Shown: piece by piece, positions 1 to 64,000 of the stretch
How the letters are laid out: each line of letters starts with the position of its first letter
Numbering within the stretch: position 1 is the stretch's first letter
Origin: Weissella koreensis KCTC 3621
GTDB taxonomy: Bacteria > Bacillota > Bacilli > Lactobacillales > Lactobacillaceae
Assembly: GCF_000277645.1 (NCBI RefSeq)
Contig: NZ_AKGG01000011.1
Coordinates: forward strand, 1-64,000
Direction of reading: 5' to 3'
Length of the DNA: 64,000 nt
Program-made: the position numbers and the translations under genes
The notes under the pieces: generated by a model
Seen by the model: the letters and a program-made list of their open reading frames with translations, nothing else
Database searches by the model: none
Told to the model about the DNA's origin: nothing

Positions 1-112
1 AAATGATTTACATAAGTTTTATAATTATTCAAGTCTATCATGGAAAAGTATGAAAATTCCAGATTATTATCTAAATGTTTGTTAATATAAGACCTTCTTA
101 TGTCATTTTTTG

Positions 113-466
113 TTAATCGATTTTTTTTAACGTTAACATATCAAAAGTTAATAATAACAAGGCAATTCCTAATAGAAAATTTGATATTGCAAGATTAATA
201 CACGACATAAGAAACGTAATGCCAACAAATAAAAATCCCATACCCATATATAAAAACCACTTATTTAATATAATATACCAATGACTAATTTTTGATTTAA
301 AATAATTATTTTGTCGGTCTAATAATTATTTTGACAGTCCTTTTATATGTATTTTTTCATCTCCAAAAATTCTAGCAAATTGTCTTTCTCTGAGGAAAAT
401 AATAAACATCGTTATTATCAATATAAACTGTAGAAACAATAATAAAATAAGCACAGTATTCACCAA
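113..466 (-). pseudogene. Small 3-TM membrane protein with internal stop
   Basis: Read from a TTG (464-466) or GTG (461-463), the frame gives 46 residues with one hydrophobic segment, then meets TAA at 326-328. The same frame stays open past it for 70 more codons to a TAA at 113-115. That part encodes two further hydrophobic segments and a basic end (LTLKKID). One nonsense change, such as CAA to TAA, would explain the break. I do not recognise the family. No strong ribosome binding site precedes the start. It may be a remnant or a sequencing error. Confidence 0.45.
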
Positions 467-510
467 CTAATCTAAATATTTAACTTAATTATATTATAAG
501 GTGCTAAATT

Positions 511-696
511 TTAATACAATGTATTAGGCAACAGCAATAATGTACGACAAAATACCACTACTGCACCTCTGTCTTTACTTAAAACCACTAATATCTTTAT
601 ATAATCTTGTTTAACCTGTAAATACCTGTGCCTTTTATAATTTCCGAACAAAGCGTGGTATTCATATGATAATTCAAGTTCTGCTTTATTAACCAA
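511..696 (-). CDS. Hypothetical 61-residue ORF
   Basis: Short ORF from a TTG start (first residues MVNKAELELS) with a basic middle and a hydrophobic end. No recognisable domain and no convincing ribosome binding site. It sits just downstream of a hairpin at 703-741 in a region full of gene relics, so it may be a fragment or a chance frame. Confidence 0.2.
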   Translation of the reverse strand: MVNKAELELSYEYHALFGNYKRHRYLQVKQDYIKILVVLSKDRGAVVVFCRTLLLLPNTLY

Positions 697-702
697 CTAT
701 AT

Positions 703-741
703 AAAAAGCTGTCATTGGCGTTAATCCAGTAGCAGCTTTTT
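703..741. terminator. Hairpin terminator, possibly bidirectional
   Basis: Arms AAAAAGCTG (703-711) and CAGCTTTTT (733-741) flank a 21-base loop, and the right side continues into a T-rich tract. It can work in either direction. No intact gene directly upstream claims it. Confidence 0.45.
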
Positions 742-749
742 ATTTTATA

Positions 750-808
750 TAGCTCCTGCCACTAGAACTTACGGCCGAACGGTTATGAGCCGTTTGATCT
801 AAAGGTAT
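750..808 (-). pseudogene. tRNA-Met-like relic
   Basis: On the minus strand the stretch reads like the 3' half of an elongator tRNA-Met. There is an AACGG/CCGTT stem around a 7-base CTCATAA loop (anticodon CAT), then a T-arm-like GTTCTAGT sequence and an acceptor-like end, GGAGCTA. The T-stem does not pair well and no matching 5' acceptor or D-arm is visible, so it is not a working tRNA. Phage-carried tRNAs and attachment sites at tRNA 3' ends are common, which fits the adjacent lysis genes. This is inference from the anticodon arm. Confidence 0.3.
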
Positions 809-1481
809 GTCGCAGTTTATTATGGATTAATAATAGCTTAATTTTAATAATAACAATTTTATAAAAATATCACTATATGGAAAACTAAAATGAAATACTA
901 TATTAGTCAAAAAATTGGAGTAAGAATTAGGAATGTACGGTAAGTTATATTTCCAACACCCCAGATTCAACTAAAACTAAACGGCCCGAATTTCAGCCCT
1001 TAAACTCTTATTGTATGTATTTTCCATTTTCATAGATCTTAATAAATATGCGATTACTTTACATCTGACTGTTTTAGTTATTTATTAGATTATTTTATCC
1101 ATAATTTTTTTGGTATAAAATTTCTTCAACATTAATATCATTCTATCAGTGGGTTCAGTGGGTTTGTTTATTTCCTTATATCTAATAAATTTATTTAAAC
1201 ATATTTAATTATTAAATGGTATATAAATTATATCTTCACGTAAATCACCGCTCTCAACTCTCATACACAAATTCATAAGTATTTACTCCATATAAAAATA
1301 ACAGAAAGCACATTAATGTGCTTTTTTAATTAAATAAATTTATTTCATATTTATTTTAACCACACTAATTTAGTCATTACATCATACCAATAAATATTTT
1401 TGTCACAAAATGATATTACTAGCAACAATTACTTATATACGAATATTAATGACTTATTAAATATATATGGAGATTGGGGCT
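809..1481. other. Gene-free AT-rich stretch
   Basis: About 670 bases with no supportable coding frame. Only very short frames are seen on either strand. The one clear element is the hairpin at 1305-1329. The composition and tRNA relic next to it suggest eroded phage or island DNA. Confidence 0.5.
1305..1329 (+). terminator. Intrinsic terminator
   Basis: Perfect palindrome AAAGCACATTAATGTGCTTT followed by TTTTAATT. It reads as a plus-strand terminator upstream of the sigma-like gene. Its own upstream gene is no longer recognisable. Confidence 0.55.
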
Positions 1482-2084
1482 ATGTGGACGAATTTTGAAA
1501 ATATTTTAATGCAGAATGACTATCAATTAAATGATTTAACTTATGACGAAATATTCACAAAGATTGATAAAAATATAAAGATAAAAGCTAAAAATGCTTC
1601 TTATCGTGCTAATAACGTTGGTGTTCATATTTCATACGAAGATTTTTACAGTTACTTTCTTGAAGCCATTTGGAATGGATTAAATGCGTTCATATCAGAT
1701 CGAAATCTCATTTTGAGCCACGTTATGACACACAGGTTGAAAATCGCAGAATTAACTGTATGGCGTAGAAACCAACATACAGGATCTAATAAAGATAAGA
1801 ATCGCATAACATATATATCTACACGCAATTTATCTCTTGATTCTATGGAGTTAGATATCAAATATGAAATGGATCTATATAATTTTTCAAATTTAAAAAT
1901 ATTAATAGAAGAATTTTCAGAAAAATATCCGGAAGACGGTCTAATAATTAAAATGCTTTATCACGGATATTCACCAAAATTAATTTCCAAAAATCTCTTC
2001 AAATGTTCTCATTACTCAGACAAATATAGAAAAAGAATTAATAGAACTAGACATAACTTTGAGACATTTTATGTATCAAAATGA
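1482..2084 (+). CDS. Sigma-70-like regulator of a lysis cassette
   Basis: About 200 residues. An early segment around residues 45-70 (VGVHISYEDFYSYFLEAIW) resembles sigma region 2 as seen in phage-type and ComX/TcdR-like sigma factors. The C-terminal ~50 residues (LIIKMLYHGYSPKLIS, then a basic YRKRINRTR) resemble a region 4 helix-turn-helix. The ATG at 1482 is chosen because GGAG lies 8 bases before it; the ATG at 1467 overlaps that site and lacks its own. It stands 30 bases before a holin gene and in the same direction, so it may control the lysis genes. The assignment rests on pattern only and could instead be a phage late regulator of another type. Confidence 0.5.
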   Translation: MWTNFENILMQNDYQLNDLTYDEIFTKIDKNIKIKAKNASYRANNVGVHISYEDFYSYFLEAIWNGLNAFISDRNLILSHVMTHRLKIAELTVWRRNQHTGSNKDKNRITYISTRNLSLDSMELDIKYEMDLYNFSNLKILIEEFSEKYPEDGLIIKMLYHGYSPKLISKNLFKCSHYSDKYRKRINRTRHNFETFYVSK

Positions 2085-2114
2085 TTTTGTTTCTATTTTT
2101 GAAAGGTGTCTATT

Positions 2115-2477
2115 ATGAATACACTTATCCCATTATTTTTAACCGGTCAGTCCAAAGAACTACTTTATCTATTCATGTATTTATTACCAATTAGGTTAAT
2201 CGTCACACTCATTGAACGTAGCCCACCCTACCGTTCTGTTTTAATTAAATTTTTTAAATCAGAAGTATATAATTTATGTTTAATTCTAACGTGTGGAATA
2301 CTGGATCAAGCAGTAATTATTTACGACATTAACATAGCATTTAATTTTGCAGCGTTAACAACACTTTTAATTATCGTTGATGAAATATCTTCGATACTTG
2401 CTGATTCAAAAACAACAGTAAGCAGTAAATTAATCCAAAAATCAATTGATTTACTGAAACAATCACTAACAAAGTAA
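2115..2477 (+). CDS. Phage-type holin
   Basis: A 120-residue membrane protein with hydrophobic segments near residues 5-30, 50-70 and 75-95 and a short charged C-terminal tail. This matches the phage/toxin-secretion holin family, which forms pores that let endolysin reach the wall. The ATG at 2115 is used because GAAAGG sits 8 bases upstream; a GTG at 2106 overlaps that ribosome binding site. It lies 10 bases before the endolysin gene, the usual order in a lysis cassette. No phage morphogenesis genes are nearby. Confidence 0.6.
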   Translation: MNTLIPLFLTGQSKELLYLFMYLLPIRLIVTLIERSPPYRSVLIKFFKSEVYNLCLILTCGILDQAVIIYDINIAFNFAALTTLLIIVDEISSILADSKTTVSSKLIQKSIDLLKQSLTK

Positions 2478-2487
2478 GGAGTTAATT

Positions 2488-3230
2488 ATGTTAAAAATAG
2501 TTGATATTTCAAGTCATCAATCACCCAACTTCCAAAATGTAGGTGAAGATGGCGCTATTATTAAAGCTACAGAAGGAATAGATTATGTTTCACCTGCCTG
2601 TAACCCACAATTCACGGCATATAATGACTTGAATAAGCTCCTTGGTCTCTACCATTATGCTCAAGGCCTTGATCCCATAGAAGAAGCTGATTGGTTTTTG
2701 AATAATATCAAAAACTATTTATTTTAGTCTTAGATTGGGAAAGCGGAAGTAATTAAGCTTGGGGTGATTCAAACTGGCCAGAGAAATTTGTTACACATAT
2801 TCACGATAGAACGGGAATTTGGCCACTAATTTATATTCAAGCTTCCGCAATTGAACAAGTTAAAAATTTATCAGAAAAATGTGGGCTTTGGATAGCTGGT
2901 TATCCAGATTTGAGGGACTCCTGGTTAACACCATCGTTCATCTACTCTACTGATCCGTGGCCATATTTTACAGGTTGGCAATACTCTACTTCTAATGGTC
3001 TATTAGATCGATCTATTTTCAATTTATCAGATAACAATTGGCATAGTCTAGCTAATCCTAAAAATGATAATTCAATAAATGAAGATAATAACGTTTATAT
3101 CGTACAAAATGGAGACACATTAATTAACATCGCGGAAAAATTAAGCATTCCTGATTGGCACATATTAATTGAACTAAATAATATCGACAATCCAGACATG
3201 ATTACAGTTGGGCAAACACTCAAGTATTAA
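2488..3230 (+). pseudogene. GH25 endolysin (muramidase) with LysM, broken
   Basis: The N-terminus (MLKIVDISSHQ) is typical of GH25 lysozymes that cut peptidoglycan. The first frame stops at 2725-2727. Shifting one base at the preceding T run gives LDWESGSN, which holds the family's catalytic D-x-E, then an in-frame TAA at 2754-2756. After that the frame runs on (IWPLIYIQ, LWIAGYP, FTGWQYS) into a C-terminal LysM-like repeat (VYIVQNGDTLINIAEKL) and ends at 3230. So two separate lesions, a frameshift and a nonsense codon, break the catalytic domain. GGAG precedes the ATG. The intact product would be about 247 residues and act with the holin just upstream. Confidence 0.75.
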
Positions 3231-3251
3231 CAATAAGAATGGAGGCCAATT

Positions 3252-5366
3252 ATGGCAGACGAAATGGTTTTAGAAACACAAAAATGGTTAAACAAAACTT
3301 ATGGCAATGTCTCTGGGTTTGGATCAGTTCCTGAGAATGGTAAAACCGGTTGGGATACAATTTATGGACTTATTAGAGCAACTCAGGTTGAGTTAGGTAT
3401 TACTGGACTGGTTAACAATTGGGGGCCAACAAGTGCCGCATATTGGGACACCCAATTCAAAGATAAGATGAAAGTTGGTTATAAAGGTAACGTCGTCAAA
3501 ATTTTACAAGGTGCTTTCTGGTGTAAAGGGATCAACCCTCAAGATTTCACTGGTAATTTTTCAACGCGAACTCAAGAAGCAATTTATTCAATGAAAAGTG
3601 ATGCTGGAATTGCAGACACATCATACGTTGTTGATTCAGCATTTATGGGCGCCCTACTTACAATGAATCAATATGTATTAGTTGCAGGTGGAGATAAAGT
3701 CATTCGTAAAATGCAACAAGAATTAAATCATGATTATCAATCGTATACTGGAATTTTACCTACAGATGGAATTTATCAACGAGATACCAATACTGCCTTA
3801 ATCTATGCATTACAAGCAAGTGAAGGTATGGGAACTGATCAAGCTAATGGATTTTATGGTCCTGGAACAATCGCTAATACACCCTCGATTAGTCAAGGAG
3901 CTACTGGTGCATTTGTAAAGATCATCCAATAGGGGCTTTACGTTAACGGTTTCAATAGCTCCGCCTCATTTAGTGGAGTATTTGATAATAACGTTTCCTC
4001 TGAAATTATTGCCTTTCGAAAATTAATGGTATTACCTAATACTAATTCATCTACAGCTGATTTAACTGTATTTAAGGGGTTATTAACAAGTAACGGAGAC
4101 ACCGATCGCTCCGCTTTAGCTTTTGATACAGCAACACAACTATCATCAAGTCAAATTGATAGTCTTTGGAATTTGGGATATCGATATGCTGGACGATATC
4201 TCACTGGTTCCGTAGGTACCGGTGAGAATGAACGAGATAAAAATTTAACAAATACTGAAATTTCTCATCTACAAAAGAAAGAATTTTCAATTTTCCCTAT
4301 TTATGAAGATGGCGGATACACTGTAAAATATTTCAATGACGCACAAGGTATTGAGGATGCCGTTCTAGCTGCAAGAGTAGCAAAGCAACTAGGATTACCT
4401 CAAGGAACCACTATCTACTTCGCTGCTGATGTTGACTTATTAGATACTGAAATTGTTTCTAATTTAATTCCCTATATCCGAAATGCAAAAAGCTACCTTG
4501 CTAGCTTTGGTTACACTGCAGGATTGTATGGCACTAGAAATGCATGTTTACAAGCAGCTCAAGCCACTGGAATGAAGGACTTCTTCTTATGTGACATGTC
4601 TTCGGGCTGGAGTGGAAACTTAGGTTTCAAAATGCCTGAAAGTTGGACATTCGATCAATTCTTTGAGGAGACTGAAACAGGAGTAGGTGTTGATAAAGTT
4701 GCATATTCAGGTCGAGATGCTGGTTTCAATTCTATTGATAAGAATCAAATTGCAGTAAATGAAGCCATTAAGAAACTTGTACCTTGGTTTTCATTAAGTC
4801 TTGAGGGTAAACATACTATTTATGATATTGGTTGGATGAAATTAGTAACTAAAGCCACCAATTCAGCTGGTTTTGGAGGTGATTATGATTCAACGGCAGT
4901 TGTAGATATTAAAAATGGTAAGATTAGTAACGCGGATTTAAGTTCTGCATTTAAAAAATTTGGGTTAAATAATGATACAGGTCTCGATATAGCTGTCACT
5001 AGTATTGAAAAAGCTGCTTTAACTAAAACAGTTAAAAGTGGATCTCTAGAAATGAAATATAAAGTTTCCAATGGTGACTACACCATTGAAATAGATTATC
5101 AAGTAAATGAAATTGAAGAAGGTTATCTTGATGACACATTAACTATTGGTCTGGAAATTACATTACACTGGTCAAATTTTCTAGATGCTTTAGGAGCACT
5201 TAAGGAGGCAGCTGAAGCAATAGCAAGCGTTGTTGTATTAGTATCACTTGCAGTAATTGCAGTGGCTGCATTTCCACTAGATGCTGTAATTACCCCCGCT
5301 GCTGGTATACTAGAAGCAATAACTCTTTCGATAAGACTAATTGTTCAAACCGCGTTTAATAAATAA
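3252..5366 (+). pseudogene. DUF1906-type glycosidase-like wall protein, amber-interrupted
   Basis: One frame of about 705 codons, interrupted only by TAG at 3930-3932. The N-terminal 226 residues contain peptidoglycan-binding-like repeats (VGYKGNVVKILQGAF; ISQGATGAFVKIIQ). After the stop the frame continues GLYVNGFNSSASFSGVFD, the expected rest of such a repeat, so CAG to TAG is the likely lesion. Next is a glycoside-hydrolase-like DUF1906 (Rv2525c-like) domain (GYRYAGRYL, IFPIYE, IYFAADVD, YTAGLYGTR). The last ~60 residues are strongly hydrophobic and alanine/valine rich. GGAGG precedes the ATG. A second start at 4026 could yield a 446-residue C-terminal product. It ends the cassette and is followed by a strong terminator. 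Confidence 0.65.
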
Positions 5367-5367
5367 A

Positions 5368-5406
5368 TAAAAAAAGAGACTAATTCTAGTTTAGTCTCTT
5401 TTTTTA
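5368..5406 (+). terminator. Intrinsic terminator of the lysis cassette
   Basis: AAAAAGAGACTAA and TTTAGTCTCTTTTT form a strong hairpin directly after the DUF1906 gene stop, with a run of seven or more T. Confidence 0.8.
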
Positions 5407-5452
5407 TATCATGGGAAACAACATAGGCAATACCATCAACAAAATACCAGAT

Positions 5453-5510
5453 TTAATGTTCAATAATGTATTTTAGTAGTGTTAATGTTCAATAATGTAT
5501 TTTAGTAGTG
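5453..5510. repeat. 29-bp tandem duplication
   Basis: Two identical 29-base units (5453-5481 and 5482-5510), beginning TTAATGTTCAATAATG. Each encodes, on the minus strand, the last residues and stop of the neighbouring P-loop gene (LLKYIIEH then stop). It is a recent slippage duplication of that gene's 3' end. Confidence 0.85.
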
Positions 5511-5944
5511 CAGCATTTCGATCATTAATATGTTCAATCAAATCTTTATTTTCTTTGTCAAAAAAAGCTTGTCCAGATCCAACATTTAATAAATTATCAT
5601 TCAACTGTATTCCCAATCTTATTTTGGTCATTTATAAATTCAATGGCATCACCTTTAGTTCTACATGCAATAATTGCTATATCGACGTTATTTTGATTCA
5701 TTATTTCCATTGCTGTTTGAACAATATCTAGTGCATCACCTGCCGTATAAATACCTATTTTTTTATTAACATCTTGTATTTGATATTCAAAGACACTCCA
5801 AAAATCTTTACTGGATGTATTGTTATGTGTGACCTTATTTTTTATAATTTTCGATTGTATATTATCTGTTAATGCATCAAACAATTTATTTAAAGTTGTA
5901 TTTTTTCCGGAACCACTGACACCTGAAACAGCTATTGTTCTCAT
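5482..5944 (-). pseudogene. P-loop NTPase-like protein, C-terminal frameshift
   Basis: The main frame (5597-5944, 115 residues) begins MRTIAVSGVSGSGKNTT, a Walker A motif as in small kinases and GTPase/ATPase proteins. It ends early at IGNTVE. A different frame continues at once with NDNLLNVGSGQAFFD and ends LLKYIIEH at 5482, giving about 153 residues in total. The frame change lies near 5596-5602. The fold could be a small nucleoside-kinase-like or NTP-binding protein; substrate unknown. It faces the lysis cassette convergently. Confidence 0.5.
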
Positions 5945-6002
5945 AATTTATTCTCTTTTCTTTTTTATAAATACTTAAATAATTGATCTATTTATGTGAC
6001 TC

Positions 6003-6926
6003 TTAATCAATGGTAGGAATGGTAATGAAATCTCCTAAATTTGGCGTCCGTCGATAGAATATAAGTTCATTTTCCTTATTCTTATAGAAACATCCACATA
6101 ATACAATTTCAATGACCTCACCCGTCTCTGAAGCCTCTCTTAACTTACGTATATTGGTTAGACCTTTAAGCGTTTTGATGCCCCAATGAGCCTCCAAATC
6201 AGAATCCACAAATCGAATATAAAATTGCTTACCATAATATGTATCCTCTATGGATATTTTGGCATCCCCAAAAAATATATAATCTCTCATTAACTCAAAT
6301 TTCTTATTGTTCTTAGTTGGGATTACTATATCACCCAATTTTGCACTATTATATTTCAATGCCTGGACATTATGATCTTCAGAAAAATCTTTCTTTAAGT
6401 GTGGCCACTGCATTTCTGCATACACATTTTCCCAAGCATTAGTTTCTTTTATTTCTAAATAAAATTTTTGAAGACTATAACCGATGGCACGTCTCTTATG
6501 ATAATCATCTACTGATAACACAACTGAACTAGTATATTTTGCTATGTCTATATGATCTTCTTCGGTTGATTCACCATTTACAATTTTTTCTTTTTGTTCA
6601 CGTTGCTTGAATATCAATGATTTTGTATCTTTAATAATTCCGCCTTCTTCAAGTCCAGCACCATACTTTTCATTGTATACATCCAAAGAAAGATCCTGAG
6701 CCTCACAGTAGCTTTTATGGGGCACTTTGGTCTGTGCAATATAAAAGTAAACTCGTTTTGGAGTCTCTTTATTTAAGTTAGTGAGTTTGAGTTTTACATG
6801 ACAATGTGGACATTCATATTGTGCATTATCAGCAAATACTGCCTTATTCTCTTGATGTTGTTGCCAAACAGCAGTTGCTGATACTTGATAATTCGGTGTT
6901 GCACCAGTAAATATTGCATGATCCAT
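6003..6926 (-). CDS. Unrecognised 307-residue protein with N-terminal CxxC motif
   Basis: The start ATG has AAGGATG upstream. Residues 35-75 contain YECPHCHVKLKL followed about 30 residues later by HKSYCEAQ. This is a possible Zn-binding site that loosely recalls the N-terminal finger of CoiA-like competence proteins. The rest is charged and shows no motif I recognise; it lacks membrane segments. It stands alone among relics, so an island-borne accessory or defence role is possible but not shown. Confidence 0.5.
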   Translation of the reverse strand: MDHAIFTGATPNYQVSATAVWQQHQENKAVFADNAQYECPHCHVKLKLTNLNKETPKRVYFYIAQTKVPHKSYCEAQDLSLDVYNEKYGAGLEEGGIIKDTKSLIFKQREQKEKIVNGESTEEDHIDIAKYTSSVVLSVDDYHKRRAIGYSLQKFYLEIKETNAWENVYAEMQWPHLKKDFSEDHNVQALKYNSAKLGDIVIPTKNNKKFELMRDYIFFGDAKISIEDTYYGKQFYIRFVDSDLEAHWGIKTLKGLTNIRKLREASETGEVIEIVLCGCFYKNKENELIFYRRTPNLGDFITIPTID

Positions 6927-6944
6927 AATTTTTACATCCTTTAC

Positions 6945-7267
6945 TTAATAATCAAATATTGAAAGTCCAATACTCTTTGCTGACTTTTCCAGGATTGGGT
7001 CTCCCTTATGCTTCAATTCCAGTCTTAACTATCAGAAATCGTAATATAATATTTGTCTGGAACAGATAGACTCACTCCATCTTCCATTTGAATATCAAAT
7101 GATTATTCTTCCTCAACATAATCGATTGATTCAATCTTAACGTCTTGTTCTTGACCTTCTAACAACATTCCACGTTGGTATTTTTCAAATGACTTACCTA
7201 CTTCAAAATATTCAAACGAAAAATCTTGTCTTATCATATTAACACTTCTTAATTTTTTAATGGCCAT
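6945..7267 (-). pseudogene. Decayed small gene
   Basis: An ATG at 7265-7267 with a good GGAG site opens a 54-residue acidic frame (MAIKKLRSVN...) ending at TAA 7103-7105. The same frame continues after the stop (SFDIQMEDGVSLSVPD) to 7025. A shifted frame then carries on with LELKHKGDPILEKSAKSIG to 6945. This looks like one gene of about 105 codons with a nonsense codon and a frameshift. The first 54 residues may still be made. No family recognised. Confidence 0.35.
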
Positions 7268-7340
7268 TTTTGTTTTCTCCTATTTTTTCTAAATGCTTGA
7301 TGGATTCACACTTTTATTAATAACATATTATTTTTATATT

Positions 7341-7529
7341 CTATTTAAAAATTAGACATAGAATACCCACAATAAACCATCCAAACAATGCTCCTACATA
7401 CATAGAGAGAGAAATGTTTGTACTTTCCTTGCTTAGTCTAGACATAATTTGCACTCCTCCAAATGACATGAAAGAAATAACGTTAACTAATGCAGCCGTA
7501 CCAAAAACAATAATAATCGCTCCTATAAA
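7341..7529 (-). pseudogene. Small 2-TM membrane protein remnant
   Basis: The frame between TGA (7530-7532) and TAG (7341-7343) encodes two hydrophobic segments (AIIIVFGTAALVNVISF; MYVGALFGWFIVGIL) joined by a polar loop. An AGGAG lies just before ATT codons, but there is no normal start until internal ATGs. It may be a gene that lost its start. Confidence 0.3.
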
Positions 7530-7560
7530 TCAGAGTAGTTTAACTATAATTTATTCATCC

Positions 7561-7968
7561 TTAATCTTCTAATAGAATACTTTCCAATGCTTCTGTTGTT
7601 ACCTTTGAAACATTAATTTTTTCTTTTTTCGCCAATTGATTTAAATAATCTGGAATTGTAATAGTCTTTTTAACTGTTTTGGACATTCCTTTTCTTAAAT
7701 CATCAATATTAAAAACAACCATTGCAATTACTGTTGTATCTGGTGATTCCCACTCTTCTAATTCGACATCTTCAATACTAGATGCATCAGGAAATTTAAA
7801 TTTATCTTCAAGCATCAAGCCAACTGCTTCTTGAATCATTTTGGTCGCTTCAGTAAAACTATCCCCTTGCGATATAGCACCAACGTCAGGTACTCTAACA
7901 GAATAACCACCAACCTCTTCTTTCGCATATACCACAGGATAAATAAGTGTCTTTCCTTCTTGCTTCAT
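7561..7968 (-). CDS. hicB: HicB-type antitoxin
   Basis: 135 residues. The N-terminal half has the HicB partial RNase-H-like fold pattern: IYPVVYAKEEVGGYSVRVPD followed by a helix with EATKMIQEAVGLML. The C-terminal half ends in a DNA-binding segment (TITIPDYLNQLAKKEKINVS) of ribbon-helix-helix type. It lies directly downstream of hicA, the usual toxin-antitoxin order. HicB proteins bind and block HicA and repress their operon. The gene appears intact. Confidence 0.85.
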   Translation of the reverse strand: MKQEGKTLIYPVVYAKEEVGGYSVRVPDVGAISQGDSFTEATKMIQEAVGLMLEDKFKFPDASSIEDVELEEWESPDTTVIAMVVFNIDDLRKGMSKTVKKTITIPDYLNQLAKKEKINVSKVTTEALESILLED

Positions 7969-7995
7969 ATAAGTTTATTGTGCGACAAACAGGGA

Positions 7996-8166
7996 TTATT
8001 TTAAGATACTCCGCGCTGTACCAGGTTTTAAATTCCAAAGGTGAATAGGTACTGGAATATGTGGCATTCCAAGTTTAATCATTATCAAGTGACTACAAGC
8101 CTGCCTTGATTCTTTAAACCCATTCTTTTTTAAGAATTTCACCATCTGTTTTGCCGTTATTGGCAT
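7996..8166 (-). CDS. hicA: HicA-type mRNA interferase toxin
   Basis: A 56-residue frame: it starts MPITAKQMVKFLKKNGFKES, contains the conserved SH pair (CSHLIMI) where HicA carries its catalytic histidine, then HIPVPIH and a KPGTARSILK end. HicA toxins cleave mRNA and fold as a double-stranded-RNA-binding domain. Two oddities: the usual HGEL-like motif reads LWNL here, and the common QAGL-type ending is missing. The toxin may therefore be weakened. A GGAGAAG-like site precedes the ATG. It ends 27 bases before hicB. Confidence 0.8.
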   Translation of the reverse strand: MPITAKQMVKFLKKNGFKESRQACSHLIMIKLGMPHIPVPIHLWNLKPGTARSILK

Positions 8167-8239
8167 CGCACTTCTCCTTTTTTTACTATAACTATATTAT
8201 ACGTATGTTTTGTTATTATATTAAATTATAAGATTGTAC

Positions 8240-8274
8240 AAAAAAAGAGGCTACAATTTGTGCCTCTTTTTTTA
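8240..8274 (-). terminator. Terminator after mazEF
   Basis: AAAAAAGAGGC and GCCTCTTTTTTT arms with a short loop between the toxin gene and hicA. T runs on both strands make it likely to be bidirectional. Confidence 0.7.
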
Positions 8275-8295
8275 ACTTTTTAAATCTAAAAATAA

Positions 8296-8637
8296 TCATC
8301 TCAATGTTGCTTGTAAAATCATTTGTATCTCATTAAACTTGTCGGTTGGCAACATCTCTACAGTCTTCCAACTTCGGCTAGTATAGTCAAACATTCTTAA
8401 TTGTTCCGCATACACGGTTCCATCAGTTTCTGTTCTTTCATCTAACTTTATGTGCATTGGATATTGCTTACCATTAAAACTACCGTGCGATATGGGAACT
8501 GCCCAGATAAATGGGGACGTCATAGCTAAAATATGATTACTTACTACTACAGCTGGTCGTTTCTTCTGGATTTCTTTTCCCTTGCTAGGATCAAAATCAA
8601 TGTATATGATTGAACCCGTTTTTGGCTTGTCTACCAT
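8296..8637 (-). CDS. mazF: MazF/PemK-family endoribonuclease toxin
   Basis: 113 residues with the family hallmarks: GSIIYIDFDPSKGKEIQKKRPAVVVSN at the N-terminus (dimer and RNA-binding loops), then WAVPISHG, and a C-terminal GTVYAEQLRMFDY with the conserved arginine region. It cuts mRNA when free of its antitoxin. Its start overlaps the antitoxin gene by 7 bases, showing translational coupling. Intact length for the family. Confidence 0.9.
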   Translation of the reverse strand: MVDKPKTGSIIYIDFDPSKGKEIQKKRPAVVVSNHILAMTSPFIWAVPISHGSFNGKQYPMHIKLDERTETDGTVYAEQLRMFDYTSRSWKTVEMLPTDKFNEIQMILQATLR

Positions 8638-8879
8638 ATTTCTTGACCCACCTTACTATCTGCATCATTTCCCCACAAATTTTCACCTGGATACTCATTA
8701 CTTACATCCCAATCAGAAAATAATTCTTCCATACTTATTTGAGATTTTTTTTCTGGGGTTAGACGTATAATACCTTTTTCGTCCATATCTACGTCAAACT
8801 TTTGACCAGCCTCGACATTTAATTTCTTAGGTAACGTAATCGTGACTGCATTACCTTGAATTCTAGCTTTTACTGCCAT
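8631..8879 (-). CDS. mazE: MazE/PemI-family antitoxin
   Basis: 82 residues. The first ~50 form an AbrB-like swapped-hairpin domain (MAVKARIQGNAVTITLPKKL), and the C-terminal acidic, tryptophan-rich tail (FSDWDVSNEYPGENLWGND) is the usual toxin-wrapping segment. GGAGGAG stands 7 bases before the ATG. It is followed by mazF with a 7-base overlap. A palindrome upstream is its probable binding site. Confidence 0.85.
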   Translation of the reverse strand: MAVKARIQGNAVTITLPKKLNVEAGQKFDVDMDEKGIIRLTPEKKSQISMEELFSDWDVSNEYPGENLWGNDADSKVGQEIW

Positions 8880-8910
8880 ATAATCTCCTCCTATCCTGTT
8901 TATAGTATCT

Positions 8911-8953
8911 ATTATAACACATAAAAGTAATTACAAAGTAATTACTTTTATGT
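8911..8953 (-). promoter_or_regulatory. mazEF promoter with palindromic operator
   Basis: A minus-strand -10 box TATAAT occupies 8911-8916. Just upstream lies a perfect 16-base inverted repeat, ACATAAAAGTAATTAC (8919-8934) and its complement (8938-8953), separated by AAA. It covers the spacer and -35 area, the expected place for MazE/MazEF autorepression. Confidence 0.75.
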
Positions 8954-9018
8954 CGAATTCTTTTCATTTTATATAATCAATCCAATTTCATATCTAACTT
9001 TAACTGTATTTAATATTA

Positions 9019-9228
9019 CTATGTAAACGTTATCCCCTTTAAATTGAATAATACTACAATCAACAACTGTATAAACGTGATTGAACCATAAAATCCAAAC
9101 ATAATAGGGCGGGTAAACATAACTTTGATCCATCCACCAAATGTAGGACTTTTTATAGCCATGCTGTAAGTTATCTTAGAAGGATCTAATTTAATCGTCT
9201 GACTATACAAATAACGAAAAGCTCTTTA
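9019..9228 (-). pseudogene. Membrane protein remnant A
   Basis: A frame from just after a TAA encodes KLDPSKITYSMAIKSPTFGG and one hydrophobic segment (FYGSITFIQLLIVVLF). Its KLDPSKITYS start resembles KDPEKISYS in the remnant at 9412-9706, suggesting decayed relatives. No ribosome binding site seen. Confidence 0.3.
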
Positions 9229-9244
9229 TAACGATAAATAATAA

Positions 9245-9411
9245 CTATCTATTCCCCAAAATAATATTGAAACAAATGTTGATAATAATTACTATCGTTA
9301 ATAAACATGCCAAAACAGTTACTGACCATCCCCCTAGTGACGCATTAATTTGAAGCCATTCTATTAATTGCTTATTGAATATAATCCAAATGTTTGCGCT
9401 TGTCGTCCCTA
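9245..9411 (-). pseudogene. Membrane protein remnant B
   Basis: A frame lacking its own start encodes two hydrophobic stretches (ILIGTTSANIWIIF; WSVTVLACLLTIVIIINIC) and ends at TAG 9245-9247. It could be the frameshifted tail of the gene at 9412-9706. Confidence 0.3.
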
Positions 9412-9706
9412 TTAGTATTCATAGCTTTTTAACCAATGTTCCAGAAAATTATTCTTTTCGTTTAATAGCCCTATCAATATACATGTGACGATATTGAAAA
9501 AGACCTTCCAATCAACTAATGTCGCATATCCATTCTTTCTGTTTTCGATAATAATATTAAAATGTGGTCTATACATTCCACCTTCAATATTTTTTCTATT
9601 TTCTGGAAGATAAACTAAAAGCAATGCATTGCTTAAACTATTAAACCCTTTACGACTAAAGTTAGATAATGAATAGCTAATTTTTTCCGGATCTTTTCTG
9701 CGACAT
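9412..9706 (-). pseudogene. Membrane protein remnant C, early frameshift
   Basis: GAGG lies 7 bases before an ATG at 9704-9706, but that frame ends after nine codons. A one-base shift gives a long frame: KDPEKISYSLSNFSRKGFNS, then LLLVYLPENRKNIEGGMYRP, then a hydrophobic segment (FFNIVTCILIGLL), ending at 9412. This looks like a small membrane protein gene broken right after its start. Family unknown. Confidence 0.35.
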
Positions 9707-9779
9707 TATTTGTCCTCATGTTAGGTGATCAGAAGACTATAGTTACGGTAGTACCATATAATTTATAAAATAAATATCT

Positions 9780-10007
9780 TTAAATATACTCATCAGAATA
9801 GCCTTCTAAAATTTCATCTGGCTTTTCGCTTTGATCCATAACAACTGTATTTTTCAGCTTTTTTTGAAGCTTGCGCAGGTAATCAACATTTTAATGTTTT
9901 TTTACTGAGTTAGAATCGTTATTCTTCAACTCTGATGTTGATTTTAAAATGTTTTCACTATCATTAATACTATCTGAATTACTGTTAAATAGCTCCGATT
10001 CATCTAA
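9780..10007 (-). pseudogene. Hydrophilic protein fragment with internal stop
   Basis: The frame opens after a TAA and reads a Ser/Asn-rich acidic stretch (SNSDSINDSENILKS) to a TAA. It continues in the same frame as VDYLRKLQKKLKNTVVMDQS and an acidic end, EGYSDEYI. It is probably the C-terminal tail of a larger lost gene. No family can be assigned. Confidence 0.3.
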
Positions 10008-10010
10008 TTA

Positions 10011-10044
10011 TAAAAAGCGAGGATATAAAATACCCTCACTTTTA
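10011..10044 (-). terminator. Terminator of the D-lyxose isomerase operon
   Basis: A hairpin with AAAAGCGAGG and CCCTCACTTTT arms lies directly after the isomerase stop. T-rich on the minus-strand exit side. Confidence 0.6.
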
Positions 10045-10046
10045 AA

Positions 10047-10745
10047 TTATTTATTTAAATAATTTTCGTAATCTGAAACAAGAAGAACATCACTATCAAT
10101 ATCTTCCTCTACTTGACTCATACGAGGAATATTTTCGTAAAATCTATTATCGGTAGAATCATCATTTGTTGAGGACACTTCAAATAACATAATCTTACCC
10201 AGACCCTTTTTAGCTTGCCACATATGATAAATCCTTGGTGTAAGCGTAATACTTTGACCTGGATTTATTTCAATGGTTGTTCCAGCTTTAAATGTTTTTT
10301 TTACACCATCCATAACAACTTCTACATCTGAAGTTCGATCAATATCTTCAGAACTTGTCGAATTATACATTGTCATCTTAAGTACACCACCACCTCTATT
10401 GATAATATCTTCTGTTTTATACCAATGGAAATGTAATGGTAATATTTGATTATCTTCAACTAATAGCATTTTTTCTGCATAAGGTTTTGGATATTTATCC
10501 TGATTATTATAATTACCATTTCGGATAGTTAATGCAGTCAATCCATACTCTTCAAAATTCCCTAAATCAAAATCTGTAACGTCCCATCCGAGCTTATTAT
10601 CTATAATTTCATCAATAACTCCAGATTCATGTAGTTTCTCCATTGTTAGCTTATCCCAATCTGCAAAAGGTGGAAGCGGTAGCCTCAATTCATCTGCAAA
10701 TTTCTTTGCATTAGTAATTACTGTTGAAATGTCTGATCTTTTCAT
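10047..10745 (-). CDS. D-lyxose ketol-isomerase
   Basis: 232 residues, the family's usual length. It is a cupin-fold sugar isomerase that interconverts D-lyxose and D-xylulose (some members also act on D-mannose/D-fructose). Metal-binding histidines and glutamate are visible in PLHFHWYKTEDIINRGGG (about residues 103-120), and a second cupin motif with a further histidine in PGQSITLTPRIYHMW. It overlaps the HIT gene by four bases (ATGA), so it is the last gene of a four-gene operon. The true substrate in this operon is inferred, not shown. Confidence 0.85.
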   Translation of the reverse strand: MKRSDISTVITNAKKFADELRLPLPPFADWDKLTMEKLHESGVIDEIIDNKLGWDVTDFDLGNFEEYGLTALTIRNGNYNNQDKYPKPYAEKMLLVEDNQILPLHFHWYKTEDIINRGGGVLKMTMYNSTSSEDIDRTSDVEVVMDGVKKTFKAGTTIEINPGQSITLTPRIYHMWQAKKGLGKIMLFEVSSTNDDSTDNRFYENIPRMSQVEEDIDSDVLLVSDYENYLNK

Positions 10746-11188
10746 TTAATTTTCTCCAATGCATCATTAAAATTCTCTATCAACTTTGATCTTTGCATTT
10801 CATTTATAGGAATTAAATCTTTGGGATTATTAATAAAAGCATCACCAAAATCTATGTCATCTTTATATTTTGGAACAAGATGTACATGCAAGTGAGAAAC
10901 CATATCGCCATAAATACCGTAATTAACTTTATCAGCTAGAAAAGTGTTTTTCAAAATGCTAGCAACAATACTTACATCATCAAAGAAACGTTTTCTTTCC
11001 GTTTCTGTCAGTTCGAATATTTCATTAACATGCCCATTTAGAGCGACAATAGCCCGCCCACGATGAGTTTGATCATGATTCAAATATAATGTGGATATAT
11101 CTAACTTTCTTACTTCTGACATCTTGTCTTTTTGAATTTCATTGTGTTCACAATAGAAACAATTTTCCTCAAAATGAATATTACTCAT
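10742..11188 (-). CDS. HIT-family nucleotide hydrolase/transferase
   Basis: 148 residues. The histidine triad is clear as HLHVHLVPK near residue 98. The N-terminus has a CFYCEHNE segment resembling the zinc-binding C-x-x-C of Fhit/GalT-like HIT proteins. HIT enzymes act on nucleotidyl phosphoramidates, dinucleoside polyphosphates or nucleotide sugars. Its place between a dehydrogenase and a sugar isomerase, with 3-base and overlapping junctions, suggests a role tied to that sugar pathway. GAGG precedes the ATG. Confidence 0.8.
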   Translation of the reverse strand: MSNIHFEENCFYCEHNEIQKDKMSEVRKLDISTLYLNHDQTHRGRAIVALNGHVNEIFELTETERKRFFDDVSIVASILKNTFLADKVNYGIYGDMVSHLHVHLVPKYKDDIDFGDAFINNPKDLIPINEMQRSKLIENFNDALEKIK

Positions 11189-11191
11189 GAC

Positions 11192-12289
11192 CTAGTCCTC
11201 GTATTGAGACATGGTTTCAAGAGCGTGCTTATTAGCCTCATCATATCGTCCATCATCATGACTACTATCAGAATCAATCATGATATGAATAACATCACCT
11301 CGAGTTTGATTTCTGAGTGCGAACGCCTTATCAATTTGCGATAACGGGAAAATATTTGTTACAGTTCGCTCAGTGTTAATTAAACCATTAACCACCATAT
11401 CTCGTCCTTCACGGAACAAACGATGATTATCTACATCACGCTTAGGCTCAGTTGTATAAATATCAACCCGACGACGATGCATTTTAAAGAAATCCATTGG
11501 TTTAGTCGTTTTACCAATCCCTCCATACATCACAATACGCCCATTTTGTGCAGTAGCATCTAATGCATCAATTACTGCATCTCCTTCAAGCAATGCTGGA
11601 ATGACTACATCAAAACCATCTGGGAAATCTTTACCGACAATATCCATTGTAGGTGTATCTTTTGTCGGTATTTTGTATGTATGCGTCGCTCCAAATTCTT
11701 TTGCTATCTCTAACTTTTCATCAAATAAGTCTGTTACCACTAAATTTTTAGGGCTATATAATTTGGCAAATTGCGTTAATTGTAATCCACTAACTCCTTG
11801 ACCTGTAATTAAAACATTTTTAGACTGACTAATTTCGCCACGTTCCATTCCCGTTAAGATAGTCGGCGTAATTTCTACTAATGATCCATGCATTAAATCA
11901 AATTCATCCGGTAATTTAACTGCTGAAAATGGATCTACTGTTACATATTCAGCAAAAGCCCCCCAAACATATCGAAGAGCAACTTTGTCTCCAACCTTCA
12001 ATCCAACAACGTGCTCTCCAACCTCATCAATAATACCCGCTACTTCATGTCCTAAACGAGTCGGGTATGTTAAAAATTCAGGAGAACGAACGCCACGATA
12101 AACTTCTAGATCACTTCCACAAATACCAACCCATTTAACATCTACACGAACTTGATAATCATCCGCATGAGGAATTTCAGCATATTTAATATCAATTTTA
12201 CCAATATTTTCCATCACAGCAACTTGTTGAGTATTTTCTGATTTTTCATCAACCCACTTCATATCTGGGACAACCATTTTACGTACCAT
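11192..12289 (-). CDS. Zinc-type medium-chain alcohol/polyol dehydrogenase
   Basis: 365 residues from the ATG at 12289, chosen because GGAGG lies 8 bases upstream; the ATG at 12304 overlaps that site. Catalytic zinc ligands are visible in GICGSDLEVYRG and GHEVAGIIDEVGEHV. The NAD(P) Rossmann motif is GQGVSG near residue 165. The four-cysteine structural zinc loop usual in many family members is not seen. Likely oxidises a sugar alcohol or related polyol feeding the D-lyxose isomerase step. It starts one base after the MFS gene stop. Confidence 0.8.
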   Translation of the reverse strand: MVRKMVVPDMKWVDEKSENTQQVAVMENIGKIDIKYAEIPHADDYQVRVDVKWVGICGSDLEVYRGVRSPEFLTYPTRLGHEVAGIIDEVGEHVVGLKVGDKVALRYVWGAFAEYVTVDPFSAVKLPDEFDLMHGSLVEITPTILTGMERGEISQSKNVLITGQGVSGLQLTQFAKLYSPKNLVVTDLFDEKLEIAKEFGATHTYKIPTKDTPTMDIVGKDFPDGFDVVIPALLEGDAVIDALDATAQNGRIVMYGGIGKTTKPMDFFKMHRRRVDIYTTEPKRDVDNHRLFREGRDMVVNGLINTERTVTNIFPLSQIDKAFALRNQTRGDVIHIMIDSDSSHDDGRYDEANKHALETMSQYED

Positions 12290-12290
12290 T

Positions 12291-13589
12291 TTATAATCCT
12301 CCATTAGTATCTTGTTCTTTTAGAAACATCGTAATTAAACCAGCTAAAATAAGTGAAACTGCTAAAAAGACAACACCAGCCATTTGAGTACCAGTAATAT
12401 CTTTTAATGATCCAACAACATACGGTCCTACAAAACCGCCCAAATTACCTAATGCATTTATAATTCCCAATCCAACTGCCGCAATTCTAGGATCTAATTG
12501 TGTAGAAATAGCCCAATAAGGACCAGACCAAGCATATACCCCAATAGTTCCTAAAATGATAAATAAAAATGCAACAATTGGAATAGATTGGAAAACACTA
12601 ACAGCAATTAAGGAAACTCCTGCTAGTAGAGTAGCACTAATTAAAAATATTTTACGTTTTTGCAATTTATCAGACAACTTTGCTGTAACAACCAAAGATA
12701 CAGCACCTAATAGATAGGGAATAGCAGTTAACATACCAACTTGAATGTATGATGCACTCGTTATTAAAGAAGAAATAATTTTAGGTAAGAAAAAGGTTAT
12801 TCCATATAATCCAACTACGTAAAAAACATTCATCAATGTAACAATCCAAACCTTACGATTTTTGAATGCTGATTTGAATGAGGATTCTACAACCCCATGA
12901 TTAGAACTAGTTTTTAACTTATCCGCATCTAAAGCATTCACTAAATTTATTCGTTCCTCAGAAGTTAACCACTTAGCCTTAGTAGGATTATCATCTAGAT
13001 ATTTAAAAGTAATTAATCCTAAAATTACTGCTGGTAATCCCACAATAATAAACAACCAACGCCATCCAGATAAACCGATAAAATTATGAACATAATCAAT
13101 AATAGTCATTGCTACAGGTGCACCAATAGCATTAGCCAATGGTGGTGCCACCATAAACATAGCCACAGCAGCAGCCCGGTGGGCACTAACAAACCAATAA
13201 GTAGTAATCAAAGTCATACCGGGAAAAAGAGCTGCTTCAAACACTCCTAATAAAAATCTTAAAATAACTAAGGCAATTGCAGAATGTACGAAGCCAGTTG
13301 CTACAGTTACAGTCCCCCATAATAGTAGAATAATTCCAATCCACTTACGGGCACCAATTTTTTCTAACAGCATATTTCCTGGAACTCCAAATAGAAAATA
13401 TCCTATAAAGAAAATACCAGCTATAAATCCATAAAAAGTACTAGTTAAACCTAATTCTGCGTCCATACCTCCTAACGAAGCATACGTAATACTGCTTCTA
13501 TCCAAAAATGCAACAAAATATATAATGAACAAAAAAGGTAATAATCTAAATTTAACCTTTCGTTCAACGCCTGGATCTAATGTATCCAT
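12291..13589 (-). CDS. MFS transporter, anion:cation symporter (ACS) type
   Basis: 432 residues and about 12 membrane segments. The N-terminus (FIIYFVAFLDRSSITYASLG) and the GIFFIGYFLFGVPGNMLLEK motif after TM2 are typical of the ACS family, which imports hexuronates, tartrate-like acids and related organic anions. The ATG at 13589 follows GGAGG by 5 bases; a TTG at 13601 overlaps it. First gene of the operon, divergent from an AraC regulator with a cre site between. The substrate is probably an acidic sugar or polyol. Confidence 0.8.
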   Translation of the reverse strand: MDTLDPGVERKVKFRLLPFLFIIYFVAFLDRSSITYASLGGMDAELGLTSTFYGFIAGIFFIGYFLFGVPGNMLLEKIGARKWIGIILLLWGTVTVATGFVHSAIALVILRFLLGVFEAALFPGMTLITTYWFVSAHRAAAVAMFMVAPPLANAIGAPVAMTIIDYVHNFIGLSGWRWLFIIVGLPAVILGLITFKYLDDNPTKAKWLTSEERINLVNALDADKLKTSSNHGVVESSFKSAFKNRKVWIVTLMNVFYVVGLYGITFFLPKIISSLITSASYIQVGMLTAIPYLLGAVSLVVTAKLSDKLQKRKIFLISATLLAGVSLIAVSVFQSIPIVAFLFIILGTIGVYAWSGPYWAISTQLDPRIAAVGLGIINALGNLGGFVGPYVVGSLKDITGTQMAGVVFLAVSLILAGLITMFLKEQDTNGGL

Positions 13590-13644
13590 ATAAACCTCCA
13601 AAGTCTTGAAATATACCTGTCTACAAGTTATTATTATAGATAAA

Positions 13645-13658
13645 TGATAGCGTTTACA
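13645..13658. promoter_or_regulatory. cre site (CcpA operator)
   Basis: TGATAGCGTTTACA matches the consensus TGWNANCGNTNWCA at every fixed position. It lies between the divergent MFS operon and AraC gene, so both may be under catabolite repression. Confidence 0.75.
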
Positions 13659-13702
13659 TTTATCGTATTTAGACTATTTTTTAGCGTTTCTGGAGAATTT
13701 AC

Positions 13703-14533
13703 ATGAATATATATTGGGCTACAATAAAAAAATATAAAAATAAAATGACTATTCCTGAGCATAGTCATAAATTTCATCAAATTTTGTTTATTAAAAATGG
13801 GGTATATGAATTTTTAATTAACGAAGAAACCTTTATAATAAATAAAACTACTTTAATAGGGATACCTAGTAATTTTAGACATTCTTATAGGTGCATAGAA
13901 CAAGGTAGTATCTTAGACTTTAAAATAAACATAAATAATCAGGACGACATAGATTTCAATAAAATTTTTATTGAAGCACTAGAAAATAGTTTCGATTTAA
14001 TGATTTTAGATCAACTATACGTAAATATGTTGAATAATCTATATAACAAAAATCAAGAGGTAATATTAATTAAAGCATTAGATTTAGTATTAACATTATT
14101 AAGAGAAAAAAATAATGATGTTCCTATTTTATCGGTTAACGTATTAACCGATAACGATATGCTAACGAATGTTATCCATTATTTTGAACTTAATTTTTTA
14201 AACAATCCTAAAATCATTGATATTGCAAATTATTTTAACTTATCTATTCATGAGATGGATAAATTATTTATGACTGAAGTTGGGGTTTCTCCAAAAAAAT
14301 TACTTTTAAATATTCGTTTAGAATACGCTAGAGAAAAGTTAACCACAGATAAATCTATAACTTATATATCCAATGAAATTGACATGTCTCTACAGCATTT
14401 TTCAAGAATTTTTAAATACACATATGGACTATCGCCTAAGCAATATCAAAAAAATTATAAAAACAATAATAGCCAAATAGTTTTTAATAGTGAATTTGAT
14501 ATTTCCGTTGAACCAAAAATTATGATTAAATAA
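13703..14533 (+). CDS. AraC-family transcriptional regulator
   Basis: 276 residues. The N-terminal cupin-like sensor contains HSHKFHQILFI (residues 21-31), and the C-terminal ~100 residues carry two helix-turn-helix units (PKIIDIANYFNLSIHEMDKLF; ITYISNEIDMSLQHFSRIF) ending in the family motif YGLSPKQYQ. GGAG precedes the ATG. It is divergent from the MFS-dehydrogenase-HIT-isomerase operon and probably activates it when the sugar substrate is bound. It ends at a hairpin shared with the convergent pyruvate oxidase gene. Confidence 0.85.
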   Translation: MNIYWATIKKYKNKMTIPEHSHKFHQILFIKNGVYEFLINEETFIINKTTLIGIPSNFRHSYRCIEQGSILDFKININNQDDIDFNKIFIEALENSFDLMILDQLYVNMLNNLYNKNQEVILIKALDLVLTLLREKNNDVPILSVNVLTDNDMLTNVIHYFELNFLNNPKIIDIANYFNLSIHEMDKLFMTEVGVSPKKLLLNIRLEYAREKLTTDKSITYISNEIDMSLQHFSRIFKYTYGLSPKQYQKNYKNNNSQIVFNSEFDISVEPKIMIK

Positions 14534-14553
14534 TTGCATTTTTTACACACAAT

Positions 14554-14593
14554 AAAACCCCCTAAGTTATCTTTATAATAACTCACGGGGTTT
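14554..14593. terminator. Bidirectional terminator
   Basis: AAACCCC...AGTTAT and ATAACT...GGGGTTT arms between convergent genes. A/T runs are present on both sides. Confidence 0.7.
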
Positions 14594-14636
14594 CACAGTT
14601 TATATTTTTTATTAATCATGATTACCAGATAATAAA

Positions 14637-16436
14637 TTAGAACCCACCTTCATTAATTTCATCATTTAAAGTTTCAACTCCAAATTTTTTCAAATAAGTT
14701 GAAAATGGAATTAATTCATCAGCATCATATCTCTTCTTGAATGAAGAAATTTGTTCGTCGCTAAACTTAGCTGGATCTAATTTCATATTTTCGACAGGGA
14801 TTGGACGATCACCTGAGATAAGAACATCGATTAAGACTGGTTCATTCTTTGCAATTTCCTGAGCCTTTTTAAAAACAAGATCCAAATCACTAATCTTATC
14901 TACACGGAAGCCAGCCATACCCATACTATCTGCTACCTTAGAAAAATCAATATCATTAAAAGTAGTTCCTAAGTAGCCATTATTGGTATCCTCTTGCTCA
15001 TCTTTAATAAATCCAAATTGATTATTAGAAAAGACAACATTAATGATTGGCAAATTGTACTGAACTTGTGTCACTAAATCTTGCATAACCATGGCAGCTC
15101 CGCCATCACCCGAAAGTGAAAAGACTTGTCGATCTGGGTAATTTAATTTAGCCGCAATTGATCCAGGAATTCCAACTCCCATTGATGCAAATAAATTAGA
15201 TGTAAAGTGAATGTTGCTTTCTTTTAATAACAAATGTCTATTAGCTAATTGATTAACATCTCCCACGTCTAAAGAAAAAATTGTTTTCTCATTAGTAATT
15301 GAATTAATTGCATTATAAACTTGATAAGCTTGAAGATCACCATCTGTTTTATGTTCAATCTTATCCAAGTATGAATTCCAGTTTTTAATATTCTCTAAGT
15401 TAGCCTGCCACCAAGGAGTTTCCTCTTTTTCAGAAGATAATTCTGTTATCTTCTTTAATGCTAATTTAGCATCAGCTAACATCGCTACATCAGTATGGTG
15501 CCTTTTTCCTAATTTGCTAGGATCGAGGTCAATTTGTAAGAATTTTTCAACATTTTTAAATGCATTTGAAACCTCAGCGAAAGGATAATTACTACCTACA
15601 AAGAGGATTACATCCGCTTGAGCTAAAGCATCATTTGCTGGCTTATGTGCAACCCTGTTTGCAGAACCTAAATAATGAGGATGACGGTCAGGCAGGATAC
15701 CTTTTGCGGGATATGTGCTCATCAAAGGTATTTTTAATTTATTAGATAATTCTTCTAATTCCTGACCGGCTCCTCTTGTACCAATTCCGTAATAAATTAA
15801 TGGGCGTTTTGCCGCTGACAAAATGTCAGCTATTGATTGAGCTTGTTGTACATCCACATGTTCGTAAACAAAGTCTTGGTGACTGTTAGCTGATGAATAC
15901 CAACTTTCTGAAGGAATATCCTTCCAAGGTAAATCAACAGGAATTTGTACTACTGCTACCCCTTTGTTAGCATAAGCCCGTCTAATAGCTTCGTCAATAA
16001 TATGAGGCAGAGATTCTGCCGTTACTACCGTGACATTGTAGACAGCTACATCAGCATAAATAGGATTCTCATTCATTTCTTGGAATGTATCCATATTCAT
16101 ACCACTGGTTCCAAATTGACCTACAAGTGCCAAAACTGGGACGTGGTCCTCACGTGCATCGTACAATCCATTCAATAAATGGGTTCCGCCAGGCCCAGCT
16201 GAACCAAAGGCTACACCAATTTTCCCAGTTAATTTGGCATCAGCAGCAGCGGCCATAGCTCCTACTTCTTCATGTCGAACTTGAATATATTTAATATTAT
16301 CTTTTTCTTTCAACAATGCATCCATTGTTGAATTAATTGATCCGCCAGGAATTCCATACAAATGATCAACTCCCCAAGACTCAAGAACCTTAATCATAGC
16401 AGTACCAGCATTAATAGTATTCGTTTCTTTTGACAT
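14637..16436 (-). CDS. pox: Pyruvate oxidase (ThDP/FAD)
   Basis: 599 residues. It converts pyruvate, phosphate and oxygen to acetyl phosphate, CO2 and hydrogen peroxide. The ThDP-activating glutamate lies in RHEEVGAMAAAADAKLTG. The GDG...NN cofactor motif is SGDGGAAMVMQDL followed by VFSNNQFGF. The central FAD-type domain spans roughly residues 190-340. The ATG at 16436 is used because GGAGG lies 8 bases upstream; the ATG at 16451 overlaps that site. Acetolactate synthase is a close relative, but the length and the HEEVGAMAAAADAKLTG and GSAGPGGTHLLNGLYDA signatures favour the oxidase. Confidence 0.9.
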   Translation of the reverse strand: MSKETNTINAGTAMIKVLESWGVDHLYGIPGGSINSTMDALLKEKDNIKYIQVRHEEVGAMAAAADAKLTGKIGVAFGSAGPGGTHLLNGLYDAREDHVPVLALVGQFGTSGMNMDTFQEMNENPIYADVAVYNVTVVTAESLPHIIDEAIRRAYANKGVAVVQIPVDLPWKDIPSESWYSSANSHQDFVYEHVDVQQAQSIADILSAAKRPLIYYGIGTRGAGQELEELSNKLKIPLMSTYPAKGILPDRHPHYLGSANRVAHKPANDALAQADVILFVGSNYPFAEVSNAFKNVEKFLQIDLDPSKLGKRHHTDVAMLADAKLALKKITELSSEKEETPWWQANLENIKNWNSYLDKIEHKTDGDLQAYQVYNAINSITNEKTIFSLDVGDVNQLANRHLLLKESNIHFTSNLFASMGVGIPGSIAAKLNYPDRQVFSLSGDGGAAMVMQDLVTQVQYNLPIINVVFSNNQFGFIKDEQEDTNNGYLGTTFNDIDFSKVADSMGMAGFRVDKISDLDLVFKKAQEIAKNEPVLIDVLISGDRPIPVENMKLDPAKFSDEQISSFKKRYDADELIPFSTYLKKFGVETLNDEINEGGF

Positions 16437-16477
16437 AGTAGCATCCTCCATTTATTTATAAAACATTGTACAATTAT

Positions 16478-16505
16478 ATTATAACACTTACTAAGTGTAA
16501 GTAAA
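16478..16505 (-). promoter_or_regulatory. pox promoter with palindrome in the spacer
   Basis: Minus-strand -35 TTTACT (16500-16505) and -10 TATAAT (16478-16483) are 16 bases apart. The spacer contains ACACTTAGTAAGTGT (16484-16498), a perfect 6-base inverted repeat around three bases. A repressor bound here would block the promoter. The regulator is not identified. Confidence 0.6.
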
Positions 16506-16603
16506 CCTATTTTATGAAATCGCTTTCTTCAATTGACTCATGGTCCATAAATTAAGTAATATCAATACTATGACGTCCAGACACAAATTTAAAATTACAC
16601 ATT

Positions 16604-16648
16604 AAAAAACCAGTAGTGGGAAAAAGTATCTCGCACTACTGGCTTTTT
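16604..16648 (-). terminator. Terminator of the pad operon
   Basis: CCAGTAGTG and CACTACTGG arms with flanking A and T runs lie just beyond the padR stop. It may also serve the other strand. Confidence 0.75.
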
Positions 16649-16652
16649 TATA

Positions 16653-17201
16653 TTATAAATGTTTTGCATGAGTCTCAATAACTTTAGTAGACCACTTGAT
16701 ATAATTTGTTTCTCGCTCGATCGCTCGTGTAAGAATCAAATAGTGACCATATCGTTGATTGACTTGTAATTCTGATCCAAACAAAACTGTTAATCGTTCT
16801 TTCAAGTGAATTAACTTCTGTTGATGAATAGTAATATCTTGTTCTAAAATTTCAATAAGTAAAGCCTGTTGACTATCTTTAATAAAATATAGTTTTAAAG
16901 ATGTTAAATGCTGATTTTTTTCATTAATAGGCTCCCTTAACCAAGCATCTAAAGTAGCTTGTCCAAGTTTTGTCGCCGTATATTTAATAATTTTAGCATC
17001 TTCTCCATCATCATTTGGCAAGATTTTAATTGTACCTTCTTGAACCATTTTTTGTAATTCTGGATATAACTGACTATGAGAAGACTTCCAAAACTCACCA
17101 ATCTCATAATCAAATTCTTGTAACATATCTTTACCGGTCATTAGTTGTTGATTGCTCAACATACCTAAAACAATATTAGGTAAAATTCTTGGCCTAGGCA
17201 T
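16653..17201 (-). CDS. padR: PadR-family repressor of phenolic acid decarboxylase
   Basis: 182 residues. The N-terminal winged helix matches PadR: PNIVLGMLSNQQLMTGKDM, then FWKSSHSQLYPELQKMVQEG. The C-terminal half is a helical dimerisation domain. It starts one base after the decarboxylase stop, in the same transcript. PadR represses phenolic acid decarboxylase until toxic hydroxycinnamic acids appear. A matching ATGT-N8-ACAT operator lies upstream of the operon. Confidence 0.9.
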   Translation of the reverse strand: MPRPRILPNIVLGMLSNQQLMTGKDMLQEFDYEIGEFWKSSHSQLYPELQKMVQEGTIKILPNDDGEDAKIIKYTATKLGQATLDAWLREPINEKNQHLTSLKLYFIKDSQQALLIEILEQDITIHQQKLIHLKERLTVLFGSELQVNQRYGHYLILTRAIERETNYIKWSTKVIETHAKHL

Positions 17202-17202
17202 A

Positions 17203-17775
<573 letters not shown>

Positions 17776-17777
17776 TT

Positions 17778-17793
17778 ATGTCGTTATCGACAT
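17778..17793. promoter_or_regulatory. PadR operator
   Basis: ATGTCGTTATCGACAT is an exact ATGT-N8-ACAT dyad, the form reported for PadR boxes in lactic acid bacteria. It lies about 40 bases upstream of the padA start. Confidence 0.8.
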
Positions 17794-17860
17794 AAAGTCA
17801 AGTTTTTGTTGAACATTAATTCTATCACCTTACTATTTAATTTTTCCCCTTATGAAATAA

Positions 17861-17905
17861 AATAAAAATCCTACTAACATTTAAGTTAATAGGATTTTTA
17901 TTTTA
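17861..17905. terminator. Hairpin terminator
   Basis: AAAAATCCTACTAAC and TTAATAGGATTTTT arms between the pad promoter and the Crp/Fnr gene. It most likely ends the Crp/Fnr transcript. Confidence 0.6.
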
Positions 17906-17984
17906 TTTAACGTTCACTATACTATTATCAAAAAAATATTTTAAATGCTTAAACATAACTTATTCATTATAATGTATATGAAAT

Positions 17985-18683
17985 TCATTTTAATTTCAGC
18001 ATATTTAATTTATCTAAATCCTTAATTATATAGTAATGGTGAAATGAATCTAAAATATTCATTTTTTTAAGTTTAGCGATAATTCTACTGACTGAGCTTC
18101 TATTATTAATTCCACAAAATTTACCAATATCATCATGCAAAAGCTCTAAGTTTATTAATATTACTTTAGTACCATCGCGCAAAATCATTTCTAGACCTGA
18201 TTGCTCAGAACATTGGCTAAAGAAAGCACAGACGGATCCTAATTTGCTATATGTCATACCATATTCCAACATGTTAATAAATGTTCTTAGCTCATTTTCA
18301 TGATGTATATCTATATATTTTTTAAGTTTATAATTGTCATTAACTATTTTACTGAAATTTTTTATATTTATTTTATAAAACCAGGCTTGATAAGATTTAA
18401 CAGTAACTAGATGTGAACTATTTGCTAGTTCATTTCTATCATTAATAAATAAATTTACAATTCCAGGATTATTTTGGAAATTTATATTTATTTCATTACC
18501 GTCCTCATTTAAGATTGAATGTTTAACAATGCCTGATTTTAGTATGTAAATATTTTCTGAAATTCCATCAGAATCATCCAATTGATATCCATTATGTTTT
18601 AAAATTAAATTAGCATATCTATTTTGTGATAATTTATCCATTAAATATTCAATATATGAATTTTCATCTAAATATTTCAACAT
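17985..18683 (-). CDS. Crp/Fnr-family transcriptional regulator
   Basis: 232 residues. An N-terminal cyclic-nucleotide-binding-like barrel (ISENIYILKSGIVKHSILNE) is followed by a dimer helix and a C-terminal helix-turn-helix (DIGKFCGINNRSSVSRIIAKL). There is no cysteine cluster of the Fnr iron-sulfur type. It is clearly related to the regulator at 40350-41024 (shared FCGIN...SSV.RI), and the two flank the adhesin island on either side. Its targets are unknown; the adhesin genes are one possibility. Confidence 0.75.
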   Translation of the reverse strand: MLKYLDENSYIEYLMDKLSQNRYANLILKHNGYQLDDSDGISENIYILKSGIVKHSILNEDGNEININFQNNPGIVNLFINDRNELANSSHLVTVKSYQAWFYKINIKNFSKIVNDNYKLKKYIDIHHENELRTFINMLEYGMTYSKLGSVCAFFSQCSEQSGLEMILRDGTKVILINLELLHDDIGKFCGINNRSSVSRIIAKLKKMNILDSFHHYYIIKDLDKLNMLKLK

Positions 18684-18902
18684 ATTATTTGCACCTTAAT
18701 AATAATATTCCCACTAAACATACTACCTTTCCATATATAATTTATAATTAAATGTATTTTATTATAAAATTTATTACCGTTTTCTTATTTTTATAAAAGT
18801 AATATATATTATAAAAAAAGTAATATATATTAGTAGCTTAAATATATATTACCTTCTTTATTTATTTATAAAAACTGTTTCGTTTGATAGGTGTCTTTTT
18901 TA
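18684..18902. repeat. AT-rich intergenic stretch with short direct repeats
   Basis: The sequence AAAAGTAATATATATTA occurs twice near 18795-18833, followed by a further partial copy. No coding frame and no clear terminator hairpin were found after the adhesin gene. Confidence 0.4.
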
Positions 18903-19478
18903 TTATTTTTTATTACGGCGTTTTTTACTTAACAATGTTCCTAATGCCAGTACACCAGCTAATAATTCTTCTTCAATAAATTTATTTTCCTGATATGCAG
19001 CATCCGTAGATGGCAATGAAGGATCTGCATTATTGTCTGAATGTGAGCCGCTCGTTGAATTACTATCTGATACTGAATCCGATGTTGAATCACTTGTCGA
19101 GTCACTCATTGATTCTGATGTTGAATCACTTTGTGAGTCGGAATGTGAGTCGCTCGTTGAATCTGATGTTGATTCTGAGTCTGACAACGAATCACTATCT
19201 GATACTGAATCACTTAATGAATTACTATCTGATACTGAATCCGATGTTGAATCACTTGTCGAGTCACTCATTGATTCTGATGTTGAATCACTTTGTGAGT
19301 CGGAATGTGAGTCGCTCGTTGAATCTGATGTTGATTCTGAGTCTGACAACGAATTACTATCTGATACTGAATCCGATGTTGATTCACTTGTCGAGTCACT
19401 CATTGATTCTGATGTTGAATCACTTTGTGAGTCGGAATGTGAGTCGCTCGTTGAATCTGATGTTGATTCTGAGTCTCA
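18903..19478 (-). pseudogene. Frameshifted C-terminal part of the serine-rich adhesin (wall anchor)
   Basis: This frame carries on the Ser-Asp-x-Ser repeats after the shift near 19475-19480 and ends in a cell-wall sorting region: LPSTD, a hydrophobic stretch ([12 protein letters not shown]) and a basic tail, KKRRNKK. Sortase A normally needs LPxTG; here the glycine codon reads GAT (Asp), one base from GGT. Without the frameshift it would be joined to the adhesin at 19400-22027. It lacks its own ribosome binding site. Confidence 0.7.
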
Positions 19479-22027
19479 TTGTCTGATACTGAATATGACG
19501 TTGAATCACTTAATGAATTACTATCTGATACTGAATCCGACGTTGAATCACTTTCTGAAGCATTGTCTGATAATGAATCCGACGTTGAATCACTTTCTGA
19601 AGCATTGTCTGATACTGAATCTGATGTTGATTCACTTTCTGAAGCATTGTCTGATAATGAATCCGATGTTGATTCACTTTCTGAAGCATTGTCTGATACT
19701 GAATCTGACGTTGATCCACTTTCTGAAGCATTGTCTGATAATGAATCTGACGTTGAATCACTTAATGAATTACTATCTGATACTGAATCCGATGTTGATT
19801 CACTATCTGAAGCATTATCTGATACTGAATCTGATGTTGATTCACTTTCTGAAGCATTGTCTGATACTGAATCTGATGTTGATTCACTATCTGAAGCATT
19901 GTCTGATACTGAATCTGACGTTGAATCACTTAATGAATTACTATCTGATACTGAATCCGATGTTGATTCACTATCTGAAACATTGTCTGATAATGAATCT
20001 GATGTTGATTCACTATCTGAAGCATTGTCTGATACTGAATCTGACGTTGAATCACTTAATGAATTACTATCTGATACTGAATCCGACGTTGATTCACTTT
20101 CTGAAGCATTGTCTGATAATGAATCCGACGTTGATTCACTCTCTGAACCATTGTCTGAATCACTTAATGAATTACTATCTGATACTGAATCCGATGTTGA
20201 ATCACTTTCTGAAGCATTGTCTGATAATGAGTCTGATGTTGATTCGCTATCTGAAATATTGTCTGATACTGAATCTGATGTTGATTCACTATCTGAAGCA
20301 TTGCCTGATACTGAATCCGACGTTGATTCACTATCTGAAGCATTATCTGATACTGAATCTGATGTTGATTCACTATCTGAAGCATTGTCTGATACTGAAT
20401 CTGACGTTGAATCACTTAATGAATTACTATCTGATACTGAATCCGACGTTGAATCACTTGTTGATTCGCTATCTGAAATATTATCTGAATCACTTAATGA
20501 ATTACTGTCAGATAATGAATCCGACGTTGAATCGCTTGTTGATTCGCTATCTGAAATATTATCTGAATCACTTAATGAATTACTGTCAGATAATGAATCC
20601 GACGTTGAATCGCTTGTTGATTCGCTATCTGAAATATTATCTGAATCACTTAATGAATTACTGTCGGACAATGAATCCGACGTTGAATCACTTGTTGATT
20701 CGCTATCTGAAATATTATCTGAATCACTTAATGAATTACTGTCGGACAATGAATCTGACGTTGAATCGCTTGTTGATTCGCTATCTGAAATATTATCTGA
20801 ATCACTTAATGAATTACTGTCAGACAATGAATCCGACGTTGAATCGCTTGTTGATTCGCTATCTGAAATATTATCTGAATCACTTAATGAATTACTGTCG
20901 GACAATGAATCTGACGTTGAATCACTTTGAGAATTTGAGTGTGAGTTACTTTCGGAAATATTATCTGAATCACTTAATGAATTACTATCAGACAACGAAT
21001 CAGATGTTGAATCACTTTCTGAACCATTATCAGATAATGAATCCGACGTTGAATTACTCTCTGAACTATTGTCAGATAATGAATCAGACGTTGAATTACT
21101 CTCTGAACCATTGTCAGATAATGAATCAGACGTTGAATCACTCTCTGAACCATTGTCAGATAATGAATCAGATTCACTTCCTGAGGTACTTTCGGAATCG
21201 GTACCTGGATTTTCACTGTTCGAATCTGACGTTGAATCACTTAATGAATTTGAATTTGAACCAGATTCAGAATCAGATGATAATGGCGTCCATAAGTTAA
21301 TATCTGTCTTTGCACCATAGTTAGTATTTATTTGCATCATAGCATGAGAACCAAAAACATTAGATCCTACAAGTAGATTTGCATTTAATTTCCATTCGGC
21401 AACATCACCTTTATTTAAGGCAGATAGATCCATTTTCTGACCAGCATAGTACCCAGAAACCGCAGAAGTGTCTTCAGAACCAATATGTGGTTGAATCCAT
21501 CCATCCGTTCTATCTCCAATTTTTGAAGCTATAACTACAACAGTTGATGAAGAAGTATATCTGTTTTCATTAAGATTATTAACTAAAACTTTACCATCTA
21601 AAGATCCAGTGTGCGAAGACCAACCAGCAGTATATGGTCCAGGAGCAACATTCATCATATCCCTATAGCCATGGTTCAAATAATATGCCGTTCTTTCATC
21701 ACGATTACTTGAGTGAATTATGGTATAGTCTTTATCTGATGTCACTACTTTATTGTTTTTACTATCTGACTTAATATCATCAGAAGCTGGTATTGTTGTT
21801 GATTTTTGATTCGCTAATAATTTACTAGTGCTACTGCTACTCGCTTCTGTAGTCTTACCTTCATTTGTTTGCGCATGAACAGCTAATGGTAATGCTGCCC
21901 CCCCACTTAAAATTCCTGCCACACTGGTAATAGTGGCATAAGCCCATGACTTATTAGCTTTATATGCTTTATATCTCTGCTTTTTATCAGATTTTTTTAG
22001 TAATTTTAAATTATTTTTCTTAGACAT
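19400..22027 (-). CDS. Serine-rich repeat glycoprotein adhesin (3' frameshifted)
   Basis: 875 residues in this frame. The N-terminus has an accessory-Sec signal peptide of the KxYKxxK type ([21 protein letters not shown]) ending near AVHAQT. A short Ser/Thr-rich part follows, then a unique domain of roughly 150 residues (about 95-250: [20 protein letters not shown] ... [16 protein letters not shown]), the probable ligand-binding region. About 600 residues of Ser-Asp/Glu/Asn-Ser repeats follow, which would be O-glycosylated by GtfA/GtfB and exported by SecA2/SecY2. The final ~16 residues ([15 protein letters not shown]...) are out of frame, after a shift near 19478. The whole protein would be about 1,040 residues. 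Confidence 0.85.
20430..20930 (-). repeat. 78-bp tandem repeats in the adhesin
   Basis: About six nearly identical 78-base units encode the 26-residue motif [20 protein letters not shown] plus TSDSLS. The high DNA identity between units makes slippage, copy-number change and assembly error likely. The less regular Ser-Asp repeats on either side (19030-20430 and 20930-21270) derive from the same theme. Confidence 0.85.
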
Positions 22028-22039
22028 CTCTAAACTTCC

Positions 22040-23104
22040 TTAATAATTATTATTATCTATTAAAATGTCTTCAAATCCTAGTTCCATGTATCTAAGCATT
22101 GCTATAAGGGTTCTTTTTATAAAAAAGCCTTCAGAAACAGCTTTTTGCCATGGCTCAATTTTCTTTAACATCAATTGATAATCTACGTCTGTCACACTTG
22201 ATAATACGTTATCGATTTCATTTAGATTATCCACAACTAAACCGATTCCACGTTCCTCAATCCATTTAGCATGAGCTGTTTTACTCGAAATAATTACTGG
22301 TAAACCAGCTGCTAAATATAATGATAATTTAGTTGGATTATTATATTGCGTATAATCAACAAAATTCATATTAGATTTCTCTTTAATATTATCCGAAACA
22401 ACTAGTCCAAAGCCACCATCAACACTAGCGACAATATCATCACTCGGTAATCGCCCTAACCAATCTACGCTTGGATTCCATAAAACTTTTTCTTCAACAT
22501 GACGGTTATAAATCATTAATGGCGTCGATGCGTGATAATCTATTCCATTGACATCTCGACCACCTACATAGAATAACTGTTTTTTGAATTTCTTATCCTT
22601 AAGAGGACCATCATAATAGTAGTCCCAAATATGCATTGCAATCATGGGTACCATTACGCCATCCTCACGTAGACGCTTAGCTCCCTTCTCATTGGCCACT
22701 AATAATAAGTCGAATTTACGTAATTGTTTGAGCCAGAAATCATTTTCACGATCGTACTGAGCTGTTCCGTCATCAAACATCCATGTTGGAATGTCATGAA
22801 CAAGAGCTACTACACGAACCCGATCTATGGACTTAGCTTGATCAATAAATTCCGATTGGAAATTAAGATAAGTCCATAGCGGAAATTGAATTACTATCAA
22901 ATCACCTGGTTGCACAGGTCCTAAAACAGTATCGATAATATTTTTACGTCTATTACGATCATCCAATTGATAGTAATTACCAAAATTTATTTCCTGAAAG
23001 CCAAGTTCTTGAGCTGAGTGTGAAACATTTTTGCTGACAATTTGAATAGCATCATGTTTTTGACTGTGATTTGACACATTAAAACGGGTAATCCAATTAG
23101 TCAT
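22040..23104 (-). CDS. gtf3: Gtf3-like SRRP glycosyltransferase, copy 2
   Basis: 354 residues. It matches the family of adhesin-modifying transferases (Gtf3/Nss) that add a second sugar to the GlcNAc placed by GtfA/GtfB. Shared features with its neighbour include VVALVHDIPTWMFDD, ANEKGAKRL, the PTKLSLYLAAGLPVI acceptor/nucleotide region and TAHAKWIEERGIGLVVD. It overlaps the upstream copy by four bases and lies 12 bases before the adhesin gene. The two copies are divergent, so they may add different sugars. Confidence 0.8.
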   Translation of the reverse strand: MTNWITRFNVSNHSQKHDAIQIVSKNVSHSAQELGFQEINFGNYYQLDDRNRRKNIIDTVLGPVQPGDLIVIQFPLWTYLNFQSEFIDQAKSIDRVRVVALVHDIPTWMFDDGTAQYDRENDFWLKQLRKFDLLLVANEKGAKRLREDGVMVPMIAMHIWDYYYDGPLKDKKFKKQLFYVGGRDVNGIDYHASTPLMIYNRHVEEKVLWNPSVDWLGRLPSDDIVASVDGGFGLVVSDNIKEKSNMNFVDYTQYNNPTKLSLYLAAGLPVIISSKTAHAKWIEERGIGLVVDNLNEIDNVLSSVTDVDYQLMLKKIEPWQKAVSEGFFIKRTLIAMLRYMELGFEDILIDNNNY

Positions 23105-24177
23105 TTCTTCACCTCCACATCAACTTGACGATCAGTAAAACCAAGTTCTAAGTAACGAATAGCTTCAATAGCCGCTTCTTTTGCAAAGAAACCACTAGTC
23201 ACTGCACGTTGCCACGGTTTTATATTTTCAACCATTTTTTGATAATCATCATCGCTTAGGTTATGAATAAGATCATCAATGTCTGAAATAGAATCAACCA
23301 CAAATCCAAGACCTTGATCTTTAACCCACTGAGCATGAGCAGTATTTGGCATTGTAATAACAGGAAGCCCTGATGCCAAATATAATGACAGTTTCATAGG
23401 ATTATTATATTCACCATAATGATTCATCCCCTTTAATCCACCAGTTTTAGGATAATAGAGTAATCCAAATCCACCTTCCAGTTGACTAGGAATATCATTA
23501 CTATTCATTGCACCAAGTAATTGAATATAATTTGGTAATTTTTCTTTATTCCAGTTTGGTCCAATAAATTTAATTGGAATTTCAGATTGATATTCTTCAA
23601 TCATGGCTGAATCAATTCCAGTTGCAACATAGTAAATTTGATCAATTCGCTTTTTTTCTTGCAATGGTCCTTGGTAAACAAAGTCAGACAGATACATGGC
23701 GATCATTGGTGTTTTAACTCCGCCCTCTGTTGCTAATCGTTTAGCCATTTTTTCATTAGCAGAAATTACTAAGTCATAACGATTCAACATCCATAGTGAG
23801 GCGTCTACAGTATAATCACGTTTCCTATTATCATGAATCCAAGAAACAATATCCCAAACAAGAGCAACAATTTTGGCTTTTCGAGTATTCTTTAGATAGT
23901 CAATATACTCAAGTTCAAATTGAGTATAATTAGTCCACATCGGATATTGAACAATTACAACATCCCCAGGTAGTACCAAACTTAAAAGCGCCTCTAAACG
24001 GTCTTTTCGAGCTGCCTCTCCCATCTCCTGTAATTCACTTGCATACATTCTTGGATAATGTAATCGTCTAAATCCAATCTGACTAATAGAATCAGCTGCC
24101 ATTTGATTAGCGATAATTCCAGAAGCCCGGTTAGATACGTATTCATTATCGTCAACTTGTGTTATCCAATAGGTCAT
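23101..24177 (-). CDS. gtf3: Gtf3-like SRRP glycosyltransferase, copy 1
   Basis: 358 residues, a paralog of the next gene. Conserved blocks are VVIVQYPMWTNY, IVALVWDIVSWIHD, SANEKMAKRLATEGG, NNPMKLSLYLASGLPVI and TAHAQWVKDQGLGFVVD. It probably extends the O-glycan on the serine-rich adhesin in the cytoplasm before export. Its stop overlaps the start of copy 2 (ATGA). An AAGGG-type site precedes the ATG. The exact sugar added cannot be read from sequence. Confidence 0.8.
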   Translation of the reverse strand: MTYWITQVDDNEYVSNRASGIIANQMAADSISQIGFRRLHYPRMYASELQEMGEAARKDRLEALLSLVLPGDVVIVQYPMWTNYTQFELEYIDYLKNTRKAKIVALVWDIVSWIHDNRKRDYTVDASLWMLNRYDLVISANEKMAKRLATEGGVKTPMIAMYLSDFVYQGPLQEKKRIDQIYYVATGIDSAMIEEYQSEIPIKFIGPNWNKEKLPNYIQLLGAMNSNDIPSQLEGGFGLLYYPKTGGLKGMNHYGEYNNPMKLSLYLASGLPVITMPNTAHAQWVKDQGLGFVVDSISDIDDLIHNLSDDDYQKMVENIKPWQRAVTSGFFAKEAAIEAIRYLELGFTDRQVDVEVKK

Positions 24178-24195
24178 TCTTTATTGTTTTCCCTT

Positions 24196-24963
24196 CTAGT
24201 TATTTTTACTCAAAAAATATTTAATCTGTTTTATTTCAGAATCTGTTAAATGATAAAAACAATTTTTTTGATGTTCTAACACTGATAAATTTTTAAATTC
24301 AAATTTGTTTTTAATTTCATTTAACAACTCTTTTAAATTATTGCCGTCAGTATATACATGAATGATGCCTCCCAAAACTGATTTATCAATCAATTCTGGG
24401 ACTTCTGTTATTGTTGATGGCCCACGTGAAAAAGTTATCCCTAACCTTTTCCCAACCGCTCCATTTATGGCAGGTGTCGTAAAAATAAAACTACCATGTT
24501 TCCCTAAGTGGGCTGTGACAATACGTTTATCCTTAACATTGTTAATTTCTAGATAATCAAATTTAAGCCATTTATTATTTAAATTTAGTAAGCTTATTTC
24601 ATATGAAACTGCATCATCAGGATAAGTGAATTTATCGCTTAGCCCTTTTAATATAATTCCATCAATTTTTTCTTGATTGATATCATAAAAAATAATTTGT
24701 AATTGTACCGACAGTCCATTATCAGACTCCAGCTGTGCCGTTAATTTATATTTTTGACCTGATTCCAGTAAAGGTAGCGTTGGTTTAATTCCCTGTTCGA
24801 TATAATTTGTTTTTGAACGCCATGTACACAATACTTTTCCTGGAGAAAACGTTTCGTTAGAAAAATAAACTTTACCATCTTCTAGATATCGTATATCAGT
24901 ACCTGTTACAGCAACATCACTTAAGTTATCTGGCCAACGAGTAAAATAAATATTATTCATCAC
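24196..24963 (-). CDS. asp3: Accessory Sec system protein Asp3
   Basis: 255 residues. It matches Asp3 in its opening (IYFTRWPDNLSDVAVTGTDI), in the carbohydrate-binding-like beta domain with GQKYKLTAQLES and in position after asp2. Asp3 works with Asp1 and Asp2 in a cytoplasmic complex that binds the glycosylated adhesin and hands it to SecA2. Its start overlaps the end of asp2 by 11 bases. Confidence 0.85.
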   Translation of the reverse strand: MMNNIYFTRWPDNLSDVAVTGTDIRYLEDGKVYFSNETFSPGKVLCTWRSKTNYIEQGIKPTLPLLESGQKYKLTAQLESDNGLSVQLQIIFYDINQEKIDGIILKGLSDKFTYPDDAVSYEISLLNLNNKWLKFDYLEINNVKDKRIVTAHLGKHGSFIFTTPAINGAVGKRLGITFSRGPSTITEVPELIDKSVLGGIIHVYTDGNNLKELLNEIKNKFEFKNLSVLEHQKNCFYHLTDSEIKQIKYFLSKNN

Positions 24964-26539
24964 TAACCTCTTTTATTTCTGTTTCCAATTCGTTTTTATG
25001 AAAGTTACGCTTGAAATCAGCAGCCAACAAATCTTGATATTGTTTAAAAAACCAAGTATTTATTCCATTTGTATCATCATTATGTCGTCCCTCTAATCCT
25101 TTATGTAGCACTTTTGCAGTCGGGTAATTTTCTTTTAAATGCTTGAAAATTTTATTAAAAGGACGATCTGTATCTTGTAACATATAGGCAATAGCAAAAG
25201 TTGTTTTAGAAAAATCTGCAGATAAAAATAAATTCCAGAAGTCTTTATCCATTTCCAATGCACTATCTTTATTTAATTCTCCTTGAGTATGAATGATTGT
25301 ATCCATTGCTAAATCCCATTCATAAGGAGAATACAATCTAGAATTTAATGCTAAATTACCAATTCCTGCTAAGGGTTTTCCTACCAAAATACCATGAGGT
25401 TCTAGCATTGCCCCATAGTAGAATGATGCATATGTTCCCATCGATAGTCCTGATAAATTTAATTGATTATTAGTAAAACCTAAATAATCTAATTTTTCTT
25501 GAATGATTTCAACTAACTGTTTTTCTAAATTTCCACCTCGATAAAAAGCTCCACCAACAATTCTTGGGTCGTATACTAACATGAAAGGTGATCCAAGACT
25601 TCCCATCATCCAACGTCCTTCGTATCCTTCTGATGGTCTAAAACCAGAAAAATATATATTCAATGGTGGCTTTAAATCTCCAACATTAAAGTAATAACCT
25701 AATTCTTCATTTCCCCGATTGGGATCAACTAAACGTTTTCCTCCTATAGCCAAAAAATTATCAGAAGATAGGTGATAACGTAAGTGAATATCACCTATCT
25801 CTAATTTGCCCCGACCTTTAGCAAATAAGGCAATATTTAGAGGAAAATTAGGAAACCCAATATTTCGATAAACTTCCCCCAAATTCAAATTTTCACCATC
25901 AAAATCCCATAAAATGATCTCGCCATCTTTTTCATAATATGCGCGGTAAAAGTATTTTATGTTTTCACCGTGCACCTTAATTTCAGCATGAAGCTGTGTT
26001 CTACCAGTTGGCCCCCATTTGTTTTTCCATAGAATAATTTCTGAGAAATCATCCCCAAAGTCACCATCAAAGATAAATTTTCCGGAACCTTTTTTTTGAA
26101 TCTCACCGAAGAAGTTTTTTGATAATTCAACCATGCTGTTATCAATACTGGTTCCCCAAGGTTTAACTGCGTAGTTAACATTTAGATATTCAACGAAATT
26201 GTAACCTTGATCTAATAAATTAACCTGCATGGCGCCTTTTAAGGCTAAAACTTTACGATTTTTAACTGAAGTATTGCCTATGTCTTCATAAAAAATCTGA
26301 TAACTTGGTAGGTAACGTAATATTTCCAAAGATAATTTTTCGATCTCATTTGATCCAAACAAAAATATATTTCCAGAATTATTTGGATTTTCCAATGGTA
26401 TTGCTGATAATTTTTCAAAACTTTCTTCTAATTTGTACAAAGAAACATCAACATAATGAAATTCAAATTGTTGATCTAAATTTGAAATTCCTTTAATCTT
26501 TTCTCCACCAATTTGTATTAATAGTTTCGCTTTAGCCAT
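24953..26539 (-). CDS. asp2: Accessory Sec system protein Asp2 (O-acetyltransferase type)
   Basis: 528 residues, normal length. The C-terminal half is an alpha/beta-hydrolase domain with the nucleophile motif GLSMGTYASFYYG and a later histidine region (LEGRHNDDTNG). Asp2 acetylates GlcNAc on the adhesin and takes part in export. The N-terminal half carries beta-rich carbohydrate-binding-like sequence (FSGFRPSEGYEGRWMMGSLG just precedes the catalytic part). It overlaps asp1 and asp3. Appears intact. Confidence 0.88.
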   Translation of the reverse strand: MAKAKLLIQIGGEKIKGISNLDQQFEFHYVDVSLYKLEESFEKLSAIPLENPNNSGNIFLFGSNEIEKLSLEILRYLPSYQIFYEDIGNTSVKNRKVLALKGAMQVNLLDQGYNFVEYLNVNYAVKPWGTSIDNSMVELSKNFFGEIQKKGSGKFIFDGDFGDDFSEIILWKNKWGPTGRTQLHAEIKVHGENIKYFYRAYYEKDGEIILWDFDGENLNLGEVYRNIGFPNFPLNIALFAKGRGKLEIGDIHLRYHLSSDNFLAIGGKRLVDPNRGNEELGYYFNVGDLKPPLNIYFSGFRPSEGYEGRWMMGSLGSPFMLVYDPRIVGGAFYRGGNLEKQLVEIIQEKLDYLGFTNNQLNLSGLSMGTYASFYYGAMLEPHGILVGKPLAGIGNLALNSRLYSPYEWDLAMDTIIHTQGELNKDSALEMDKDFWNLFLSADFSKTTFAIAYMLQDTDRPFNKIFKHLKENYPTAKVLHKGLEGRHNDDTNGINTWFFKQYQDLLAADFKRNFHKNELETEIKEVSDE

Positions 26540-26897
26540 CTATCACATCCCCCCAATCGCTCATAATTTGATCAGACGAATTTTTATTGATCATCTCCAC
26601 ACTTTCAACCAAAGCTTTATTCCATATCTCATTACTGTCTAGATATGTTGAAAGAACATCAAATAACTCATTGTTAGATTTAATGATGTTTCCATTTTTA
26701 CCATCTTTGAAGTATATTGATGATTGAAAACTAATGAATGGAATCCCATTGCTTAATACAATTGATTCTTTAAAGGCATCATTAGTTTTTCGAAAATTAA
26801 CATAAATTCGACTAATAGATAGATCTTGTTGATTAATTTTTGTTAACGATTTAAATCTATAGTCAACATGATGAATAAATGAATATGCAGTAATCAT
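26532..26897 (-). pseudogene. asp1: Asp1, C-terminal fragment
   Basis: 121 residues: SISRIYVNFRKTNDAFKESI, GIPFISFQSSIYFKDGKNG and a tail with QIMSDWGDVIDG. This corresponds to the end of the GT-B-like Asp1 protein. The ATG overlaps the stop of the longer part as ATGA. Reading upstream in this frame gives GFENM before ITAYSF, with no break in the domain, so a one-base shift just upstream split the gene. A second start with coupled translation is also possible. Confidence 0.7.
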
Positions 26898-28120
26898 ATT
26901 TTCAAAACCGTAAATGTTTTTTTAGCTGTTTCAAAAGCTTCTTTTAAATCGATAGACATCTGTCCTTCTAATTCAGCAGCAAAATAAGTTTCTATCATTT
27001 TGAATTCATCAGATGTAGTATTAATTTCCAACTCATTATTAACAAATTCCACTACTTCTTTTTTTAAAATTTCAATATCATTTTGATTTATAACATTTAA
27101 AATCAAACGTAAATCATCAAACTTCAATCGATACCTCAACATCTTATGAAATGTTTTTTTGAAATCTTTATCTACATTATCAATTTGCCAATAAATTACT
27201 CGTTCTCTAAGAGTATTACTTTGCCCTAAAGACAACTGCGTTGAAAATGTAGGAATTAAATGCGTATTAATATTTAGACCATTAATATGTTCTTGATCCA
27301 AAGTTCTTTTGAGTAGAGTAGAATCAGTAATCAAGGCTTTTGCTTGTGTTAATTCACTAATTTGCTTAATTTTATTCAATATCCTTGTTGTGAAATTACC
27401 GTAAAAAACAAAAATAATTTTTTCTGGAAACGGAAAATTTTTACTCAATGTAATTAAATAATCATTTGAAATATCTATTACAAGATAGTCAGTTTTTAAA
27501 TTGAAATCTTTTAAGGCCTTTCGCAAGAACTCATTTATAATTTCTTCAATATTGCTATATGTGCGTTTATTAAAATTTTCAGATATCGTATCCACTATAT
27601 TGACTTGTTCATCTTTAATTTCAAAAATGCTATTTTCTTGTTCATCATAGAAAATTCGACGTTCTAAATTCCCTGATTCATCATATAGTTTTGATGAAAT
27701 GATAAATCCATAATCAGAATAAATATCGATCCGTGATCCGTTTTTCCAAAAATATTTTACCTGGTCAATAAATCCAAAACGATTAAATTTAACATTTCCG
27801 AATTTTTCATTGTTTTTATAAAGTAAAACATCATTTCGGGTATATATTTTCTCCACATCATTTGGAAGATCTAAATCATTCATTGTTAATGGCGTACCAG
27901 AATTAAGTTGTATATTTTGAATATGATGAAATATCAATTCAGACTGTTCTATATCAAATAACTTATATTCTGAATTCAAATATCTTAAAAACGGAACTAA
28001 AGTTGGTAATAAAACTTTATATTCCAAACCATTATTTCTGATATTTTTAATCATATTAAGTAAAGGTATTTTCTCAAAGCTTTTCACATCTTCAGGTAAA
28101 TCAGCAATAAAATACATCAT
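26894..28120 (-). CDS. asp1: Asp1, N-terminal 408 residues
   Basis: The first and larger part of Asp1, a GT-B-fold protein of about 530 residues that lacks glycosyltransferase activity and partners with Asp2, Asp3 and SecA2. It starts MMYFIADLPEDVKSFEKIPL and keeps the family's alternating hydrophobic pattern to residue 400, then stops at 26894 after TFTVLKI. The remaining ~120 residues lie in the overlapping frame at 26532-26897. It starts just after the secY2 stop. The truncation would remove the C-terminal Rossmann-like half-domain's end. Confidence 0.8.
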   Translation of the reverse strand: MMYFIADLPEDVKSFEKIPLLNMIKNIRNNGLEYKVLLPTLVPFLRYLNSEYKLFDIEQSELIFHHIQNIQLNSGTPLTMNDLDLPNDVEKIYTRNDVLLYKNNEKFGNVKFNRFGFIDQVKYFWKNGSRIDIYSDYGFIISSKLYDESGNLERRIFYDEQENSIFEIKDEQVNIVDTISENFNKRTYSNIEEIINEFLRKALKDFNLKTDYLVIDISNDYLITLSKNFPFPEKIIFVFYGNFTTRILNKIKQISELTQAKALITDSTLLKRTLDQEHINGLNINTHLIPTFSTQLSLGQSNTLRERVIYWQIDNVDKDFKKTFHKMLRYRLKFDDLRLILNVINQNDIEILKKEVVEFVNNELEINTTSDEFKMIETYFAAELEGQMSIDLKEAFETAKKTFTVLKI

Positions 28121-28122
28121 AA

Positions 28123-29301
28123 CTATCGCCCTCCCTTTAATTTAATATTGAATAAACTATAATTGTCTTTATAGTATAGAAAATCAATATCTTGACGCAC
28201 TGTATCCAAAATGGAAATTAGCACAAAGAGCATCGCAAAATAATTAGAAAAATTTGTATATATTTCATTGCCCGTCCAATAACCAATTAATAACGGAGTA
28301 ATTACAACTGTTGCTAAATAAAGGCTTCCCAAAATTACAAATACAAAAACTCTTCTAGTTATATATCTTTGAGAATCATGACCAGGATTTACACCAACAA
28401 TATAATCGCTTGATTCTTTTAGATCCTGAGCAATTTGTTCTGGCATAATATTTACAAATGAAAATATTATTCCCAAAATATAAATAATAATTCCATAAAC
28501 TATAATTCCTCGTAAACTAGTTAATTGAAAGAAAGATAAAATAAAGTCATTTTTCCAATCTAATAGTTGCATAATATAGGAAGGCAAATACATAAATGAA
28601 GTTGCAAACATCAAAGGCATTGTCCCAGCGATTAAAATTCTAAATGCATAATAAGCATCTTTAGACCTTCGATCAATTCCTATTCGCTGAATATCAACGT
28701 GATACTCTGTTGTATATAGACCCGTAGTTATAAATACAAAAATTATAGTCACAATAATCAAAATAACTAATCTACTAGCTATCATAATGACTGACGTATA
28801 ATTTGCTGAAATACTTCGAGTTACCCCTGTAATAATTCCAGGTAAAATCATAATAAAAGGTCCACCCAAACCATATTTAGAATTAATACTAGCAATCCAA
28901 GAAATTAATAATCCACCCGCGACTAAACATATAATAGTCATACTAAATACTAGAAAGTAGTTCATTTTAATCGCCTGAGATGTGACAGTTGTTTGCAAAT
29001 TATATGCTAATGGTATAGATTGCAGAAAAGATAAAACAAATATTCCACGAACTTGAATCATTCCACGTTGTTCATGTGAAAATTGAGAGGCCCGATCACG
29101 ATTGGCAAATAATATAATTGAAATCAAAATTGAAACAGTCATATAAGGTCCCATACCCAATGAAAACAAAGTCGCACTGCTAAATACTCCACCAGTTGTT
29201 AGAGACAGAAGATTTTGCATTGAAAATTCACTTCCAATTTGAAAGCTTATCCCATGTAACGGTATTGGAATACTTTGTCCTACAAGATATATACTCAGCA
29301 T
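28123..29301 (-). CDS. secY2: Accessory translocase channel SecY2 (start frameshifted)
   Basis: 392 residues with about ten membrane segments, the pore of the accessory Sec system. The first complete frame starts in the middle of TM1 (MLSIYLVGQSIPIPLHGISF). Upstream, a TTG at 29359 with AAGGATG 8 bases before it encodes MINKIKNMAI. If one T is removed from ATTT (complement of 29329-29331) it then joins NKKSLFTILMLSIY without a stop, restoring TM1. That frame starts 16 bases after secA2 and is the likely native start. So either the gene is frameshifted or the base count there is wrong. Confidence 0.8.
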   Translation of the reverse strand: MLSIYLVGQSIPIPLHGISFQIGSEFSMQNLLSLTTGGVFSSATLFSLGMGPYMTVSILISIILFANRDRASQFSHEQRGMIQVRGIFVLSFLQSIPLAYNLQTTVTSQAIKMNYFLVFSMTIICLVAGGLLISWIASINSKYGLGGPFIMILPGIITGVTRSISANYTSVIMIASRLVILIIVTIIFVFITTGLYTTEYHVDIQRIGIDRRSKDAYYAFRILIAGTMPLMFATSFMYLPSYIMQLLDWKNDFILSFFQLTSLRGIIVYGIIIYILGIIFSFVNIMPEQIAQDLKESSDYIVGVNPGHDSQRYITRRVFVFVILGSLYLATVVITPLLIGYWTGNEIYTNFSNYFAMLFVLISILDTVRQDIDFLYYKDNYSLFNIKLKGGR

Positions 29302-29375
29302 TAATATTGTAAAAAGGCTTTTTTTATTAAATCGCCATATTTTTTATTTTGTTTATCAAGATAGTCACATCCTTT

Positions 29376-31739
29376 TTATGGAAAACTCAATTCAATAGAA
29401 CCGTCTATATTTTTTTCAATCTCTGTTAATAATAGGTTACGGAACATGTTCAACCACATTTCTTTTTCCATGTTAAAGAAACTACGACGTGCCTCTAAGG
29501 CAAATTCATTGATTGGTTTATGTTGAGCAGAACTTCGACCATCAACAATACTTTTAAGTTGTTGTAAATAATCAAGTTGATCTATCCAACCATTATCAAT
29601 TGCTTTTAAAACAGTTATTTTTTTAAAGTATGCTAATTGAAGACCATTCTTAAATCGATCTAATGATTTGTCTAAAGCTTCGCTAGCAACATTGAATAGA
29701 AATAAATGAATATTTTTCTTTTTCATATTCCCAGCCAATTGGTCTTCAATATCTGCCAATTCATATGCACTTTCTACATTGTTAAAAATAAAATCAGCAA
29801 CATCATGCAGCTCAATACTACGGTAATTATCTACAAAATTTGTAATCACCTCATTTAAACAGCTATTTATCAATTCATCGATAAAATCAGGATCATCAGT
29901 TAAAACTTCATTTCTTGTTCGATATATTTTTTCTCGTTGATTACTTAAAATAGTGTCAAACGCCATAGTCCGCTCTCGACCTTGTGCCTCAAGGTTTCCT
30001 ACTTTTCTTTGGGCTGAGTCAATTGCATGTTTAACGATTCTTTTATCTATTGGCTGATAAAGGTCAAATTCACCTATCTCACCTTTTTCAACATTTATAT
30101 CATGATATTTACGAACTCGATTACTTGTGTTTTCAACGACAATCTTATCTTCTAATGAAACTAAAAATTGACTTTCGCCTGGTTCCCCTTGACGACCTGC
30201 TCGCCCACGTAATTGATTATCAATTCGCTTGCTAGTCATTCGTTCAGTCCCAATGACTAAAAGCCCTCCATTTTCTTTTGCTTCTGGAGTCAGCTTAATG
30301 TCAGTCCCACGTCCTGCCATCGATGTTGCTAAAGTTATTGAATTAACTCCGCCTGCTTCACTGATAATTTGCTTTTCTTGTGGAGCCGTTGACGCGTTCA
30401 ACAAATTATGTGGAATTCTATTTTGTAATAAAATTAAAGAATATAGTTGAGACATGCTAACCGATCCGGTCTCAATTAAAATTGGTCTTTTTTCATTAAT
30501 TCCTTTTTTAACCAACTCAAGAGATTTTTCAATTTTTGCTTGATTAGTTAAATAAATTTGATCTTTTTTATCTATTCTTATCAATGGAAGATTTGTTGGT
30601 ATCTCTATTACTTCTAGGTGATAAGTATCAATAAATTCTTTTTCATCTGTTTTGGCTGTCCCTGTCATTCCAGATAGACTTTTAAATTTCTTAAACAAGC
30701 TTTGATAACTCACCATCCCCAATGTCTTAGATTCTGGCGTTATTTTTAAAGACTCTTTAGCTTCAATAGCCTGATGAATACCTCCATTCAGCTTTACACC
30801 ATTCATTTTTCGCCCATTTACTTCATCTAATAAAACAACTTTTCCATCATCTACTACATAGTCTTGATCACGCTTCTTTAACATATTTGCTTGTAATGCT
30901 AAGACAATATGGCGATATATATCAAAATTACGGGCTGAAAATACGGTTTCAGGGGTATTAAAATATTCTTGGAATTTTTTAATTCCTAGTGGAGAAAACC
31001 AAACTTTTTTTCTGTCTTCACTTAACTCATAATCTTCCTCATCAAGGCTATTAACAAACCAGTTACTAATCTCGAATAAACTCGATTGCACTTTTGGCGC
31101 CCCAGAAATAATAAGAGACGTCTGAGCACCATCCAGTAAAACAGCGTCAATTTCATCAATAATGGCAAAATTAAATCTTTTAACCGCTTGTTGATCTAAG
31201 TCACTCCCCAAATTGTCAAACAAATAATCAAATCCTAAGCTAGAGTGAGTCGTATAAATAATATCTGAATCATAAAGTTCTATTTTTTTATCATCATCTA
31301 CGTTTACTCCTATTCCTACCGTCAAGCCTAACCATTTGAAAACTTTTCCCATTGATTCTCCGTCACGTTCAGCCAAATATTCGTTTGATGTGATCAAGAA
31401 ATTACCCTTGTTACCTTGCAACGCACGAGCGTAAAGTGGCAAAGTTGCAACTAAAGTTTTACCTTCACCTGTTTTCATTTCTGCGATATTCCCAAAGAAT
31501 AAAGCCAGTCCACCTAAAACCTGAACTTTAAATGGTTCCAGTCCAAGTACTCGGCGATCAGCTTCCATAATAACGGCAAAAATATCGGGCAAAATTTTTT
31601 CTAGGTTTTGACCGTTTGCTAATAATGATCTAAAAACGTTAGTCTGTGACTGAAGTTCAATGTCAACCATTCTTTTATATTTAGGTAAAACTTGATAAAC
31701 CTTTTGCACAATTTTTTCATATTTTTTTAACTTAAACAT
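29376..31739 (-). CDS. secA2: Accessory preprotein translocase ATPase SecA2
   Basis: 787 residues, the length usual for SecA2. Walker A is MKTGEGKTLVATLP near residue 90. The DEAD-like Walker B is AIIDEIDAVLLD, and the helicase C motif is GRAGRQGEPG. The C-terminal zinc-binding tail of housekeeping SecA is absent, as expected. It drives export of the glycosylated serine-rich adhesin through SecY2 with Asp1-3. Its gene follows the small Asp4-like gene and precedes secY2. Confidence 0.92.
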   Translation of the reverse strand: MFKLKKYEKIVQKVYQVLPKYKRMVDIELQSQTNVFRSLLANGQNLEKILPDIFAVIMEADRRVLGLEPFKVQVLGGLALFFGNIAEMKTGEGKTLVATLPLYARALQGNKGNFLITSNEYLAERDGESMGKVFKWLGLTVGIGVNVDDDKKIELYDSDIIYTTHSSLGFDYLFDNLGSDLDQQAVKRFNFAIIDEIDAVLLDGAQTSLIISGAPKVQSSLFEISNWFVNSLDEEDYELSEDRKKVWFSPLGIKKFQEYFNTPETVFSARNFDIYRHIVLALQANMLKKRDQDYVVDDGKVVLLDEVNGRKMNGVKLNGGIHQAIEAKESLKITPESKTLGMVSYQSLFKKFKSLSGMTGTAKTDEKEFIDTYHLEVIEIPTNLPLIRIDKKDQIYLTNQAKIEKSLELVKKGINEKRPILIETGSVSMSQLYSLILLQNRIPHNLLNASTAPQEKQIISEAGGVNSITLATSMAGRGTDIKLTPEAKENGGLLVIGTERMTSKRIDNQLRGRAGRQGEPGESQFLVSLEDKIVVENTSNRVRKYHDINVEKGEIGEFDLYQPIDKRIVKHAIDSAQRKVGNLEAQGRERTMAFDTILSNQREKIYRTRNEVLTDDPDFIDELINSCLNEVITNFVDNYRSIELHDVADFIFNNVESAYELADIEDQLAGNMKKKNIHLFLFNVASEALDKSLDRFKNGLQLAYFKKITVLKAIDNGWIDQLDYLQQLKSIVDGRSSAQHKPINEFALEARRSFFNMEKEMWLNMFRNLLLTEIEKNIDGSIELSFP

Positions 31740-31751
31740 TTAAAATTCACC

Positions 31752-31952
31752 TTATTTACTAACTAATAAAAACCGAACCACCTCATAAATTTTTGAAACT
31801 AATGCAATTAGTGTTACAGACATTATGACAGTGAAAAAAAGTGGTCGAATATATTGGAGTTTTGGAATTTTTTGTTTTTTACCATACTGATGACGCTTTT
31901 GTTCATCATTGAATTTTGTATCAATAACATTACTCAATTCATCTTTTTTCAT
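31752..31952 (-). CDS. Small SecE-like accessory Sec protein (Asp4/Asp5 candidate)
   Basis: 66 residues: a charged N-terminal half, a basic middle (KRHQYGKKQKIPKLQ) and a single C-terminal membrane segment (FFTVIMSVTLIALVSKIYEVV). This shape resembles SecE and the streptococcal Asp4. It lies between gtfB and secA2 with 12 bases to secA2. The assignment rests on size, topology and location. Confidence 0.6.
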   Translation of the reverse strand: MKKDELSNVIDTKFNDEQKRHQYGKKQKIPKLQYIRPLFFTVIMSVTLIALVSKIYEVVRFLLVSK

Positions 31953-31980
31953 CTAAATCCTCCATTCTATTTATAAATAA

Positions 31981-33300
31981 TTAATTTTTAATGCTTAAAA
32001 CCTGTTTATAATCAGATACCTTAGACGAAGGTCCGTTTTGTTGAATCATTTTATTGAGACTACTTCTCCATGTATTTTCACTAGACATTATGCTTGCTAA
32101 ATCGTTGCATAGAGATCTAACATCATAGAAATTCAAGCTTTTATAATTTGATGATTTAACTTGGTCCATAGAAAGAATTATCATATTTTGTCGATACGCC
32201 TTTTTTAAGACATTATCAACTTTCATACCATCGTTAATATCCAAATAAATATCAGCTTTATTCATTTCTGCAGCTAATTTTTTAGGTGCTAACGATGGAA
32301 TTAAATGTAGATTATTGTATTTATCACCCAAATGCTCTAGTTTAGTACTCATATTTGTATAAGCTGCAACGGTAATGTCAAGTTCATTAAATGTATTTAG
32401 AATATCTTCTAGTCCATAAAGTCGGTCACTATTTGTTAATATGAATGCCTTCTTTATGAAGGTGTTTTTCCTTGTAAATTCACCAATATCTGACAAATAA
32501 TTTAAATTAACTTTTGTTGATACATATTGTGATTCAACTTGTTTCAAATGGTCTTCATTATTAAATATAATTTGTTTTAACGCCTTCGGACTGTTTAACT
32601 CTGATTCCATATTTCCAGGTATTTTTTCTCCTAATGCTTCTTGCCAAAATAATGTTGTATTAGGTTTAACAGCAACTATTTTTGCAATAAATAGCGGATA
32701 ATTTAACGAGTTAATAAAAATATCATCTGGATTAATTTCTGCTTTTTCTAAAAAGAAGATAAAGAACTCTGTTAGATTGTTAAATATAATTTTTCTTTCT
32801 TTAATAATTAGTTGTATTTTATGTGTAACTAAATTTTCGATGACAACAGCCTCGCCATCCTTATAGTATTCAGTCAAATAGGGTTTACCTTCTGAAAAAA
32901 AGCTAGTGGCATAAAGCTTTCCTGAAATATTATAAAAATCTTTTTTAATTATTTTTTTAGGATCTCCATTTAAATACCAATCAACCGTATCAACTAATCG
33001 GTAACCTTTTTTACTATAATTAACGCTACCGACAACATGTCCCATATTCTCAATGTTGGCATTACTACCACTAACATGTCGTATATCATAAAATTCCGGA
33101 ACCTCTACTTGATCAAAGAAAAGTCCTTCTCGTTTTTGATGATCTATTTCCATAAAAAACGAAAATGGACTTATAGCATTTTCTGGTAAGTCTCCAGCGT
33201 AATGTACAAATAAATTATTTCTAGATATACCTGCAGTCCTTAAAGAATTTAATAGTCGTTGTGTCTTTCCATCATAGTAATCAAAAATATTAATTTTCAT
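31981..33300 (-). CDS. gtfB: GtfB, chaperone subunit of the adhesin O-GlcNAc transferase
   Basis: 439 residues. GtfB is the regulatory partner of GtfA and recognises the adhesin's serine-rich stretches. Visible features are YYDGKTQRLLNSLRTAGI at the start, VHYAGDLPENAISPFSFFM, and a C-terminal Rossmann-like half (KKAFILTNSDRLYGLEDILN). The ATG at 33300 follows GAGG by 7 bases and overlaps the end of gtfA by 11 bases, so the two subunits are translationally coupled. Confidence 0.85.
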   Translation of the reverse strand: MKINIFDYYDGKTQRLLNSLRTAGISRNNLFVHYAGDLPENAISPFSFFMEIDHQKREGLFFDQVEVPEFYDIRHVSGSNANIENMGHVVGSVNYSKKGYRLVDTVDWYLNGDPKKIIKKDFYNISGKLYATSFFSEGKPYLTEYYKDGEAVVIENLVTHKIQLIIKERKIIFNNLTEFFIFFLEKAEINPDDIFINSLNYPLFIAKIVAVKPNTTLFWQEALGEKIPGNMESELNSPKALKQIIFNNEDHLKQVESQYVSTKVNLNYLSDIGEFTRKNTFIKKAFILTNSDRLYGLEDILNTFNELDITVAAYTNMSTKLEHLGDKYNNLHLIPSLAPKKLAAEMNKADIYLDINDGMKVDNVLKKAYRQNMIILSMDQVKSSNYKSLNFYDVRSLCNDLASIMSSENTWRSSLNKMIQQNGPSSKVSDYKQVLSIKN

Positions 33301-34771
33301 CGCCAACCTCACGTTTTAATCCTAGTAATGCACCCCACTGCTCAGATACATTGTTTTTTAAATATTGTTTTGCCTTTTTGCGAGCAACACTTCTACCAGA
33401 TATTTCCAGCTTATTACTATAGAAATCTAAAATGGCTTGCTCCAAATTAATATCTAATTCTTCAATTTCAGTCCTAGGATAGAGCACTCCATTTTGACCA
33501 TTCATAATAAATTCTCGATTACCATAATCAACATCAACACCAATAATTGGCAAAGATTCTGAAATCGCTTCTAGCAGTGACAAACCAAATCCCTCCGATG
33601 TTGATGCTGAAATATATGCACCATATTGACCATAAATACCATTCATTTTTTTATGTCCTAACAAATGAACATAGTTATTAGCATCTAAATCATCAATGAT
33701 ATTCTGGATTAAGTTTCGTTCACCACCTTCTCCATAAATATCTAAACTTAAATCTGGTAATATTGATTTTGCTTTCACAACTGCTTTCACAATTACATCA
33801 ATATGCTTTTCTCTAGCTAAACGACTTGCTGTGACCATTCGATGCGGATCATATTTTCGATTATTTATAATATTGTCAACATATCCAACAGGAATAGTTA
33901 CGACATTTGTTTTGTGTTTTAATTGACTTCGTAAAACTTGGTTTTGCCTCTCCGTTGATACAATAATACTGTCAAAATATTCTGCATGATCGAAAACATA
34001 TTGATAATTATTGTTCCATAGAATATGGTGGCTATCTGATAAAGGCTCATTATAATGTTCAGCATGTACTACTGACATTAATCGTGCTTTATTAGCTAGT
34101 TTAGGCAATAGGCCTTCAACAACATCTAATCCGCGATCAATTAAAATAACATCATCTGTTTTTAATTGAAGCTTATCGAAGAGCTCTTGGTAGAATTCAT
34201 ACTTTCCATAAAGAATTTTCCCATCAATAAATGTCGTTGATATTTGGCCCTTTTCATAATATTGTTCAAATGCTTGCTTACCATCATTTTTGAAAAAAAC
34301 TCTTCGAACTAAAACACCTTTTTGATATTCTTCAAAATTATTTAAAGAATCATCATAGTGATAGACTCGAATTAAAACGCTGTTCTCCACATAATCAATT
34401 CGATCAATCATGCCTGATTTCAATAACCAAATTTTATATTCTGTATTTTTATTTTTTAAGTTAATTCGAATTGATTCATTATTTTTATGAATAATTTCAT
34501 ATTCATCAAGAATGGTGGCCAAAAAGTCTTCAACTCGGTATGTTGATTCATTATTTCTACGTTCACTTAAATAGTTGTAGATAGATAATATTTTGTTTTT
34601 AGGAAATTCCATCAAATCTGTATATATAACAATATTTTTAGATATATAATTCAAATATATGTAATAGTCATCTGCCTTAAGTTCTTCTAAAAGTTCACGC
34701 CGATATTTTTGGGCATACTCTACGCCGCTTGATGCAAAACCAATTCCTTTATTCACACTAAAAATTCTCAT
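33290..34771 (-). CDS. gtfA: GtfA, catalytic subunit of the adhesin O-GlcNAc transferase
   Basis: 493 residues of GT4 type. The start MRIFSVNKGIGFASSGVEYA is characteristic. The C-terminal nucleotide-sugar-binding half has VTASRLAREKHIDVIVKA, IYGEGGERN and SEGFGLSLLEAISESLPIIG with the paired glutamates. It adds GlcNAc to serines of the adhesin in the cytoplasm. First gene of the island transcript on the minus strand. Intact. Confidence 0.9.
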   Translation of the reverse strand: MRIFSVNKGIGFASSGVEYAQKYRRELLEELKADDYYIYLNYISKNIVIYTDLMEFPKNKILSIYNYLSERRNNESTYRVEDFLATILDEYEIIHKNNESIRINLKNKNTEYKIWLLKSGMIDRIDYVENSVLIRVYHYDDSLNNFEEYQKGVLVRRVFFKNDGKQAFEQYYEKGQISTTFIDGKILYGKYEFYQELFDKLQLKTDDVILIDRGLDVVEGLLPKLANKARLMSVVHAEHYNEPLSDSHHILWNNNYQYVFDHAEYFDSIIVSTERQNQVLRSQLKHKTNVVTIPVGYVDNIINNRKYDPHRMVTASRLAREKHIDVIVKAVVKAKSILPDLSLDIYGEGGERNLIQNIIDDLDANNYVHLLGHKKMNGIYGQYGAYISASTSEGFGLSLLEAISESLPIIGVDVDYGNREFIMNGQNGVLYPRTEIEELDINLEQAILDFYSNKLEISGRSVARKKAKQYLKNNVSEQWGALLGLKREVGDEN

Positions 34772-34957
34772 TACTTATTCTCCAAACAATCATAAATAAT
34801 TCTTTTTTATGATTATGTTTTTTCGTTAATTAATATATATTCATGGTTATAAATCTTATATTCCTAGAATTATTTTCTACGACACTTCTGTATTAAATAC
34901 TCTTATCTGTATATAAATTAACGTTGTGTATTAGCTTTCTAACTCCATGTTAATCTT

Positions 34958-34984
34958 TTATTTAATACTAATTACCCGTACCAT
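34958..34984 (-). CDS. Possible 8-residue leader peptide
   Basis: GGAGGAGG stands 5 bases before an ATG that opens MVRVISIK and then TAA. The ribosome binding site is stronger than those of most genes here. It lies about 187 bases upstream of gtfA in the same direction. It may be a leader peptide or the stump of a lost gene. Confidence 0.25.
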   Translation of the reverse strand: MVRVISIK

Positions 34985-35129
34985 AAACACCTCCTCCATT
35001 TATTTAAAAAATTCAGATTAACTCTACACATTCACTTCCTTAACGTCTTTTAAATATTAACAAATAGTCAATTTTATAACGTAACTAATGTTACTTACTT
35101 CACATCAAGATAAAAAATGTGGTAATTTA

Positions 35130-35180
35130 AAAACAAATAAAGCGCACAAAAAAATATTTTTGTGCGCTTTATTTGTTTTT
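35130..35180. terminator. Orphan strong hairpin, bidirectional terminator
   Basis: AACAAATAAAGCGCACAAAAA and its complement form a perfect 20-base-pair stem flanked by A and T runs. No gene is seen directly upstream on either strand; it may bound a small RNA or insulate the island from pyrP. Confidence 0.6.
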
Positions 35181-35551
35181 AGATTATTGTAATTGTAATG
35201 TTTTAAAATAAAAAACTATGAATACAAACCTTATAATACCGCATTAATTATTCATCATTTCGTTTATAAATACAGTTAAAAAACCAGTATTATTTAGTTA
35301 TTTTTATGTAAAAACCATCTATTAACTATTTAAAATACTGTTATATATTAATTTGAAGATACATCATCTAATTTTTTAATTATTAGCATAAATTAAAAAA
35401 ATAAATATTTATTCAAGTAATACGTTTTAAATATCTATATTTATAAAAATAAGCATATGTTTTTTATCATTAAAAAGCAATAAAATATATTATAATTAAG
35501 ATCGCTGAAAATATTGAATACATTTATTTAAAATAATGTGAAATAAATAAT

Positions 35552-35580
35552 TTGACAATTCACTTATAACTTATTATACT
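35552..35580 (+). promoter_or_regulatory. pyrP promoter
   Basis: TTGACA (35552-35557) and TATACT (35575-35580) with a 17-base spacer, just upstream of the PyrR leader. Confidence 0.8.
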
Positions 35581-35610
35581 AAGTAAAATTTAATTAACTT
35601 ATACCTTTAA

Positions 35611-35707
35611 TCTAGTCCGAGAGGCTTGAAAGGAATCCATAAAAGCGACTTATCACTAGCCAATTTCATGAGGCCTTCTTTTCCTTGAGGATTAGAGGGC
35701 CTTTTTT
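35611..35707 (+). promoter_or_regulatory. PyrR-binding attenuator
   Basis: TAGTCCGAGAGGCT (35613-35626) matches the conserved PyrR-binding loop of pyr mRNAs. Downstream, AGGCCTTCT (35671-35679) and AGAGGGCCT (35694-35702) form a 9-pair stem followed by T6. UMP-bound PyrR should favour this terminator and shut off the uracil permease. Confidence 0.85.
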
Positions 35708-35721
35708 AGGAGATGTTACGT

Positions 35722-36984
35722 ATGCATAACACAAATATTGTTCTTGGAATTCATGATCGACCAACTCCCTTGCGTTGGTTAGGCTTATCTTTTCAACATC
35801 TCTTTGCGATGTTTGGATCAACAGTCTTAGTCCCCATTTTAGTTGGTTTAAATCCTGGAATTGCATTATTCAGTTCCGGTGTTGGAACTTTAATGCATAT
35901 TCTAGTAACTAAAGGTAAAATTCCCTCATATATGAGTTCGAGTTTTGCATTCATTACCCCTATGGTAGCTTTGATGCAATCTACAGGTTATCCCGCAGTT
36001 GCGCAAGGAACAATTGCCGTTGGTATTGTTTACTTAATCACTGCATTATTAGTTAGTCAAATTGGGACTAATTGGATTGATAAAGCCTTACCTCCAGTAG
36101 TTGTAGGCCCAATTATTATGGTTATTGGCTTATCCTTAGCCGGAACAGCCGGACAAAATGCGACCATGAATCACGGCCATTATGATCTTCGTTTCTTTAT
36201 CATCGCTTTTGTCACCCTCTTTGTAACAATTGCATGTAATATGTTGCTGCGGGGCTTTGCAAGTCAAATTTCAATTTTAATTGGGGTTGTTACCGGTTAT
36301 CTGCTATCGATTACCTTAGGTTTGGTTGATTTTTCTAGTATAATTCGAACCCCGTGGCTCCAAGCCCCCGCTTTTGAAATTCCATTTATTGCATATCAAC
36401 CGCATATTTATTGGGATGCCATTTTAGGAATGGCTCCTATAGCTTTTGTAACCATGACTGAACATATGGGCCATATCGTCGTACTAAATGAATTAACGGG
36501 TGAACAATTTTTAAAAGATCCTGGTCTTCATCGTACTTTGGCCGGAGATGGGGTAGCCTCCATGGTTGCCGGATTAATTGGTGGTCCAGCGATTACTTCA
36601 TATGGTGAAAACATCGGTGTAATGGCTTTAAATAAAATTTATAGTATCTACGTCGTAATTGGTGCTGCAATTTTGGCAATGCTGTTTGGCTTTGTTGGTA
36701 AGTTAAGTGCTGTGATTCAAAGTATTCCCTTACCAGTTATTGGTGGTATTAGTTTCTTATTGTTTGGAGTAATTGCTTCAAGTGGCTTACGCATCTTAAT
36801 TGATAATCAAATTGATCTTAATCGAAATAGAAATTTAATGATTACGTCCTCAATTTTAGTTATTGGAATCGGGAATGCCTTCTTGCAAATTGGTGATTTT
36901 CAGTTTTCTGGAGTTGCGGTTGCTACAATCGTTGGAATTGGTTTAAATTTGGTACTGCCACAAAAAGCTGCAAGTGAACTTTAA
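35722..36984 (+). CDS. pyrP: Uracil permease (NCS2 family)
   Basis: 420 residues and about 12-14 membrane segments. Family motifs are FQHLFAMFGSTVLVPIL near residue 25, and TMTEHMGHIVVLNELTG and GGPAITSYGENIGVMA in the substrate-binding core, as in UraA/PyrP. The ATG at 35722 is used, with AGGAG 9 bases upstream; the ATG at 35713 directly abuts that site. The PyrR attenuator in the leader supports uracil as the substrate rather than xanthine. Confidence 0.92.
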   Translation: MHNTNIVLGIHDRPTPLRWLGLSFQHLFAMFGSTVLVPILVGLNPGIALFSSGVGTLMHILVTKGKIPSYMSSSFAFITPMVALMQSTGYPAVAQGTIAVGIVYLITALLVSQIGTNWIDKALPPVVVGPIIMVIGLSLAGTAGQNATMNHGHYDLRFFIIAFVTLFVTIACNMLLRGFASQISILIGVVTGYLLSITLGLVDFSSIIRTPWLQAPAFEIPFIAYQPHIYWDAILGMAPIAFVTMTEHMGHIVVLNELTGEQFLKDPGLHRTLAGDGVASMVAGLIGGPAITSYGENIGVMALNKIYSIYVVIGAAILAMLFGFVGKLSAVIQSIPLPVIGGISFLLFGVIASSGLRILIDNQIDLNRNRNLMITSSILVIGIGNAFLQIGDFQFSGVAVATIVGIGLNLVLPQKAASEL

Positions 36985-37036
36985 ATTAAAAAAATTTACC
37001 TAAATATATTAAGTTTGAAATAATTAAATATAAAAT

Positions 37037-37096
37037 AAAACCAGTTAATAGGAAAAATATGCTGAATTACAACATATTGTCTATTAACTGGTTTTT
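37037..37096. terminator. Bidirectional terminator between pyrP and copA
   Basis: AAAACCAGTTAATAG (37037-37051) pairs with CTATTAACTGGTTTT (37081-37095), with a second small inverted repeat inside the loop. It lies between convergent genes. Confidence 0.75.
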
Positions 37097-37146
37097 ACTT
37101 TTTCAGTAAATTAATCTTATACCTTTTTGGATTAAATAATCTAAAT

Positions 37147-39066
37147 TCACTTTATTTTAACCCGATTCAATAGCAATGAATTAAAGACAACCGAAATGGA
37201 ACTAAAGGCCATAGCCAATCCAGCTAATTCAGGACTTAAGGTTAAACCATAAATACTAAACAAACCAGCAGCAATGGGAATTCCAATAATATTATAGATA
37301 AAAGCCCAAAATAAGTTAGCTTTAATCTTATGAAAAGTCTTTTTACTAATATCTATTGCCCGAGTTACATCCCTTAGATCATTTTTAACTAAGACAATAT
37401 CTCCTGAATCAATTGCAATATCAGAACCAGATCCCATCGCAATTCCTAAATCAGCTGTTGTTAAAGCAGGTGCATCATTGATCCCATCACCAACAAAAGC
37501 CACAGTTCCATTTTGTTTCAATCGTTTAATTTGTTCCGCTTTCTCAGTCGGCAAAACATTTGCAATGACTTGCTCTATTCCCACAGATTTTCCTATCGAA
37601 TCAGCTACACCCTGGTTGTCACCTGTTAACATAACAGGCTGAATACCTTGACTTTTTAACATTTCAATAGCATTTTGGGAAGTAGTTTTGGGGATATCTT
37701 GAATTGCTATTAATCCAATAACCATTTTATTTACTATCAAATAAACCACCGTTTTAGCAGCATCTTCTAGTTTCATGGCTTGTGTTTTTTGATTTTCAGT
37801 AATTTTGGTATCATCAGTTATAATTTTATAATTTCCCAATAAAACAAACTGACCTTGAACCTCTCCAATAGCACCTTTTCCTTCAAGTGCTTTGAAATTA
37901 GTTACATCTAGTGGTAACACATCTTCTTCTTGGCTAGCATCTAAAACAGCTTTAGCAAGCGGGTGTTCAGATAAATTTTCCAAGCTAGCAGCCAATCGTA
38001 AAATATTCTTTCGATCTGATCCGATTACATCTGTCACTAAAGGATGACCTTGAGTAATAGTTCCAGTTTTATCAAAGACAACCGTCTTAAGCTGTTCGGC
38101 GATTTCAAGAACGTCACCATTTTTAATTAAGATTCCCATTTTAGCACTTCGCCCCGTTCCAACCATTAATGCAGTTGGTGTAGCTAGGCCTAAAGCACAA
38201 GGACAGGCAATCACGATCACCGCAACGGCATAACTTAAAGCTTGACCTACTGGTAGTTGTAGAAAAATATACCAAATTAAAAAGGTAATAATAGCAATAA
38301 TTAAAACAATAGGTACAAAAATATCAGATATTTTATCAGTTAATTTTTGTATTGGAGCACGACTAACTTGAGCCTTTTTAACCACATCAACTATTTGCTG
38401 AAGCATAGTTTCATTTTCAGTTTTTGTTACTTTAATGACTAAATTTCCATTAGTATTGATCGTAGCACCAATAACCTGGTCACTAATATTTTTTTCCACT
38501 GGTAAACTTTCTCCAGTAATAGCAGCTTCATCAACGCTTGAATGCCCATCAATAACGACTCCATCAATTGGAATCTTTTCACCAGGACGAATTAATACTT
38601 GATCATTTAGCTTAATTTCAGCTAAAGGTAACCGAACATATTGTTCATTACGCCAAACTTCTGCGTCATTGGCTTGAAGATTTAATAATTTTTCCGTTGC
38701 ATTGGCAGCTTGATGTCGCATGCGTTCTTCAAAGACTTGTCCTAACAAAACAAAAGTTGTCACAACAGCTGCACTTTCAAAATAAACCGGCTGGTTAACG
38801 ACCATCGCATAGATACTATAAAAATAAGCAGTTGCTGTCCCAACGGCAACTAAAGTGTCCATATTGGCATGATGCTTCTTAAATGATGCCCAAGCACTCT
38901 TCCAAAAAGGTTGCGCGGACAAAAACATAACAAGAGTAGTTAACAGAAAGGCCATCAAGGTATGACCAGGTAATACCCAACCAAGAGGCATTAAGATCAT
39001 TTCTATTAATAACGGTATAGTCAAAACCAAAGAGATGATAAACCGTTTAGTGATACTTAGACGCAT
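37147..39066 (-). CDS. copA: Copper-type P1B ATPase
   Basis: 639 residues. It exports or moves copper ions across the membrane using ATP. Motifs: TGES, the metal-channel [12 protein letters not shown], the phosphorylated [15 protein letters not shown] and [10 protein letters not shown]. It lacks an N-terminal heavy-metal-binding domain, so it begins directly with the first membrane segments (CopB-like length). The last gene of copY-cupredoxin-copA; the operon and cop boxes argue for copper export rather than another metal. Confidence 0.9.
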
Positions 39067-39085
39067 GATAAAACCTTTCTATTAA

Positions 39086-39457
39086 TTACTTAACAATTAA
39101 TTTTCCATGAAACATATTCATACCGCAAGCCCATGCATATTCACCGGCTTGATCCGTATTAACAGTTACTGAAGTGGTTTCATCTTGTGGTAAAGCCTGA
39201 TTAATACCAAAATCAGGGAAAACGACATGATCCAAACAACTTGATCCATCAATTTTTGTAAAACGTAGCTCAGTCGGCATACCTTTCTTAACGATCACTT
39301 GTTCGGGTGAATAACCACCATCAACTTTAATATTAACAATTTGCTTTTCTTGTTCCATCGTAGCCTCCTCTGTTTCGACTTGATGTTTACCAAAGAACCA
39401 CCAAGTAATTAATGCAATTAAAACAATACCAATGCTTAAAATAATCATTTGGGTCAT
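39086..39457 (-). CDS. Membrane-anchored cupredoxin-like protein
   Basis: 123 residues. One N-terminal membrane anchor (IILSIGIVLIALITWWFF), then an extracellular domain with a plastocyanin-like end: SSCLDHVVFPDFG and YAWACGMNMFHGKLIV, which offers Cys, His and Met ligands for copper. It probably binds copper outside the cell and works with the CopA pump whose gene follows 19 bases later. Confidence 0.82.
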   Translation of the reverse strand: MTQMIILSIGIVLIALITWWFFGKHQVETEEATMEQEKQIVNIKVDGGYSPEQVIVKKGMPTELRFTKIDGSSCLDHVVFPDFGINQALPQDETTSVTVNTDQAGEYAWACGMNMFHGKLIVK

Positions 39458-39486
39458 AAAACGCTCCTTTTATCTAATTTTAGAAA

Positions 39487-39918
39487 TTAATTATGTTCGC
39501 ATTGTTGCGGTAAACAATGGCACTCCACTTCCTCAGGAGCATCTGGTAACCGTTTCATTAAAACCTTCATCATATTTTTAATATCATTTTGACTTAATGG
39601 TACAGTTTCGACTAATTTGGTAATAGCAGCTCCTTTATGATGATCACAAAATTGGTCAAACATATCTTGAGTATATTGGTCCGTAATTTCATGCTCAGTA
39701 ACTGTGGGTGTATAGATTAATTGCTTCCCATTACGAATAGTATTTAAAATGTTTTTTTTAACAAGACGCCCTAATAATGTCTTAATGGTTGATTCCGACC
39801 AAGTTTGAGATTGCTGTAATATATCAATTAATTCTCGACTACGAATTTCACCTTGCGCCCAGATTACATGCATAACAGATAATTCAGCAGATGACATAGG
39901 TATAGTTGCTTGCTCCAT
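39487..39918 (-). CDS. copY: CopY-family copper-responsive repressor
   Basis: 143 residues. The N-terminal BlaI/MecI-type winged helix (AELSVMHVIWAQGEIRSREL; WSESTIKTLLGRLVKK) binds DNA. The C-terminus, CHCLPQQCEH, is a CxCx4CxH variant of CopY's CxCx4CxC metal site, so the last ligand is histidine. Copper binding should release it from the cop boxes. GGAGG precedes the ATG. First gene of the operon. Confidence 0.88.
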   Translation of the reverse strand: MEQATIPMSSAELSVMHVIWAQGEIRSRELIDILQQSQTWSESTIKTLLGRLVKKNILNTIRNGKQLIYTPTVTEHEITDQYTQDMFDQFCDHHKGAAITKLVETVPLSQNDIKNMMKVLMKRLPDAPEEVECHCLPQQCEHN

Positions 39919-39941
39919 ATAAAACCTCCTTTTCGTTTTGG

Positions 39942-39986
39942 GTTTACATTTGTAAACAAAGTATAAATCAATCGTTTACAAATGTC
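39942..39986. promoter_or_regulatory. Two cop boxes upstream of copY
   Basis: GTTTACATTTGTAAAC (39942-39957) holds a perfect TACAnnTGTA. A second site, TACAAATGTC (39977-39986), matches at all but the last base. They lie 24 and 59 bases upstream of the copY start. Confidence 0.85.
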
Positions 39987-40035
39987 AATTATCATGTTGA
40001 TTTCACCTCTATACCTAGTTTTTTAATCTTTGTTA

Positions 40036-40074
40036 AATAAAAAACCAACCAATGATTTAGTTGGTTTTTTATTT
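40036..40074. terminator. Orphan hairpin
   Basis: AAAAAACCAACCAA and TTGGTTTTTT-type arms lie between divergent copY and the Crp/Fnr gene. T runs occur on both strands. No transcript is clearly assigned to it. Confidence 0.5.
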
Positions 40075-40349
40075 AATTAACTTTTTTTTAAATACGAATT
40101 CTTATTAAGAAGTGACATATCTTTGACCATTATTAATATTTTATATTATGATGCAGTTTTTTTAAAGATCCATTACTACCATGAATCTTTTAAATTATAT
40201 TTTGTCTTCAGCACTTAATAAAAAACGCATTGAATATTATTAAACTTAATATGATTTGTTATAAACATTTAATAATGTTTTAATTTGTTTGAAAGCGTAT
40301 TCTTAAAAATATGAATTTTTTTATTATATTACTTTACTGGAGGTTTACA

Positions 40350-41024
40350 ATGGATATAAATAATATTGAATATTTATTGAATTCCCTTAAACATAAAGGG
40401 GTTCCAATAATTACAAAAAAACGTCATACATATTTGACTTATCACGGATTTGAAGAAAACATCACCTATATTTTAAAGAAGGGAGTCATTAAAAATTCAA
40501 TCATTTTACAAGACGGTCGAGAATTTAACATTTCATACATGACAAAGCCCAATGTGGTAAACCTATTACGGGATGATGAAATATCCAAAGATAATGATCA
40601 ACCATTCAACATCCGAATTGAATCTGATGTTGCAGAGTTTTATAAGATGGATCGCATAGATTTTTGGAATATGGTTAATAATGATGAAAAATTAAGAACT
40701 TATGTCAGTGAATATTATAAGAATAAGCTTTCTCAAAATATTACTCATCTCCAAATGATTTCTATGAATGGAAAATCAGAAGCAGTATGCGCTTTCATAT
40801 ATGAATTAACCAAACTTTTTGGAAAACATTTATCCGATCAAAAAGATGTTTATATTGACTTTATAGTAACCAACGAGGATATTGCAAGTTTTTGTGGCAT
40901 AAATTCACAATCCTCTGTTAACCGTATTTTAACGACATTAAGGCAACAAAAAATTATCGATATCAAAAATCATCATATTATCATTAAAGATATGGAACAT
41001 TTGTTAGATAATGTGGCAATGTAA
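40350..41024 (+). CDS. Crp/Fnr-family transcriptional regulator
   Basis: 224 residues from the ATG at 40350, with GGAGG six bases upstream; an ATG at 40311 has no such site. N-terminal sensor barrel (ENITYILKKGVIKNSIILQD) and C-terminal helix-turn-helix (DIASFCGINSQSSVNRILTT). No Fnr-type iron-sulfur cysteines. It is a paralog of the regulator at 17985-18683. A possible weak cre (TGAAAGCGTATTCT, 40290-40303, two mismatches) precedes it. Targets unknown. Confidence 0.75.
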   Translation: MDINNIEYLLNSLKHKGVPIITKKRHTYLTYHGFEENITYILKKGVIKNSIILQDGREFNISYMTKPNVVNLLRDDEISKDNDQPFNIRIESDVAEFYKMDRIDFWNMVNNDEKLRTYVSEYYKNKLSQNITHLQMISMNGKSEAVCAFIYELTKLFGKHLSDQKDVYIDFIVTNEDIASFCGINSQSSVNRILTTLRQQKIIDIKNHHIIIKDMEHLLDNVAM

Positions 41025-41324
41025 TTTTAATAGGTTCGTTTGAATCCACTCTGTTAATTACACTTCTTTTTTTGATGAAAAAATCTTTAATATTAGATTC
41101 AAAATTATAACTATATTTTTATAATACCATACTACTTTTGTTTTTGACTATTATATTTTTTGCTTAAAATCAACATTTTAATTTTTTAGCTTAACTATAT
41201 TAACTTAAATATAACCTATTCATCGCTTTTTAATGATTTATTAAAGCTATTCTGGCTTATAAAACATACTTAAAATAAAAATTATTTTTGTTAAACTAAC
41301 TACTGAATTTATTATAAAAAATTA
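41025..41324. other. AT-rich intergenic stretch
   Basis: About 300 bases after the Crp/Fnr stop, with no coding frame or clear structure before the pepV terminator. Confidence 0.4.
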
Positions 41325-41364
41325 AAAACCTCACAATTTAGCTTTAAGCCAATTAATGAGGTTT
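41325..41364 (-). terminator. pepV terminator
   Basis: AAACCTCACAATT and AATTAATGAGGTTT arms followed, on the minus strand, by a T-rich tract. Confidence 0.6.
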
Positions 41365-41412
41365 AAATAAACATTATCTGCTTATAGATAGTGTTTTTTA
41401 TTTTAAAAAAAT

Positions 41413-42750
41413 CTAATCTACTAACAAGTTTTTAAATGCTTCAGCATATATCTCCATAGCTATCCGCATATCTCTTACGGGCCAATTTTCATTGGCTTGG
41501 TGCATAAAGTCAGGCGTTGTTGTTAGCATTGCACCAAATGCGACACTATTCTTCATGGTACGTGCAAATGTAGCACCACCTGATATACCAGGCTCTGCCA
41601 TTTGTTCACCTGTAACTTTAATATATGATTGCATCAAAGTTTTCACAAGTGTTCCATCTTTTGGTACATATAGTGGTTCTAGATAATCAAAATTTTCATA
41701 TTTGAAATTAAATGGAGCTACTTTTTCTTCAATTAATTTAATCAAAGCATCATGTTCTGTTTGGACCGGAATTCGCATATCAATTTGCATTCTGGATTCT
41801 TTAGCATTAATTTGCAAACTAGATATATTGAAAGTTAATTGACCAGAGACCTCATCTTTAATAACTCCTAATAAATTAGCACCAGTTGCATCTTCACCAA
41901 AATTTTTAATAAACTCCAAGGCAGCGACGCTAGGAAAGACATCGGCTAGAGCAATTCCTAAACGTAAGAGCGCATTTTCCCCCTCAGGTGCATTCATGGC
42001 GTGGACTGAGTTGCCTTGAATAATGAGTCCAGCATCTGTCTTCTGATAATTGAAGCCATGTTTTTCTAAGGCTGTTTCCACTTCAGACTGCCTAGCACCA
42101 TTGTAAGTCGCTGATCCTGGTACAGCATTAAAAGCATTAACTAGATTAAGCTCTAATTCCGTTGAGCCAGGTCCAACCAAATATGATTGTTGAAGTCCCT
42201 TTTCGGCATACACAAGTGGAAATTCAGCATCGGGTGCAATTCCCATATCAATTCCAGCTTCTTTTTCATTATATTTAGCCATCCCCCGCCAAAGGATTTC
42301 CTCATCCGTTCCGAAAATGAAGCGTACTTTTTTATTAAAGGTCATTCCTTGATCTAGCAAGGCTTTAATGGTAAAGAGTGTCGCAATGGTTGGCCCTTTA
42401 TCATCTTGGGTTCCACGTCCATAGAGCGAACCATCTTTTTGAGTTAGTTCAAAAGGATTCGTCTTCCAAGCTGCTTTATCTCCAGCTGGGACAACGTCAA
42501 CATGACAAATTAGGCCAAAAATTTCGTCCCCTTCTCCAATTTCTGCATAACCATAATAACCTTCGGGATCAACATAAGTTTGATATCCTAATTCATCCGC
42601 AATTTTTAACACTTCATCTAAAGCTAAACGAATACCAGTTCCAAAAGGTGCATTAGGGGCTGCTTCAGTATTATATGAAGGTTGAGCAATCATTCGTCCT
42701 AGAGCTTTAATCGCATTATTTTGTATTTCATCTGTAATATAATTTGTCAT
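41413..42750 (-). CDS. pepV: Dipeptidase PepV (M20 family)
   Basis: 445 residues, the expected length. It hydrolyses dipeptides and depends on two zinc ions. Metal-site motifs are LICHVDVVPAG, YGRGTQDDKGP and FIFGTDEEILWRGM, the last with the catalytic glutamates; the C-terminal ligand region is DFMHQANENWPV. It is cytoplasmic. The gene follows a YfcC-type carrier by 12 bases, so uptake and cleavage of peptides or peptide-like substrates may be linked. Confidence 0.92.
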   Translation of the reverse strand: MTNYITDEIQNNAIKALGRMIAQPSYNTEAAPNAPFGTGIRLALDEVLKIADELGYQTYVDPEGYYGYAEIGEGDEIFGLICHVDVVPAGDKAAWKTNPFELTQKDGSLYGRGTQDDKGPTIATLFTIKALLDQGMTFNKKVRFIFGTDEEILWRGMAKYNEKEAGIDMGIAPDAEFPLVYAEKGLQQSYLVGPGSTELELNLVNAFNAVPGSATYNGARQSEVETALEKHGFNYQKTDAGLIIQGNSVHAMNAPEGENALLRLGIALADVFPSVAALEFIKNFGEDATGANLLGVIKDEVSGQLTFNISSLQINAKESRMQIDMRIPVQTEHDALIKLIEEKVAPFNFKYENFDYLEPLYVPKDGTLVKTLMQSYIKVTGEQMAEPGISGGATFARTMKNSVAFGAMLTTTPDFMHQANENWPVRDMRIAMEIYAEAFKNLLVD

Positions 42751-42762
42751 GAATTTTTCTCC

Positions 42763-44265
42763 TTAAAATAAGGTGCAGATTACCAAGAAGGCAATCGTAA
42801 CAACTAGTAGGATTCCCATTAGCTTAGCAGTAAACTTTAGCCAAGTAGTAATATTAACATGTGCAATTGCCAAGGCCCCCATCACAATTCCAGACGTTGG
42901 CGTGATAATATTTACCCATCCAACAGCGGCTTGATATGCTGTGATAATTAGGTCAGGTGTAACACCTGAAAACTTCCCTAGTGGTCCCATAATTCCCATC
43001 GTAGCAGCTGCTAAACCAGATGTTGATGGAATTAAGAATGACATCGGAATATAGAAAATAAAGGTTAAGACGATGAAAATTCCACCAGGAAGATGTTGAA
43101 GTCCTTGTTCACCAGCATGTAAGACAGTAGCTGTTATATTTCCATCATTCATCACAACTTGAATTCCACGAGCCACGGCAATCACGATTGCAACGCTTAG
43201 AAATTCATTCATTCCATTTAAGAATGAATCGATAAAATCACTTTCCTTCATCTTAAAAACAAACATTACCACTACAGACATGAAGAGGAATAACATTGTC
43301 ATTTCACTAAAGTACCAAGTTCCAAATGGAGCCATATCATGTCCTAAGAAATTTCCAAGGAATGGAATTCCTGTTAACCATTTGGTTGTAGAGTCAAAGA
43401 AAGTCCATTTTTCATTAATACTATTCCATGGTACCAAACCGATTACCATAACTAAAAAGGTTAGACCAAAAAGCCACAAAACTGCTTTTTGACGTTTAGT
43501 CATTTCATTATCAGTATCATTAGTTGAAATTGAAAACTCATTAAGATCCGATTCACGTTGATTAAATACTAATGATTTAGTTGGATCTTGTTTCACCTTA
43601 TTAGCATAACGCATAACATAAATAATACTAATGGCAGTTGTAATCACTAATAAAATTAAACGTGGAAATAAGCCATCCCCAGGAGAAATATTTAAACTTT
43701 GTGAAGCGACTCCTGTTGCAAATGGGTTAACCGTTGAAGCCAGCACCCCCACCTGCGAACCAATTAAGGCAATCGCAATTGCAACTAATGAATCAAATCC
43801 CACGCTGATCATCACTGCAATTAAAATAGGATAAAATGCAATGGTCTCTTCACCCATTCCATAAGTTGATCCACCTATTGCAAATAATATCATTAAAATA
43901 GGAATCAAAATTTTTTCTTTTCCAGCATATTTTGATAACATTGTCGAAATTCCATCATCTAAGGCTTTGGTTTTATTAACGACTCCCAAAAATCCACCGA
44001 TAACCAGAATAAATAATGATATGGCGACAGTACCGTCACCATCCTCAGTTCCTACCATTCCTTTAATCGGAGCCATGAAAACATCCCAGATTCCCTGCGG
44101 ATTAGCTGCGCGACTATGATAAGTTCCCGCAATAATTTCGCCTGCTTTATTTGTTGCATATTGTCCAGCTGGAATAATCCAGGTTAAAACAGCTACGGCA
44201 ATAATCAAAAAGAACAAAATTGTAAATGACGACGGCATCTGAAATTTTTTCTTTTTTTCTTTCAT
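42763..44265 (-). CDS. YfcC-family membrane carrier
   Basis: 500 residues with about 12 membrane segments. Typical parts are LTWIIPAGQY near residue 28, IGGSTYGMGEETIAFYPIL, and PSTSGLAAATMGIMGPL, a serine/threonine-rich hairpin as in ion-coupled carriers. YfcC members are predicted amino-acid or dicarboxylate transporters or exchangers; the actual substrate is unknown. It forms an operon with pepV and has a near-perfect cre site upstream. Confidence 0.82.
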   Translation of the reverse strand: MKEKKKKFQMPSSFTILFFLIIAVAVLTWIIPAGQYATNKAGEIIAGTYHSRAANPQGIWDVFMAPIKGMVGTEDGDGTVAISLFILVIGGFLGVVNKTKALDDGISTMLSKYAGKEKILIPILMILFAIGGSTYGMGEETIAFYPILIAVMISVGFDSLVAIAIALIGSQVGVLASTVNPFATGVASQSLNISPGDGLFPRLILLVITTAISIIYVMRYANKVKQDPTKSLVFNQRESDLNEFSISTNDTDNEMTKRQKAVLWLFGLTFLVMVIGLVPWNSINEKWTFFDSTTKWLTGIPFLGNFLGHDMAPFGTWYFSEMTMLFLFMSVVVMFVFKMKESDFIDSFLNGMNEFLSVAIVIAVARGIQVVMNDGNITATVLHAGEQGLQHLPGGIFIVLTFIFYIPMSFLIPSTSGLAAATMGIMGPLGKFSGVTPDLIITAYQAAVGWVNIITPTSGIVMGALAIAHVNITTWLKFTAKLMGILLVVTIAFLVICTLF

Positions 44266-44320
44266 AATATCATCTCCTTTGATTAGTTAAGCATTTAACT
44301 TAACTACATAATATCTCATT

Positions 44321-44334
44321 TGTAAGCGGTTTTA
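44321..44334. promoter_or_regulatory. Probable cre site
   Basis: TGTAAGCGGTTTTA matches the CcpA consensus TGWAANCGNTNWCA except at position 13. About 55 bases upstream of the YfcC start. Confidence 0.55.
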
Positions 44335-44512
44335 AAGTTATAAATCATAAGTTTTTAACCTAAATTAAAGCTTGCTATAGATATGCAAACATTTATGCAT
44401 ATATAGATGCATATTATCATTATTTTTTATAAATGATCCCTAAGTTATTATCTATAACTACATAAAAGATAAATTCGAAACATTCATTTTTTTATTTAGG
44501 TGGTTATAAATT

Positions 44513-44552
44513 AAAAGGGATAATCGTTATTACTAACGATTATCCCTTTCTA
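44513..44552. terminator. Terminator of the MFS gene
   Basis: AAAGGGATAATCGTTA and TAACGATTATCCCTTT form a perfect stem around TTAC, then TCTATTT. Confidence 0.75.
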
Positions 44553-44571
44553 TTTATATTATGATATCCGT

Positions 44572-45927
44572 TTAATTATTAGGCCACTGTTTTTTTAGAC
44601 TAGGAATTGAAATACTAAATAAAATCAAAGTTAAAATAAACAGACCGAATAATACCCAAACTCCTGTACGACTACCAAGCATTGCTCCATGCTGAAGATC
44701 TTGTTGTTGACCTGAAGCAAATAGACGAGCTGCTAATGCTGTAGCAGCGGCCCCAGTAAATTGTTGCAAGGTATTAAGAACACTATTACCATCCGCTGAT
44801 AAATTTTGATCTAATTGACTCAAGGTTGCTGTCATCAAATTATTAACCGCTAATCCAGAACCGAACTGAGTCATAATATGGAATCCCAATAAGAACCAAA
44901 TAATTTCATATTTGAAAGTTAATGCCATCCCAATCATTGCTAGGGTTGAAATTATTAACCCAATTGAAATCGGCTTAACTGGTCCAATTTGATCTAAAAT
45001 ACGACCAGAGATTGGTCCTAAGACAGCTCCAATTAAGGCACCCGGGAACATAAATAATCCAGCAACAGTTGAAGACTGGTGTAACCCAATTTGAATGAAA
45101 CTTGGCAAAATAAATGAAAGAGCCAAGAACATAGCTTGGTAAACTAAAACACCAACTAATAATCGATTAAAGACATGATGTTTAAATACTCGTAAATTAA
45201 GTAATGTAGTCTTACTATTAAAGTAATAAAAGATTCCTAATGCAATTAAGCTTAACAAGAGCCATTTAACTGATAATTGCTCAATAGCTAATAAAAGACT
45301 AGCTAATCCAATCGATAACATAATAAAAGCCATAAAATTGAACTTTTCATTACGCATTACCTTTTCAGTTGGAATTGATCTTAGGCCTAAAATAAACGAG
45401 ATAATAATTAATGGTAACAAAAACCAAAAAATAGCTCGCCAACCCAAAGCAGCCATCACTACTCCACCATAAGTAGGCCCAATAGCAGGTGCTAAAGCGG
45501 TCGTCATCGTTCCAATCCCCATCATAGAACCACGCTTTTCTAATGGCGATTTAGTCAAAATGATATGAAACATCAACGGTAAAGCAATTCCAGTTCCAAT
45601 TCCTTGAAAAACACGTCCTAATAATAATATAGGCAAGGTTGGTGCAAATCCATCCGTTAAAACTCCTACTAAAAACATTAAATTAGAAATGATAAATAAG
45701 CGATAAGCTGAATAATTGCGAATAAAGTATGCTGATAGTGGAACTACCACCGCAATGGCTAATAGATATCCCGTAGTTACCCATTGGACTCCATTTGCAT
45801 TCACATTAAATTCTTGCATTAAAGTTGGAAAGGTTACGTTCATTGAAGTCTCAATTAAAACCCCACTAAAACACATAATTCCGGCGGCGACAATTGCGGC
45901 AAAAACGTGCCATTCTTTTGTTTTCAT
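44572..45927 (-). CDS. MFS drug exporter, DHA2 (EmrB/QacA) type
   Basis: 451 residues and 12-14 membrane segments. Motifs: GVLIETSMNVTFPTL in TM1, LLGRVFQGIGTGIALPLMF, and GPTYGGVVMAALGWRAIFWF (the antiporter motif C). Probably exports antimicrobial compounds in exchange for protons. AGAGGAG precedes the ATG. A leader terminator 34 bases before that start suggests control by attenuation, as in some drug-efflux genes. Confidence 0.85.
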   Translation of the reverse strand: MKTKEWHVFAAIVAAGIMCFSGVLIETSMNVTFPTLMQEFNVNANGVQWVTTGYLLAIAVVVPLSAYFIRNYSAYRLFIISNLMFLVGVLTDGFAPTLPILLLGRVFQGIGTGIALPLMFHIILTKSPLEKRGSMMGIGTMTTALAPAIGPTYGGVVMAALGWRAIFWFLLPLIIISFILGLRSIPTEKVMRNEKFNFMAFIMLSIGLASLLLAIEQLSVKWLLLSLIALGIFYYFNSKTTLLNLRVFKHHVFNRLLVGVLVYQAMFLALSFILPSFIQIGLHQSSTVAGLFMFPGALIGAVLGPISGRILDQIGPVKPISIGLIISTLAMIGMALTFKYEIIWFLLGFHIMTQFGSGLAVNNLMTATLSQLDQNLSADGNSVLNTLQQFTGAAATALAARLFASGQQQDLQHGAMLGSRTGVWVLFGLFILTLILFSISIPSLKKQWPNN

Positions 45928-45960
45928 ATGTTTCTCCTCTTCATTTTATAATTTCTAAGA

Positions 45961-46060
45961 CATAAAAAAGACGGCATAATCAATTGAGATTACGCTCGCC
46001 TCTATTATCGGTATATTTGAAGTTAAATATACTATCTGTACGAAATAATAATATAATTTT
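45961..46060 (-). promoter_or_regulatory. Leader attenuator of the MFS exporter
   Basis: On the minus strand the leader has a first hairpin, GTATATTT-AACTTC-AAATATAC (about 46006-46027). A GC-richer stem follows, with CGTAATC/GATTATG and outer GGC/GCC pairs and one bulge, then CTTTTTT (45961-46004). It is an intrinsic terminator between promoter and gene. It resembles an expression platform; no known riboswitch class is recognised. Confidence 0.5.
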
Positions 46061-46179
46061 AGCATATCTAATCGGGCTTGCCTAGCTATGACTAGAATTT
46101 TTCACAAAATATAATGCACTAACACCTTAGGAATGTTATTCTAGAAGGAATGATTAAAAAAGGATAGGTTTTATTAATA

Positions 46180-47955
46180 ATGGCAAACAGGCAACAATTT
46201 ATTCGTAATTTTGCAATTATTGCACACATCGATCATGGTAAGTCTACTTTGGCCGATCGAATTATGGAAATGACAAGTACAGTTAGTGATCGTGAATCAT
46301 CTGCCCAACAATTAGATGATTTAGCAGTCGAAAAAGCTCATGGAGTAACCGTTAAGTCTAAGGCGGTCCGAAACTATTATGTTGATGAAAATGGTGATGA
46401 ATATCAATATAATTTGATTGATACCCCTGGTCACGTTGATTTTAATTATGAAGTTTCTCGTTCATTATCAGCCACTGATGGTGTGCTACTAGTTGTAGAT
46501 GCAACTAAGGGTGTTCAGGCTCAAACGGTCGCCAATTTCCGCTTAGCTAAGGAAGCCAATTTAACTATTATTCCTATTGTAAATAAAATTGACAATAATA
46601 TGGCAGATGTTGAAGGAACTATCGATCAAATTTTAGATCTTGACGTCGATTTTGCTGATCAAGAAATTTTGAAAATTTCAGCTAAAAGTGGTTTAGGCGT
46701 TGATAAGGTTTTAGAAGCCATCCATGATCGTATCCCAGCTCCAGTTGGAGACGATAATGCGCCATTAAAGGCATTAGTTTTTGATTCTAAATTTGACCCT
46801 TACAAAGGGGTTGTAGCTCAGGTTAGAATTTTTGAAGGTCAGTTAACCAGCCAAACAAGTCAACTTTTCTTTGCTAGTCAACTAAGCGCGACTAACAAAG
46901 AAATTGGGATTTTTGCTCCTGAAATGTTAACTATGAATAAATTATCCGCTGGAGATGTCGGTTATGTTGTAACCGGGGTGAAAGACTCCAATGCAATTAA
47001 AATTGGAGATACGATTACGAACACAGATAATCCAGCAACCAAAGCTCTACCTGGTTATCAGGCAGTCGAGCCGATGGTTTATGCTGGCTTGTATCCTAAA
47101 AATACCGATTATAAAGAATTAAAAATTGCAATTGAAAAATTGGCATTGAATGATGCTGCCTTTCATTATGAACCCGAACAATCTGAAGCCTTGGGAATGG
47201 GATTCCGTGGTGGTTTCTTAGGTATTTTTCATCTTCAAATTATTCGAGAACGTTTACTAGCTGAATTTGGTTTAGAAGTTTTAACAACAATGCCAAATTC
47301 AACATTTAAATTAACATTGAAAAATCAAGACGAGCCATTATATGTTGAAAACCCAATTCAATTCCCTGACTGGTCAAAAATTGCCAAGGTTGAGGAACCA
47401 TATGTTCATGCTAAAATGACTTTGCCAAATGAAATGTTGAATGACATTATGCGCTTAGCCGAAGGACGCCGTGGAATACTAGAAGATCTGGATACATTAG
47501 GATCAATGGTTGTTGCCACCTATTTAATGCCAATTTCTGAAATTGCATATGACTTTTTCAATGAATTGAAATCTGTTTCACACGGTTTTGCTACTCTATC
47601 AACTGAAGTTGCGGACTATGACTATTCAGATTTAGTTAAATTAGAAATTGCGATTGATTATGTTAATATCGATGCGTTAACTATGATTACACATCGGTTG
47701 AAAGCTGAGAGAATGGCCCAAAACATGGTTAATAAATTACGTGATTTAGTACCGCGCAAGTTACAAGTTATGCCAGTACAGGCAATCGTCGAAGGAAAAG
47801 TAATCGCACGTGAAAATATCCCACCGCTACGGAAAGTTGCTGCAAAAGGATCTTCGGTTTCTAAGAAACAACAACAACTTCGTCGAACTGGTCAATCTAA
47901 ATCAAATATCGAGTTACCACAGGCCGTCTTTGACGCTCTATTGGACCTAGGATAA
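46180..47955 (+). CDS. LepA/EF4-like translational GTPase
   Basis: 591 residues. GTPase motifs are AHIDHGKST (G1), DTPGHVDF (G3), NKID (G4) and SAKSG (G5). Domain order follows LepA: GTPase, EF-Tu-like domain 2, EF-G-like III and V, and the LepA-specific C-terminal part (AIVEGKVIARENIPPLRK). Departures from housekeeping LepA: the switch region reads AHGVTVKSKAV rather than ERGITIKAQ-type, and the C-terminus lacks the usual RKDVTAKCYGGD...KRKLLEKQKEGKKRMK. It may be a second, divergent LepA paralog. A purine-rich AAAGGATAGG lies about 14 bases before the start. Confidence 0.8.
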   Translation: MANRQQFIRNFAIIAHIDHGKSTLADRIMEMTSTVSDRESSAQQLDDLAVEKAHGVTVKSKAVRNYYVDENGDEYQYNLIDTPGHVDFNYEVSRSLSATDGVLLVVDATKGVQAQTVANFRLAKEANLTIIPIVNKIDNNMADVEGTIDQILDLDVDFADQEILKISAKSGLGVDKVLEAIHDRIPAPVGDDNAPLKALVFDSKFDPYKGVVAQVRIFEGQLTSQTSQLFFASQLSATNKEIGIFAPEMLTMNKLSAGDVGYVVTGVKDSNAIKIGDTITNTDNPATKALPGYQAVEPMVYAGLYPKNTDYKELKIAIEKLALNDAAFHYEPEQSEALGMGFRGGFLGIFHLQIIRERLLAEFGLEVLTTMPNSTFKLTLKNQDEPLYVENPIQFPDWSKIAKVEEPYVHAKMTLPNEMLNDIMRLAEGRRGILEDLDTLGSMVVATYLMPISEIAYDFFNELKSVSHGFATLSTEVADYDYSDLVKLEIAIDYVNIDALTMITHRLKAERMAQNMVNKLRDLVPRKLQVMPVQAIVEGKVIARENIPPLRKVAAKGSSVSKKQQQLRRTGQSKSNIELPQAVFDALLDLG

Positions 47956-47956
47956 T

Positions 47957-48000
47957 TAAAAATCCGTCAGCTAGCATTACGCTAACCGACGGATTTTTTT
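47957..48000. terminator. Terminator after the LepA-like gene
   Basis: AAATCCGTC and GACGGATTT arms with an inner TAGC/GCTA stem, then T7. Shared by convergent genes. Confidence 0.8.
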
Positions 48001-48016
48001 AATTAAATATATTAAT

Positions 48017-48706
48017 TTATTCAACATCTTTTTTAAATAACAAATGAACCCCACCATCAGATAATGGTTTAGCACTAACAAAGCTAAATTTATCATTAAC
48101 TTGGGTTCCTAAGGTATCAAAAGCTGCCTTTTGCATAGCGTTACCATCCACATGAGGTGCCACCACTAATGAAATTTCGTCTACGACATGCGCTTTCAAA
48201 AAGGCACCATCAATGACAGCACCACCACAAACAGCCAAGGTATCAATGGTAAAGTGTTGTTTTAATTTAACCAATACTTCTTCGAAATTAAAGTCTTCCT
48301 CCCCGCTAATAATATAAGGAATATTCATTGAGCGTAGAAAGGCTAAATAGTTTTTACTGGCTTGTTTGGTCACAATTTCAACAGCATGCATTTTATGCTC
48401 ATTATATTCAAAATAATTTTGTTCCCAACCACATTGCCCCTTTCGATCAAAAGAAATAGACCAAGTTTCTGATTTAATCTCCGGTAGCCAATCCTCATAT
48501 TCAATCCCTTCAGGATCATACTGACCTAGATCAGGATGACCTGAAGCAGCATACATTTGAATTGTTTCTCTTCCGTTTGCATCAGCATTACTCATTCGGA
48601 AGAGTTCATCCGAATAATAAGCACTTGATACTGCGCTACCATGAGGCCCGTCAATTTTACCATCAATTGAAACATACATGTGAATGATTACTTTACTACG
48701 ATCCAT
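48017..48706 (-). CDS. RibD C-terminal/dihydrofolate-reductase-fold protein
   Basis: 229 residues. The opening VIIHMYVSIDGKIDG and later PYIISGEEDFNFEEVLVKL and LAVCGGAVIDGAFLKAHVVD match the RibD reductase domain family, which uses NADPH on pterin- or flavin-related substrates. It stands alone, not in a riboflavin operon, so the substrate is unknown. GGAGG precedes the ATG. Confidence 0.8.
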   Translation of the reverse strand: MDRSKVIIHMYVSIDGKIDGPHGSAVSSAYYSDELFRMSNADANGRETIQMYAASGHPDLGQYDPEGIEYEDWLPEIKSETWSISFDRKGQCGWEQNYFEYNEHKMHAVEIVTKQASKNYLAFLRSMNIPYIISGEEDFNFEEVLVKLKQHFTIDTLAVCGGAVIDGAFLKAHVVDEISLVVAPHVDGNAMQKAAFDTLGTQVNDKFSFVSAKPLSDGGVHLLFKKDVE

Positions 48707-48830
48707 ATTGTTCCTCCACTTATAACTTAATTGTTTTTGATTTTTATTATTCCTACTTAAAAAATCTATAAAGCTAGTATATTCCTTGGAGTGTACTTTA
48801 AGGCAAGGCTCAATTTTAAATTTAAATAAA

Positions 48831-48859
48831 GAAAGATGAGATACGTTATCTCATCTTTC
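48831..48859. terminator. Terminator of the ABC-TetR operon
   Basis: GAAAGATGAGATA and TATCTCATCTTTC with a CGT loop, a perfect 13-pair stem just after the tetR stop. Confidence 0.75.
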
Positions 48860-48871
48860 TCCAAAGTAGCA

Positions 48872-49495
48872 TTAAACCATTGCCACAATACTTTTAGTGA
48901 TCTTATCCGCAACTATCTGAATATCATAATTTTTTACATTACCAAATTTAGTAATTCGCATAAACTCAAAGAATATTTGTCCAACTAAAAGGCGAAACAA
49001 ATCAACGATTGAAATTTCCGAATTAGGAATTAAGCTTTCCAAAGCAGAACTTAACTGCTTAATTATAGGAGTAAATTTTTGTCTCAACCGATTGAGTAAA
49101 TCATCATTAACTAAGGCTTCACTCATCAAAATTTGTAAAATAAGCCGATTATCATAAATGAAAGTTAAACGATCATTAACAATAAATTGAATAGTTTGTT
49201 CAAAATCTTGATTTTGAGGAACTCGTTTTTGAATGAATTCTTGTCCATAACTAGGGATTAAATCGTCCATTAATGGATTGATAATAGCTTCTAATAAACC
49301 ACGTTTTGTTTTAAAATACTTAAAAATGGTAGCTTCACTCATCCCTGATAATTCTGAAATTTGGGCGGTTGAAGTCCCATTAAAGCCTTGATCAGAGAAA
49401 AGTTTGACGGCTGCAATAATCACTTTGCGTTTCCCCGTTGGCATTTCAATTGTGGCAATGAGATCATTAAAATCATCAATTATTCTATCAGTCAT
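48872..49495 (-). CDS. TetR-family regulator of the ABC exporter
   Basis: 208 residues from the ATG at 49495, chosen for the GGGGA six bases upstream (a GTG lies at 49507). The N-terminal helix-turn-helix is GTSTAQISELSGMSEATIFKYFKTKRGLLEAI. The C-terminal domain is an all-helical ligand-binding region. It is the third gene after an ABC ATPase and permease and is probably their repressor, through the palindrome at 51350-51369. Confidence 0.85.
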   Translation of the reverse strand: MTDRIIDDFNDLIATIEMPTGKRKVIIAAVKLFSDQGFNGTSTAQISELSGMSEATIFKYFKTKRGLLEAIINPLMDDLIPSYGQEFIQKRVPQNQDFEQTIQFIVNDRLTFIYDNRLILQILMSEALVNDDLLNRLRQKFTPIIKQLSSALESLIPNSEISIVDLFRLLVGQIFFEFMRITKFGNVKNYDIQIVADKITKSIVAMV

Positions 49496-49521
49496 ATTAT
49501 TCCCCACTATATATTTATATT

Positions 49522-50613
49522 TTATACCTTACGATAACGTTTTAAGCCTAAAATATTTCCAATCGTGAGTAATACCAAGAAGACTAACAGGATCAATAGA
49601 TCAAACCAAATTTGTGAAAAGCCAGCACCGCTCATTACGACGTTAGTTAAGGCCTCTCCAGCATACTTCATTGGCATGATATCGGCAATAACTTTTAACC
49701 ACCCCGCCATTGAATCTAATGAAACTAATCCCGAGAAAAATATTTGTGGTACAACGACTAAGGGGATAAACTGCATCATCTGGAATTCAGATTTGGCAAA
49801 AGTTGACATCAAGATACCAAACGTCAAAGCTACCATCGCTAATAAGATGTTAACTACAACAACCCACCAAATTGAACCAATTACTTCAACATTTAGAACC
49901 CAAATAGTATAACTGACAATAATCAAAGTTTGTAAAATTGCCAAAAGTCCATAACTTAAAATATACCCAAAGACAATATCAGAACGCTTGACTGGGGTTG
50001 CTAGTAAACGATCTAATGTTCCAGAAGAACGTTCGCGTAAGAGCGCCATTCCAGAAATCAAGAAAACAAAGAAGAAAACAAAAAATCCCATTAGAATTGG
50101 TAAAATTTTATCAAAGTAAGATGTATCTTTATTACCATAATTGTAGACATTATGAATCTGAGGTTGCTCATTTTGTGTTGGATTAACCCCTGCGGCTTGT
50201 TGTAATTTAGCAAGGGCCGTTGCCATTCCAGAAATTTGATTTTTGACTTGTGCAGAAGCTAATGCTGATTTAGTTAAAGTCGTTTTAGTTGCATCTAAAT
50301 TAGCATAGGTCACCGTAAAATCAGTTCCATCATATTTAATAATTCCGTCAATTTTTTGATCTTTCAAATCTTCCTTGGCATTTGAAACTTTACTATAGGT
50401 TTTCAAATTAATATGATCAGTATCAGCAAGGGTTTCTTTTAATGGCTGCTCCATATTGATAGTAGCAAGATTAACTGTTATATCTGAATTGTTATTAAAG
50501 ACAACCTTCATTAGACTCAAAACTAACAAAGGGGCCACAAACATTAACATTAGTGTTCTCTTATCCCGAAATAATTCTTTCCGGACACGACGAGCAATTG
50601 ATAAAATCCGCAT
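49522..50613 (-). CDS. ABC-2 type exporter permease
   Basis: 363 residues. One N-terminal membrane segment (LMLMFVAPLLVLSLMKVV), a ~130-residue extracellular domain with IDGIIKYDGTDFTVTYAN, then five C-terminal membrane segments and the motif LLRERSSGTLDRLLATPVKRSDI. This is the YhgE/ABC-2 (DrrB/YadH-like) layout. It overlaps the ATPase stop by one base (TAATG). Probably exports a drug, lipid or peptide. Confidence 0.87.
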   Translation of the reverse strand: MRILSIARRVRKELFRDKRTLMLMFVAPLLVLSLMKVVFNNNSDITVNLATINMEQPLKETLADTDHINLKTYSKVSNAKEDLKDQKIDGIIKYDGTDFTVTYANLDATKTTLTKSALASAQVKNQISGMATALAKLQQAAGVNPTQNEQPQIHNVYNYGNKDTSYFDKILPILMGFFVFFFVFLISGMALLRERSSGTLDRLLATPVKRSDIVFGYILSYGLLAILQTLIIVSYTIWVLNVEVIGSIWWVVVVNILLAMVALTFGILMSTFAKSEFQMMQFIPLVVVPQIFFSGLVSLDSMAGWLKVIADIMPMKYAGEALTNVVMSGAGFSQIWFDLLILLVFLVLLTIGNILGLKRYRKV

Positions 50614-51329
50614 TATTTTTCCTCCTCTGCCATCAAAAATACTTCTTCAATCGTATCAACATGATATGCATCTTCCAATTTTGATGGACTGTCATTAGCA
50701 ATCAGCTTACCACCAAGTAATAAGGCAACCCGATCGACTAATTCTGCTTCATCCATCACGTGAGTTGTCACGAGTATGGTATGCCCATTATTACGCATCG
50801 TTTGTAATTCATGCCAAATTTGTCGTCGTAATGATGGATCAATTCCAACAGTTGGCTCATCTAGTATTAATAGTTTAGGATTACCTAAAAAGGCAATTGC
50901 TAATGACAGCCGACGCTTCATACCTCCTGAATAACCTGAAGCATACTTATCCAGATGAGGTGTTAAATCAACAATTTCAGCAACTCGCTCAATTTCAGAA
51001 TCAATATTTTTAACACCACGCATTTCAGCAAAAAACTCCAAATTCTCACGACCGCTTAACTGTTCATATAGAGCATCAGATTGAGCCATATATCCGAGCT
51101 CACCTAAAATTTGACGTTCCGGCATTTTCTTATTAAAAACCGTTGCATTACCAGCATCAACTACTTCCATACCTAAGGCAATTTTGATGATAGTTGATTT
51201 ACCAGCTCCAGAAGGGCCAATTAGCCCTACGATTTCTCCTGGATTCACCGCAAAAGAAACATCATCCAAAACAACTTGAGTCCCATATTTTTTACTGACA
51301 TCGGTTAGTTCAATAATTGCTATAGTCAT
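50613..51329 (-). CDS. ABC exporter ATP-binding protein
   Basis: 238 residues. Walker A GPSGAGKST, signature YSGGMKRRLSLAIA, Walker B LLILDEPTVGID and the switch histidine in ILVTTHVMDEAE are all present. It powers the permease encoded next. First gene of the three-gene operon with the TetR regulator. AAAGGAG precedes the ATG. Confidence 0.92.
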   Translation of the reverse strand: MTIAIIELTDVSKKYGTQVVLDDVSFAVNPGEIVGLIGPSGAGKSTIIKIALGMEVVDAGNATVFNKKMPERQILGELGYMAQSDALYEQLSGRENLEFFAEMRGVKNIDSEIERVAEIVDLTPHLDKYASGYSGGMKRRLSLAIAFLGNPKLLILDEPTVGIDPSLRRQIWHELQTMRNNGHTILVTTHVMDEAELVDRVALLLGGKLIANDSPSKLEDAYHVDTIEEVFLMAEEEK

Positions 51330-51349
51330 ATAAATCTCCTTTTATATTT

Positions 51350-51407
51350 AAGTGAGTGATTACTTACTTACATTTACATATTCTACTCAGCTTTATCCGT
51401 TTGTCAA
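51350..51407 (-). promoter_or_regulatory. Promoter and TetR operator of the ABC operon
   Basis: Minus-strand -35 TTGACA (51402-51407), 16-base spacer, -10 TAGAAT (51380-51385). Just downstream lies AAGTGAGTGATTACTTACTT (51350-51369), a 20-base imperfect palindrome with 8 of 10 pairs. It is a likely binding site for the operon's TetR protein. Confidence 0.7.
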
Positions 51408-51451
51408 ATAAATTTAAGTTTTTGCTTCGCATTGAGTTAAAGATGAACAAA

Positions 51452-51487
51452 TAAAAAAGCCAGGACAGTTATTGTGTCCCAGCTTTA
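51452..51487 (-). terminator. fba terminator
   Basis: On the minus strand an AAAGC-GGACA stem pairs with TGTCC-GCTTT with one mismatch, followed by T6. It lies 95 bases past the aldolase stop. Confidence 0.6.
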
Positions 51488-51581
51488 TTGCTCTATATTT
51501 ATTTGATTATTACGAATAATTAGTTTTTAAAAATATTAACTAAAATATCATATTTTTGAATTTATACTTTATTCGGATAAC

Positions 51582-52463
51582 TTAAGCCTTATTTGCATTA
51601 CCAAAAACATCAATCCGCTCATTTAATGCTTGTTCAATAGCTGAAAACCCAGGCTTCAAGAACTTACGAGGATCATAGTTTTTGCCTTCTAAATCTTTAT
51701 TTGAAAGAACATAATCACGAATACCTTGATGGAAAGCCAATTGTGCTTCAGTATTAACGTTGACTTTAGCCACCCCTAATTGAATAGCTTGTTTGATTTG
51801 ATCATCCGGAATCCCAGAACCGCCATGTAATACAATTGGCATGGGATGATTAACCGCATTTGAAACAGCTGTTGAGAGCTCAGATAAATGATCCAAGTGC
51901 AAACCATTCCAGTTTTCAGGATACTGGCCATGAATGTTACCAATTCCAGCAGCTAAGAAATCAATCCCGGTCTGGGCCATCTGAATAGCATCATCAATCG
52001 GAGCAATTTCACCATCACCAACGACCCCATCTTCTTCACCACCAATTGAACCAACTTCGGCTTCAACTGACACATTTGATTTCTTAGCTAGTTCAACAAT
52101 TTCAGCAGTTTTAGCCAAATTTTCGGCAAGTGGTAAGTTTGATCCGTCAAACATAACTGAAGTGAATCCGGCATCAATCGCTTCTTTAGCACCCTCAAAT
52201 GTTCCATGATCCAGATGAATAGCAATGGGAACATCAATCTCCATTGCTTCATCTAGATTCCGAACCAAGTTGGCAACTACTTTAAAACCACCCATATACT
52301 TAACTGCACCCATTGAAATGGCCATTAAAGTTGGAGCTTGACGTTCTTTAGCGACGCGAAGGATTGCTTGTGTCCATTCTAAATTATTAGTATTAAATGC
52401 ACTAATAGCATATTGCTGTTCACGAGCATTTTGAATCATTTGTTTTGCATTCATAATCGTCAT
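51582..52463 (-). CDS. fba: Class II fructose-bisphosphate aldolase
   Basis: 293 residues. It splits fructose-1,6-bisphosphate in glycolysis. Zinc ligands and active-site motifs: IAIHLDHGTFEGA, EAEVGSIGGEEDG, HGQYPENWNG and VLHGGSGIPDD. The ATG at 52463 is used with AGAGG upstream; the frame extends further but would overlap the 5'-nucleotidase gene. Presence of fba suggests a working glycolytic route rather than obligate phosphoketolase metabolism. Tagatose-bisphosphate aldolase is an alternative. Confidence 0.9.
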   Translation of the reverse strand: MTIMNAKQMIQNAREQQYAISAFNTNNLEWTQAILRVAKERQAPTLMAISMGAVKYMGGFKVVANLVRNLDEAMEIDVPIAIHLDHGTFEGAKEAIDAGFTSVMFDGSNLPLAENLAKTAEIVELAKKSNVSVEAEVGSIGGEEDGVVGDGEIAPIDDAIQMAQTGIDFLAAGIGNIHGQYPENWNGLHLDHLSELSTAVSNAVNHPMPIVLHGGSGIPDDQIKQAIQLGVAKVNVNTEAQLAFHQGIRDYVLSNKDLEGKNYDPRKFLKPGFSAIEQALNERIDVFGNANKA

Positions 52464-52482
52464 AATATTTTCCTCTTTTACT

Positions 52483-53094
52483 TTATTCCCAATTTGCTTT
52501 TTCAAAATGTTCTAGTGAACCATGAAATGACAAATCCATTGCGTGACTCGCTTGTATTAAGGCCTCGCGCTCAGAAACGTTTTGTGCTTTAAAAATTTGA
52601 GCTGTTTGAATCAAGAGATGCATTAACCCATTTTCTGCCATCCAATTCATTTTTTCATTATAATCGAATTGAACCCATGCAGTTCCACTCACCTCGTCAT
52701 CCCACTTCGCAGCACCATGATATGGACGATCGTCAATTAAGATTCCACCTTCAGCCCTAGCAAGGCCTTTATCATGGGTCATGATCACTCGTTTATAGAA
52801 CGGGCTTTCTTCATCAGTACCAAAATATTCATTCAACCATTCAATTTTATTTGACCATGAACTTGCATTAAACCAAGGAGCTGTTGATAAAATATATAAA
52901 TCATAATACTTAGATAAAATTTTGACACTATCCAAAGCACCAGGTAATGGTTTTAAATGGCGAAATATATCTGGAATTTGATCAGGTTTCTCTAAGCCCA
53001 TTTTAGCTGCTTGTTCAGTTGAAGCTGTTAAAATGGGTAAAGTATCCACCAACGTATTGTCCATATCTAAAAACAATTTAGGCTTTTTAAGCAT
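52483..53094 (-). CDS. 5'(3')-deoxyribonucleotidase-like HAD phosphatase
   Basis: 203 residues. The HAD nucleophile motif is FLDMDNTLVDTLP, motif II is YILSTAPW and motif III/IV is KGLARAEGGILIDDRPYHGA. This matches the NT5C family of cytosolic 5'-nucleotidases. It precedes fba by 19 bases; the link may be transcriptional only. AGAGG precedes the ATG. Confidence 0.85.
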   Translation of the reverse strand: MLKKPKLFLDMDNTLVDTLPILTASTEQAAKMGLEKPDQIPDIFRHLKPLPGALDSVKILSKYYDLYILSTAPWFNASSWSNKIEWLNEYFGTDEESPFYKRVIMTHDKGLARAEGGILIDDRPYHGAAKWDDEVSGTAWVQFDYNEKMNWMAENGLMHLLIQTAQIFKAQNVSEREALIQASHAMDLSFHGSLEHFEKANWE

Positions 53095-53302
53095 TATATA
53101 ATCCTCTTTTTAAAAATTGGTATAGGTAGATAATAACTTGTATTATACCGCAAGTTTGTGAAAAACAAAAATATATTCTGGAATATAAATCGATATTTAA
53201 ACTATGTTTTTATTTTTCATTTATCATATTTATTTGTGAATATTTTTAACAAAAACGTTTCTAGCACTATAAATTGGTATGGACAAATATTTAATAATAA
53301 AT

Positions 53303-53337
53303 AAAAATAACCGTAACTCAATGAGTTACGGTTATTT
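53303..53337. terminator. Terminator after rpsN
   Basis: AAATAACCGTAACTC and GAGTTACGGTTATTT form a perfect stem around AAT, with T-rich minus-strand exit. Confidence 0.8.
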
Positions 53338-53360
53338 CATTTGCCTTTGATAAGTAAAAC

Positions 53361-53630
53361 TTACCAAGAAGCTTTTTGTACACCAGGAATCAATCCCTTG
53401 TGTGCAAGTTGACGGAAGTTCAAACGTGACATTCCGAACTCACGCATATATGCATGAGGACGTCCATCAAGTTGATCACGATTGTGCATCCGAACAGGGG
53501 ATGCATTACGTGGCAACTTTGAAAGCCCAACGTAGTCTCCAGCAGCTTTCAATTCAGCGCGCTTTGCAGCGTACTTTGCAACTGTTGCTTCAATTTTCTT
53601 AGCCTTAGCGATCTTAGACTTCTTAGCCAT
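53361..53630 (-). CDS. rpsN: Ribosomal protein S14, zinc-independent type
   Basis: 89 residues. It starts [20 protein letters not shown] and ends [20 protein letters not shown]. The protein has no cysteine, so it is the C-minus form rather than the 61-residue zinc-ribbon S14. It binds 16S rRNA in the small-subunit head. It follows rpmG, also cysteine-free. In some Gram-positives this pair substitutes for zinc forms under zinc shortage, but in others it is constitutive. Confidence 0.95.
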
Positions 53631-53632
53631 GG

Positions 53633-53782
53633 TTACTTAACCTCCTTGAATGTGGTAACTTTGCGCAACTTTGGAGAATACTTCTTTAACTCCAAACGGT
53701 CGGGCGTGTTACGACGATTCTTAGAAGTTAGATAGATACGCTCACCTGTTTCGGCGGCTTCTAACAAAATGTTAATGCGCAT
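53633..53782 (-). CDS. rpmG: Ribosomal protein L33, zinc-independent type
   Basis: 49 residues from the ATG at 53782 ([18 protein letters not shown]); AAGGAG lies 7 bases before it. There is no CxxC pair, so this is the zinc-free form. The frame remains open upstream to 53824 but the standard L33 start is clear. Cotranscribed with rpsN, two bases apart. Confidence 0.93.
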
Positions 53783-53826
53783 TAACATACTCCTTGAATT
53801 AATGTATTTGGGGGTTGCCACCACCC

Positions 53827-53895
53827 ACTAGTGTAAACGACAGGTCTAGCTGCATTGGGCTAAACCCCAAGCTTGCGTCGTGCACAATAGCTAGT
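53827..53895 (-). ncRNA. Structured leader RNA of rpmG-rpsN
   Basis: On the minus strand four nested stems form: ACTAG/CTAGT (53891-53895 with 53827-53831), ACGAC/GTCGT (53877-53881 with 53837-53841), GCA/TGC, and TTGGG/CCCAA around GTTTAG. It ends about 45 bases before the rpmG start. It resembles a ribosomal protein leader, but I do not recognise the class. Confidence 0.5.
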
Positions 53896-54088
53896 AAATT
53901 ACAAAAACTAATATTACACGCATTTTTTACAAATTGCAAGGGTTTTGCCAGAATTGTGTAAAGTATTTTTACTTTACATCTTATTTAATGAATTTTAGCC
54001 CATTTAATCCCTAGTTTTTAAGTAATAATATATAAAAAATAATAAAATTATTTCCTTATATATTTGCTTAGTTAATTCTTGCAAATAA
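53896..54088. other. Intergenic region
   Basis: AT-rich, no coding frame. It should contain the rpmG-rpsN promoter. No Zur-type palindrome was recognised. Confidence 0.4.
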
Positions 54089-54727
54089 TTAATTTGTCGC
54101 CTTCACAAAATGCCAACTATTAAACATTAATGGATAAACAAGCAAAAAATTCACTAATTGATCAAACAATCCAGCTAAAGGCCAACCAATAAATTGTGTC
54201 AATACTATCACAATTTCGAATACAACCATTAAAGCTCCTGATAATTGCCACATATTAGCAAATGAAGTTTGACCAACCACTTGTAAGGCTTGTCCGATCT
54301 TCCAATATAGATACCCCATCCCCAACATAATAATCAACATAACAAATAGATATCCAAAGTATAATCCAGTAGTCTGACTAACATCTACTAATTTCAGAAC
54401 AGGTAACTCCCACCGTATAAACTGAATTAATACAAATGCAAACATAAATTGTTTTAACTTTTGTTGGATGATTTTTTCATGTTGATTCATATAATATTGA
54501 ACCAAAGCCCAACTGAAAATTAATAAGGAAATTGTTACAACAATATTTATGCTATTAAAAATCAGATGTTTAGGCTGATCTTTAGCTACCAGGACGGCTA
54601 GGACATGGGCCGTTGGTTGATAGAACGGCCAGGATAAAACACCGATGATCGGTTGAATTATGTTCAATAATCCACCGAAAAGGCCTAGTGCCCAAATATG
54701 TTTACTTTGCCACCACTTCTGATTCAT
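54089..54727 (-). CDS. Hypothetical six-TM membrane protein
   Basis: 212 residues, strongly hydrophobic with about six membrane segments (for example IWALGLFGGLLNIIQPIIG; LYFGYLFVMLIIMLGMGYLY). Tryptophan-rich ends. It follows pepT by nine bases in the same operon. I do not recognise the family; DUF998-like proteins have a similar layout. It carries no transport or enzymatic motif. Confidence 0.65.
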   Translation of the reverse strand: MNQKWWQSKHIWALGLFGGLLNIIQPIIGVLSWPFYQPTAHVLAVLVAKDQPKHLIFNSINIVVTISLLIFSWALVQYYMNQHEKIIQQKLKQFMFAFVLIQFIRWELPVLKLVDVSQTTGLYFGYLFVMLIIMLGMGYLYWKIGQALQVVGQTSFANMWQLSGALMVVFEIVIVLTQFIGWPLAGLFDQLVNFLLVYPLMFNSWHFVKATN

Positions 54728-54735
54728 TTAAACTC

Positions 54736-55980
54736 CTACTTCTCTGTCTTTAAAATATTCAATTCAGATATTTTTAATAATGTATCAACAGCTTTTTGCA
54801 TAACCTGTAGCGATACATATTCATAGCGACCATGCATATTTTCACCTCCAGCGAACAAATTAGGAGTTGGTAGTCCAAGAAAAGTTATCTTTGAGCCATC
54901 CGTTCCACCTCTAATTGGTTCAATCTTAGGCTCAATATCTAAAGCTTTTAAAGCATCAGCGGCTAAATCAACAGGATACATATTATTTTTTAGAATTTCT
55001 CCCATGTTGTAATATTCATCTTTGAGCTCGATTTGAATTCGTTCTACTCCAAAAGCTTGATTCATTTCGTTAGCAATGGCCTTTAGCCTTTGTTTACGCA
55101 ACTCAAAGCTTTCTCGCTCGTGATCACGCACCAAGTACTGCATTTGAGCAGATTCAGGGGTTCCTGTTAATTTGATCAAGTGCCAGAATCCTTCACGACC
55201 GGCAGTATGCTCCGGCCGATCATGAGATGGTAATTGAGCATGATAGTCCATAGCTACTTGTAAAGCATTGATCATAGTATTTTTAGCTGAACCAGGATGA
55301 ACGTTTAGCCCTTGAATCGTAATAGTTGCTGCAGCTGCCGAAAAAGTTTCCCACTCAATTTCACCCAACGGTCCTCCATCAACAGTATAAGCAAAATCAG
55401 CTTTAAATTGCTTCACATCAAAATGATCAGCGCCTGTTCCAATTTCTTCATCTGGTCCAAAGGCAAGCATAATTTTACCGTGTGGAACTTCTGGATGTTG
55501 AATTAGATATTGTGCAGTAGTCATAATTTCAGCCACACCAGCCTTATCATCAGCGCCTAACAGTGTTGTTCCATCTGTCGTAATGAGGGTATGCCCTTGA
55601 TAGTTATTTAAATTAGGAAATTGTTCCGGATCTAATTGATAATCTTGATTCAAAGTAATCACAGAATGGCCATCATAATTTTCAACAATTTTAGGCTGAA
55701 TCTTTTTAGATTCAAAATCAGCTGTGTCAACATGTGAGATTAAACCAATGACTGGTGCATCATAGTTTAAATTACTAGGAAGTTCAGCAAACACATATCC
55801 ATCATCCATAGTTTGAACATTAGATGCTCCTAAATCAATTAATTCTTGAGCTAATTTTTTTAAGAAATAAATTTCTTTTGGATCAGACGGAATTGTTTTT
55901 GAATACTCATTTGAACGGGTATCAATCTTAACATAACGTAAAAATCTTTCTAATAATTCTGGATATTGCTTATCAGTCAT
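54736..55980 (-). CDS. pepT: Tripeptidase PepT (M20 family)
   Basis: 414 residues from the ATG at 55980, chosen for the GGGGGAG seven bases upstream and the family start TDKQYPELLERFLRYVKIDT. Zinc-site motifs: GLISHVDTADFE, LLGADDKAGVAE and FGPDEEIGTGADHFD. It cleaves N-terminal residues from tripeptides in the cytoplasm. The frame extends upstream but into the preceding gene. Confidence 0.92.
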   Translation of the reverse strand: MTDKQYPELLERFLRYVKIDTRSNEYSKTIPSDPKEIYFLKKLAQELIDLGASNVQTMDDGYVFAELPSNLNYDAPVIGLISHVDTADFESKKIQPKIVENYDGHSVITLNQDYQLDPEQFPNLNNYQGHTLITTDGTTLLGADDKAGVAEIMTTAQYLIQHPEVPHGKIMLAFGPDEEIGTGADHFDVKQFKADFAYTVDGGPLGEIEWETFSAAAATITIQGLNVHPGSAKNTMINALQVAMDYHAQLPSHDRPEHTAGREGFWHLIKLTGTPESAQMQYLVRDHERESFELRKQRLKAIANEMNQAFGVERIQIELKDEYYNMGEILKNNMYPVDLAADALKALDIEPKIEPIRGGTDGSKITFLGLPTPNLFAGGENMHGRYEYVSLQVMQKAVDTLLKISELNILKTEK

Positions 55981-56008
55981 TTTAATTCTCCCCCAACAAT
56001 CTTTGTTT

Positions 56009-56809
56009 TTAAATATAAGTATATGGATCCGTATTAACCTGTGAACTAAAAACATCAACTAGATCCCATTTCTTAGTTTGCTGCCAGCGTTTAATCTGTT
56101 TGACCATTTGATCCTTGACGATTGACTCCATATGATGATCAGGATCAATAACAATAAAGTCATGAGACAAGACATCATGTCCCGTATGGTAGTAAAGATC
56201 AGCGGTAATTAATGCATCAGCCCCACTTTGTTGAGCAACTAAGTATTCTGAACCACCATCACCACCAATAACAGCAATTTTTTGAATAGATCGCTTCAAA
56301 TCATTTGCGATGACTCGGACTGCCTTGACATTAAATAATTCACGAATAGATTGAGCATATTTTTGAACACTGATTGGATGATCTAACTCTCCAATTCGTC
56401 CTAAACCACTATTTGGATCTCCCTTGTCTGGTAATAAAGGCTTAGTATTTTTTATGCCTAAAGCTTCAGCAAGCCAATCATTCATTCCATCTTTAGCTGC
56501 ATCTAAATTAGTGTGTGCGCTATAAACAGTAATATTATTTTTCAATAAATCAGCATACATTTGGTTTTGAGGATCTTCTAAATCTAAATTTTTAGCTGCA
56601 TGAAACATAAGGGGATGATGTGAAAAGATAAAATCAACATGTTTCTCAATTGCTTCAGCAACTACCTCGGGGCGAACATCTAAGGTTGTCATGACACGAT
56701 GGATATCTTGTTGAGAACTTCCCACTTGAATTCCAACGACATCTCTCTCCCATGCTAAATTTAATGGAGCTAGTTCTTCAATAGCTGTGATTAGCTTTTG
56801 AGCTTTCAT
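56009..56809 (-). CDS. Nif3-like dinuclear metal centre protein (GTP cyclohydrolase I type 2 family)
   Basis: 266 residues, the short form. Metal ligands appear in DFIFSHHPLMFHA, SAHTNLDAAKDGMN and DPDHHMES. The family has a conserved fold of uncertain function, often encoded next to trmK as here (one base apart). Upstream of pepT in the same operon. Confidence 0.88.
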   Translation of the reverse strand: MKAQKLITAIEELAPLNLAWERDVVGIQVGSSQQDIHRVMTTLDVRPEVVAEAIEKHVDFIFSHHPLMFHAAKNLDLEDPQNQMYADLLKNNITVYSAHTNLDAAKDGMNDWLAEALGIKNTKPLLPDKGDPNSGLGRIGELDHPISVQKYAQSIRELFNVKAVRVIANDLKRSIQKIAVIGGDGGSEYLVAQQSGADALITADLYYHTGHDVLSHDFIVIDPDHHMESIVKDQMVKQIKRWQQTKKWDLVDVFSSQVNTDPYTYI

Positions 56810-56810
56810 T

Positions 56811-57497
56811 TTATATCACCTCTTGAATGGTTTGTGCTTGCTTTTGATAATTTTGATAAGCAATTGAATCGCTTTGATCTGCTTTAGTTAAAGTATCGAG
56901 TAATTGCTGAAGCCGATCCAATTCTGCTTGCCATTTTGCGATCCAAACGGCATCCTTATTTTGTAAATTAAATGGACCAAATGTAAGTTGTTGTTGCGTG
57001 AAATTAGTTTCTCCAGGTTTAGCTACTAATATTTCATAGTAATGACCATCATCAAAAAGCATCGTTTCGTTTATCAAAGCATAATGATGTACTTGTAACC
57101 AAGTTCGGACGGTTGAAACGTCAGTATTAGGTTGTAAAATTAGATTATCATATTGAATATGATCATGATGCCCTTGTTCTAATATTTTTTGAATTAACTG
57201 GCCACCCATTCCGGCAATAACAGCAGTGTCAATTTGATCAACAGGTTCTACCACCGCAAATCCATCCCCCAAACGCGGTTCTAAACGCCCTGTTAATTCT
57301 GCTTTTTCAATTTCATTTTGTGCATTTTGCAATGGTCCTTGGGCAACTTCACCAGCAATCGCAAAAGTTATTTTTTGATTTAATAAAAGATGCGCTGGTA
57401 AGTAGGCATGGTCGGACCCAATATCGACTAAGCGCGCACCCATTGGAACAAAGTCAGCAACACGTGCCAACCGATTTGATAAATTAATGGCATCCAT
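56811..57497 (-). CDS. trmK: tRNA (adenine-22-N1)-methyltransferase
   Basis: 228 residues. SAM motif VDIGSDHAYLPAHLL near residue 25, then AGMGGQLIQKIL and LILQPNTDVSTVRTWL, typical of TrmK, which methylates A22 in tRNA. First gene of the trmK, nif3-like, pepT cluster. Confidence 0.9.
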   Translation of the reverse strand: MDAINLSNRLARVADFVPMGARLVDIGSDHAYLPAHLLLNQKITFAIAGEVAQGPLQNAQNEIEKAELTGRLEPRLGDGFAVVEPVDQIDTAVIAGMGGQLIQKILEQGHHDHIQYDNLILQPNTDVSTVRTWLQVHHYALINETMLFDDGHYYEILVAKPGETNFTQQQLTFGPFNLQNKDAVWIAKWQAELDRLQQLLDTLTKADQSDSIAYQNYQKQAQTIQEVI

Positions 57498-57796
57498 TTT
57501 AAATTCTCCTGAAAAAAATATAATACTATTATTTTAGCATAAACAGAAAAGAGGCTGGAAAAAAACTGTTCCAGCCCCACTAATTTAAATATTTTATCCC
57601 TGACTTATTTACTTTTAAAATTCACCTCTAAATATTGATACAAAATCCAAACATCATTATTTAAAGCAGATAAATTGTAACTTTTTACTAGATCAAAAGA
57701 TTCTTTATGTTGATTATATTAAATAGATCATTATTTTACTAAAAAGCCAACTACACTTAGCAAATAAATACTTTTCTAGTTGATTTTTTCATATCA
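57498..57796 (-). terminator. Intergenic region with hairpin
   Basis: GGCTGGAA (57553-57560) pairs with TTCCAGCC (57569-57576), followed on the minus strand by CTCTTTT. A weaker stem with CAACTA/TAGTTG and T5 near 57740-57788 may end ndk. No gene is seen. Confidence 0.45.
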
Positions 57797-58222
57797 TTAA
57801 TTATTTAATTCGGGGAACCATAGCTTTATTTCGTGTTGAGCACTTTCTGGAGAATCAGAACCGTGAACAACGTTACGCACTTCATCACCTGGCCAGTCAC
57901 GTCCAAAATCACCGCGGATCGTTCCAGGAGCAGCTTCAGTGGGATTAGTAAGGCCCATCAAAGTACGCCATCCTTTAATAACGTTATCCCCTTCCACTAC
58001 AATGGCAACCACAGGGTGCTCCATCATATAATGCATTAATCCAGGGAAAAAGGGCCGATCGGCTAATTCAGCATAATGAGCCCTTAACAAAGCTTCATCA
58101 GCTTGTACCATTTTGATATCGATAATATCATAGCCTTTACGCTCAATTCGCCGAATAATTTCACCCACTTTTTTTTGGATGACACCATCTGGTTTAACAA
58201 TTGCTAATGTACGTTCTGTCAT
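57797..58222 (-). CDS. ndk: Nucleoside diphosphate kinase
   Basis: 141 residues. It transfers phosphate from NTPs to NDPs. Motifs: RTLAIVKPDGV at the N-terminus and the catalytic histidine in NVVHGSDSPESA. GGAGG precedes the ATG. Single-gene unit. A weak cre-like sequence (TGAAACCGCTTCCG) lies about 55 bases upstream. Confidence 0.95.
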   Translation of the reverse strand: MTERTLAIVKPDGVIQKKVGEIIRRIERKGYDIIDIKMVQADEALLRAHYAELADRPFFPGLMHYMMEHPVVAIVVEGDNVIKGWRTLMGLTNPTEAAPGTIRGDFGRDWPGDEVRNVVHGSDSPESAQHEIKLWFPELNN

Positions 58223-58344
58223 GTTATCGTTCCTCCAACTTTTGAATAAATCTATTATAACGAAAAAAAAATATTTATGAAACCGCTTCCGATAATATAA
58301 TTCAATTTATTTTCGTTTAATAAATAAATTGAAGGTAATCACAT

Positions 58345-59037
58345 CTATTTATTTCGAATCAATGGGCGCCGGAAATATACTTTCGCTTGCTTTTGATCTA
58401 AGCCATGAAGAATAATTGGATCAGCTGCAATGAAACGAGCCTTGATCTCATGAATTTCCTTTTTATCATTTGCCTTTTTATTGTGCTTTTGATTATGTCC
58501 ATTCTCGGTTTGTGATTGCTGAGTCTTATTTGATTTGGCTTGTACTTTTGACTCATTATGTCTTATTTTATTTTTATTAACTGATTGCTTTGGTTTTGTT
58601 AAACGCTTTGAATCATGCTTTGATTCATCGACAATTTTAACATCAACCTTTTTCGATTCTTTCTTTGGAACCTCTTCTTGCACCTTTGGAGAAACGATTT
58701 TAGTCGACTTGGCTAAATTATTTTCGCTTAATTTAGGCTTTGCTGGCTTAGATGCTGTTATGGATCCCACCTCAACAAAGACATAGCTAGAAACTTCACG
58801 CCACTGCCAACGCCCTTTATATTTTTGAAGTGCTTTGCGCCAACGTACAACGTATGTTAAAGCAGTTTTAGCAGTATGATTTGGTGGTAAAAGGTCACTT
58901 TTTTCAATTTCATAGCGCTTTAAAATTTGTAAATCGGTATTATGCGCAATCCATTGTTCGACAAAGTTAATTGAATTAGTTTCAATATCTGCCACATTGC
59001 CAAGTTTGATCCAATTTTGCTGATGCTTTTTTTGCAT
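58345..59037 (-). CDS. Hypothetical protein with Lys-rich tail
   Basis: 230 residues. The first ~90 form a compact tryptophan-containing part (TYVVRWRKALQKYKGRWQWR). A long Lys/Ser/Gln-rich low-complexity linker spans roughly residues 100-200 and ends with a short AKVYFRRPLIRNK segment. No signal peptide or membrane segment. The basic linker suggests nucleic-acid or ribosome contact, but the family is not recognised. GGAG precedes the ATG. It lies downstream of the TPR gene. Confidence 0.6.
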   Translation of the reverse strand: MQKKHQQNWIKLGNVADIETNSINFVEQWIAHNTDLQILKRYEIEKSDLLPPNHTAKTALTYVVRWRKALQKYKGRWQWREVSSYVFVEVGSITASKPAKPKLSENNLAKSTKIVSPKVQEEVPKKESKKVDVKIVDESKHDSKRLTKPKQSVNKNKIRHNESKVQAKSNKTQQSQTENGHNQKHNKKANDKKEIHEIKARFIAADPIILHGLDQKQAKVYFRRPLIRNK

Positions 59038-59098
59038 GTTAACACTCCTTTCTTATCGATTTGATTAAGCCTGATAAAGTATTATAAATTGGTGAATT

Positions 59099-60376
59099 TT
59101 AAAGATCATTGATTTCTGATTCCATTTGAGCCATTTCAAAATCTTCAGGGTTTAATTGAACATATTTATTCAATAAGTCGCTTAACATCTCATGATTACC
59201 AGCTTCACGGAAGTAATAGATCGCTTCTTTTAAGAAAATAGAATTCTCATTGAAGAAAGGTACAGCTGCTTGCCAATATTGATCCGCCATTTCATAACGT
59301 TCCAGTTCCGTATACGATTGGGCTAAATTCCAATATTCTTTAGGATCTAACTCAAACTCATCATCAGCACTAACATATTGATTCAAGAAGTTAATTTGTT
59401 CCATATATTGTTCTGTATCAACCAACATTTGTGAATAATTACTAATTAGGTTTTGAGAATCCGGTAAATTCTTTAAGCCCTTTTGATACAATTGTTCAGC
59501 CTGGTCATTTTCATTAAGTTGAATAGCCACCCGTGTCGCATTAAGATACCCAGCTTCATTAAATTGATCGACAGCCAGTCCGGCTTCATAAATACCCAAA
59601 GCGTCCTTTGGCATTTGTTTTTGTTCATATAATTGTCCCAAAGGAACATAAACTCCAGCATATGAAGGATCTATTTCAATCAATTTTTCAAAAGCCTCAA
59701 TCCCTTGATCTCTGGTTTCTTCATCATTTGCATATAACATTCCTAATTGGAAACGCACCTCTGGAGTTAAATTAGCATCCTTTATTTGCTCTAGATAACC
59801 CAACGCTCTATTTTGATCACCAAGCATAGCATATGCGACTCCAATCCGCGAAACTAAATCAATTCCTGAAATTTGCGTCTCCCCTTGAACAATAAGGTTA
59901 CGATAAAATGGAATTGCTTCAGAATATCGACCAAGTTCAAATAAAAATTCGGCCAAAGCAAATTGAATTACCAATTCATCAGGAGCTAATTGATAGGCTT
60001 CAGTTAACTTATTTTCTGCAGCTTCCAACAAACCTTCTGATTGATATAAATCAGCATAAACTAATAGAGCTTCTAAATAAGCTTCTGAATCAGATTGAAT
60101 TGGCATTAGATATGCTAAAGCTTCATCACTTTGATCTTCTGAAATTGATATTTCGGCTAATTCAGTTCGTAATACATCTTCATCTGGATACTTGTCGAGC
60201 AATTTTTGATAAGCTCGTTTAGCATTAGTTGAGAATCCAAGAGCGTAAAGTTCCTCAGCTAATGAATGAATCGTTTCATCATCATCATGACGAAGAGATA
60301 AAGCAAAAGATTTTTTAGCTGCTTCTAGTTGCCCACCATCTAATTCATCCAACATTTTTTCAGCATAACTTTGCAT
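59099..60376 (-). CDS. Tetratricopeptide-repeat protein
   Basis: 425 residues made almost wholly of helical TPR units (examples: EEDQSDEALAYLMPIQ-type spacing, AIPFYRNLIVQGETQ, GIEAFEKLIEIDPSYAGVY). Such proteins scaffold protein complexes. Lactobacilli carry a similar TPR gene in their core genome. No signal peptide, so it is cytoplasmic. Partner unknown. Confidence 0.82.
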   Translation of the reverse strand: MQSYAEKMLDELDGGQLEAAKKSFALSLRHDDDETIHSLAEELYALGFSTNAKRAYQKLLDKYPDEDVLRTELAEISISEDQSDEALAYLMPIQSDSEAYLEALLVYADLYQSEGLLEAAENKLTEAYQLAPDELVIQFALAEFLFELGRYSEAIPFYRNLIVQGETQISGIDLVSRIGVAYAMLGDQNRALGYLEQIKDANLTPEVRFQLGMLYANDEETRDQGIEAFEKLIEIDPSYAGVYVPLGQLYEQKQMPKDALGIYEAGLAVDQFNEAGYLNATRVAIQLNENDQAEQLYQKGLKNLPDSQNLISNYSQMLVDTEQYMEQINFLNQYVSADDEFELDPKEYWNLAQSYTELERYEMADQYWQAAVPFFNENSIFLKEAIYYFREAGNHEMLSDLLNKYVQLNPEDFEMAQMESEINDL

Positions 60377-60413
60377 TTTAAAATACCTCGTATAATTTTA
60401 TAGTGCTGAATTA

Positions 60414-60557
60414 TTAATTCTGTTTTTTATTTTGTCGAGCTTTAACTGCATCAATTAAAGCCTGTTTGGCTTGTTGCTTTTCAGCTAAAGTAACTTGCCC
60501 TTTTTTAGAGGCACCTCGTGAAAAATCATTATTTTTAATTGAACCTTTTGTTGACAT
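60414..60557 (-). CDS. Small basic protein
   Basis: 47 residues starting MSTKGSIKNNDFSRG and ending KARQNKKQN; GAGGG lies 6-7 bases before the ATG. It is charged and probably helical. It stands between the CynX-like and TPR genes in the same direction. Short, but the ribosome binding site and coding pattern are convincing. Confidence 0.7.
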   Translation of the reverse strand: MSTKGSIKNNDFSRGASKKGQVTLAEKQQAKQALIDAVKARQNKKQN

Positions 60558-60582
60558 TTTAAATTCCCTCTTTTTTTATAAA

Positions 60583-61827
60583 TTATTCGAATTTTTTAAC
60601 ATTAACCATGATTACTGCTGAAATGGTAATAACAATAACAATAGCTATCATAATAATGTTTTGTATCATTCCCGTAGGATTTGCTTTGAAGGCAATTCCA
60701 TATAGACTTGGTCCTAAAGCAGCGATCAAGTATCCACCCGTTTGTGTCATTCCTGACAATTGTGCAGTATCATTTGGACGACTAGTTTTGAGCGCCAAAA
60801 GAGTCATTACAGATATGAAAAATCCGCCTATCATTAAACCATAAACCATTGATTCAAATGCCCAGAACCAGAAATTAGCAGTATTTTGGTTGATAATTAA
60901 CCCCACAGCACTAGTCACACCAAGTAGACCATTTAAAATGATTAACCAAGTAATTCCACGATTGCTCAAAGATACTAAAATTTTAGGGACAATAATTGAA
61001 AAAATAATGGTTACAAAAGCATTAAACGACATAATCAATCCAATTTGACCACTTTTAACTTGATGGTAATCCATCAAAGAAGGCATCCAAGCCACAAAGG
61101 TATAATTTAATAGTGACTGTCCTCCAAAAGTTAATAAGAAAGCCCAGGCTTGCCAAGTTTTCCATGGGTGCAGCATTTGGACTGGTTGCACATCCAATTC
61201 CTCGATAATTTGTTCCTTATTTAGCTTCTTTGAAGTACCTAAGGGTTCTAATTCACGAGTAACATAAATCCAAACTAATAATGCAAGTAAAGTCGCACCA
61301 ACTAATATTAACATCACACTATTAATTCCACCTAAGTTTAGTAATGGGGCGGTTGTTAAATTACATAGAGCAACGCCAAGCATCATTGATAATGAATAGG
61401 TTGTAGTATATAGCGCAATTTTATTTGGAACAAAGGACATAATAACAGCGGGCATCAAAACATTCAGGTGCGCAATTCCAATTCCAATCAAAATAGTGCC
61501 CAAAACAATTAGATTGAAATTAGGGCACAAACGGGCTAGACTACCAAGTGTCATCAATCCTGCCGATAACGTGACTGTTCTTTTTAGCCCTAATTTGTTA
61601 GCAGTTTTAGATGCAAAATTTGAAAATAGCATAAAAACAACCAACGGAATGGTTGTTAAAACACTAAGCTGTGCCGGATCAACATTCAATCGTTGAGCTA
61701 ACGGTTTTAAAATCATAGGAATTGCCGAAATGGGGCTACGCATCATTAACCCTAATAAAATTAAGGCAATTAATAATCCCCATTTACCAGCAGAGTTCTT
61801 ACGATTGTGATTATTTTTTGAGTTCAT
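60583..61827 (-). CDS. CynX/NimT-type MFS transporter
   Basis: 414 residues and 12 membrane segments. LLGLMMRSPISAIPMILKPL in TM1 and GIGIAHLNVLMPAVIMSFVP are typical of the cyanate/2-nitroimidazole transporter branch. The substrate is uncertain. AAAGG precedes the ATG. Confidence 0.82.
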   Translation of the reverse strand: MNSKNNHNRKNSAGKWGLLIALILLGLMMRSPISAIPMILKPLAQRLNVDPAQLSVLTTIPLVVFMLFSNFASKTANKLGLKRTVTLSAGLMTLGSLARLCPNFNLIVLGTILIGIGIAHLNVLMPAVIMSFVPNKIALYTTTYSLSMMLGVALCNLTTAPLLNLGGINSVMLILVGATLLALLVWIYVTRELEPLGTSKKLNKEQIIEELDVQPVQMLHPWKTWQAWAFLLTFGGQSLLNYTFVAWMPSLMDYHQVKSGQIGLIMSFNAFVTIIFSIIVPKILVSLSNRGITWLIILNGLLGVTSAVGLIINQNTANFWFWAFESMVYGLMIGGFFISVMTLLALKTSRPNDTAQLSGMTQTGGYLIAALGPSLYGIAFKANPTGMIQNIIMIAIVIVITISAVIMVNVKKFE

Positions 61828-61850
61828 GCAAGTTTCCTTTAAGTAATATT

Positions 61851-62384
61851 TTATTTAAAAATATTTGATTGGTTCCGGAAATTACGTTCCAGGATTGGTA
61901 ATAAGATTAGTGCAATGCCAGCTCCAATTGCAACTTGTAGACAATTTCCGAAAATTTCAGCGAAGGTAATAGTTAAAGCAGCATTTAAAGTTACATGATT
62001 CCAAAGCTGTAAAATAATACCACTAATAAAATACCCCCCTACCATAATTAAGCCGCCACCGATGATACTAATTAATTTATTAATTAATCGTGCATTTTTT
62101 CGAGTTAAAAGCCCTATCAACCAACCTTCACTACCATGAATGATCATTGAAAAAAGCATCCATTGCGGATAACCGGATATTAAATCAATTAAAAAGCCAG
62201 TCAATGCACCAGTAATTCCACCCGCCCGACGACCAAAAAGCCAGGACATCAAGAAAATGCCAACCTCTACCAAACTAATGAAGCCTGTCGGTGTTGGAAT
62301 TTTCAAGAAAAAATTGGCTACAATATTTAAAGCAATAATAACGGCAACAATAGTCCGTTGATAAATTGGTTTTAAACTATACAT
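61851..62384 (-). CDS. ECF transporter S component (vitamin uptake)
   Basis: 177 residues with about six membrane segments, the size of ECF substrate-binding subunits (IALNIVANFFLKIPTPTGFI; GRRAGGITGALTGFLIDLI). It gives specificity to the shared ECF transporter. The ATG at 62384 has AAGGAG 9 bases upstream and overlaps the kinase gene by 8 bases, so the substrate is probably a B6 vitamer or a thiamine precursor used by that kinase. Confidence 0.82.
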   Translation of the reverse strand: MYSLKPIYQRTIVAVIIALNIVANFFLKIPTPTGFISLVEVGIFLMSWLFGRRAGGITGALTGFLIDLISGYPQWMLFSMIIHGSEGWLIGLLTRKNARLINKLISIIGGGLIMVGGYFISGIILQLWNHVTLNAALTITFAEIFGNCLQVAIGAGIALILLPILERNFRNQSNIFK

Positions 62385-63195
62385 CCCGATTTGCTCCTTG
62401 CCAAACATTTCCTAAATTTTGATTAATAGCAATACCATTTTCGATTCCATGCTGAACAAATGTTTTAGCTTGTTGTGTGGCAGACAGAACAGTAGCGTTT
62501 TGTACTAGCCCACTTAAAATAGCTGCTGAAAAAGTACATCCAGCTCCATTGTTAAAATTATTTTGAATAATCGGATTACTTAGGATTTCAAGCTCGTTGT
62601 TTTCCATAATTAAGACATCAACAGCCTCTTGTTTTCCTAATCTCCGACCACCCTTAACAATCACATTTTTAGCACCGGTTTGTTTTAGAATTTGGGCACT
62701 TTGTATTAAATCATCCAGTGTTTTAATCGGCTGATTAGTTAACAACTCAGATTCAACTAAATTAGGTGTAATTATAGTTGCCAAAGGAAAAATATTTTCT
62801 AAATAAACCTTTTTAATAGCATCTAATTCAGGAGCATGATCTTCTTTAAATACTAGCACCGGATCTACAACCAATGGAATATTTCGATCTAGTTGGTTCA
62901 AAAATTGCAGAATAACAATCATTTGTTCCAAATTAGGAATCAAACCTAACTTTATACCTGCTAAGGTAAAATGAGCTTGAACTGAAGCCAGTTGATCCGC
63001 TAATAACTTTGCTGATTCTGCATGAATTTCAAAAATTTCAGGTAGGACTGTCACAATACTAGTAATTGCAGTCAGACCGAAAAGATTATATTCATTAAAA
63101 GTTGCTAAATCAGCTTGAAGTCCTCCCCCAGATAAACTATCTGATCCTGCGATGGTTAAAACCACAGGCGGTTGTTCTTTAATTTTATTTTGCAT
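62377..63195 (-). CDS. Pyridoxal/hydroxymethylpyrimidine kinase (ThiD/PdxK family)
   Basis: 272 residues. Ribokinase-fold motifs: TIAGSDSLSGGGLQADLATF near residue 15 and the ATP-site NNGAGCTFSAAILSG near residue 225. SGGGLQADLATF resembles the PdxK-like branch. It phosphorylates a B6 vitamer or HMP taken up by the ECF protein encoded next. The start at 63195 (or 63198) overlaps the end of polA. Confidence 0.85.
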   Translation of the reverse strand: MQNKIKEQPPVVLTIAGSDSLSGGGLQADLATFNEYNLFGLTAITSIVTVLPEIFEIHAESAKLLADQLASVQAHFTLAGIKLGLIPNLEQMIVILQFLNQLDRNIPLVVDPVLVFKEDHAPELDAIKKVYLENIFPLATIITPNLVESELLTNQPIKTLDDLIQSAQILKQTGAKNVIVKGGRRLGKQEAVDVLIMENNELEILSNPIIQNNFNNGAGCTFSAAILSGLVQNATVLSATQQAKTFVQHGIENGIAINQNLGNVWQGANRDV

Positions 63196-64000
63196 CATAC
63201 CAAGTCTTACCCTCATGCGTTTCAACCTTCAAAGGCACAGTCAACTTTACAGCTGAGTCCATAACTTCAGGTACTAATTTATGCATTAACGTTAATTCGT
63301 CTTCAGGTACCTCAAAAATCAATTCATCATGTACTTGAAGTAGCATTTTGGACTTAAGTTGCTTTTGTTCCATTACAGATTGCATTTTAATCATAGCAAT
63401 TTTGATAATATCAGCCGCTGACCCTTGAACCGGAGTATTCATTGCTGTTCGTTCAGCAAAACTACGTGCATTAAAGCTTTTTGCCTTGATATCTGGTAAA
63501 TAGCGTCGCCGATGTGCAATCGTCTCAACGTAGCCCTTTTCACGAGCATCTAAAATAATCTCCTCGGTCCACTTTTTAACTCCACTATATTCATTTAAGT
63601 AAGTATCAATTATACTTTTAGCAGTTTTACGATCCGTACCAATATTTTTAGCCAAGCCAAACTCAGAAATACCATAAACAATTCCAAAATTAACGGCCTT
63701 TGCTTGGCGTCTTAAATTACTATCCACGACTGCATCTTCAGCAAGACCAAAAATACGACGCGCAGTTGCTGCGTGAATGTCTTCATCATTAATGAAGGCT
63801 TGCCGCATTTTTTCATCATTTGTAATATGTGCTAATACTCGTAATTCAATTTGTGAATAATCAGCGCTTAATAACGACCACCCAGCTTGTTGTGGTTCAA
63901 AAGCTTTTCTAATTTGTCGGCCTTCCTCGACACGTACAGGAATATTTTGCAAATTAGGATCAATAGATGATAAACGACCCGTTTGTGTCAAAGTCTGTAA
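63185..64000 (-). CDS. polA: DNA polymerase I, C-terminal part (cut by window end)
   Basis: The last ~271 residues of the polymerase domain. Motif A is DYSQIELRVLAH, motif B is RRQAKAVNFGIVYGIS and motif C is LQVHDELIFEVPE. The LTQTGRLSSIDPNLQNIP stretch near the window edge is the usual entry to the palm. The gene continues beyond 64000, so the 5' end is missing. Its 3' end overlaps the kinase start by 11 bases. Confidence 0.95.
   Translation of the reverse strand, partial: LQTLTQTGRLSSIDPNLQNIPVRVEEGRQIRKAFEPQQAGWSLLSADYSQIELRVLAHITNDEKMRQAFINDEDIHAATARRIFGLAEDAVVDSNLRRQAKAVNFGIVYGISEFGLAKNIGTDRKTAKSIIDTYLNEYSGVKKWTEEIILDAREKGYVETIAHRRRYLPDIKAKSFNARSFAERTAMNTPVQGSAADIIKIAMIKMQSVMEQKQLKSKMLLQVHDELIFEVPEDELTLMHKLVPEVMDSAVKLTVPLKVETHEGKTWYDAK

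What the first reader, a model, noticed from the sequence alone, without database searches (positions are those of the whole stretch)
1467..5406. Stand-alone cassette: sigma-like regulator, holin, endolysin, DUF1906 wall protein
Four collinear genes (about 10-30 base gaps) resemble a lysis module with its own sigma-like regulator, but no phage structural or replication genes are present. The order recalls toxin-release loci in which a TcdR-like sigma factor and a holin serve export of a large protein. Here the cargo could be the 705-codon peptidoglycan-binding protein. The lesions show the copy is decaying. The functional link is inference.
Basis: partly seen in the sequence, partly recalled or inferred. 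Interest (0 to 1): 0.7.

Follow-up and report, generated by a model that had tools for sequence, protein, structure and literature searches.

The report
Decayed Bac41-type bacteriocin locus in Weissella
A kimchi bacterium carries the broken remains of a gene cluster that most likely made and released a large bacteria-killing protein, and its relatives suggest a little-described family of such proteins whose ends vary and are followed by probable protective membrane proteins.

Summary
The four genes are real. They look like a decayed Bac41-like bacteriocin locus in Weissella koreensis (nearest genome KACC 15510, 99.2% identical over 5.5 kb), not a phage remnant. Gene 1 is BacL2-like; Pfam sees no sigma domain, but its predicted fold matches sigma factors. 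Gene 2 is a divergent holin. Gene 3 (GH25-LysM lysin) and gene 4 (BacA-like: peptidoglycan-binding plus DUF1906) are broken here. Both, and a membrane-protein gene behind them, are intact in KACC 15510, where bacL2 is broken instead; the window keeps 16 codons of that membrane-protein gene. In 25 full-length relatives the N-terminus is conserved and the last ~200 residues vary, ending in a hydrophobic tail in 21; a small membrane protein follows in 22, against 30 of 190 control ORFs. KACC 15510 also fuses a related C-terminal module to a phage tail-fibre body, with another membrane protein behind it. Best reading: a sigma-like switch, holin and lysin release BacA, which binds the target's wall and attacks its membrane; the neighbour gives immunity. 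Regulation, release, killing and immunity are inferred, not tested.

The parts
1467..2084 (+). BacL2-like, sigma-like regulator (205 aa), open in the window
   Evidence: NCBIfam NF041508 BacL2 E 8.1e-39, 133.6 bits, below its cut-off of 200; sigma-factor-like fold
2115..2477 (+). divergent holin (120 aa, 3 hydrophobic segments), open
   Evidence: no Pfam or PHROG hit of its own; BLAST E 6e-12 to the holin-position gene of L074 and 6e-5 to that of L072, which is PF05105 Phage_holin_4_1
2488..3230 (+). GH25-LysM lysin, broken (10-base deletion near 2721 and a stop at 2754-2756)
   Evidence: PF01183 and PF01476 on its pieces; open 250-aa copy in KACC 15510; lesions
3252..5366 (+). BacA-like effector gene, broken by a stop at 3930-3932; PG_binding_1, DUF1906/Rv2525c-like domain, C-terminal module with hydrophobic tail
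   Evidence: PF01471 and PF08924; phrog_15213 on both pieces; 51% to E. faecalis BacA over 581 aligned residues; open 704-aa copy
5367..5407 (.). 17-pair hairpin, probable terminator between the effector gene and the convergent immunity remnant
   Evidence: site count not above shuffles; T run also on the plus strand by eye
5407..5454 (-). remnant (last 16 codons) of the candidate immunity gene, which is 166 aa and open in KACC 15510
   Evidence: tblastn 93.75% over 16 residues
116..466 (-). pseudogene, with an internal stop, of a membrane protein related to the one behind effector 2 of KACC 15510
   Evidence: 58% to the 172-aa protein over 117 aligned residues

Best explanation
A decayed Bac41-like bacteriocin locus. 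In the intact ancestor a sigma-like activator (BacL2-like) switched on a small operon; the holin opened the producer's membrane and the GH25-LysM lysin its wall, letting out the 704-residue BacA-like effector, which has no hydrophobic N-terminal export signal. Outside, its peptidoglycan-binding repeats and DUF1906 domain dock on a rival's wall, and its variable C-terminal module (predicted beta core plus hydrophobic helices) attacks the rival's membrane. The convergent small membrane protein protects the producer against its own C-terminal type. Shown by sequence or model: gene identities, decay, variable C-terminus, membrane protein behind it, sigma-like fold. Inferred: transcriptional control, release route, membrane killing, immunity.
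For: BacL2 and BacA homology and the shared parts of the E. faecalis Bac41 locus. Sigma-like fold. Of 10 loci with a BacL2 signal (9 in the 8 genomes, plus L007), 7 have a holin, 7 a lysin and 6 a BacA-like gene nearby. In 25 of 25 full-length BacA-like proteins the first 45 residues hold no hydrophobic segment; a hydrophobic segment in the tail and not elsewhere in 20 of 25 against 2 of 205 control ORFs (looser test, tail only looked at: 21 of 25 against 23 of 205). Membrane protein or signal-bearing protein of 130-310 aa directly downstream in 22 of 25 against 30 of 190 controls; in a second, overlapping set of named loci, run without controls, 55 of 68 (38 of 42 with the tail, 17 of 26 without). 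Mean pairwise identity falls from 0.30-0.63 per 25-residue block before residue 500 to 0.11-0.20 in the blocks from 501 to 700. A related C-terminal module on a phage tail-fibre body, and an orphan 219-aa copy, each with a membrane protein behind it.
Against: BacL2 scores below the curated cut-off. In the second set only 8 of 71 loci show a BacL2 and 8 of 71 a holin with my queries and flanks, so holin release cannot be general. Bac41 BacA is described in print as cofactor of the lysin BacL1 (PMC9951850 passages), not as a membrane killer. The C-terminal model is weak (mean pLDDT 59, the hydrophobic helices mostly under 50) with no PDB match at E <= 0.001. Pairing of C-terminal and membrane-protein type rests on 8 similar pairs, 7 of them from two groups of close relatives. 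The hydrophobicity test cannot tell a membrane protein from a signal peptide, and controls are predicted ORFs, not annotated genes. Neither W. koreensis strain seen has a wholly open cassette.
Confidence: 0.66

Rival explanations
1. Bac41 model as published: the lysin is the killer and the BacA-like protein only its wall-binding activator; the membrane protein blocks that.
For: BacL1 is described as the endopeptidase and BacA as its co-factor (PMC9951850 passages). The lysin sits in the same operon.
Against: No BacL1 match in KACC 15510 (no positive control); the lysins at BacL2 loci are of different enzyme classes; most BacA-like loci show no relative of the two lysins used as queries (other lysin classes were not looked for there) and still have the downstream membrane protein. 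The hydrophobic tail and the membrane nature of the partner point to the membrane.
Confidence: 0.23
2. Remnant of a prophage lysis module.
For: Holin and GH25 lysin are phage-type proteins.
Against: BacL2 in 0 and a near-full BacA in 1 of 50,697 phage records; no phage structural family among 8 downstream window proteins; relatives of the DUF1906 piece in 542 of 72,556 plasmids, 22 of them covering 80% or more of it.
Confidence: 0.05
3. A cell-wall remodelling or autolysis operon without bacteriocin function.
For: All parts are of kinds that act on wall or membrane.
Against: A variable C-terminus with a membrane protein behind it, 18 paralogous small proteins in rows at 5 loci of one genus and an orphan C-terminal cassette look like conflict; presence is patchy, 45 of 395 genomes, weak matches included; both strains show decay.
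Confidence: 0.06

Closest known systems
Bacteriocin 41 (Bac41) of Enterococcus faecalis: bacL1, bacL2, holin-family gene, 175-aa ORF, bacA, downstream membrane-protein genes (as on pRFP1)
   Same: BacL2-like regulator, holin and BacA-like protein (51% over 581 aligned residues) in the same relative order; membrane protein downstream.
   Different: Lysin is GH25-LysM between holin and bacA instead of a BacL1-type enzyme (Amidase_5, Phage_lysozyme, SH3_5) upstream; no 175-aa gene; membrane protein of another sequence; on the chromosome in KACC 15510; decayed.
Bcn5/UviA/UviB/endolysin of Clostridium perfringens
   Same: Sigma factor, holin, endolysin and a bacteriocin without Sec signal, with a wall-acting part and a hydrophobic C-terminus, as described in PMC9527704 (passages).
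   Different: Other protein families by that description (BhlA-type holin, MpaA-like peptidase domain); homology was not tested here.
PGBD + Rv2525c-like TIM barrel proteins with TelC (lipocone) domains, PMC12419801 (section 31 read)
   Same: Same N-terminal backbone and, in Actinomycetota, a rapidly evolving 3-TM or Ig-domain neighbour; proposed there as conflict systems.
   Different: There the toxic end is TelC; here 21 of 25 have a hydrophobic tail. The C-terminus of the other 4 matched nothing in Pfam; whether it is TelC was not tested.
TcdR/TcdE-type toxin-release loci
   Same: Sigma factor beside a holin and a large cargo (PMC4597214 passages).
   Different: The cargo here looks antibacterial and has an immunity candidate; no homology test was made.

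Membership tests
BacL2 (NF041508 equivalog) | score over the curated cut-off of 200 bits | tested here: not met
   133.6 bits, E 8.1e-39 over residues 7-201; hence called BacL2-like
sigma-70 family | significant sequence match to a sigma profile | tested here: not met
   no Pfam hit for the window protein; 1 of 13 aligned relatives matched Sigma70_ECF at E 0.092
sigma-70 family | region 2 helical fold | tested here: met
sigma-70 family | region 4 helical fold | tested here: inconclusive
sigma-70 family | binding to RNA polymerase core | not testable with these tools
   needs experiment
Bac41 | BacA-type effector | tested here: met
   50.8% over 581 aligned residues, E 2e-168; broken in the window
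Bac41 | BacL1-type lysin | tested here: not met
   lysin is GH25-LysM; no BacL1 match in KACC 15510 (no positive control). Hence Bac41-like, not Bac41
Bac41 | immunity protein downstream of bacA | tested here: inconclusive
   166-aa membrane protein in KACC 15510, 16 codons left in the window; protection not testable
Phage_holin_4_1 (PF05105) | profile match | tested here: not met
   no hit for the window protein; linked only through relatives
GH25 | PF01183 over gathering score | tested here: met
   54.8 bits on the window piece, 96.7 on the open copy, cut-off 27
polymorphic toxin system | conserved N-terminus, variable C-terminus, small membrane-protein gene downstream, orphan modules | tested here: met
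polymorphic toxin system | toxicity of the C-terminus and protection by the neighbour | not testable with these tools
   needs experiment

The most novel reading that the evidence does not exclude
BacA-like proteins form a widespread polymorphic bacteriocin superfamily of Gram-positive bacteria: exchangeable aiming bodies (PG-binding + DUF1906, or a captured phage tail fibre) carry a fast-evolving membrane-inserting C-terminal domain neutralised by a paired membrane protein, and in one branch they are released by a sigma-like regulator with its own holin and lysin. The tail-fibre fusion in W. koreensis would be a single-protein killer aimed by a phage receptor-binding part.
Probability: 0.5. 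Interest if true: 0.78.

Novelty: new variant of a known kind. Interest (0 to 1): 0.56.

Why it matters
It ties three separately described things together: Bac41 of enterococci, the clostridial sigma-holin-endolysin-bacteriocin loci, and PGBD-Rv2525c conflict proteins. If right, holin-plus-lysin release of large bacteriocins under a dedicated sigma-like factor exists in lactic acid bacteria, including food species, and proteins now annotated only as 'glycoside hydrolase domain-containing' or 'DUF1906' are antibacterial effectors with predictable immunity partners. KACC 15510, a kimchi strain, holds two open effector genes, each with an open membrane-protein gene beside it, so the idea is directly testable.

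Tried and rejected
Prophage origin was tested and rejected. A sequence match to sigma profiles failed. The search of 5.8 billion proteins with the single BacL2-like sequence found 1 protein; with the 6-sequence alignment it found 8. The genome-contig scan with that single sequence found no relative. The BacA C-terminal region found only the window's own protein in the big database and, as a single sequence, only KACC 15510 (two places) and one other of 395 genomes; a profile of 18 C-termini reached 87 ORFs in the held loci, its own 18 among the candidates. PDB fold search with the C-terminal model gave no match at E <= 0.001; weak hits (anti-sigma kinases, DcrB and others) were not used, and one weak model does not show that the fold is new. 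The promoter scan found 18 sites against a mean of 22.7 in shuffles, so no BacL2-dependent promoter is claimed. Three primary Bac41 papers were not held; what I recall of them (bacL2 called a regulator; the BacA C-terminus and BacI deciding immunity specificity) comes from no call. Searches for prior art: 0 papers; 128, 20 listed; 3,983, 20 listed, barium chloride papers, useless; 82, 40 listed; 3; 109, 20 listed; 8; 45, 30 listed; 24, 15 listed. From titles and opening abstracts no listed paper describes a Bac41-like locus in Weissella or the tail-fibre fusion; I opened only the eight papers PMC8532689, PMC9951850, PMC9527704, PMC7464874, PMC4687380, PMC12419801 and PMC4597214 (passages or one section each; seven in number), lists were capped, and most subscription papers are not in that library.

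Rows dropped: L088 (duplicate of L064) and L011 (broken) were left out of the counts; only BacA-like ORFs over 640 aa (25) entered; fragments and broken copies did not. One search kept 80 of 384 relatives; 71 of the 80 had a matching ORF of at least 620 aa. The second set overlaps the first (for example L102 with L066, L145 with L072, L152 with L074) and is not independent. Some holin matches in it are short or weak (L165: E 3e-4 over 27 residues).
Full report
What is there. Window 1467-5366 holds four plus-strand genes with short gaps and a hairpin behind them. Protein 1 (205 aa) matches NCBIfam BacL2 (E 8.1e-39, 133.6 bits, cut-off 200) and no Pfam family. Protein 2 (120 aa) has three hydrophobic segments and is tied by BLAST to the holin-position genes of L074 (E 6e-12) and L072 (E 6e-5); the latter is PF05105. 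Gene 3 is a GH25-LysM lysin in two pieces; gene 4 has PG_binding_1, the DUF1906/Rv2525c-like domain and a hydrophobic end, also in two pieces.

Organism and decay. The nearest held genome has a contig of 1,422,478 bp, the length printed for the Weissella koreensis KACC 15510 chromosome (PMC7464874 Table 1, PMC4687380 Table 1; passages); the identification rests on that length. The window's own assembly is not held. Window 1-5456 matches KACC 15510 at 99.2% over 5,481 bp, and synteny resumes at window 7535. There the lysin (250 aa) and the BacA-like protein (704 aa) are open, followed by a convergent 166-aa membrane protein, while bacL2 has a stop. The window keeps bacL2 and holin open, has lost the lysin and bacA frames and retains 16 codons of the membrane-protein gene. 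The two strains decay in different genes.

Relation to Bac41. On E. faecalis plasmid pRFP1 the order is peptidoglycan amidohydrolase, BacL2, holin family protein, 175-aa protein, DUF1906-type protein, then small membrane proteins (I call the first BacL1 and the fifth BacA from homology and recall; bacL2 is annotated in the record). The window protein is 51% identical to that BacA over 581 aligned residues. BacL2 relatives were found in 112 of 72,556 plasmids, all Enterococcus, and in 8 of 395 genomes of the order, 3 over the cut-off. Ten loci with a BacL2 signal (nine plus L007) carry a holin in 7, a lysin in 7 and a BacA-like gene in 6; the lysins differ in class: BacL1 type, GH25-LysM, LysM with a weak GH19-like match (E 0.054, below cut-off), CHAP-glucosaminidase-SH3, M23 and phage lysozyme. 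In G332 the lysin lies on the other strand and BacL2 is a remnant. The three loci where I saw no holin in the stretch printed are G089 (BacL2 fragment), G393 (BacL2 broken) and G189 contig 33.

The effector family. phrog_15213, which covers the BacA-like protein, matched 45 of 395 genomes (26 of 80 genera), some by short or weak matches. In 25 full-length proteins mean pairwise identity per 25-residue block is 0.30-0.63 up to residue 500 and 0.11-0.20 from 501 to 700. None has a hydrophobic segment in its first 45 residues; 20 of 25 have one in the tail and not elsewhere, against 2 of 205 control ORFs (tail alone: 21 of 25 against 23 of 205). The other 4 have a different C-terminus that matched nothing in Pfam. 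The nearest downstream ORF is a 130-310 aa protein with a hydrophobic segment within 300 bp in 22 of 25 loci, against 30 of 190 control ORFs from the same loci. In 80 named loci, 71 have a full-length protein; 42 of these have the tail; 55 of 68 testable have such a neighbour (38 of 42 with the tail, 17 of 26 without; no control was run on this set). Named genera include Listeria, Enterococcus, Bacillus, Lactiplantibacillus, Weissella and Clostridium. Several Clostridia proteins are far longer and do not fit the pattern.

Pairing. Of 231 locus pairs, 8 have recognisably similar downstream proteins and all 8 also have similar C-termini; none has similar downstream proteins alone; 23 have similar C-termini only and 200 neither. 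Seven of the 8 come from two groups of close relatives (four loci of one genus; L009 with L065): N-termini 94-99% identical, C-termini 59-86%, downstream proteins 36-80%. The eighth (L057/L064) is 77, 53 and 32%. So ends and neighbours diverge faster than the body, but the pairs are few and related. In Lacticaseibacillus hulanensis an orphan 219-aa gene repeats just the C-terminal module (44% to the neighbour's) with a second, dissimilar protein behind it.

A chimera. In KACC 15510 a second, partly deleted cassette follows: bacL2, holin and lysin remnants, then an open 801-aa gene. Residues 6-592 match a protein two genes from the tape-measure gene of a prophage-like region (50% over 612), and phage tail-fibre families match within 300-595 (phrog_7032 E 4.6e-20); residues 597-793 match the BacA C-terminus (28%, E 2.5e-14). 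Pfam gave nothing for it. A 172-aa protein follows, whose broken relative lies at window 116-466. This second cassette is not in the window.

Mechanism. Most likely the sigma-like factor switches on the operon, holin and lysin release the effector, the wall-binding body docks it, the C-terminal module acts on the membrane, and the neighbour protects. The same plan is described for Bcn5 of C. perfringens: sigma factor, holin, endolysin and a bacteriocin with hydrophobic C-terminus (PMC9527704 passages; its main text holds 0 mentions of Enterococcus). Against generality, only 8 of 71 named loci show a BacL2 and 8 of 71 a holin with my queries. Against membrane killing, Bac41 BacA is described as co-factor of BacL1 (PMC9951850 passages), and my model of the C-terminal domain is weak. 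PGBD-Rv2525c backbones with TelC ends and evolving 3-TM neighbours are already proposed as conflict systems (PMC12419801 section 31), so the backbone idea is not new; what I did not find in print, within the capped lists, is the hydrophobic-tail class, the Weissella locus and the tail-fibre fusion.

Verdict. It is a decaying new variant of the Bac41 kind of locus, interesting mainly for the family it opens.

Noticed in passing
L173 442-2844 (KACC 15510 contig C2 18997-21402): Open 801-aa fusion of a phage tail-fibre-like body with a BacA-type C-terminal module, followed by a 172-aa membrane protein; not in the window.
   Followed up: yes
   Followed up: partly
L100 7729-8958: Orphan C-terminal module (219 aa) with its own small protein behind it in Lacticaseibacillus hulanensis.
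   Followed up: partly
window 5457-7534: This 2.1-kb stretch stands where KACC 15510 has 5.6 kb (the second cassette); by eye it begins with a direct repeat near 5455-5510, and its 307-aa ORF (6003-6926, minus) has no Pfam, NCBIfam or PHROG match at E 0.001.
   Followed up: no
window 7561-7968 and 8296-8879, minus strand: HicB-like antitoxin, and a MazF-like protein with a small regulator-like gene, next to the rearranged stretch (PHROGs).
   Followed up: no
window 19023-21300: Highly repetitive gene region (875-aa ORF at 19400-22027, minus) that aligns to KACC 15510 in many registers; repeat number may differ between strains.
   Followed up: no
hit H81, MT836466.1: A 10-kb 'Bacteriophage sp.' record from human faeces holds the only near-full BacA-like gene among 50,697 phage records; possibly not a phage.
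   Followed up: no
L165 3485-7742: Oceanobacillus neutriphilus carries a holin-like gene (weak match, E 3e-4), by eye an amidase-like gene, a BacA-like gene and a convergent small protein in one row, with no BacL2 found.
   Followed up: partly
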